Source: a virus. From it: 30,153 nt of DNA. Below, in pieces: positions 1 through 30,153 of this stretch. The position numbers and the translations under genes were made by a program. The stretch covers positions 1-30,153 of IMG/VR virus record IMGVR_UViG_3300044630_007490; one strand, 5' to 3'. The notes beneath the pieces were generated by a model, which was given only the letters and a program-made list of their open reading frames with translations, was not told where the DNA came from and did not search any database. Position 1 is the stretch's first letter; each line of letters starts with the position of its first letter.

Positions 1-1
1 A

Positions 2-196
2 CCTGCAATTTTACAATTTGAGGATATAACTGAAAAACTTTTGCATACAAATGAATACCATAAATATTCAAGCACGTGTGATAGAGCTAAATTGTTTATT
101 TTTGAAAACCTAGATAAAGATTGTATTTTAGATAAAATTAACTCTACTGGAGTGAATTCACTTACAGAGATAGAGAGACAAATTTTAGCGGCATAA
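2..196 (+). CDS. C-terminal end of an unknown protein (truncated by window edge)
   Basis: An open frame enters from the left edge and runs 64 codons to TAA at 194-196. The visible residues include 'EDITEKLLHTNEYHKY' and end in 'LTEIERQILAA'. They look like ordinary soluble, mostly helical protein sequence, but I do not recognise a family. The stop is followed within a few bases by a strong hairpin terminator, which supports this being the real end of a rightward gene. The start and function lie outside the window. Confidence 0.6.
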   Translation, partial: PAILQFEDITEKLLHTNEYHKYSSTCDRAKLFIFENLDKDCILDKINSTGVNSLTEIERQILAA

Positions 197-223
197 AAAA
201 AGGCAACCAATTGGTTGCCTTTT
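197..223. terminator. Bidirectional intrinsic terminator
   Basis: A perfect 20-base palindrome at 201-220 (AGGCAACCAA/TTGGTTGCCT) is flanked by an A run on the left and a T run on the right. It therefore looks like a hairpin plus U-tract on either strand. It lies between two converging genes, the rightward one ending at 196 and the leftward one ending at 244, and probably terminates both. Confidence 0.85.
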
Positions 224-243
224 CTGTATTATTAGGTTTTTAA

Positions 244-999
244 TTATTCACCGAATGTACTAGGTGTGTTTGTGTGAACCTTAGCGTCTATTTTACCTTC
301 AAGAACACGAACAACATCTTGTAAGAAAGCTGATGCGCCTGCATTATTTTTCTTAAGTGTGTTTTTTGCGTAACCAAGAACAAAGTTATTGAATTTCAAC
401 AAACTAGCTTTGTCTTTCTTACCATTATCGTATGTCATTTTTATAGAATCTTTCTTAGGATGATTATTAACGAATTCAATAGCTTCTTTATGTGCTGCAG
501 CATTTAAATCAACCTCATCAAGAGTATCTTCTTCCATTGCATATCCTTCTCTAGCTATTGAAGTAACGCTACCAGAAGTGTCTTTTGCATCATAAGCGTC
601 TGTGTATACTAATTTCATGTTAGGGCCTAATTCAGTAAAATTTAAACTACCTCCGTAACCATCAGCCTTAGCTTTAGCTCTTAACTCATCTTTTTCTGCG
701 TCAGTAAATTCTACACCATAATTATTTTTTGCAGATCTTGATAGAGTATTCATTCTTTCTTCAAATTGAGCTTTACCACCCATTGTTCTGTTAAAGAATC
801 TAGTAATCATGTTAGCCTCATCCAACTCATCACCTTCCATCACATCTTCATCCATCACATCTTCTTCCATGTACATCTCATTAAGCTTCTTAAGAAGATT
901 TTTCTTTTCAGCTTCTAGAGTTAATTTCTTTTTAAATCTAGCAGCTTCTTCAGAAATAATTTCTCTAAGTCTAGATTCTGATATAATTTCTTTTTTCAT
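244..999 (-). CDS. Acidic coiled-coil protein of unknown function, possible virion or internal protein
   Basis: 251 residues, starting at an ATG. Residues 1-45 are strongly helical and amphipathic ('SESRLREIISEEAARF', then a lysine/leucine coiled coil). A very acidic run with repeated E/D-D-V-M units follows at about 45-62. The remainder is polar, with no catalytic motif I recognise. No signal peptide or membrane segment is visible. Short N-terminal helices of the 'SRLREII' type occur in many large-phage virion proteins, and a similar opening helix is present in the gene at 4748, so packaging or prohead association is possible but inferred. The gene appears to be its own unit: a TATTTATAA motif lies upstream and a terminator follows its stop. 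Confidence 0.75.
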   Translation of the reverse strand: MKKEIISESRLREIISEEAARFKKKLTLEAEKKNLLKKLNEMYMEEDVMDEDVMEGDELDEANMITRFFNRTMGGKAQFEERMNTLSRSAKNNYGVEFTDAEKDELRAKAKADGYGGSLNFTELGPNMKLVYTDAYDAKDTSGSVTSIAREGYAMEEDTLDEVDLNAAAHKEAIEFVNNHPKKDSIKMTYDNGKKDKASLLKFNNFVLGYAKNTLKKNNAGASAFLQDVVRVLEGKIDAKVHTNTPSTFGE

Positions 1000-1020
1000 A
1001 GATTTTCGTTTTTAATTTTC

Positions 1021-1029
1021 TTATAAATA
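1021..1029 (-). promoter_or_regulatory. TATTTATAA motif, candidate phage promoter element
   Basis: Read leftward the sequence is TATTTATAA, ending 21 bases before the ATG at 999. It matches the motif found before most unit-leading genes in this window. The match is seen directly; promoter activity is inferred. Confidence 0.35.
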
Positions 1030-1075
1030 TGAAAAAAAAATGTTTTTCTTTATGAGAATTATTAATATAGAAAAA

Positions 1076-3010
1076 TTATTGACCTTTTATTTTTTCAATC
1101 AAAGCCTTTAACATATTATAATCACCTGTATGAACTTTTTTATCCACTCTCTTGTTATCTAAAACCATAGTTACCACCTGGTCTTTTTCATCTAAAAACT
1201 CCATTATGTCCTCATCTATAGTCCCTACACAATATAGGGTAATAATCTGAATATTATCATGTGTTGTAGACGCTCTGTGAATTCTATCTTCGGCCTGCAT
1301 CATATCGCCAGGCGTCCATCCAAAGCCTAAAAATATCAAACGACTCGCCTCTGTAAGACTGATTCCGACACCTGAAGCCATAATCATTCCTGAAAAAACT
1401 TTTATATCCTTATTCTTCTGAAAGTTTTGATAAGATTCAAATTTATCATTCTCATTCATTGATCCTGTATGCAGAACTGATATCTTAGGAAACAACTTAT
1501 GAACCTCTTCTGCGAGTTCTTGTAGATCAGACATAATGACAACCTTCTCGCCCCCATCAATTATATCCTGAATATAATCTATGGCTCTCTTCAATTTACA
1601 TCTACCAGTAAATAATTTAAGCTTTGCAATTTTTGCCAAATAAGACTCTTCTACAGACTTCCCATTTTCATCTTCTTTTTTGAAAGACTTCAAAATTTGT
1701 TCATACTCTTTATACTCAGCATCAGTTAGTTCTATTGGCATATTTGTATATGTCTTTGGAGGCAAGTCTTGTAAAACATCTTTTTTCAACCTTCTAAGGA
1801 ATACTCCAGAAATCCTGGTGAATAATTGCTCCAAGTTTGATACACCGCTATAATCCCATCCAAAACCAGTGTCGTATCCAGCGCAATATTTTACTCCGAA
1901 CTCATGTTGATTATTCCACTCGTCTTTATTTAAAAAGTTTAAAGAAGTGAAAAACTCTGATGGCCTACTCTTAATTGCTGTACCTGAAATTAAAATCTTT
2001 CTAGGTATAGTGTCTCTAAATGCTCGAACAATAACCTGTGTCCAACCTGTCTTCTTTTCTTTAATTCTGTGAGATTCATCAATTACAATTAAATCATAAT
2101 CTTCAGGATTTAAATACTCTCCAAACCCATCTTCAAAATATTGTAGAGAATGAAATGTTGACCTAAATGTTTTTTTATTCTTGCACTGAGGACATTCTAC
2201 TTGAGTTTTATTTAGATTTATTATTTCGCAACCACACTCAACCATTCCGTTACCTGCAGTTCTAATCATTTTTCCTTTACACTTATGTTTATACTCAATC
2301 TTAACATAACTATCTAGCGACTCATAGTTTATCACATGGAAAAGAGATTCATCTTTCTTATATGCAACGTCTTTGCTTCTTTTTTTGGGCATATACTTAT
2401 ACACAAAAGCTTTTTCGTTTGTAAAGTCGTCAATTTCCTTTCTCCAATTAAGCTTAAGTGATGATGGGCATATTACCAATGTCTTATATTGATGTTTGAC
2501 AGCATAAGAAATTGCAGACAATGTTTTTCCGACACCAGGTTGATCACCCAATATTGCCTTACCATCATTTATCTCAAAAAACTTTACAGCTTGTTTTTGA
2601 TAGTTGTATGGTTTTCTCTTTAAGAAAGAATAATCTTCTTCAGAAATGTCTAAAGATTCTGCTTTAAGTTTTAAAATTTCAGCAAGCCTCTTTTGTCTAT
2701 CTGAGTACTCCTTTCTCAATTTGTTGATATCATCCTCAGGAACATTTTGAAACGTGAAAGGTATTCCGTTATCGACCATAAAATTAACCACATTACCCAT
2801 TGCGTACTCACGGACAGTTCTTACCCAATCAGCTTTTTCAACACCATCGGCGTTCATTATGGAGTCTTTCCTTGTGCTTCTATGCTCTTTTGGTAAAGAC
2901 TTTATGTATTCAGAAAGCATTTTATTGAAATCATATCTGAGTTCATAATTTGTTTTTAACTTTCTTACATTTACTTCATTCTTTTGTGAATCTGCTTGCT
3001 TCTTTGCCAT
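1076..3010 (-). CDS. SNF2-family (superfamily 2) helicase/translocase with zinc-finger insert
   Basis: 644 residues with a complete SF2/SNF2 motif set: a Q-motif-like 'YNYQKQAV' (about 135-142), Walker A 'GDQPGVGKT' (155-163), motif II 'DESH' (311-314), motif III 'SGT' (342-344), the SNF2 stretch 'LRRLKKDVLQDLPPK' (405-419) and motif VI 'QAEDRIHR' (572-579). Between the Walker A and DESH motifs is an insert with five cysteines (C244, C259, C261, C273, C276), a probable zinc-binding module. The product should be a cytoplasmic ATP-driven DNA translocase. By analogy with T4 UvsW or SMARCAL1-like enzymes it may remodel forks or recombination intermediates, but that role is inferred. It is the last gene of a leftward group that includes a Cas4/RecB-like nuclease. 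Its start lies 1 base after the preceding stop, with an AGGTGA sequence just upstream, one of the few Shine-Dalgarno-like sites here. Confidence 0.9.
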   Translation of the reverse strand: MAKKQADSQKNEVNVRKLKTNYELRYDFNKMLSEYIKSLPKEHRSTRKDSIMNADGVEKADWVRTVREYAMGNVVNFMVDNGIPFTFQNVPEDDINKLRKEYSDRQKRLAEILKLKAESLDISEEDYSFLKRKPYNYQKQAVKFFEINDGKAILGDQPGVGKTLSAISYAVKHQYKTLVICPSSLKLNWRKEIDDFTNEKAFVYKYMPKKRSKDVAYKKDESLFHVINYESLDSYVKIEYKHKCKGKMIRTAGNGMVECGCEIINLNKTQVECPQCKNKKTFRSTFHSLQYFEDGFGEYLNPEDYDLIVIDESHRIKEKKTGWTQVIVRAFRDTIPRKILISGTAIKSRPSEFFTSLNFLNKDEWNNQHEFGVKYCAGYDTGFGWDYSGVSNLEQLFTRISGVFLRRLKKDVLQDLPPKTYTNMPIELTDAEYKEYEQILKSFKKEDENGKSVEESYLAKIAKLKLFTGRCKLKRAIDYIQDIIDGGEKVVIMSDLQELAEEVHKLFPKISVLHTGSMNENDKFESYQNFQKNKDIKVFSGMIMASGVGISLTEASRLIFLGFGWTPGDMMQAEDRIHRASTTHDNIQIITLYCVGTIDEDIMEFLDEKDQVVTMVLDNKRVDKKVHTGDYNMLKALIEKIKGQ

Positions 3011-3011
3011 A

Positions 3012-3344
3012 TCACCTATTTTTTCTTTTTTCTTCCAATTTTCGAATTCTTTCGTCTTCTTTCTTTAGTCTTGTATTTTCTGCTTTGATTGCCTTGTCTA
3101 GGGCGGAACTTTTGCTTACAGACTTGTTTTTTCTCTTCCTGTCTCTTCTTTGAATTTGATCTCTCATAATCAAAGAAAGAAGTCTAACATCCTGTAATGT
3201 TTTTCTAACATCAACACCTGCTGCGTGATTATTATGAAGCACCAATTCAGTTCTTTTCTTTGCGCCCTCAGCCACCTCAATTATCTTGTAAAGCAAATCA
3301 AGTTCGCTATAAGTCTTTAGTTCTTCTAATTCGCTTAAATCCAT
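3012..3344 (-). CDS. Small basic protein, possibly related to histone H1-like (Hc1) phage proteins
   Basis: 110 residues. The first half is helical and includes 'HAAGVDVRKTLQDVR', which resembles the 'AAG..RKALQ' core of short Hc1/histone-H1-like proteins seen in many Bacteroidota and their phages. The second half is rich in lysine and arginine (R-K-R-K-N-K and a C-terminal K/R/E coiled coil), consistent with nucleic-acid binding. The Hc1 relation is a weak pattern match made by eye. The gene lies between the helicase and a small unknown gene with 1-base gaps on both sides, so it is certainly co-transcribed with them. A role beside the recombination enzymes is plausible. Confidence 0.7.
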   Translation of the reverse strand: MDLSELEELKTYSELDLLYKIIEVAEGAKKRTELVLHNNHAAGVDVRKTLQDVRLLSLIMRDQIQRRDRKRKNKSVSKSSALDKAIKAENTRLKKEDERIRKLEEKRKNR

Positions 3345-3345
3345 A

Positions 3346-3759
3346 TTAGGAATTGTTTGACAAGTTATTTAATGATTCTTTTAGTCTGTTTGCCATTTCC
3401 GCCTTCTCTTCTTCTGAGACGCTCTTCATGGAGGCAGTCTGTTCATTTCTCTTCTTCACAATTTCGTATACAGGAACACCTTCTTGAGTGGCTTGGAAGC
3501 AATCAAGTGCGTATCTGTCATCGCAATACAAGTCAAATTCTATTTTGACAAAAACAGTCCCTTCCATCTTGACATTTACATTTCCACTATCTTGAACCGA
3601 TTGTACCTCCACCCAAAACATTGGGATTAAATTTTCTTCATCGCCAAGTTTTCTAGCGCATTCTTCTAGGTTCACCATTACTTTAATTTCACTATTTTTT
3701 GCTCTTTGCAAAACTTCTTTAATGTAATCAGAAACCTGTTGTTTAGTGTAATAAGCCAT
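3346..3759 (-). CDS. Hypothetical protein in the helicase–nuclease operon
   Basis: 137 residues from the ATG at 3759 ('MAYYTKQQVSDYIKEV'). A TTG seven codons upstream is open but would overlap the preceding gene by 17 bases. The ATG sits 4 bases after that gene's TAA behind an A-rich leader typical of this window, so I prefer it. The N-terminal 20 residues look helical, the middle ('MFWVEVQSVQ', 'GTVFVKIEFDLYCDD') looks like beta strands, and the C-terminus is a charged helix. There is no recognised family, signal peptide or membrane segment. Its place between a nuclease and a DNA-binding-like protein suggests a DNA-metabolism accessory role, which is inference only. Confidence 0.75.
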   Translation of the reverse strand: MAYYTKQQVSDYIKEVLQRAKNSEIKVMVNLEECARKLGDEENLIPMFWVEVQSVQDSGNVNVKMEGTVFVKIEFDLYCDDRYALDCFQATQEGVPVYEIVKKRNEQTASMKSVSEEEKAEMANRLKESLNNLSNNS

Positions 3760-3763
3760 AATT

Positions 3764-4687
3764 TTATTTTTTATGTTCAATTAATAATTTTTTATGTTGT
3801 TTATCAGATGAGTCGCACATTGGGTGCTTTCCGCCTTTAAGTGGGCAAAACATACAACCCATTCTGTCTCCCAATGTAAACTTTATCTTTGGAAAGGATT
3901 TTTCTATATGAATCATTTTTATAGATTTTGCCAACTTCTCTAGGGAATATTTTATTTCCTCCTTGCTTGAGTTTATATCAACTGTTTGGATATTTCCAGG
4001 ATAAGAATTTGGATCCTTCTTCTTTCTAAGTCTGTTTAAAACTACATATGAGCAATCAACATTATCTAAATCAATATTGTTCTTTCTTGACCAAAAGAAT
4101 TTATAAAACCTCATTTGGCATAAAAAAATCTCATCTTTTTTCTTTTTTTCCACATCCCAGTCTTCTCCAGAAGTTTTCCAATCCAAAATCTTATAGCGTT
4201 TCGTAACTTTATTTTGCAAAACCAAATCTATAAATCCTTTAAAAAAATACTTAGAAAAAATATTTTCATATAAAGCTTCTTCAACTGAAACCAAATCATA
4301 CTCATCTAAGATTTTATTTAAATCCAAGAATTTTAATATTTGTTCACCCTGAGTTAGGAAATGATGAAGACTAAACTTGTAATCGTTTGTTTCCCTCATA
4401 TTGTCCATCATATCCTTGGAAAATGTTGCTTTAAAATATTCAATTCTTTTTTCGATAGACAGATTATCCTTCAGAGAAAGTTCAATTGTTGAGTGAATTG
4501 CATTACCAAAATACAAATGTATTGATGGTGGTTGTTGCAATAAACCCAAGCGCTTTTCAAGCAGGTGTCTATGCCCACATTGATTAAATAAAGAAAACTC
4601 ACTGAAGCTGATATGTTTTCTATCAGGATTTTCTTTTTTTAATACTTTGTAACTTTCGTTTTTATCTATAATTTTTTCTTCTGCCAT
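3764..4687 (-). CDS. PD-(D/E)XK nuclease of the Cas4/RecB type, probable Fe-S cluster
   Basis: 307 residues. The order of motifs matches the RecB/Cas4 nuclease fold: 'FGNAIHSTIE' with H65, 'GFIDLV' with D154, 'ILDWKTS' with D169 and K171, and a downstream Q191 in 'QMRFYKF'. C37 in 'FNQCGHRH' and a C-terminal C278-x2-C281-x9-C291 cluster are placed like the four Fe-S ligands of Cas4 and AddB. The likely activity is metal-dependent DNA exonuclease or end processing during recombination. It leads the leftward group with two small proteins and the SNF2-like helicase; helicase–nuclease pairing is common in recombination systems. No CRISPR array or other Cas gene is present, so an adaptation role is not supported. 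The start is an ATG preceded by a TAnnTTTG-like element. Confidence 0.88.
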   Translation of the reverse strand: MAEEKIIDKNESYKVLKKENPDRKHISFSEFSLFNQCGHRHLLEKRLGLLQQPPSIHLYFGNAIHSTIELSLKDNLSIEKRIEYFKATFSKDMMDNMRETNDYKFSLHHFLTQGEQILKFLDLNKILDEYDLVSVEEALYENIFSKYFFKGFIDLVLQNKVTKRYKILDWKTSGEDWDVEKKKKDEIFLCQMRFYKFFWSRKNNIDLDNVDCSYVVLNRLRKKKDPNSYPGNIQTVDINSSKEEIKYSLEKLAKSIKMIHIEKSFPKIKFTLGDRMGCMFCPLKGGKHPMCDSSDKQHKKLLIEHKK

Positions 4688-4693
4688 AATTTA

Positions 4694-4701
4694 CAAATAT
4701 A
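4694..4701 (-). promoter_or_regulatory. TAnnTTTG-like -7 element (Bacteroidota sigma-A type)
   Basis: Read leftward the sequence is TATATTTG, matching the Bacteroidota -7 consensus TAnnTTTG, 6 bases before the ATG at 4687. No matching -33 TTTG is visible at the usual 19-21 base spacing. If used, transcription would start almost at the ATG. This is weak evidence. Confidence 0.25.
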
Positions 4702-4735
4702 CAAAAAAACAGCGTAAAAATAAGTTTTTTGGACA

Positions 4736-4744
4736 TATTTATTA
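4736..4744 (+). promoter_or_regulatory. TATTTATTA motif, candidate phage promoter element
   Basis: TATTTATTA ends only 3 bases before the ATG at 4748. It is the same motif as before other unit-leading genes. If it is a -10-like element, the transcript would be leaderless or the start codon would lie further in. Confidence 0.3.
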
Positions 4745-4747
4745 AAG

Positions 4748-5311
4748 ATGTTGCTTAGCGAAACATATAAGAAAAGACTTAAAGAGTTGGCTGGATTGTC
4801 ATCTTTAGACGAAGGTATGGATCCAACTAGCAAGTCAGATGCTCTGAACAAAAGTTCTGAAAGGTTTAGTTTTAATGCTGATTCTATGAAGCAGGCTATC
4901 GAACAAGGTCGTGAAATTGGATTAAACTTTCAATCCAACAACAAGAACTATAAAATGCCAACGACAAAATCTAGAATTATTTGGCCTGTAGCAATGGGTA
5001 CGGATGAAAATGGGAACTTGGTAGTTAGAGGATATCACTTAGCAGGTCAGTCTGAAAAAGCGGCGAGAGAGACTGGAGTCAGAAGTGCTGAAGCAGAAGA
5101 TGTTTGGAGATTATTTAAGGTAAGTAATATTAAAGCTATGTGGCTTACTGATAACTTTTTTAGTCAACCGCTTCCAAACTATAAAGAGAAAGATAGTGCT
5201 ATGGTTACTATGATGGCCAGCTACAGCCCCGCAAAAGCAAGAGCATACCAAGACTCAATTCAGAATCAGGTAGAGACAGAGCCAGAGGCAGGCGCAGAAA
5301 CCGAAGCTTAA
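4748..5311 (+). CDS. Hypothetical protein with WYL-like C-terminal pattern
   Basis: 187 residues. It opens with an amphipathic helix ('LLSETYKKRLKELAGL') of a kind common at the N-terminus of large-phage virion-associated proteins. The central part is beta-rich: 'RIIWPVAMGTDENGNL', 'VVRGYHLAGQSE' and 'VWRLFKVSNIKAMWL'. Its strand pattern loosely recalls WYL-type ligand-binding domains, but no WYL triad is present and the match is weak. The C-terminus is acidic and low-complexity (E/A/T rich). It is the only rightward gene between two leftward replication groups. Its stop overlaps the stop of the converging gene by two bases within TTAA. Its function is unknown. Confidence 0.7.
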   Translation: MLLSETYKKRLKELAGLSSLDEGMDPTSKSDALNKSSERFSFNADSMKQAIEQGREIGLNFQSNNKNYKMPTTKSRIIWPVAMGTDENGNLVVRGYHLAGQSEKAARETGVRSAEAEDVWRLFKVSNIKAMWLTDNFFSQPLPNYKEKDSAMVTMMASYSPAKARAYQDSIQNQVETEPEAGAETEA

Positions 5312-5745
5312 ATAATCAATAACTTTTCAGCCTTACCTTTTATGTTCTCTAAATTAGAGGAACAAGATGTATATCCTGTTTTACAATTTTCAGATAAAAA
5401 AGATTTATCTTTCACATATAGGTTGTAAATAGTAAAACCCTTTTTTATCTCAAACACAAACTTGTTGCGGACAAAACCTTTAAGAGTCCCATTATTTACT
5501 ATTTCCCACCTAATCTTAACACCTTTTTTAAGAGCGTCCTCAATTGTCTTCACCTTCTTTTGCTCTTGAACTTTTCTTTGATTGTCTCTAATCTTTCTAT
5601 CGATAATAGATTGCATAGCTTGGCGCTGAAGTATTTCTCTTTCATACGCCTCTCTCTGTAAGTTCATAGCCCTTTCTTCCGCAGCTTTTTTTATAAACTC
5701 GGATGGATTTTCCTCTATTGGGTTATCTTCGTAGTCATCTTCCAT
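5308..5745 (-). CDS. Small coiled-coil protein coupled to the SbcCD-like fusion
   Basis: 145 residues. The first ~20 residues are acidic. A long charged helix follows (about 18-75, 'REAYEREILQRQAMQ' onward), probably a coiled coil. The last ~65 residues look like a small beta domain ('IRWEIVNNGTLKGFV', 'FEIKKGFTIYNLYVK'). I do not recognise a family. The ATG overlaps the TAA of the upstream fusion gene by one base (TAATG), so translation is probably coupled. That suggests a partner of the recombination nuclease or primase, but this is inference. There is no membrane segment. Confidence 0.75.
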   Translation of the reverse strand: MEDDYEDNPIEENPSEFIKKAAEERAMNLQREAYEREILQRQAMQSIIDRKIRDNQRKVQEQKKVKTIEDALKKGVKIRWEIVNNGTLKGFVRNKFVFEIKKGFTIYNLYVKDKSFLSENCKTGYTSCSSNLENIKGKAEKLLII

Positions 5746-8700
5746 TATGATATAGATATTGTTGTAACTCCAGCTTCAGGATTTGCATCTAAAATTTCTT
5801 GAGAAATTCCTTTCTTAATTTTTTTCACCTCAATAATATTGTCAGCAAAATCTTTAATTTCATTTTTGTGAGTAACAAAAATTACATTCTTGTGCTTACT
5901 CTTTAAATATTGTAAAATATTTACAATTTCCAAAGAAAGTCTATCATCCAAAGTTCCAAATCCCTCATCTATAATTGAAATTGATGGTTTTGTAAGTGTA
6001 CTAATAAAATGTAGAGCATCTTTAATTGCTATTGATGCCACAAACTTTTGAGCCCCAGATGCAAACTGAAGAGGTAAGGAATCTGCTTTATCATCACTAT
6101 AATAGAAGTATTCAAAAATATCTCCGTTTGGAAGAATATCAAGCTCCACTTTAAAGCCGACAATTTGCTGAAGAATAGAATTAATCTTGCTGTTTATAAT
6201 CGGTAATTTCTTTCTAATAATTAAAGCAGGAATTCCATCTCTATGCATAGCTTGCAAGTAGATTGAATACTTTCTAAACATTTTCTCGACTTCTTTTATC
6301 GATTCTAGCTTTTCGGAATTTGTTTTTATTTCAGATTCCAAAACTCTTATGTCACCATATACTTCCGTGATGTTTTTATCTAGCCCATACAATGTTTGCT
6401 TGTACGCTCTAGATACTTCATCTTGTGAATTTATATACTCCTGAATCGATTTATTTTTAGTTTCTTTCTTTTTGTTTTCCGAAATCTTCGTCAAGTTTTC
6501 TTTCAGCCCTTCTATTGTCTTTTCAGTTTGTGCTTTTACAGCTCTACCTTTTTCCAGCCTAGTTGAATTGTCTTCGACTTTTTTGTTATGTTCTATGATT
6601 TCTTTCATAGATTCAAAAAGCGAAAGCCTGCCTTTAAGAAGATCTATCTTTTCTTTTCTGTTCTGCAAAGAGTCGGTAATATTTTTCTTCTTCTCTGTCT
6701 GTCCTTCTATTAAAAGATTTTCTCTTGCAATTCCATTATTTGAGTCGATTTGGTTTTGTAAATTTGCTATTTCGCCTTTCTTCAATTCTATACTTGCCAA
6801 GCACTCTTTCTCCTTTTCAGGATCTGCTTTCTGTTGCACATTTCCACAAGTTGGACAAGATTTACCCATAAATGTTGGAAGCTGACTTTGCAACGTAGTA
6901 ACTTCTTCTCGTAGAGAAATTATTTTTGTATCCAACCCATCAATGTTGAGCAAATCTTTCTTTACTTTATCGCTTAGCCAAGAATCAATTTTGACATATT
7001 CATCTTTTTCTTTTTTAAAGTCAGTTTGAGCAGTTGCCAATTCTTTTATAACACCCTCTTCTGTCTCCCCTTCTTTAAATGGAAGTTCCTTCTTAAAGTT
7101 TGTAGATAACCAACCTTCCAAGTCACTAATTGCTTTATCGTACTTAACTAGATTTTCCCCTTCTTGCTTTATAAGATTTTCGACAACAGTAGAGTCATTA
7201 TATTTTAATTGCTCTATCTTATCAAGTTTCTTAGTTTGCTCAATAATATCTTTATCAACCCCCTCTTTGTTTTTCGTTACATCTTCCTTGTCAGCTTTTA
7301 ACCTGTCAAGCATAATATCCTTATCTGATTTACTTTTTTCTAATTCAGTAACTTTTAGCTCAATTTCTAGCTTAGCGCCAATTTCTTTTTGCTTCTTCTT
7401 AATTTCCTTAAAGTACTCATTTGCATATTCATAACGCATTTTATACGCCTCCAATCCGAGGTATCTACTTATGAGAGCATTCTTTGGTTGCTGACTTTGA
7501 TTGATGTAGTCATCCTTACCGCCTTGAACTTGTAGGGTTACTTTTGTGAAATCGTCAACATCTCCTATTGACTCTTCAACAAGACTTTCCACTTCTCTTT
7601 TTTCGGCAGTTGCCTTATCAGATTTTTCATTCTCCCAAGACTCACTTTCCAAATCACCATCTTGATCATAACCCAATTCCAAGGATTGATATTTTATTCC
7701 GTAAGAATTTGATATTTTCCCATCTTTGTGCTTAGTGGTTTTTATGGTTCTGTGAATCTTATACTTCTTATCATCTATTGTCAAATAAATTGTTACATAT
7801 CCTTGATTAGAGTCCGTATATAAGTTAACAAGGAACTTTGGGTCACCTCCACCTAGTATCTCTTTGTACAGCCCCCAAACGATTGCTTTAATAACATTTG
7901 ACTTACCATTGTAATTCTCACCAAATAAACCAGTGATTCCATTGAGGGAATTAAAATCAACAACAGTTGGTTTGATTGGAAAAGAAAAAATATTACTTAT
8001 TTCTATTTTTTCCATAAACCAAGAACTACCAGTCTTGTCTTCATGCTCGTTTATTCCAAGCTCTTTATTGAGGTCTGCATTTAATTTAAGTATTTCAGAA
8101 ATTTCTTCTTCGTCACAATCAAATGTACCATCTGCAATAAACTCTTTGATGTATTCTTCGCTTTGCTTTCTTGGATCCTCAACTGATTCATCGTCAATAA
8201 GAATATCTTTTGCGACAAATGAGTGCTCAACTTTTACAAGTTCACACCTATGTTTTTCTTTTATTTGTCTAGTAATTTGATTTTCTCTTTCTTGAGAGAA
8301 ATTTTCTTCCAACTCCTCAATGATAATATGAACTCTCGTTTTCTTCTTATTATGACTGAATCTAAGATGTGTCAATCTATCATCGATATTCTCACCCCTG
8401 GCAATTACAAGTTTAGAAAACCCATAATCATTTGGAATAAATTTTCTAACGTGAGAATTTGTATCCGTATCCCAAATTAAATAGCCCTTATCTAGCGACT
8501 CACCATAATTCTGTTGTATCAAGCTGCCACAATAAGCGACAGATGCGTCGTCTCTAAAACTTTGGTATTCATGTATATCACCCAACATAACGATATCAAA
8601 ATGCTTAAAAGTGCTTAATCTCATAAGGTTATCACCCTTTTGCTCATAACCATTATCACCTCTAGACCCATAAACAGTACCATGGTATAGTGCTATGTAT

Positions 8701-9200
8701 TTTTTTCCCTCTTCTCTAGAAGTTAACTCGATGATTTCATCGTCCTTACAAGAAAAATTTCCATACACAATTTCATCACCAATATTGTAGATACCACTAT
8801 TTGGGTAGTAATAAATTGCCTTTTTATTGTAATCAATTTCGTCCTTATTTTCGTCCGTCACAATGAAAGCGGTTTTATCGCCATCTCTTTCGAACATGCC
8901 ACCCAATTTGAATATTGGAGATATTGCATCCCCTTGTTCTAATTGTTGTAGGTTAAGATCATGATTTCCTAATATTACATCTGTTGGCGCAATCTTGGAA
9001 AGATTTAACAAAAACTCAGCTAACAACTCGAAAGAGTTTGGCGACATATTTATTTTGTGATGAACCAAGTCACCGCCCAAAAATATTCTATCTGGTTTTT
9101 GTATTTTTAAATCCTCATAAAGTCTTCCAAATACCTGTCTGTATTCATCATGTCTGGATCCAAAACGTATTTGGATGTCCGCAAGGTGAGCAATTTTCAT
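5745..9200 (-). CDS. Single-chain Mre11–Rad50 (SbcD–SbcC) recombination nuclease/ATPase
   Basis: 1151 residues, a fusion of what are usually two proteins (T4 gp47 and gp46). Residues 1-~390 are Mre11/SbcD-like: D8 in 'HLADIQ', GD at 43-44, 'GNHD' (78-81), H173 in 'LYHGT' and 'GDIH' (207-210). From ~395 onward it is SbcC/Rad50-like: Walker A 'GENYNGKSN' (427-435), Q-loop near 'VTLQVQGGKDDY' (554-565), long coiled coils, zinc hook CPTC at 782-785, signature-like 'SGAQKF' (about 1048), Walker B with D1078-E1079, D-loop 'TLD' (to 1085) and H-loop H1111. The product should process DNA ends for recombination-dependent replication. Two usual Mre11 metal-site histidines are replaced (Q10, D208), a change also plausible among phage relatives. 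The ATG shares a 4-base overlap with the primase stop, and the 3' end overlaps the next ATG. The reading frame is continuous with no sign of a sequencing fusion. Confidence 0.93.
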   Translation of the reverse strand: MKIAHLADIQIRFGSRHDEYRQVFGRLYEDLKIQKPDRIFLGGDLVHHKINMSPNSFELLAEFLLNLSKIAPTDVILGNHDLNLQQLEQGDAISPIFKLGGMFERDGDKTAFIVTDENKDEIDYNKKAIYYYPNSGIYNIGDEIVYGNFSCKDDEIIELTSREEGKKYIALYHGTVYGSRGDNGYEQKGDNLMRLSTFKHFDIVMLGDIHEYQSFRDDASVAYCGSLIQQNYGESLDKGYLIWDTDTNSHVRKFIPNDYGFSKLVIARGENIDDRLTHLRFSHNKKKTRVHIIIEELEENFSQERENQITRQIKEKHRCELVKVEHSFVAKDILIDDESVEDPRKQSEEYIKEFIADGTFDCDEEEISEILKLNADLNKELGINEHEDKTGSSWFMEKIEISNIFSFPIKPTVVDFNSLNGITGLFGENYNGKSNVIKAIVWGLYKEILGGGDPKFLVNLYTDSNQGYVTIYLTIDDKKYKIHRTIKTTKHKDGKISNSYGIKYQSLELGYDQDGDLESESWENEKSDKATAEKREVESLVEESIGDVDDFTKVTLQVQGGKDDYINQSQQPKNALISRYLGLEAYKMRYEYANEYFKEIKKKQKEIGAKLEIELKVTELEKSKSDKDIMLDRLKADKEDVTKNKEGVDKDIIEQTKKLDKIEQLKYNDSTVVENLIKQEGENLVKYDKAISDLEGWLSTNFKKELPFKEGETEEGVIKELATAQTDFKKEKDEYVKIDSWLSDKVKKDLLNIDGLDTKIISLREEVTTLQSQLPTFMGKSCPTCGNVQQKADPEKEKECLASIELKKGEIANLQNQIDSNNGIARENLLIEGQTEKKKNITDSLQNRKEKIDLLKGRLSLFESMKEIIEHNKKVEDNSTRLEKGRAVKAQTEKTIEGLKENLTKISENKKKETKNKSIQEYINSQDEVSRAYKQTLYGLDKNITEVYGDIRVLESEIKTNSEKLESIKEVEKMFRKYSIYLQAMHRDGIPALIIRKKLPIINSKINSILQQIVGFKVELDILPNGDIFEYFYYSDDKADSLPLQFASGAQKFVASIAIKDALHFISTLTKPSISIIDEGFGTLDDRLSLEIVNILQYLKSKHKNVIFVTHKNEIKDFADNIIEVKKIKKGISQEILDANPEAGVTTISIS

Positions 9201-10183
9201 TCGTTTAATATTTTTGTGAGTCTATAACTTATATCTAATCTCTTTGCTGTTTTTAATAGGGCTGTAACAGCAGCTTGCCCTTCATCTTCAAATAGTTTTG
9301 AAATATCTTTTTTGCTTGTCAAATCCACAAAATAAACATCTAAACCTAATGATGTCATTTGGTCATAATATTGAACACTATCCTTAAATGCATCTCCATC
9401 TAAACAAAGCACAACTCTAGGGTTATGTTTCAATAATTTATCTATTAACAACGGAGAAACACCTTTACCTAATAGGGGAATGGAGTTTGGAACTCTAATT
9501 GAATCAAAAACACCTTCGACCAAATATACGGTTAAATTCCAATTTATAAAATACTCATTATAAATTATATCTTGTACATTAGGGTGATTGGGTTTATAAT
9601 ATGGTATTTTAGGGTTAAGCATATAAGACCTAGCCTCAAAATAATTTATTTTACCAGCAGAATTAAGTGATGGTAAGATGATTCTATACTTTCTCGGTCC
9701 TGTTTCTGTGTATCCAATTTTATATTTGTCTATTTGCTGAGGAGATATCTTTCTTTCTTTTGTCGCATAATCATAAGCCATTCTATAAAGATTTGTATTT
9801 CTCTCATAACTTAGAGGAAGATACCCTTCAGGTAAATCGCAAGTAATTAAATCATAGTTAATTTCGGGTTTCTTGAAAATATTTAGATTTTGGCTCTTGT
9901 TGTCAGGAAGCAATAGTTTTAACCTATTCAAGTCGGATTGCTTTCCGTAATCACCAACAAGCCTATATACGAAACCTCTGTAATTACATTTCCAACAATT
10001 AAAAACAAAAGTGGAAGCGTTGTATGTTAGATTGAATTTATCGTGATCATGGCGACAAGTTGGACTAACACAGTTAAATTCCCACTGTATTTTACTGTCG
10101 GAGTTTCTTGAGTTTTTTGGAGCACCCAAAAACCCTTCCAGCAAATTAACAATTAAAAATCTATTTTCTTCTTGACCAACCAT
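9197..10183 (-). CDS. DnaG-type DNA primase (zinc-binding plus Toprim domains)
   Basis: 328 residues from the ATG at 10183; a TTG six codons upstream is open but less likely. An N-terminal zinc module is formed by C38-x4-C43 and C63-x2-C66 ('NCWKC'). The middle contains the basic region typical of the DnaG polymerase core, 'KINYFEARSY'. The Toprim motifs are 'LVEGVFDS' with E223 and 'LCLDGDAF' with D262 and D264. The protein is about half the length of bacterial DnaG and lacks an obvious C-terminal helicase-binding domain or fused helicase, as in several phage primases. It should make RNA primers for phage DNA synthesis. It is the first gene of the leftward replication operon and overlaps the SbcCD fusion by 4 bases (ATGA), implying coupled translation. 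Confidence 0.9.
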   Translation of the reverse strand: MVGQEENRFLIVNLLEGFLGAPKNSRNSDSKIQWEFNCVSPTCRHDHDKFNLTYNASTFVFNCWKCNYRGFVYRLVGDYGKQSDLNRLKLLLPDNKSQNLNIFKKPEINYDLITCDLPEGYLPLSYERNTNLYRMAYDYATKERKISPQQIDKYKIGYTETGPRKYRIILPSLNSAGKINYFEARSYMLNPKIPYYKPNHPNVQDIIYNEYFINWNLTVYLVEGVFDSIRVPNSIPLLGKGVSPLLIDKLLKHNPRVVLCLDGDAFKDSVQYYDQMTSLGLDVYFVDLTSKKDISKLFEDEGQAAVTALLKTAKRLDISYRLTKILNE

Positions 10184-10188
10184 AAAGA

Positions 10189-10196
10189 CAAAGTTA
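10189..10196 (-). promoter_or_regulatory. TAnnTTTG-like -7 element before the primase
   Basis: Read leftward the sequence is TAACTTTG, 5 bases before the ATG at 10183. It fits the Bacteroidota sigma-A -7 consensus TAnnTTTG, but no -33 TTTG is seen at the expected distance. Its position resembles that of the element before the nuclease gene at 4687. Confidence 0.25.
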
Positions 10197-10232
10197 GTCA
10201 AAAAAATTGATTAAAAAATTATGTAATCATAC

Positions 10233-10241
10233 AAATAAATA
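10233..10241 (-). promoter_or_regulatory. TATTTATTT motif facing the primase operon
   Basis: Read leftward the sequence is TATTTATTT, 49 bases before the primase ATG, further away than in the other cases. It sits back to back with the rightward copy at 10267 in the divergent intergenic region. Confidence 0.25.
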
Positions 10242-10266
10242 TTTTTTGCATTAAAAAAATTTTTGA

Positions 10267-10275
10267 TATTTATTA
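10267..10275 (+). promoter_or_regulatory. TATTTATTA motif before the lysis cassette
   Basis: TATTTATTA ends 12 bases before the holin ATG and is followed by an A-rich leader. It matches the motif before the other unit-leading genes and is the only promoter-like candidate visible for the lysis/two-component operon. Confidence 0.4.
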
Positions 10276-10287
10276 AAAAAAAGAACA

Positions 10288-10563
10288 ATGAAGAAATTTT
10301 TTAGAGAGCTCGTATCAGATAATAATAAAGTAAACGAGCAAGCCTTTGTAGGGGTAGTAGCGTTTTTCGCTATGGTATTTATCTTAATAGTTGATGTAGT
10401 TACAGGTATTTGGAGTAAAGAATTAGTAATTAAGGAATTCATTTTTGATGGATTTATGATTATTACTCTTGGAGCATTTGGAATTACGACAGCAGGTAGA
10501 ATTATGTCACTTAAAAAAAAGAACAAAGATGAAAATAACGAAGACGGGGAAAGCGGGAATTGA
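10288..10563 (+). CDS. Holin-like two-helix membrane protein
   Basis: 91 residues with two hydrophobic segments (about 20-41 and 52-72) separated by a short polar loop 'IWSKELVIKE', then a highly charged C-terminal tail rich in K, E, D and N. The length, topology and charged tail fit a class II holin. The endolysin gene begins inside its 3' end, overlapping by 35 bases in another frame. It would form the inner-membrane lesions that release the endolysin, which has no export signal of its own. Family membership is inferred from architecture and position, not from a conserved motif. It leads the six-gene rightward cassette. Confidence 0.82.
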   Translation: MKKFFRELVSDNNKVNEQAFVGVVAFFAMVFILIVDVVTGIWSKELVIKEFIFDGFMIITLGAFGITTAGRIMSLKKKNKDENNEDGESGN

Positions 10564-10987
10564 TATGATTAAATCATTTGAAGGGTTTTCTAGTAAGCCT
10601 TATTTATGTCCAGCAAAAATTTGTACTATCGGATACGGAGCTACTTTTTATCCTGATGGTAAAAAGGTAACAATGACTGACGCTGTAATCACAGAAGGAC
10701 AGGCAACTGATTTATTAGCACATATGTTAATAAGTTTTGAAAAATATGTAGATAGCTATTGTGTAGACACTATTACGCAGAATCAATTTGATGCGTTAGT
10801 ATCATTTGCATATAACTTAGGTCCTGCAAACTTAAAAGCTTCTACCCTACTTAAGAAAGTAAATGCTAATCCTGCAGATGAATCAATAAGGTTAGAATTT
10901 ATGAAGTGGGTTAAAGCTGGAGGTAAAACATTAAAAGGTCTTGTAAGACGCAGAGAAGCTGAAGCAAATCTATATTTTACAAAGTAA
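10529..10987 (+). CDS. Endolysin, GH24 lysozyme (T4/lambdoid type)
   Basis: 152 residues from the ATG at 10529 ('MKITKTGKAGIDMIKSFEGF'). The frame is open upstream, but that extension lies deep in the holin gene and is not lysozyme-like. The catalytic pattern E-x8-C-x5-T is present as E18, C27 and T33 in 'SFEGF…CTIGYGAT', matching the E-8-D/C-5-T signature of GH24 muramidases. 'QNQFDALVSFAYNLG' and 'LVRRREAEANLY' are also typical of the family. It should cleave the MurNAc–GlcNAc bond of peptidoglycan. No signal peptide or SAR anchor is visible, so it needs the holin encoded just before it. The histidine kinase gene follows after 7 bases. Confidence 0.93.
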   Translation: MKITKTGKAGIDMIKSFEGFSSKPYLCPAKICTIGYGATFYPDGKKVTMTDAVITEGQATDLLAHMLISFEKYVDSYCVDTITQNQFDALVSFAYNLGPANLKASTLLKKVNANPADESIRLEFMKWVKAGGKTLKGLVRRREAEANLYFTK

Positions 10988-10994
10988 AAAATCT

Positions 10995-12617
10995 ATGAAA
11001 TATCGCTTAAGAACAAAAATTATATTAGCTATCGCTATTATGACGATGCTAATTTTTGGATGGGTTAAAACATCGGTTCTTATCGGTCACATGCCTTCTA
11101 CAGAAATTACTAGATGGATGGAATTTACATGTTTTATCTTATTCATTCCTATATTCACTCTATTAATCCGAGATGCTATCAATTCTACTAAAGATTCGGT
11201 ATCTAAAGATTTAGTAGATAAGTTGCTTGAGCTTGAGAATTTTTTAGATTCTTCTTCTATCATTTCTAAAGCAGATAAATACGGAAAGATTACTTATGTG
11301 AATGACAAATTTACCGAAGTCTCTGGTTATTCACTAGAAGAAGTGATCGGTAAAGATCATAACATCGTAAATAGCGGAACGCATTCAAAAGAGTTTTGGT
11401 CTGATATGTATCATACGGTTGTTAAAGAAAAGAAAATTTGGAACGCTATATGCACTAATCGTGCAAAGGATGGCTCTTTATACTACGTAGATACGTTTAT
11501 TAAATGTGAGTTTGATGAAAAAGGTAATCTTCAAGGGTTTATGTCAATTCGTCAAGATGTTACTGAATTAAAAAGAAAAGAAACTGAGATTTCTAACAGA
11601 ATGAGCGCTATTAACCAATCGAATGCGGTTATTGAATTTGACTTAGAAGGTAACATAAAATTTGCTAATAAACTATTTTTAAAAACTTTAGGATATGATA
11701 CAAATAAAGAGCTTGTCGGAAAACATCATAGTTTATTTGTTGAAGATGGTGTAAGAGATACTAAAGAATACCGAGATTTTTGGAAAACTTTAGGTGAAGG
11801 AAAATTCTTTAGCGGAGAGGTTACACGAAAGAAAAAAGACGGAACTATAATTTATCTTCAAGCAACATACAATCCTATTATAGATAATGACGGTAAATCT
11901 TATCGAGTAATGAAAATTGCTACTGATATTACCGAAAGCTATAATCAGCAGAAAGAGATAGAAAAGAAAAATACATATCTTGAGCATGCTGCTAAAATAC
12001 TTAGGCATGACATGCATAGCGGAATTAACACTTATATGCCTCGTGGTTTGACTTCGTTAGACAGAAGATTAACTGAAGAACAAATAAAAGAATTGAAAAT
12101 TGAAGCTCCTATTAAAATGATAAAAGAAGGCCTTCGACATACACAGAAAGTCTATAAAGGAGTTTACGAATTTACTAATCTTGTAAAGAAAGATGTAGTG
12201 TTAAATCGATTGAATTGTAATCTGAAAGCTATTCTAGAAGATTATCTTTCTGCAACAGCTTATAGACCTCAAGTTAATCTTTCTGACCTAGGGGAGTTTA
12301 GTGTTAACGAAGCGTTATTTTGCACATCATTAGATAATTTAATACGCAACGGTCTTAAATATAATGATAGCTTATCTAAAATGATAAATATATATAGAGT
12401 AGATGATACATTATTTGTAGAAGACAATGGAAGAGGTTTATCTCAAGAAGAATTTAATCATCTATCTAAGCCGTATACTCGCAAGGAAGGACAGCAAGAA
12501 TCTGGGACAGGTCTAGGTCTTAATATCTGTATTGCTATATTAGAAGAGCATAAATTTTCAATTACTTGTGATAAATTACCTCAAGGTGGAACTCAAATTA
12601 AAATAAAATTAAAATAA
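10995..12617 (+). CDS. Membrane sensor histidine kinase with two PAS domains
   Basis: 540 residues. Two membrane helices (about 7-30 and 43-58) flank a very short outside loop, so sensing is probably in the membrane or cytoplasm. PAS 1 spans about 82-192 ('YVNDKFTEVSGYSLEEVIGK') and PAS 2 about 203-316 ('LFLKTLGYDTNKELVGK'). The dimerisation helix carries the candidate phosphoacceptor H338 in 'KILRHDMHSGI'. The ATPase domain has an intact N box (N448, N452), G1 'EDNGRG' (D477) and G2 'GTGLGLN' (504-510). The protein should autophosphorylate and pass phosphate to the receiver encoded 1 base after its stop. No heme- or flavin-binding residues can be assigned by eye, so the signal is unknown. 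A complete kinase in a phage lysis cassette is unusual. Composition matches its neighbours, so there is no sign of very recent host acquisition. Confidence 0.93.
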   Translation: MKYRLRTKIILAIAIMTMLIFGWVKTSVLIGHMPSTEITRWMEFTCFILFIPIFTLLIRDAINSTKDSVSKDLVDKLLELENFLDSSSIISKADKYGKITYVNDKFTEVSGYSLEEVIGKDHNIVNSGTHSKEFWSDMYHTVVKEKKIWNAICTNRAKDGSLYYVDTFIKCEFDEKGNLQGFMSIRQDVTELKRKETEISNRMSAINQSNAVIEFDLEGNIKFANKLFLKTLGYDTNKELVGKHHSLFVEDGVRDTKEYRDFWKTLGEGKFFSGEVTRKKKDGTIIYLQATYNPIIDNDGKSYRVMKIATDITESYNQQKEIEKKNTYLEHAAKILRHDMHSGINTYMPRGLTSLDRRLTEEQIKELKIEAPIKMIKEGLRHTQKVYKGVYEFTNLVKKDVVLNRLNCNLKAILEDYLSATAYRPQVNLSDLGEFSVNEALFCTSLDNLIRNGLKYNDSLSKMINIYRVDDTLFVEDNGRGLSQEEFNHLSKPYTRKEGQQESGTGLGLNICIAILEEHKFSITCDKLPQGGTQIKIKLK

Positions 12618-12618
12618 A

Positions 12619-13050
12619 ATGATTGATTCAATATTATTAGTTGACGATGAAAGTTTATTTCATCTAGTATTTGAAGACGCTTGTAGTCTTCTAGATATTT
12701 CACTTTCATTAGAAAGTTTGGATAGTGCTGATGAAGCGGCTAAACTTTTCTCAGGCTGGCAAACAGAGCCAAGTGGCAAACCTGAATGTGTTTTTGTTGA
12801 CTTGAATATAATCGGCTCTTCATACGATGGTATTGAGCTTATACGTAAAATAAACTTTGAATATGGTAACAATGTAGTTATTGGAATTATATCCTCTTCT
12901 GATGAGCCTGAAGAACAAGCAAAAGCTGTAAAATCAGGAGCACAATTTTGGATAATCAAGTCAGATGACATTGAGCCAAGACTTGAAGAGTTTCGTAAAG
13001 ATTTTGAAGGTTATAAAAATAGAACAAATCCTTTCAAAATATACAGGTAA
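12619..13050 (+). CDS. Stand-alone response-regulator receiver protein (CheY/Spo0F-like)
   Basis: 143 residues, a single REC domain. Acidic pocket D9-D10 ('LLVDDE'), phosphoacceptor D61 ('VFVDLN'), switch serine S92 in 'GIISSSDEPEEQ' and K114 ('WIIKSDD') are all in place, so phosphotransfer chemistry should work. There is no DNA-binding or enzymatic output domain, only a short basic C-terminal tail ('GYKNRTNPFKIYR'). Output is therefore probably through protein–protein contact. The gene starts 1 base after the kinase stop and its own TAA overlaps the next ATG (TAATG), so all three products are likely made together. Confidence 0.93.
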   Translation: MIDSILLVDDESLFHLVFEDACSLLDISLSLESLDSADEAAKLFSGWQTEPSGKPECVFVDLNIIGSSYDGIELIRKINFEYGNNVVIGIISSSDEPEEQAKAVKSGAQFWIIKSDDIEPRLEEFRKDFEGYKNRTNPFKIYR

Positions 13051-13619
13051 TGAAAGTAGACAAAACCGTAAGGAATTGGTTACTAGAGGTTCAAAAAACA
13101 AAACGTGTGTCTCTTGAAGGTAACATTCTAAAACTTATTGATGCCGAGGAAGGTGATGTAGAGTTCAAGACTTATTTGTCATCTTCAATGGAAAAAGATA
13201 AAGAAAGCCGCAGGAAAAGACTTGAAATTACAAAACAGGTTCAGACAAGAAACCGTGAATTGCAAGAATCTGAAGAAGAAAATTTGCGAATTAATAAAGA
13301 ATTAAATATTGCCTTACAAGACGCTGAAGAAGCTAAAAATAATGCATTACAAATGAAAGATAAGGCATTAACTGATCTAGACGTGTTACAAAAAAAGTCT
13401 CAATTTGAGCTGATTGGAACAATTGTTAAAACAGCACTATTTATTATTATTGGTGTTGGTATTTTTACTACAATAATGTACGGTGTTGCAATGGCTACTG
13501 GTAAAGACACGCAGATTATTGGCTCAACTTGGTCTAATATGTTTGGAATCTTACTAACGAATGCATTTTCTATAGTAGGAACAATAATGGGAGTTAAATA
13601 CGCAACTGAAAATAAATAA
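13050..13619 (+). CDS. Coiled-coil protein with C-terminal two-helix membrane hairpin (holin-like; candidate two-component output)
   Basis: 189 residues. The first ~45 residues are a small soluble region ('VRNWLLEVQKTKRVSLEG'). Residues about 48-120 form a long charged coiled coil ('ESEEENLRINKELNIAL'). Two hydrophobic segments follow at about 122-146 and 162-182, joined by a polar loop and ending in a short charged tail. The hairpin resembles the holin at 10288 in size and topology, but the sequences are not obviously homologous. The ATG overlaps the receiver stop. I infer that it could be a second holin, antiholin or membrane effector contacted by the phosphorylated receiver. Alternatives are a signalling scaffold or an unrelated inner-membrane protein. 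I do not recognise a named family. Confidence 0.85.
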   Translation: MKVDKTVRNWLLEVQKTKRVSLEGNILKLIDAEEGDVEFKTYLSSSMEKDKESRRKRLEITKQVQTRNRELQESEEENLRINKELNIALQDAEEAKNNALQMKDKALTDLDVLQKKSQFELIGTIVKTALFIIIGVGIFTTIMYGVAMATGKDTQIIGSTWSNMFGILLTNAFSIVGTIMGVKYATENK

Positions 13620-13643
13620 TAAATAAATAAAAAACAGAATAAT

Positions 13644-14450
13644 ATGATACTAAAAAAAGGAGACAACAATGATACTGTTAAAAAGATTCAAGCAGTATTA
13701 GGTGTAGAACAAATAGGAAGCTTTGGCCCTAAAACAGAAGCTGCTGTTATTGAGTTTCAAAAAAAACACGGATTAACCCCAGATGGAGTTGTAGGCCCTA
13801 CAACATTAGCTAAAATGGGTATCGTCCTAGATGCTAAACCAACAACGGCAACAACACCAACAGGCAGGTATACTAAAGAACAAATTGAAACTGCCGTTAA
13901 GACAAAAGGTCATAAGTGGTTTGAAGATAAAGACTTTGTGTTAAATATTGTTGGAGTAAGAAATTCTTCAACAGGTCAAAAAGTAACTAATCTATTTGAT
14001 GATTATCTAACTCTTTCATATAAAGAAGATGGTGTTTGGAAATGCCACTCTTGGCCAGCTACTACAGACCCTGGAACAAAAGGAGTTATGCAGTATGGAA
14101 ATAAAGCTGGTGTTGCTAGATTAGTTGAGGGTCAATATATTAACTCTCACATTATGAGGCTTCACGCAGGTAAATATGAGGCACTAGGGCAGAATAAGCC
14201 AGTAAAAGTTTATCGTGATCCAAATAAGGATATGATATATGATGAAAAATCTATGCAAGAAGGTGTTTTTGGAATTAACATTCACAAAGCTGGTGCTGAT
14301 TCAACATATGTTGAAAATTGGTCAGAGGGGTGTCAAGTATTTAAAAAATCTGCAGACTTTGAAGAATTTATGAAAATATGTAGAAAGGCGAAAGATTTAC
14401 ACGGTAATAACTTTACATATACATTAATCGAATCAAAAGATATTGTATAA
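13644..14450 (+). CDS. Peptidoglycan-binding protein with L,D-transpeptidase-like domain
   Basis: 268 residues. Residues 1-~60 match PG_binding_1 ('LKKGDNNDTVKKIQAVLG', 'FQKKHGLTPDGVVGPTT'). A threonine/proline-rich linker follows at about 64-74. The C-terminal part includes 'GINIHKAG' (H214) and 'WSEGCQVF' (S227, G229, C230), the H…S-x-G-C arrangement of YkuD-type L,D-transpeptidases. No signal peptide is visible. It may cut or modify peptide cross-links as a second lysis enzyme, or block or rearrange the wall. It closes the lysis/two-component cassette after a 24-base gap with no terminator in it, so it is probably co-transcribed. The catalytic motif is seen; the direction of the reaction cannot be deduced. 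Confidence 0.83.
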   Translation: MILKKGDNNDTVKKIQAVLGVEQIGSFGPKTEAAVIEFQKKHGLTPDGVVGPTTLAKMGIVLDAKPTTATTPTGRYTKEQIETAVKTKGHKWFEDKDFVLNIVGVRNSSTGQKVTNLFDDYLTLSYKEDGVWKCHSWPATTDPGTKGVMQYGNKAGVARLVEGQYINSHIMRLHAGKYEALGQNKPVKVYRDPNKDMIYDEKSMQEGVFGINIHKAGADSTYVENWSEGCQVFKKSADFEEFMKICRKAKDLHGNNFTYTLIESKDIV

Positions 14451-14470
14451 GGAAAACAATTGGAGAGTAA

Positions 14471-14528
14471 AAAAAACCAATGATGCCGAGCTTTAGTCTA
14501 TATTATACTTGGCATCATTGGTTTTTTT
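14471..14528. terminator. Strong bidirectional terminator closing the lysis cassette
   Basis: CCAATGATGCC (14477-14487) pairs perfectly with GGCATCATTGG (14511-14521), with an A6 run before and a T7 run after, separated by a 23-base loop. It lies between converging genes and should stop transcription from both sides. The right arm's T run overlaps the stop codon of the resolvase gene. Confidence 0.88.
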
Positions 14529-15069
14529 AACTATTTAGTTGTCTATTAATTATAGCTAGGTGACAGGCGCCAACCACATAAGCATCACTCATATCATAGT
14601 TCTCATCCATCAACTTTCTTGTTCTAGGACTATATCTCCAATTGATTTGAGGTTCTTTTTCCATAACCTTTCTCCAAACCTCATGTTTGATTGAGCCTTC
14701 TTCTTTTGCGACTTTTAACCCTGGGAACACGGTTGATCTAGCATTGTTCACATTGTAATACGCAGGCTCTTGGTTGTAGTTTGTATATAACCAAGAACTA
14801 ATCATTCCATTGAAGTGATTTAAAATTGCAATAGTATCAGCAGAAGAGAATTTTCCTTTAAACTTTTTTAATGGTTCTTCTATTGCAACTGTTTCAATCG
14901 GCATCTTATCTATACCTTCTTGACACATTTCTATGATAAACTTTTCTAGCCTTTCAAACTTTGTTTGCTTGCTATTAAATTTTACGCAACTCATCTTTAA
15001 TAATTTTCCTGCATTGTTAAACACACAATAACCAATACAAGTTGTAGAAATATCTAATGCTAATACCAT
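14527..15069 (-). CDS. RuvC-like Holliday junction resolvase
   Basis: 180 residues with the RNase H-fold RuvC arrangement: D6 in 'LALDISTTCIGY', acidic pair E64-E65 in 'AIEEPL', and the C-terminal 'NYDMSDAYVVGA' with D159 and D162. These are the expected four metal-binding acids. The length is close to bacterial RuvC (about 170). It should cut branched DNA made by recombination or replication before packaging. It stands apart from the other recombination genes, between the lysis cassette and leftward tail genes. A terminator separates it from the tail genes upstream, so it probably has its own promoter. Confidence 0.88.
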   Translation of the reverse strand: MVLALDISTTCIGYCVFNNAGKLLKMSCVKFNSKQTKFERLEKFIIEMCQEGIDKMPIETVAIEEPLKKFKGKFSSADTIAILNHFNGMISSWLYTNYNQEPAYYNVNNARSTVFPGLKVAKEEGSIKHEVWRKVMEKEPQINWRYSPRTRKLMDENYDMSDAYVVGACHLAIINRQLNS

Positions 15070-15079
15070 AATAAATTTT

Positions 15080-15088
15080 TAATAAACA
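15080..15088 (-). promoter_or_regulatory. Degenerate TATTTATTA-like motif before the resolvase
   Basis: Read leftward the sequence is TGTTTATTA, one mismatch from TATTTATTA, ending 10 bases before the ATG at 15069. It follows a terminator directly, where a promoter for the resolvase would be expected. Confidence 0.22.
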
Positions 15089-15089
15089 T

Positions 15090-15120
15090 AAAAAAAGCCC
15101 TGACTAATATCAAGGCTTCT
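15090..15120 (-). terminator. Intrinsic terminator after the leftward tail gene group
   Basis: AAGCCCTGA (15095-15103) pairs with TCAAGGCTT (15110-15118) with one mismatch and a six-base loop. Read leftward it is followed by a T7 run. It lies 19 bases beyond the stop of the gene ending at 15139 and should end transcription of the four-gene tail unit. Confidence 0.8.
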
Positions 15121-15138
15121 TTTATTTAGTATTTTTAT

Positions 15139-16242
15139 TTATACATCAACATTCAAAGTAAAGTTGATGATGTTTGTATAAGTTTTTTCTAATGGCTCGC
15201 TTATTTTTGCAACAGCTACCAATTCGCTAATCCTATTATACAAACCTACTTCTGTAACAAACACTGACTCAAATCCATTTGTTTGACCTAATAACTCATT
15301 GTAGTTGTATACAAAATCCCAACTTGGGTTATTTGAGAAATAAAATTCTTGTGGCAAAGCTAAACATACAACAGTTGTCTTATAGTTTATACTAATATCT
15401 ACATAAGTTATATTCGATGTTGGCGTTGCAGAGAAATAAATGTTTGTTGTTCCTGAAGTCGTGTTTAGATTTGCTGTGGTTTGACTTTGACCTAAAGGCC
15501 AAGGCATATTGTCTACAATAGATGGGTGTGTGAATACAACAAACCCTTTATCTAGTGCGACAAAACCGAGTGGAATATCATAATTGTATCCCTGATTTGT
15601 GTTTGTAGGATATTCTTCAGGTACGCCATTTGCCAAACTAACAGCAGACCAAGGTCTTGTGTCAGTATTAACATCATTGTTAGCCAAATCCGAATAAGAT
15701 ACAGCGGCAGGTCTATCTGTATAATTTAAACCAACTCCCCAAGTTGTATTTCCTACATTTGAGAATTGACCATTATTTGTTTCTCCTGTGTATGGTTTGT
15801 TTATTTCATCAGAGAAAAGAAAAGCTATATTACTTCCAAGTATAGGATTATTGTCTGTTTTTGTTAAGGTTGTATATGTACTAGAATAAATAGTTTTGGC
15901 GCTAATTCCTGTAGTTCCACTGAACTGAGGAACTTTCATCGTAATACTTCTGCCATCGATTAATTCACTATAGTTTTGCTTTGGAATTGGCATAATAACA
16001 ATTCTATCACGATTCAATTGATAAACCTCAGGATACTGAGTGGCTAAAGTAGATCCACTTGCCAAGGCATTGTATTCATATGGAAGACCAAATGAAGAGA
16101 AATAATTCGCCTCTGTTGATGTTGTTTCCGTTCTATCGCAAAGTGTGAAAACTAGCTCACTACCATTCATTCCTGTGAATGTGATTTGCTCTTGTCTACT
16201 GGAAATTGTACTAGTTACTGGTTTAAATATTACGTTAGGCAT
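15139..16242 (-). CDS. Presumed tail/fibre structural protein sharing a C-terminal module with the protein at 17478
   Basis: 367 residues, beta-rich and rich in S, T, N and Y, typical of phage tail or fibre proteins. The last 40 residues ('FVTEVGLYNRISELVAVAK', then E-P-L-x-K) align without gaps to the last 40 of the 671-residue protein at 17478-19493. The 'TE[VI]GLY…LVAVAK' pattern is familiar from T4-like tail-fibre and baseplate proteins. There is no signal peptide or membrane segment. It is the last of four leftward genes with 30-40 base gaps and is followed by a terminator. The leader AAAAAAATTTAGAAA before the ATG closely matches that of the next gene upstream. A specific virion position cannot be assigned. 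Confidence 0.8.
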   Translation of the reverse strand: MPNVIFKPVTSTISSRQEQITFTGMNGSELVFTLCDRTETTSTEANYFSSFGLPYEYNALASGSTLATQYPEVYQLNRDRIVIMPIPKQNYSELIDGRSITMKVPQFSGTTGISAKTIYSSTYTTLTKTDNNPILGSNIAFLFSDEINKPYTGETNNGQFSNVGNTTWGVGLNYTDRPAAVSYSDLANNDVNTDTRPWSAVSLANGVPEEYPTNTNQGYNYDIPLGFVALDKGFVVFTHPSIVDNMPWPLGQSQTTANLNTTSGTTNIYFSATPTSNITYVDISINYKTTVVCLALPQEFYFSNNPSWDFVYNYNELLGQTNGFESVFVTEVGLYNRISELVAVAKISEPLEKTYTNIINFTLNVDV

Positions 16243-16272
16243 TTTCTAAATTTTTTTTATATTTTTATATTT

Positions 16273-16959
16273 TTAAAGTGGTCTAGTTTGAAAACCTGGA
16301 ATTGTACTTGCTGGCACTTGCGTCACAGCACCAGCTGGAAATCCTGATATTGGTAAACCAGTTGATGGCGTTGTTGTTGTTGTACCTCCACCACCAAGCG
16401 CAGGAGTAAGAACTGCATTTCCTGATGCAGCTGTAGATGTATTAGGAGTGAACACAGCTTTGAACGCCACATAAAAGGTAACAGATTCAGCAGGCTTGTT
16501 TGTTGAGCTCCCATAAGTTGTAAATCTTATCGCTTTCTCCCTTGGACCGCTAACATTAAATAGCTGAATTGCACTAATTGGCGAAACGATAAAGTTTTTT
16601 AATTGGTTTTTATAAGTAGTAGGTATTCCTGTTGTATAATCATAATATCCATCAGCCATTCTTGAATTTTTCACAGAAAACGTTACATACATCTTATTTG
16701 AACTTGTTCCATTTGGAAAGTGAAATTTTAGAAATGGGGCACCAGACCCAGTGTCTGTAGTTAGGGGTACAACAAATTTTGTTCCGCCCGCTAGAGGTAT
16801 TGCAGTAATCGTTGTATGAAATGGACCATTAACATTGTAACCCTCAGTTATACTTTGGCCTGTAATTTCATCTTGCGTAAAGAATTGAATCTCCTTTTTG
16901 AATATTGCGGCATTAGAGTAAGGATTTATATTTGCTATTGTTGGTAAAGCTGCTGGCAT
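16273..16959 (-). CDS. Presumed virion structural protein, unknown family
   Basis: 228 residues. Residues 1-~170 appear to be a single beta-sandwich-like domain ('FKKEIQFFTQDEITGQS', 'SNKMYVTFSVKNSRM', 'ESVTFYVAFKAVF'). The last ~50 residues are low-complexity, rich in G, T, P and A ('LGGGGTTTTTPSTG'), probably a flexible tail or linker. No family is recognised. Its placement among leftward tail genes, 30 bases from the next one, supports a virion role. It could be a fibre connector or decoration protein, but this is inference. Confidence 0.75.
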   Translation of the reverse strand: MPAALPTIANINPYSNAAIFKKEIQFFTQDEITGQSITEGYNVNGPFHTTITAIPLAGGTKFVVPLTTDTGSGAPFLKFHFPNGTSSNKMYVTFSVKNSRMADGYYDYTTGIPTTYKNQLKNFIVSPISAIQLFNVSGPREKAIRFTTYGSSTNKPAESVTFYVAFKAVFTPNTSTAASGNAVLTPALGGGGTTTTTPSTGLPISGFPAGAVTQVPASTIPGFQTRPL

Positions 16960-16993
16960 ATCTAAATTTTTTTAATTGTTATTACTATAATAT

Positions 16994-17437
16994 TTATTGA
17001 CCAGCAACAAGCACATTTCCTGGTGTTACTACTATTGTTGTAGCAGGCGGCACATCTGTTCCTGACGAAGTAGGGAATACTGTTGCACTATCAACATCTA
17101 ATGTTAAAACATTATCAGGCAAATTGGTGCTATATAGAGGATCAGCCAATACCAAAACATCAACTGTTTGATATAATAAATTGGTTTGAGTATAATCCGC
17201 AGTTGCTTTTATACAATTGTCATTCTTTCCAGAAATATCTGGAACATCTCCAGATGCCAATCTTGCAACAGTTTGATAATTTGTATCGACATCACTTAAG
17301 GTGAAATACAACATCTCTAATAAGTCATTTCCAGCAGCATCAAACCTTACATTGCCTTGATTAAAAAGGTATTTTCTACCCCTCTCAGTAAGATAAGCAG
17401 TGGCATAAACTGTGGATGCTGAAGCTAATTTTCCCAT
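16994..17437 (-). CDS. Small tail protein sharing an N-terminal module with the protein at 17478
   Basis: 147 residues. The N-terminus 'LTERGRKYLFNQGNVRF' followed by 'FTLSDVDTNY' (about 16-54) matches the pattern 'LTDVGRRNLSLGQLTF…FSDKETNY' (17-44) in the neighbouring 671-residue protein: L-T-x2-G-R-x2-L…G-x-[LV]-x-F…F-x-[LS]-D-x2-TNY. This suggests a shared module that attaches both proteins to the same place on the particle. The rest is short, with aspartate and threonine, ending in 'VTPGNVLVAGQ'. It may be a short fibre or adaptor. Its function is unknown. Confidence 0.78.
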   Translation of the reverse strand: MGKLASASTVYATAYLTERGRKYLFNQGNVRFDAAGNDLLEMLYFTLSDVDTNYQTVARLASGDVPDISGKNDNCIKATADYTQTNLLYQTVDVLVLADPLYSTNLPDNVLTLDVDSATVFPTSSGTDVPPATTIVVTPGNVLVAGQ

Positions 17438-17451
17438 AATTTTATTCTTTT

Positions 17452-17460
17452 AAATAAATA
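17452..17460 (-). promoter_or_regulatory. TATTTATTT motif before the small tail gene
   Basis: Read leftward the sequence is TATTTATTT, ending 14 bases before the ATG at 17437, in the 40-base gap after the 671-residue protein gene. It fits the recurring motif and may give an internal start of transcription. Confidence 0.28.
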
Positions 17461-17477
17461 CTTTAAATTAAATTTTT

Positions 17478-19493
17478 TTAAAAATCTATTTCTAATTGTA
17501 TTGCTAAATATCTGTTTACATTCTTTTTTATTGGCTCAGTAGGCTTACCTACCGCAACTAAATCTCCTTTTGAATCCAATACGGCTACTTCTGTGAAATA
17601 AATATCCGTATCATATGTTGGGTCAAAACTTTGATTTAAAGTGCTGTTATATTGTGTATCTGGCATTACTGCAGTAAGAACTGATTTGAATACAGTAGCT
17701 CTAATTCCAGCTGTTACATTTCCGTAGAAAATATATTCATCTCCAAATGTTAAATAGTCCATATTTTGAGTAAATGCAGAATATGCATTTGTCATTGAAT
17801 ATGTTGTTCCACTATTGTAATCTTCTTGTGATATCACAAAAGTATATCCTTGAAGTTGCAAAGAATCAACACTAGTATTTCCTCCACTATAAATCCCATT
17901 ACCTTCATTAGCAGAAATTAATTTCCAAGAATCTGTATCTAAATTTCCAGGTTGAGCATAAGGATCTGTATTTAAGTTAACTTGATTTACCAAAAGTTGC
18001 ACTTTATTTGAGTTCCATCCTGTCCCAGAATATGTGTCCATACCTGTTGAACTTCTCATATAAGGGAAAGCATTTATAGGGAAATTAACTTTTAAGTATA
18101 AATCCGCAGACGCTGCCGTAGTTGATCCGTTTAATTCAGAATAATATCCACAAGGCATAGCAAATGGATATCCATAAGAAGTGCCTGATGAATACATATA
18201 ATCACTTTCAGTTAGATAGGTGACAAAGTATGTATATCCACTCTTAACAAAAGGAGATGCTGTTGACTCAGTAAGAGGGAATTTAGGTGCAGGGCTAGTA
18301 TCTAAAGTAAGTTTAGGTAAAGTATAATTCCTATTTGATTTAAATGTTAGCGCTTGTAATAGCTCTTGGTCTGTAATTACAATGATTTTAAACTTATGAT
18401 AAACCCTACCCACCTCTAGGCTAGTACTTGAGCTTCCATCTCTTAGTGGTCTATATGAAGTTTGTGCAATAGCATCAAAAATTGTAGGGCCATATGTGTC
18501 ATTAAACTGACCGCCCCAATTCATAACTTCACCTGTATTTCCAGCTGTTCTATGCCACATTAAATGTGGAATATCAATACTAACTGTGCCTTCTACAAGT
18601 TGTTCTGCGTAAGTATTTCCCGTGAAGTTATTTGTATAATGTACGATACCTAGATTTTTTGTTTCAGAAGAAAATCCTAAAAATTGCTTTGTACCGTTAT
18701 ATTCTATTGACCCATATGTTGTATATCCACTTATTATAGGCGTTGTACCTATCTCAGAACTAGTTCTAACAACATTTAAATTCCAAACCCTAGTATCTAC
18801 TGTTGATGCTGAGCCATAGTATTGCTGAATACCATCAAATGGATAAAAATATGTATTTGTTTTTTGACTAGAGGATGCGACTGTAGAGCCGAAGTTTGGC
18901 AAATCCCTATCTAATGTTACTATTGAAGTTCCTGTATTTGCAGTTAATACTCTATACCAAAGAGCCATACTTGGATTGGCAGATAATATTAAATGATCAG
19001 AATAAGTAGATCCACTATTTTGAATAGTATTCCAAACAACAAACATCAATTCTCCTCCAGAAGGGAAATAAGTTCCGCCTGTCATCTGTATGGTGTTTGA
19101 GCCGTTTGGTGTTTGCGCTGAATATGAAATTATAGAATGGCCTATTGTAAGACCTGAATCAACAATCCATCTATTTGTAGCGCCTGAGAAAAACCCTGTT
19201 GACTGAGTCATAGCAGTTACTATCTTTGTCGCTGAACCTACAGATTGTATTGGCGCAGGACTACTCCCATCATAACTAAGAGTTAATTTAGGTTCGACAT
19301 CAATTGGAGACAAAATTCTATTGCCACAACTAAAATCATACTGATTAGTTCTATCAATACCATAATTTGTTTCCTTATCAGAGAAAACAACTGAATTAAA
19401 AGTAAGCTGACCTAAAGAAAGATTTCTTCTTCCAACGTCAGTTAATTTAATATTTATATACGTTAGCGGCTCTGGCTGTAAGTAACTACCCAT
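17478..19493 (-). CDS. Large tail-fibre/baseplate-type structural protein
   Basis: 671 residues, beta-rich with many S/T/N/Y/G residues and no membrane segment. N-terminal module 'LTDVGRRNLSLGQLTF…FSDKETNY' (17-44) is shared with the 147-residue neighbour. The C-terminal 40 residues ('YFTEVAVLDSKGDLVAVGK', 632-650, then E-P-I-K-K) are shared with the 367-residue protein. It therefore carries both the proximal and distal signatures, while the two smaller proteins carry one each. The long middle has repeated strand-like segments but no domain I can name. It is probably a tail appendage, co-transcribed with the three genes after it. Confidence 0.82.
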   Translation of the reverse strand: MGSYLQPEPLTYINIKLTDVGRRNLSLGQLTFNSVVFSDKETNYGIDRTNQYDFSCGNRILSPIDVEPKLTLSYDGSSPAPIQSVGSATKIVTAMTQSTGFFSGATNRWIVDSGLTIGHSIISYSAQTPNGSNTIQMTGGTYFPSGGELMFVVWNTIQNSGSTYSDHLILSANPSMALWYRVLTANTGTSIVTLDRDLPNFGSTVASSSQKTNTYFYPFDGIQQYYGSASTVDTRVWNLNVVRTSSEIGTTPIISGYTTYGSIEYNGTKQFLGFSSETKNLGIVHYTNNFTGNTYAEQLVEGTVSIDIPHLMWHRTAGNTGEVMNWGGQFNDTYGPTIFDAIAQTSYRPLRDGSSSTSLEVGRVYHKFKIIVITDQELLQALTFKSNRNYTLPKLTLDTSPAPKFPLTESTASPFVKSGYTYFVTYLTESDYMYSSGTSYGYPFAMPCGYYSELNGSTTAASADLYLKVNFPINAFPYMRSSTGMDTYSGTGWNSNKVQLLVNQVNLNTDPYAQPGNLDTDSWKLISANEGNGIYSGGNTSVDSLQLQGYTFVISQEDYNSGTTYSMTNAYSAFTQNMDYLTFGDEYIFYGNVTAGIRATVFKSVLTAVMPDTQYNSTLNQSFDPTYDTDIYFTEVAVLDSKGDLVAVGKPTEPIKKNVNRYLAIQLEIDF

Positions 19494-19502
19494 TTCTAGT
19501 TT

Positions 19503-19511
19503 TTATAAATA
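19503..19511 (-). promoter_or_regulatory. TATTTATAA motif before the leftward tail unit
   Basis: Read leftward the sequence is TATTTATAA, ending 9 bases before the ATG at 19493, and it overlaps a second copy TATTTATTT (19507-19515). It is one half of a divergent pair with the motif at 19608. Confidence 0.38.
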
Positions 19512-19607
19512 AATATTCGATAAAAATTATTATAAAAACTTATTAATCTAAATAGTTTTAAGTTAAAAAAAGTAATAACCTTTTAGATTCGAATTCTTTT
19601 TTGGTAA

Positions 19608-19616
19608 TATTTATAA
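19608..19616 (+). promoter_or_regulatory. TATTTATAA motif before the rightward tail unit
   Basis: TATTTATAA ends 15 bases before the GTG at 19632. With the leftward copies at 19503-19515 it frames the 138-base divergent region between two tail gene groups. The rest of that region is AT-rich, with no gene or hairpin seen. Confidence 0.4.
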
Positions 19617-19631
19617 AAAATATTATTAAAA

Positions 19632-22106
19632 GTGGCTTCTAATTTTCTGACATTACCTGATACTGCAAATACTTTATCCGTCTTTTACAGACCTGGTGAA
19701 GATGTAAGATTGGCGAACTCTAGTTCACCATCAATTTTTACATTTGGTGACTTCAGAATATATACAGATAATCCATCAGAGGCGTTGACCGCTGGCACGT
19801 TAGGACTAAGTTTTGGTAGTTTTTCTACTCTTGAAAGTCTTGATGGAGTTAATCTTAAACCGCCTAACGCATATAGCGTAGCTCCTAATGAATTAAATTT
19901 AAACCCTTCAGATTCTTATTCTTACGCATATTTTGGATCTTTTTATACAGAGGTTGTGAATGCAATAAATGGTGTTACAGAGAGTTTTCCGTATGCCATA
20001 TTAGCATATGATGGAGGAACTGGGACAACTATATATGATTATACACCTAACTATAATAATTTAACAGGTCAAAAATCTGCTAGCTTTAAGATACCATATT
20101 CTGTCTTAAAAAATCAGGGTAGTGTTATTATAAATTCAGGAAACTCAATAGGCTCTTTATCAATTGCTAGTGACTATAGTCAGTTTGCTATTCAGATGAG
20201 CTCTACAACTAGTTCAGCTCAAACACAAGTATTAGAAATACAAGGGTTTTCTTTTTCTTCTAATACAGTAGCTTATTTAGAGTTTTCTGTTAATGATTTC
20301 TTAGAAGGAGTTACTGGTGCCACAAGCTCGCTACCAATTTACATAAGACCAACAAAACAAAGATTAGCAAATTTCAAATTTGCACTGTCTGAGTTGGAAT
20401 ATAATATGCTGTATGGTTTTACATTAAATACACTAGATGTAGAAAATGATAGAACTGAGGTGGAGAATAATTTTTTGTGGCCAACAACAATAGATGGTTT
20501 CAATCCAGATACTTACGGTACTAGCTTTGAGGATTTTAAAAAATCAATGCTTATAGCTGCGGCTAATACTGATGATGCAAAAACAAACATTTTAGTAAAA
20601 ACAGTAATACCTGAAAATTATCTTGAACTTGATTCTCAACAGCAAATATATGCTAGTCTTGTTCAGAGTTATGGTCATGAATTTGATGAAATTAAAAAAT
20701 ATATAGACGGAATAGCATTTGCGCACACAATCACCTATAATAAAGTAGAGAATGTTCCAGACAAATTCTTAAAGAAACTTAGCAACTTGTTAGGTTGGAA
20801 ATTATCTGATAGCTTTAGTGAGCTTGATTTATTTCAATATCTAGCAGGAAATGCTGATGGAGAAGATAATTCTTTTTCTCATTACAACTTAGAGATATGG
20901 AGAAGGATTTTAATAAACATAAATTGGTTATACAAAAAGAAAGGGACTAGGGATGCAATTCAGTTTATATTTAAACTGTTAGGAGCGCCAGAATGCCTTT
21001 TAAGGTTTGATGAATTTACATATAAAATCAATCAAGCTTTTTATCAAACTACAACGTTGACAGAAGATGCACTAGGTACTGAGGTGGGTCAGGCAACAGA
21101 AATATTTGCAGTTGATACAAATAAAATAAATGAAAATGGATACATAAACTATAGTGTATCTAATTACATTTTTCAAGAAGGTGGCCCTGGAAGAGGAAAT
21201 GGGGATAACTACATAAATCAATGGATGCCTGAATTTGAACCACTAGAAGAGCTTGACAACATCAAAGTTGTAGTTGGTGAAAATAGTGTATTTGGTTCTG
21301 AAAACATAGTAAACACAAAAGAGATTGATTTAGGGTTAGATCCAGCACAGGCTATAGAGTGTGATGTTTTTCAATTCTATCAACTCAGCGGAACTTGTTG
21401 GCTATGGGGTAGTATGGCGCCACCCTTTAGCTCTCTAACTGTTCCTTTTGAATATGCCGCAGATTGTGATGTAATTCAACCAGAAAACATTACGGGAATG
21501 ACATTTGCTCAATACATTGAGCACATTTATACAAACTCAATAGAGCCAAGAAATAGAAAAGTCTTAGGATACACAGATACCTCTTTCTTTTATCCGACAT
21601 TAAGAAATGCTTATTTAAGTTATTATATGTGGAGTAATCCTCAATCTCATAGATTGACATTCCATAAATTACAACCATTTCTAGATTTAATTGAGGTTAA
21701 TTTTAGTACATATACTAGACAATTACTACCAGCTACAACAATATTTGATACCCAAGGTACTATAATTAGAAATACTGTTTTTAACAGGCAAAAATTTGTT
21801 TACAAACCAGGATTAAATGACGGTTCTGAGTTTAGGACAAGATTAGATGTTTATGAGCCTGCAGTAGCAATTATACACTTAAGCACAAAGGTGAATGACC
21901 AAATTGAGCTAGACGTAAGCAATATCAATCTTGAGGCGGTTATTGTTAAAACAATAGAGGGGGGAATTAGTTATCCAACGTTGCAAATGGATGTAAATCC
22001 TAACTCTATAACTACAGAAATAGCAGGATATGATATTGGCGGAACAATTTTAACAAGTGGGACATTAATAGGGGGGCAGCAAATACCTCCAACATTAGGT
22101 AATTAA
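19632..22106 (+). CDS. Baseplate protein with P2 gpI-like (tail protein I) domain
   Basis: 824 residues from a GTG, the first possible start after an in-frame TAA at 19627. The N-terminal ~250 residues are beta-rich. The region about 335-475 carries the tail-protein-I pattern: 'FLKKLSNLLGWKLSD', then 'IWRRILININWLYKKKGT' and 'DAIQFIFKLLGAPE' (KKGTRDAI near 436). In P2-like and other contractile tails this family joins the baseplate wedge. The protein is much longer than P2 gpI (about 180 residues), so it is a multi-domain version. It leads a five-gene rightward unit that continues into fibre and adhesin genes, consistent with a baseplate-to-fibre order. Confidence 0.83.
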   Translation: MASNFLTLPDTANTLSVFYRPGEDVRLANSSSPSIFTFGDFRIYTDNPSEALTAGTLGLSFGSFSTLESLDGVNLKPPNAYSVAPNELNLNPSDSYSYAYFGSFYTEVVNAINGVTESFPYAILAYDGGTGTTIYDYTPNYNNLTGQKSASFKIPYSVLKNQGSVIINSGNSIGSLSIASDYSQFAIQMSSTTSSAQTQVLEIQGFSFSSNTVAYLEFSVNDFLEGVTGATSSLPIYIRPTKQRLANFKFALSELEYNMLYGFTLNTLDVENDRTEVENNFLWPTTIDGFNPDTYGTSFEDFKKSMLIAAANTDDAKTNILVKTVIPENYLELDSQQQIYASLVQSYGHEFDEIKKYIDGIAFAHTITYNKVENVPDKFLKKLSNLLGWKLSDSFSELDLFQYLAGNADGEDNSFSHYNLEIWRRILININWLYKKKGTRDAIQFIFKLLGAPECLLRFDEFTYKINQAFYQTTTLTEDALGTEVGQATEIFAVDTNKINENGYINYSVSNYIFQEGGPGRGNGDNYINQWMPEFEPLEELDNIKVVVGENSVFGSENIVNTKEIDLGLDPAQAIECDVFQFYQLSGTCWLWGSMAPPFSSLTVPFEYAADCDVIQPENITGMTFAQYIEHIYTNSIEPRNRKVLGYTDTSFFYPTLRNAYLSYYMWSNPQSHRLTFHKLQPFLDLIEVNFSTYTRQLLPATTIFDTQGTIIRNTVFNRQKFVYKPGLNDGSEFRTRLDVYEPAVAIIHLSTKVNDQIELDVSNINLEAVIVKTIEGGISYPTLQMDVNPNSITTEIAGYDIGGTILTSGTLIGGQQIPPTLGN

Positions 22107-22120
22107 ATTAGAATATTAAT

Positions 22121-23737
22121 ATGTCAATACCAGAAAAATTAAGATATTACACAACTGTTGGGGATGATAATTCTTCGTCGCAAGTTTTTTATAATAATTA
22201 TTGGGCTCAATCCTATGATGGTAACGTGCCTGTATTTGAACAAACAATTCCTACATATACAACTGTGGGCGGAACAACCGATTATTATGGTCAAAACCCA
22301 TTGAGCATATTTACAAATCTTGCTCACCCATTTATAAGATATACATTTACAGGTAGCACAAGTGCTATAACAACTATAACAAAAATTGTTCACAACATTT
22401 ATAAAGTTGATTATCAAACATTTAAAAATTTTCAGATAAATCAACCAACAATTGACGTTCAGGCTGAAATTAAATCGAAAGACCCAATATCTCCAGCTGA
22501 TTCAACATATTTGCAAAGAACTAATCAAAAGCTAGGCGGTAATCCTCAAATTAACTTTGTTAGAGCATATGATCAACCGCTCGCTCAAGAAGATGCTAAA
22601 TTACTACAGCCTCTCTTAGATGAACCGTACCAAGTATATACAGGAAACACAAGTGGTATTACAACAAATATTTATGATTTTTATCCAAATCAATATTCAA
22701 AAAAATTAGGCCAACTTAAGGAGGAGTTATTTGAAGATAAGGCTCAGTATTTTATTGAAACAGAGTTTAGTTTTGAGATTGATAAAGGCTTAAATTATGA
22801 AAACTATTACACTTATGTTGACGGTGAACTGACTGAGCAAGCATGGAATGATAAGGTGAATTTCACAACAACAGATCCTACTCATACTATTACCAATGGT
22901 GATTTCACAGGACTTGATGTTAGGGGTGCATATTTTACCTATTTTACAGTTCCAGATAAGCCTCAATTAGAATATCCAATCGTAGAAGGTGTTTTGACCA
23001 CTTTTGCGCCTGAATTCTTTTGGTCAGAAGGGGAGGGTGCGGATGAGTATCTAATTCAAATTGCGTATAACACTGGAGATACAAATTTTTCAGGCACTAT
23101 ATTTAATTATCCGATTTCGAAGACTGAACAAAATAAGCACTTTGCGGAAAGTAAAATTAAACTTCCAACTTCTGAGTTTTCTACCAATAAAGCAATTAGA
23201 AGTGCTTCAATACCACTGAAAGGTAATGCCAGTTCATTTTTGTATAGAGTTGGGAATGTCAAGTATATGGAAAATATATTTGGCGTTAGACAATTTGTGG
23301 TCACTTTTTCTGATACAAAATCAGCAAAAACTCAGACTGAGGCAGTTAGAACATTTGTTAGAGTTCAATCAGATAGTCGATACACTGAGCAGATTGCATC
23401 ATACACAGTGCCAGAATCACTATTAGCAGAAAGTCCCTTAGGTCAATATTCATTAAGTGGGTATGTATCTGGAAGTATAGTTACAGGAGCTACTATGCAA
23501 CTTATATACCCTAACTCGGCATTTGTTACAACCACAACAGACTTGACAGGTTATTATGAGTTTGACACACTAGAAGATGGTGCATACACTTTGATTACAA
23601 ACTATCGTGGATACGCAGAAGATTCTAGAAACATTTATATATCTGGAGACACGTCTACCAATGTAGAACTGCAAATAAGATGGGATAACATATACGATTT
23701 AGTAGCCGTTAAGGAAAGTGATATAATAAAATATTAA
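22121..23737 (+). CDS. Baseplate/tail protein with FN3-like and carboxypeptidase-regulatory-like domains
   Basis: 538 residues. The N-terminal half has no recognised domain. About 279-420 resembles a fibronectin type III fold ('FAPEFFWSEGEGADEYLIQI', a common W…AdeY-x-[IV]-Q pattern). About 440-518 matches CarboxypepD_reg-like/CnaB-type beta sandwiches: 'YSLSGYVSGSIVTGATMQL', 'TDLTGYYEFDTLEDGAYTL'. That domain is extremely common in Bacteroidota surface proteins, which supports the host guess. The gene begins 14 bases after the baseplate gene and is followed by a promoter-like motif. It probably links the baseplate to the fibres, but its exact location in the particle is inferred. Confidence 0.82.
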   Translation: MSIPEKLRYYTTVGDDNSSSQVFYNNYWAQSYDGNVPVFEQTIPTYTTVGGTTDYYGQNPLSIFTNLAHPFIRYTFTGSTSAITTITKIVHNIYKVDYQTFKNFQINQPTIDVQAEIKSKDPISPADSTYLQRTNQKLGGNPQINFVRAYDQPLAQEDAKLLQPLLDEPYQVYTGNTSGITTNIYDFYPNQYSKKLGQLKEELFEDKAQYFIETEFSFEIDKGLNYENYYTYVDGELTEQAWNDKVNFTTTDPTHTITNGDFTGLDVRGAYFTYFTVPDKPQLEYPIVEGVLTTFAPEFFWSEGEGADEYLIQIAYNTGDTNFSGTIFNYPISKTEQNKHFAESKIKLPTSEFSTNKAIRSASIPLKGNASSFLYRVGNVKYMENIFGVRQFVVTFSDTKSAKTQTEAVRTFVRVQSDSRYTEQIASYTVPESLLAESPLGQYSLSGYVSGSIVTGATMQLIYPNSAFVTTTTDLTGYYEFDTLEDGAYTLITNYRGYAEDSRNIYISGDTSTNVELQIRWDNIYDLVAVKESDIIKY

Positions 23738-23743
23738 TAAAAC

Positions 23744-23752
23744 TATTTATAA
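23744..23752 (+). promoter_or_regulatory. TATTTATAA motif before the tail-fibre gene
   Basis: TATTTATAA ends 12 bases before the ATG at 23765 and lies in the 27-base gap after the preceding stop. The context CTATTTATAATAAA is nearly the same as the leftward copy at 27556 (CTATTTATAATTAA). Confidence 0.42.
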
Positions 23753-23764
23753 TAAAACAATAAA

Positions 23765-25150
23765 ATGATTGGAGAATTAATACCTACTGGGGTTACATAT
23801 GGAATAGGTAGAGAGGCGTTAAATGACCAATTCAGTGGAACTGGCGAGTTTAACAACGTTGAAGTTTCTGGAAATTTATCCGCAGGAACAGGCGGAGTTA
23901 TATATTCGGGAGGTACTGATTTGTACAATATTTTTGGTTCTTCGAGCGGAAATTACCTACCTCTAACAGTCACGGGAGTAACAATTGTAAATGTTGATGA
24001 TACTGATTTATTTTTCACTGGAAATACAGGAACTTCAATAACAACAGTAGTTGTTGGCGGTACAGGTGGTGATCAAAATCACTTCACGCAAGTAGCAGAT
24101 GGGTATGCCTCAATAGGGTCTATACACAGCGGAAACTCAGATTATTTCTATGTGGTAGCCAACCAGGTAAACGGCGCAAGTTTAGAATATAACACTGGTA
24201 CAACCGTAAACTTGTTTAAGGTTACAAAGTCTACCATGAGAGCATCTAGTACAATACTAACATTCCCTGGAATTACATACGATATTGATTATTCAGCTAA
24301 TTATACAAATCGTTCTTTAGTAGATAAACAGTATGTTGTTAATACTATTGCAACTGCTACAACAGCATCTAATGGTTTAACAAAATCTGGTGATAACATT
24401 ACTCTTGGAGGTCAAATATCTGGAGATACAATAATATCTCTTTCAGGAATTAGCACTTTTGTGATGTCTGGAGATTCTGGTAATTCTGAACAAATAAAAA
24501 TTCAATCAAGCTTTATCAATAGTGAACCAGCTAGTTTAATTGTAGGAAAGGGTAGTGCTGGACTTTATTCTGAATCTGGTAGTAGTTCTGTTAATTCATA
24601 TGCAAGTGTAAGTGGTTCATATGTCCAAATTGGTAGAGACAGTGGCGCAACCATTCAACAGATAAATATAACAGACACTGGAATGAAAATAACAGATAGT
24701 ATTCTCACACAAGGTCTAATTTATGATTCAAATTATCACGCAAATTACACAAATCGTTCTCTAATTGATAAGGAATATGTTGATCTTGCCGTAGCATCAG
24801 GCGGTGGCGGTGTTGAGTCATACCTAAACTTAGGGACAACAGGGTCAACAATAAATTGGAATGTTTCAGGTTTAAGTACAAACTATCAAGTTACATTAAG
24901 TGCTGCAACAACATTAAACCTTACAAATGTAAGAAATGGTGAATATGGAACAATTATAGTAACACAAGATGGGGTTGGCGGTAGTACAATAACATTTGGA
25001 ACAGTTAATGGTTTAGCTACAACTCACAGAGTAGTAAACGGAGGTGGTGGTGCACCAACGCTTACATCTACAGCAAGTGCTACAGACATACTTTCTTTTA
25101 CATATAATGGCTCAACAATGTATTGGACTGTTGGAAATGATTATACTTAA
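23765..25150 (+). CDS. Tail fibre protein with duplicated shaft motif
   Basis: 461 residues, rich in G, S, T, N and V, with many short beta strands as in trimeric fibres. A 23-residue unit occurs twice (169-191 and 317-339), sharing 'ANYTNRSL[VI]DK[QE]YV', a motif often seen in tail fibres just before a coiled or shaft segment. After residue ~345 a glycine run ('ASGGGGVESY') leads to a compact beta domain ('TLNLTNVRNGEYGTIIVTQ', ending 'YWTVGNDYT') that may be the distal tip. There is no intramolecular chaperone domain of the S74 type. It is placed between the FN3-containing protein and the leucine-rich adhesin. Confidence 0.85.
   Translation: MIGELIPTGVTYGIGREALNDQFSGTGEFNNVEVSGNLSAGTGGVIYSGGTDLYNIFGSSSGNYLPLTVTGVTIVNVDDTDLFFTGNTGTSITTVVVGGTGGDQNHFTQVADGYASIGSIHSGNSDYFYVVANQVNGASLEYNTGTTVNLFKVTKSTMRASSTILTFPGITYDIDYSANYTNRSLVDKQYVVNTIATATTASNGLTKSGDNITLGGQISGDTIISLSGISTFVMSGDSGNSEQIKIQSSFINSEPASLIVGKGSAGLYSESGSSSVNSYASVSGSYVQIGRDSGATIQQINITDTGMKITDSILTQGLIYDSNYHANYTNRSLIDKEYVDLAVASGGGGVESYLNLGTTGSTINWNVSGLSTNYQVTLSAATTLNLTNVRNGEYGTIIVTQDGVGGSTITFGTVNGLATTHRVVNGGGGAPTLTSTASATDILSFTYNGSTMYWTVGNDYT
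24269..24337 (+). repeat. Fibre shaft repeat, copy 1
   Basis: It encodes residues 169-191 of the fibre (G-I-T-Y-D…'ANYTNRSLVDKQYV'). The second copy lies at 24713-24781. The two are clearly related in protein and largely in DNA sequence. Confidence 0.8.
24713..24781 (+). repeat. Fibre shaft repeat, copy 2
   Basis: It encodes residues 317-339 (G-L-I-Y-D…'ANYTNRSLIDKEYV'). Spacing from copy 1 is 148 residues, so the intervening region may be a duplicated domain that has since diverged. Confidence 0.8.
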
Positions 25151-25161
25151 AATTAATTAAA

Positions 25162-26427
25162 GTGAGAGGATTTTTTTCGGCAAATAATAAAGTTGGACAG
25201 GAGTTTATAATTGAAACAAACTCTTCTAGTGGAACTACGTTTGATCCTGTCGTTCAAATGAGTGGGTCTAAAAGAGCGTCTTGGGATCTTGGTGAGGGAG
25301 GTTCTTATTTTGCAGGTAATTCAGTTTCTTATACTTATCCAAATAGTTCTTTAAAAACAGTAAAGCTGAGAACTAATAGATTGACTGATGTCACAACTTT
25401 AAATATGCCTGATGATGGTATATTTGGCGCTTTAAATTTGACAGGATTTACATCGTGTTTAGGCTTTCTTTTTAATGCAAACACAAATTTAACAGGCGTA
25501 ACATTACCAACCACAAACTTATTAGTAAGCTCTGTAAGATTTGGGTTTTGTAATTTATATGGAAATTTAGATTTGTCTGTAATGCCAAATTTTGGTGGGA
25601 ATTTTTTTATATCTCAAAATCCAAACTTGACAGGATTAACACTCCCACCTTCTAATACTAATAATTTTAATACATTTTCTTTAGATCAATGTAACCTATA
25701 TGGCAGACTTGACTTATCTGGATTCACTGGATTAGGCGGTCAAATAAACTTAGGTTATAATACAAATATTACTGGAATTACACTTCCAAACTCATCTCAA
25801 AATATAACAAGTTTTATTATAGGAAATAGTGATTTTACACATGACTTAATTATTAGTGGATTAACTGGGATGGGCGGACAAATTCAGTTTGATAATGTTA
25901 AATCTTCAAATATAATATTTCCAAATTCTAGTAATAATATTACATTTTTTAGCTTAAACTCTTGTAAATCACTAGGTTCTGTAAATCTAGCCCCTTTATC
26001 TGGAATGGGTGGGTTTATAAGCATTCAAGGCAATACAGGAGTTACGTCTTATACTTTGGCAAAAAATTCAAATCCTATAACCTATTTAGGTATTAACACA
26101 AACCTTTCTCTGCCAACTCTAGACTTAACTCCTTTTAGCGGAATAAGTAATCAAGTTAACCTATCAAGCAACTCAGCTCTTAGCAACTTAATCCTACCTA
26201 CTGTGTATGGTGGTCCTGTGACAATTTGGTCCATAAACGAATGTAGCCTTCCAGCATCTGGTGTAAACTATGTTCTTTATACTATTGATAATACTGGATG
26301 GATTGGTGGTTCTTTAAATATAAGTGGGGGAGCAAATAGCGCACCAAATGGATCTTCAGGCGGATATAACGGAACTGCCTCAACACTAAGCTTGGTATCA
26401 AAAGGATGGTCAGTTACAACAAACTAA
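25162..26427 (+). CDS. Leucine-rich-repeat protein, candidate receptor-binding adhesin
   Basis: 421 residues from a GTG 11 bases after the fibre stop. After ~85 residues of N-terminal sequence, six repeats of 45-47 residues follow, beginning near 90, 135, 182, 228, 273 and 319. Each has the form 'LDLSGFTGLGGQINLGYNTN' and then '[IV]TLPNSS.NIT.F', i.e. two ~23-residue leucine-rich units. The C-terminus is glycine/serine rich ('GGANSAPNGSSGGYNG'). Such repeats form a solenoid used for protein or glycan binding. The position after the fibre gene suggests a fibre-tip adhesin that contacts the host. This role is inferred. It has no signal peptide, consistent with virion assembly rather than secretion. 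Confidence 0.83.
   Translation: MRGFFSANNKVGQEFIIETNSSSGTTFDPVVQMSGSKRASWDLGEGGSYFAGNSVSYTYPNSSLKTVKLRTNRLTDVTTLNMPDDGIFGALNLTGFTSCLGFLFNANTNLTGVTLPTTNLLVSSVRFGFCNLYGNLDLSVMPNFGGNFFISQNPNLTGLTLPPSNTNNFNTFSLDQCNLYGRLDLSGFTGLGGQINLGYNTNITGITLPNSSQNITSFIIGNSDFTHDLIISGLTGMGGQIQFDNVKSSNIIFPNSSNNITFFSLNSCKSLGSVNLAPLSGMGGFISIQGNTGVTSYTLAKNSNPITYLGINTNLSLPTLDLTPFSGISNQVNLSSNSALSNLILPTVYGGPVTIWSINECSLPASGVNYVLYTIDNTGWIGGSLNISGGANSAPNGSSGGYNGTASTLSLVSKGWSVTTN
25429..26259 (+). repeat. Six tandem leucine-rich repeat units of about 46 codons
   Basis: The unit starts fall at residues 90, 135, 182, 228, 273 and 319 of the encoded protein, spacings 45, 47, 46, 45 and 46. Conserved positions are L-x-[LI]-[ST]-x-[FLM] at the start, a G-G pair about nine residues on, and [TI]-[LF]-P in the second half of several units. 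The DNA copies have diverged well beyond simple tandem duplication. Confidence 0.8.
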
Positions 26428-26431
26428 TATT

Positions 26432-26680
26432 ATGATAGTAGAAACAGTAAATATAGATGGCTTAGAATTCAATCAAACCGATAATGAAATGTCTTGGAGG
26501 CTCGTATATGACGATAAAAAAGTAATACAACTATTTCAATCAGATGGGTATACTAGGTCTATATATAACATTTTTTTAGCCAACTCTAAAGAAGCGTGCT
26601 TAACAGAAATATATAGACTGAATTTAATATATGAAGCGAATGAAGTGCCTAAAGAGCCTGAAATTAATTATAAACCTTGA
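26432..26680 (+). CDS. Small protein following the adhesin, possible fibre assembly factor
   Basis: 82 residues, starting 4 bases after the adhesin stop. It reads 'VNIDGLEFNQTDNEMSWRL', 'VIQLFQSDGYTRSIYNIFL' and a helical 'KEACLTEIYRLNLIYE', ending in a P/E-rich tail. The sequence is compact and soluble, with no recognised family. Small genes directly after fibre or adhesin genes often encode assembly chaperones, so that is a reasonable guess but not shown by any motif. Its 3' end overlaps the converging gene by 13 bases. Confidence 0.72.
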   Translation: MIVETVNIDGLEFNQTDNEMSWRLVYDDKKVIQLFQSDGYTRSIYNIFLANSKEACLTEIYRLNLIYEANEVPKEPEINYKP

Positions 26681-27543
26681 GAAATATTTCCAAAGTTTTG
26701 ATTTAAGTTTATGCTTGTTCTTTCTTCTTTAACATCAAGAATAGCGTTTGTAAACTGATTCTTCCTAGTAAGTAAATTATATTGTTTATACAAGTTGTTG
26801 TTTTCATCAAATAATGAAAATACACCTGTACCTGTATCTCTAACTGCATTACCAAAAATACCATAACTTAACGTCTTAATATTTTGGTCAACCATTTCAA
26901 CCTCAATCATAACGGGGTCAAAGAATGTATTTGAGATAATAATTTTTTGACCAGCTTTTCCTAAATCTGGCTTTTGCTCTTTTGTGATTAGAGAAACTTC
27001 ATCTGGAGTTAAGGTCAAAAACAAGTTGTTTCCTGTAGAATCTAGTACATAAGAAACAGAACTAGGGTTTATATTGCTTGAGTTTGAGCTGACACTTACC
27101 AAGTCACTACTAGTAACAATCCTGTGTAAATTTTTTATCTTTACACCATTGTCATCAAAATATTCTATTTGATATCCAATTAAAGATCCTGCGCTTTGAA
27201 ATTGTAATTTTGGTATAACAATACCTTTTTTAGATATCTGTATTTCATTCTGATCACTCGTTACAACATAAGAACAATCTACAATTGTTGTTTCAAAACT
27301 CTTAGGTCTAATAAGCACAAGATAGTTTCCAAGTTGATTAAATATCGCAGCAGGCAGTCTAAGTTTATATGAACCGTCAACGCCGAGCATTTTTCTAAAT
27401 TCATTATTTGTAATACTATCAAACAATGGAATCATTTGAGCATCACCAAGCGTTTCTCTGTTTGGAGAAAAAGAGTAAAAAATATCTACGTCGTTAAAAT
27501 CGACATCAGCTAACTTAACATTTCCGTAAAATCCTACAGCCAT
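26668..27543 (-). CDS. Presumed virion structural protein, unknown family
   Basis: 291 residues. It is beta-rich, with segments such as 'GFYGNVKLADVDFNDVDIFY', 'GNYLVLIRPKSFETTIVD' and 'IGYQIEYFDDNGVKIKNL', probably two beta domains. A charged C-terminal helix follows ('FTNAILDVKEERTS'). I recognise no family, signal peptide or membrane segment. It is preceded by a TATTTATAA motif and its stop lies inside the end of the converging small gene, with no terminator visible between them. The context of tail genes on both sides suggests a baseplate or tail component. Confidence 0.75.
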   Translation of the reverse strand: MAVGFYGNVKLADVDFNDVDIFYSFSPNRETLGDAQMIPLFDSITNNEFRKMLGVDGSYKLRLPAAIFNQLGNYLVLIRPKSFETTIVDCSYVVTSDQNEIQISKKGIVIPKLQFQSAGSLIGYQIEYFDDNGVKIKNLHRIVTSSDLVSVSSNSSNINPSSVSYVLDSTGNNLFLTLTPDEVSLITKEQKPDLGKAGQKIIISNTFFDPVMIEVEMVDQNIKTLSYGIFGNAVRDTGTGVFSLFDENNNLYKQYNLLTRKNQFTNAILDVKEERTSINLNQNFGNISQGL

Positions 27544-27555
27544 TTTTTTCTTTAA

Positions 27556-27564
27556 TTATAAATA
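27556..27564 (-). promoter_or_regulatory. TATTTATAA motif before the gene starting at 27543
   Basis: Read leftward the sequence is TATTTATAA, ending 12 bases before the ATG. The spacing and flanks match the copy at 23744. Confidence 0.42.
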
Positions 27565-27586
27565 GTTTTTAAAAAAAAATAAAGAA

Positions 27587-29332
27587 TTAAGGCAGAATTC
27601 TATAAGGTATTGTATATTGAGAAGAATTACAAGTAGGATTTATGCCTCCATTTTGTAAAAATTCTATACCCGTGTATTGAGTTGTTGAATAAAAATCTAT
27701 AAAATAAATACCATCTACTTGTGCTTTTTCTATAGTGGTATTATTGAAGCTGAAAACAGGACACCCAGATCCACTTCTACCTGTTCCTATACTTGAAAAC
27801 TTAGTGGTTGCTCTGTAGGTGTTTATCGAATTCGTATAAGTAGCCTCAGGATAAGTACTTAACTGCACTGTTCCTATTTCAAATTTTTTCGTAGAGGATG
27901 CGTTTGTGTTATTTAGATTCTTTAAGCTAAAAACTCCATTTGTATATGTATTTGTAAGAATCGAACTATTTCCTGAATATTGCATATTTAAAGTTATTTC
28001 ATAGTTTGCACCAGTAACTATAGTTTCGTTTTGAGCATTTGTAATTTGAGATAAATTTGCAGGTAAATCTATAAAGTATGTATTTCCTAATCCAGTAATT
28101 GTTTTTGTTGCACCTACGTTTAAAACGCTTCCACTAATCATAACCTGCGTAGTGCCTAAATTTTTTATTTCCAAACTTAGCTTATCGTCATTAAAGTTGT
28201 TTAAAGTTTGAAAAACATTAAATTGTGGGTTATAAGTATTTGCCGCTGTAGCTTGATAAGGTAAGAAATATTTATTTTGAGCTTGCGAATATCCGTTATT
28301 ATAACTTGCATAAGGCAATCTTAAATAAAGAGGACTGTTTGACCTTCCAGGTTGTGTAATAAAAGGAGTTAGATATACTCTAGCGTACTCAATTATTGGT
28401 TCTTGATTATATATTTGTATTGAAGCAAAAGGAAATTTTCCGACACCTGAATTAGGTATTGCGATTGGCTCTAAGCTAATAGCGGTACTAATAGGATTCT
28501 CAAGCTTTATAGTTAAAGTTTCTAATGAACTTTCAAAAAATTCAGGGTCTAATATCGCAGCTACATTAATGATTTTTACCTGCTCTCCAACTACCCAAGT
28601 TAAGTGTATAGGTTGTGTAATAGACGTCTGATAATCAATACTACTTGCTGTTTCATTTACGAATACAACATCAACTTCTTCTTGTCCTGAAACCGAAGGA
28701 AAAGAAAGAGAAATTTGAATGTTTTTACTATCACCTTCGTTTATTCCAAAATTTAACTTGTATACACCCTCAGGATTTTGTACGTATGATCCATTCGTTG
28801 ACTCTATAGAAACTAAAGGAAATGTTGTTGTATTAATAATATTTATTGCTGTATTTGCTAATCCTCCAGATACACAATTTGTAAAATGATCTAGTTTAAA
28901 ATAGAAGCTTTCAGTGCCCTCTATTAAAAAATCAGTTCGACCAGTAACAGGAATTGTCTTTACTTGTTCTCCACCACTCCAAGATAACCTTAAGGGTTCA
29001 TTAAAGTTATATCCAAATAAAGCATCGCCATTTATAGTAGCGCCCGTAGAATTTGTTCCTAAAAAATATAAATCCAATTCTTCGATTCCCAGCTCACTAG
29101 GTCCGTTTAACGAAACAAAAAAATCTCCAATAGAGCCTTCTAATATATCATAAGATGCTCTTGTAAAATATACAGATTTTTCAGAAAAAGAAGAATTTAC
29201 GTTTTCGTTTAACTGAAAATTCAAATCTACAAAGCACTGCTCTAACGTATGTATAGTGGTTGCTGAAGGAGGCAAATTGTCTCTTACGAGACCTCCAATA
29301 TTTTCTAATAGTATTACTTGAATAAAAGGCAT
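27587..29332 (-). CDS. Tail protein with two Calx-beta-like repeats
   Basis: 581 residues. Two related domains occur at about 54-167 and 172-308. Both contain W-x2-GEQVK-x-I-x-V ('SWSGGEQVKTIPV' and 'TWVVGEQVKIINV') followed by an acidic E-rich strand ('FLIEGTESFYFKL' and 'FFESSLETLTIKL'), the pattern of Calx-beta calcium-binding domains. The C-terminal ~270 residues are another beta-rich region with few distinctive motifs and two late cysteines. Calx-beta domains are common in secreted adhesins, so a calcium-stabilised surface role in the particle is plausible. There is no signal peptide. It starts 3 bases after the previous stop and is probably translated with the two genes upstream. Confidence 0.8.
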   Translation of the reverse strand: MPFIQVILLENIGGLVRDNLPPSATTIHTLEQCFVDLNFQLNENVNSSFSEKSVYFTRASYDILEGSIGDFFVSLNGPSELGIEELDLYFLGTNSTGATINGDALFGYNFNEPLRLSWSGGEQVKTIPVTGRTDFLIEGTESFYFKLDHFTNCVSGGLANTAINIINTTTFPLVSIESTNGSYVQNPEGVYKLNFGINEGDSKNIQISLSFPSVSGQEEVDVVFVNETASSIDYQTSITQPIHLTWVVGEQVKIINVAAILDPEFFESSLETLTIKLENPISTAISLEPIAIPNSGVGKFPFASIQIYNQEPIIEYARVYLTPFITQPGRSNSPLYLRLPYASYNNGYSQAQNKYFLPYQATAANTYNPQFNVFQTLNNFNDDKLSLEIKNLGTTQVMISGSVLNVGATKTITGLGNTYFIDLPANLSQITNAQNETIVTGANYEITLNMQYSGNSSILTNTYTNGVFSLKNLNNTNASSTKKFEIGTVQLSTYPEATYTNSINTYRATTKFSSIGTGRSGSGCPVFSFNNTTIEKAQVDGIYFIDFYSTTQYTGIEFLQNGGINPTCNSSQYTIPYRILP

Positions 29333-29335
29333 AAA

Positions 29336-29974
29336 TTAAGGTTCGAGTGAATAATTTGGATTTAGCAATGTGTTGACTGTTCTGTCACATACGTCAAAAG
29401 TATCTCTTGCCGTTCCTTCATAATTTCTTTTTATAAAAACAGGTATATAATAGCTTTCCGCTTCAGTGTATGAATACGTGGCAGTTGACTCCACATAAAA
29501 CCTAGAAGCTCCGTATATCTCTTGAGTAACACCTGTAAATGGATTTTTTATAGGTGCGTAACCATTCCAATCAAAATTAGTATAAGTTGTAGGTATGGTT
29601 GTTGTTCCAGTTAATTCCTGTGAAATATAATATGTAGATGAAGGCTGTCCTGCAAAAACAGATTGGGTGTAATAACTATTAAAAACGTTTGATAATTTTT
29701 GGTCACTATAAAAAATCTCTCTAAATTGATCCTGATTTGTGCTTCCTGTCAAGTAAGTAAAAAAGTCATTTATAATCGATTCGTTTGCGGAATCATTTAG
29801 GTAGGCTCTAACGTTTGTTGGGTTTACAATTCCTAAATTCAACCCATCTGTGTTGTTTAGATAATAACTATCTTGATTTACTAAAAAGCTCTGCCCGCCA
29901 CCTGTTAATGTCGTAACTGTGGGTTGTGTATCTGCACTAAATCTTTTATTTATCAAAATAGTATGACGTTGCAT
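29336..29974 (-). CDS. Presumed virion protein, unknown family
   Basis: 212 residues rich in T, Y, N and S, with segments 'RHTILINKRFSADTQPTV', 'FREIFYSDQKLSNVF', 'YGASRFYVESTATYSYTE' and 'YIPVFIKRNYEGTARDTF'. Composition is like the neighbouring tail proteins. No domain, signal peptide or membrane helix is seen. The ATG follows the preceding TAA after one base, and the next gene starts 3 bases after its stop, so all three are in one leftward unit. Its function is unknown. Confidence 0.75.
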   Translation of the reverse strand: MQRHTILINKRFSADTQPTVTTLTGGGQSFLVNQDSYYLNNTDGLNLGIVNPTNVRAYLNDSANESIINDFFTYLTGSTNQDQFREIFYSDQKLSNVFNSYYTQSVFAGQPSSTYYISQELTGTTTIPTTYTNFDWNGYAPIKNPFTGVTQEIYGASRFYVESTATYSYTEAESYYIPVFIKRNYEGTARDTFDVCDRTVNTLLNPNYSLEP

Positions 29975-29975
29975 A

Positions 29976-30146
29976 TTAAGTGTTTATTGTAATATTAAAT
30001 AACTTAGCTCTTCCTGTTATCGTGTTTAATAAAATTCCATAAGTTTCTATTTCTGCCAATGTTGTTTCATTTGAATCACCTTTATTCCAAGGCAATTCAT
30101 AAAATCCGTAATTATTAAACCATTCTCTTAATTGTTGGTCTGTCAT
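29976..30146 (-). CDS. Small protein at the right edge, start may lie outside the window
   Basis: 56 residues from an ATG at 30146 ('MTDQQLREWFNNYGFYEL'), ending 'AKLFNITINT'. The frame stays open to the right edge, so the true start could be further right. The sequence is soluble and shows no known family. It is co-directional with the next gene (one-base gap), which supports it as real. Short genes like this at the head of a tail cluster are often connector or assembly proteins, but there is no specific evidence. Confidence 0.65.
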   Translation of the reverse strand: MTDQQLREWFNNYGFYELPWNKGDSNETTLAEIETYGILLNTITGRAKLFNITINT

Positions 30147-30153
30147 ATTAATT

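Follow-up and report, generated by a model that had tools for sequence, protein, structure and literature searches.

Does one long frame in this viral DNA encode both Mre11 and Rad50, and if so, what is the single chain likely to do and how unusual is it among viruses? We analysed positions 1 to 30,153 of IMG/VR record IMGVR_UViG_3300044630_007490, a 30,153-nt stretch referred to here as the window, and collect its relevant features in Table 1.

Table 1. Features of the fusion locus (window positions; residues are those of the fused protein).
Feature	Position	Strand	Basis
145-aa ORF, downstream, 1-nt overlap (TAATG)	5308..5745	-	
Fused Mre11-Rad50 (SbcD-SbcC) gene, 1151 aa	5745..9200	-	ORF, Pfam, PHROGs
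Rad50 C-lobe, residues 986-1151 (signature, Walker B, D-loop, H-loop)	5748..6245	-	
Coiled coil, residues 584-985	6246..7451	-	predicted helices
Zinc-hook motif CPTC, residues 782-785	6846..6857	-	
Rad50 N-lobe, residues 393-580	7461..8024	-	AAA_23
Walker A GENYNGKS, residues 427-434	7899..7922	-	
Linker, 11 residues, 382-392	8025..8057	-	fold model, dN/dS
Helix-loop-helix (predicted), residues 347-381	8058..8162	-	predicted helices 347-357 and 364-381
GDIH metal-site motif, residues 207-210; relatives elsewhere broken just after it	8571..8582	-	
Mre11/SbcD nuclease and capping domain, residues 1-330	8211..9200	-	Pfam Metallophos, structural match
DnaG-type primase gene, directly upstream, 4-nt overlap	9197..10201	-	phrog_47 E 8.7e-36; TIGR01391 E 2.7e-12

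Two enzymes in one frame

The fusion gene runs in a single frame from ATG to TAA, with zero internal stops in its 1151 codons. Pfam places Metallophos at residues 1-212 (E 1.5e-11) and AAA_23 at 398-632 (E 1.4e-6), and PHROGs match the one protein twice, through the SbcD-like phrog_100 (E 5e-19) and the SbcC-like phrog_77 (E 2e-34). Residues 1-381 hold the Mre11/SbcD nuclease, capping domain and helix-loop-helix, while residues 393-1151 are a complete Rad50/SbcC. Predicted models of residues 1-326 and 394-1151 match S. aureus SbcD (7dog_A; Z 24.1, rmsd 3.7, 275 aligned) and the E. coli SbcC head (7yzo_D; Z 28.3, rmsd 3.3, 357 aligned), respectively.

The Rad50 half carries a split ABC head around the coiled coil, with Walker A, the signature SGAQ (1048-1051), Walker B (D1078-E1079) and the H-loop (H1111); the CPTC hook sits between the predicted coil arms, a CxxC zinc hook by both sequence and model. 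The Walker A Lys, D1078 and E1079 are kept in 85/85 uninterrupted fusions, and a CxxC lies within the expected range in 74/85. The Mre11 motifs are D8-x-Q10, GGD44, GN79H80D, H173 and GD208IH210. The metallophosphoesterase fold is matched and every ligand position occupied, with two departures from the textbook site: Gln stands in for the first metal-site His (Q10), and Asp for the first His of GHxH (D208). All 85 uninterrupted fusions keep D8, D44, N79, H80, H173 and H210, and all have Asp at position 208; at position 10, 62 have His and 23 have Gln. Judged from sequence, Q10 and D208 could alter metal choice or activity. By analogy, the helix-loop-helix is a putative Rad50-binding element, a role known for that of T. 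maritima Mre11 (PMC3175470).

The frame, Pfam, PHROGs, motifs and relatives thus confirm the original prediction of Mre11 and Rad50 functions in one 1151-codon polypeptide, and each motif that it listed, metallophosphatase motifs followed by Walker A, CPTC hook, signature, Walker B and H-loop, was located. One trivial explanation is an assembly or frame artefact joining two adjacent genes, given that the exact window sequence is covered by its own assembly only. However, six of the six close IMG/VR contigs other than the window (4 distinct sequences, with L003, L004 and L005 99.9-100% identical) have an uninterrupted frame of 1150-1151 codons, and across joint residues 379-395 synonymous changes far exceed amino-acid changes (dN/dS 0.028, six sequences). 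We therefore reject assembly error or chance as the source of the frame, an explanation also opposed by the fusion encoded in the cultured phage Mel-JY01, and regard it as next to impossible. Purifying selection acts on every region of the fusion (dN/dS 0.022-0.141).

Structure prediction of the joint, called for at the outset, delivered a position for the linker (382-392) but with low confidence at residues 387-389. Its 11 residues fall within the 9-12 that Yoshida, Claverie and Ogata (2011, PMC3175470) estimate, in the available text, for a gap of ~28 A. The whole-protein model has a pTM of 0.45, and the relative placing of the two halves is therefore unreliable; a first fold model made without an alignment (pLDDT 36.7) was discarded.

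Proposed function and its rivals

We consider it highly probable that the protein is the phage's own one-chain Mre11-Rad50 (SbcD-SbcC), most likely an enzyme of DNA-end resection and bridging. This reading draws on the fusion, its domains, motifs and conservation, selection across the joint and the primase neighbour, and from these we infer dimerisation, catalysis and a role in replication. Two chains would probably pair through their Rad50 heads and Mre11 cores, for a total of two nuclease and two ATPase sites per dimer. DNA ends would enter the metal-dependent nuclease under the control of ATP binding and hydrolysis, while the coiled coil and CxxC hook would tether them. On the pattern of T4 gp46/gp47, resected ends may feed recombination-dependent replication. 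A primase match occurs in 80/87 fusion loci, 7 of the 87 having less than 1.3 kb of upstream sequence, and in 74/87 it is the immediately preceding gene in the same orientation; this conserved neighbour fits a replication-recombination operon. The 145-aa downstream ORF is matched in 6/87 loci, close relatives only.

The two departures at the metal site raise the possibility that the protein is Mre11-Rad50-shaped but has an inactive or retuned nuclease, acting mainly as an ATP-driven DNA tether. Q10 and D208 are present in the window, and D208 in every uninterrupted fusion, but so are the remaining metal ligands, and the nuclease half is under strong purifying selection (dN/dS 0.061). Furthermore, the two-gene, T5-type protein of PSTCR5 has Asp at the same GHxH position, and both Asp and Gln can bind metal. 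We therefore think such a tether unlikely. Less probable again, to the point of being hard to credit, is a phage-borne system of defence or inter-phage conflict (SMC plus nuclease, Lamassu-like) outside core replication. PADLOC LmuB is matched by the Rad50 half (E 9.4e-21), Lamassu structures are among the Foldseek matches and an SNF2 helicase lies nearby; however, LmuB is itself Rad50-like, so its match is expected of any Rad50, and neither LmuA nor LmuC was found among the 5 proteins scanned, making us regard the defence reading as weak. The conserved primase, and the fusion's apparent status as sole SbcC/SbcD in most records tested, also oppose it.

Fusions among viruses

Mre11/Rad50 fusions have been described in Mimivirus, a Bacillus phage, plasmids and eukaryotes, with aquatic viruses argued, in the available text, to be their main reservoir (Yoshida et al. 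2011, PMC3175470). Further fusions were found here in Microcystis phage Mel-JY01, phages PAU, pT24, PTm1 and phiLo, a 735-kb phage and at least 70 additional viral contigs, and a structure search gave fusion-length matches among viral models. In trees from which Mimivirus R555 is absent, 25/26 fusions form one clade, separate from nine two-gene versions, and a recent one-off fusion is rejected. The statement that T4-type phages, like bacteria, encode the two enzymes separately holds in the genomes inspected (T4, Aeh1, Staphylococcus K, SPO1, Bacillus 043JT007, S-SKS1, PSTCR5, Moorella MTATph1 and E. coli K-12). The rarity that the original prediction implied is not borne out: many phage fusions exist, this type of fusion was published in 2011 (PMC3175470), and the survey largely found what had been set beforehand as refuting it, a fusion standard across many phage lineages. 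Our conclusion is that the fusion is normal for this virus group, in print since 2011, and that the window adds one more phage member.

Searches with phrog_77 and phrog_100 gave no second strong match in 9/10 virus records (short extra matches in Mel-JY01, E 7e-6 and 2e-4, were disregarded), and the fusion therefore seems to be the only version there. In the 735-kb phage, SbcC is matched a second time, and more strongly, at W02 670999-672753 (read with 4 stops), so the fusion may not be the main enzyme there. One cellular genome scan gave 23 loci, of which the 5 strongest (L105-L109) all lie on MAG contigs, which may be viral in origin and have been binned with the MAGs; seven plasmid records match the Mre11 half only.

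Among the closest known systems are the viral Mimivirus R555-type fusions, as far as the available text describes them (PMC3175470): both enzymes lie in one polypeptide, Mre11 first and Rad50 C-terminal, as in the window, with a ~10-residue linker and Asp replacing the GHxH His, and marine scaffolds with such fusions carry primase genes. The window differs in being a phage-type contig and in its DxH His-to-Gln change; moreover, the phage fusions in our sample group into a single clade, whereas those of Yoshida et al., mostly cellular, are scattered (PMC3175470). The nearest cultured match is the full-length fusion of Mel-JY01 (WWT39521.1, 1066 aa; 26% identity over 98%), annotated 'AAA domain containing protein', which shares a primase gene close upstream but has His at position 10 and a CKHC hook. 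The cultured phages pT24, PAU and PTm1 encode full-length fusions of 1301-1318 aa (phrog_35725 'metallo-phosphoesterase' type, the match being tested for pT24 only) that differ from the window in their longer chain and deep branch, with no primase match beside pT24. T4 gp47/gp46 and E. coli SbcD/SbcC are the same two enzymes, the nuclease gene ahead of the ATPase gene, but unlike the window occupy two genes and retain GHxH; in T4, two small genes lie between. Records of relatives labelled only 'AAA domain' or 'metallo-phosphoesterase' could be relabelled as fusions, and structural studies of Mre11-Rad50 could use the window protein as a ready-made single chain.

Relatives with the fused gene broken again

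In 13 relatives outside the window, the fused gene is broken inside the Mre11 active-site loop, all at one site, and in most the gap holds an endonuclease-like or other ORF. Each new end has a short, conserved tail shaped by purifying selection, a pattern that suggests two separate chains which may reassemble. We are evenly divided on whether mobile endonucleases land repeatedly in the fusion gene, insertion just past GDIH yielding two chains (the first part of Mre11; the rest of Mre11 with Rad50) held together by tails that form a split strand-helix-strand plus strand mini-domain. Such re-breaking with conserved tails may be new. If true, it shifts the chain boundary from the Mre11/Rad50 border to within the catalytic site of the nuclease, and would make this, after Aeh1 NrdA, a second instance in which tails rescue a broken gene, with no sequence relationship between the two. 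Compared by eye, the tails of Aeh1 NrdA appear dissimilar.

Across 18 virus records, the tail profile matched nowhere but in the fusion gene, and a resemblance of such tails to DUF4177 is not supported by Pfam. Pfam likewise gave no family for the in-frame insert of one locus (L130). Introns in the broken genes are rejected: across 13 loci, of which 12 are broken, no Rfam family scored as high as its gathering threshold, and lax searches of two inserts returned nothing for one and a chance-level snoRNA match (E 0.35) for the other.

That relatives break the gene again inside the Mre11 half suggests that covalent linkage is not essential, and 1:1 stoichiometry would follow from fusion if the chain stays uncut. 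Repeated re-breaking of the same gene at its active site, with conserved tails, would offer a natural experiment on how an enzyme in pieces stays functional in the absence of splicing. In the window, the gene is unbroken.

The fused gene, its joint and its neighbours

The original prediction, that Mre11 and Rad50 functions are carried by one polypeptide, held: the fused frame (5745-9200, minus strand; 1151 codons, ATG to TAA) is uninterrupted, and both halves are recognised by profile and by fold. In Pfam and PHROGs searches the N-terminal part is an SbcD-like nuclease and the part following it an SbcC-like ATPase, and the closest solved structures by sequence are those of Rad50 and Mre11/SbcD. 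In a model of the protein built from a 45-sequence alignment (mean pLDDT 79.5, pTM 0.45), residues 1-326 match S. aureus SbcD (Z 24.1, rmsd 3.7, 275 aligned) and residues 394-1151 match the E. coli SbcC head (Z 28.3, rmsd 3.3, 357 aligned).

The same frame runs without a stop through six IMG/VR contigs at 70-87% identity, which represent four distinct sequences because three are near-identical copies. Across six sequences (the window and the related loci L002-L006), dN/dS at joint residues 379-395 is 0.028, comparable to the values for the two ATPase lobes (0.022, 0.036) and below the 0.127 of the coiled coil. We therefore conclude that the joint is translated and selected as protein.

Features of the fused gene in the window and in other records
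Feature	Record	Location	Strand	Remark
Mre11/Rad50 joint	window	residues 382-392; 8025-8057	-	second helix of the Mre11 helix-loop-helix to first Rad50 strand
Single-frame fusion	Microcystis phage Mel-JY01			1066 aa
Single-frame fusion	pT24			1310 aa
Single-frame fusion	735-kb phage			1202 aa
Single-frame fusion	PAU			1301 aa
Single-frame fusion	PTm1			1318 aa
Single-frame fusion	Thermus phage phiLo (L102)	4001-6601		only 866 aa
Broken fusion gene	L009	2944-7166		break after GDIH
Broken fusion gene	L020	4501-8482		break after GDIH
Broken fusion gene	L023	1482-7302		break after GDIH
Broken fusion genes	L128-L129, L131-L138			break after GDIH

The fusion frame is overlapped by 4 nt by the upstream primase gene and by 1 nt by a downstream 145-aa ORF of no assigned function. 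Of 87 loci, 80 have a primase match, which in 74 lies immediately upstream in the same orientation; seven loci have less than 1.3 kb of upstream sequence, and the match was absent from five with enough. Other neighbour matches were to a PDDEXK exonuclease (12 loci), an SNF2 helicase (6) and a RuvC-like protein (21). Terminase matches were found in four larger records among 13 of the fusion family, and not in the window's own 30-kb record, using a profile that also matches 11 of 14 control genomes. The window also encodes a PAS-domain histidine kinase adjoining a response regulator (10995-13050), a two-component pair that would be unusual in a phage, and a protein with a peptidoglycan-binding domain (13644-14450), possibly a lysin.

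Distribution and ancestry of the fusion

According to the available text of Yoshida, Claverie and Ogata (PMC3175470), Mre11/Rad50 fusions occur in Mimivirus R555 and in twelve others, including Bacillus phage 0305phi8-36; a linker of 9-12 residues makes the fused form compatible with the known complex, and aquatic viruses are argued to be the main niche. A jumbo-phage overview, as far as its available text goes, describes both SbcC and SbcD as nearly universal among such phages (PMC7824862). No later, more specific work on phage fusions was found among the listed titles and abstracts of open-licence papers.

At E 1e-5, matches were found in seven of 50,697 phage-collection records; PAU, PTm1 and phiLo were recovered solely at a laxer limit. 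A profile scan of IMG/VR found a relative encoded in at least 590 stretches (590 of the 600 listed, which is not a rate because the ranking favours full-length fusions), and the best 80 of these were taken on. By BLAST, an ORF matching both halves is present in 90 of 92 loci, among them four duplicates and three broken genes; the exceptions are pT24, whose fusion is too diverged for this step, and Moorella phage MTATph1, which has two genes. Fusion-length fold matches among viral models came from giant viruses (Tupanvirus, Harvfovirus, Catovirus and others), pT24 and PTm1. The window protein is of a known kind, and ordinary for its viral group.

The fusion is the sole strong SbcC/SbcD match in nine of ten records, the 735-kb phage (LR756501) being the exception. 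There, a second SbcC-like match stronger than the fusion (670999-672753) is read with four stops, and is possibly a broken gene or one with recoded stops.

Trees of 26 fusions and nine two-gene versions united 25 of the fusions in one group, both for the nuclease (support 92/92) and for the ATPase (99/97). The simplest reading for this set is a single old fusion, then passed on as a unit. The fusion of phiLo, a long branch of unsure placing that falls outside the main group on the nuclease tree, is possibly independent. Fusions form no single group in the mostly cellular set of Yoshida et al., as far as the available text describes it (PMC3175470); this is not in direct conflict with our trees, because the sequence sets differ and theirs was left out here.

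The ligands D8, D44, N79, H80, H173 and H210 are invariant across the 85 uninterrupted fusions, in which position 208, His in canonical enzymes, is always Asp. At position 10, 62 of them have His and 23, including the window, have Gln; 77 retain the D-loop Asp (D1085). In the tree set, position 79 is Gln in phiLo, and position 208 is His in PAU and Asp in PSTCR5, a two-gene T5-type phage, so that Asp208 is typical of fusions but neither universal nor exclusive. Mimivirus R555 shares the His-to-Asp change, on the available text of PMC3175470.

Fusion genes broken again in relatives

The main interest of these results lies outside the window, in fusion genes that have been broken again. At L009, L020 and L023 the Mre11 half ends shortly past GDIHxxQ, and a later ORF encodes the remaining Mre11 and Rad50. 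Among the broken genes, the N-pieces end in a tail with a conserved Y...GW preceded by acidic residues; the C-pieces begin with ATG and a basic stretch (e.g. KIRIRR, KYRVKR, YVKIKRH). Scanning with the new N-terminal ends gave at least 11 loci: ten further broken genes, of which L135 and L136 are apparently one virus, and L130 (3461-6697), an unbroken fusion with an in-frame, tail-like extra segment in the active-site loop, which is a possible intermediate. In the 85 unbroken fusions, the spacing from GDIH to the next motif is 12-16 residues in 81 and 18-20 in three; in the remaining one (L026) it was miscounted by the search pattern.

Endonuclease-like ORFs, with weak Pfam matches to TnsA-like N, DUF7487, PvuRts1I-like and Vsr, occupy the gap in L009, L023 and L137, and a truncated one is found in L020. 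In eight loci (L128, L129, L131-L136) the gap holds another kind of ORF, some 300 codons long, with weak DUF354 matches in the two scanned. L138 has almost nothing in the gap, and a further break there detaches the second part of Mre11. The first two pieces of L138 lie too close together to leave space for an intron, and a frameshift joining them is possible; elsewhere Rfam found no introns.

Among the papers listed, our literature search found no break of this kind in SbcC/SbcD. Crona et al. (2011) reportedly described Aeromonas phage Aeh1 NrdA as assembled through tails. This protein, interrupted by mobE yet functional, is the closest precedent in the available texts (PMC2988022; PMC3653736; PMC3267527). 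The tails of the broken fusions evolve as protein: over seven loci, dN/dS is 0.114 in the N-tail and 0.252 in the C-head, and a comparison of the L020 and L023 N-tails, with few changes to count, gives 0.133. Judging from their sequences, the tails would adopt a strand-helix-strand arrangement.

Placing 11 broken genes on the ATPase tree requires at least four changes of state, and therefore breaking arose or spread several times. The whole gene of L017 and the broken gene of L023 are 93% identical in DNA downstream and 88% upstream, and 36 bases in L017 (5146-5181) stand where L023 has about 2.4 kb (2127-4536): these are the empty and occupied states of an insertion site in close relatives.
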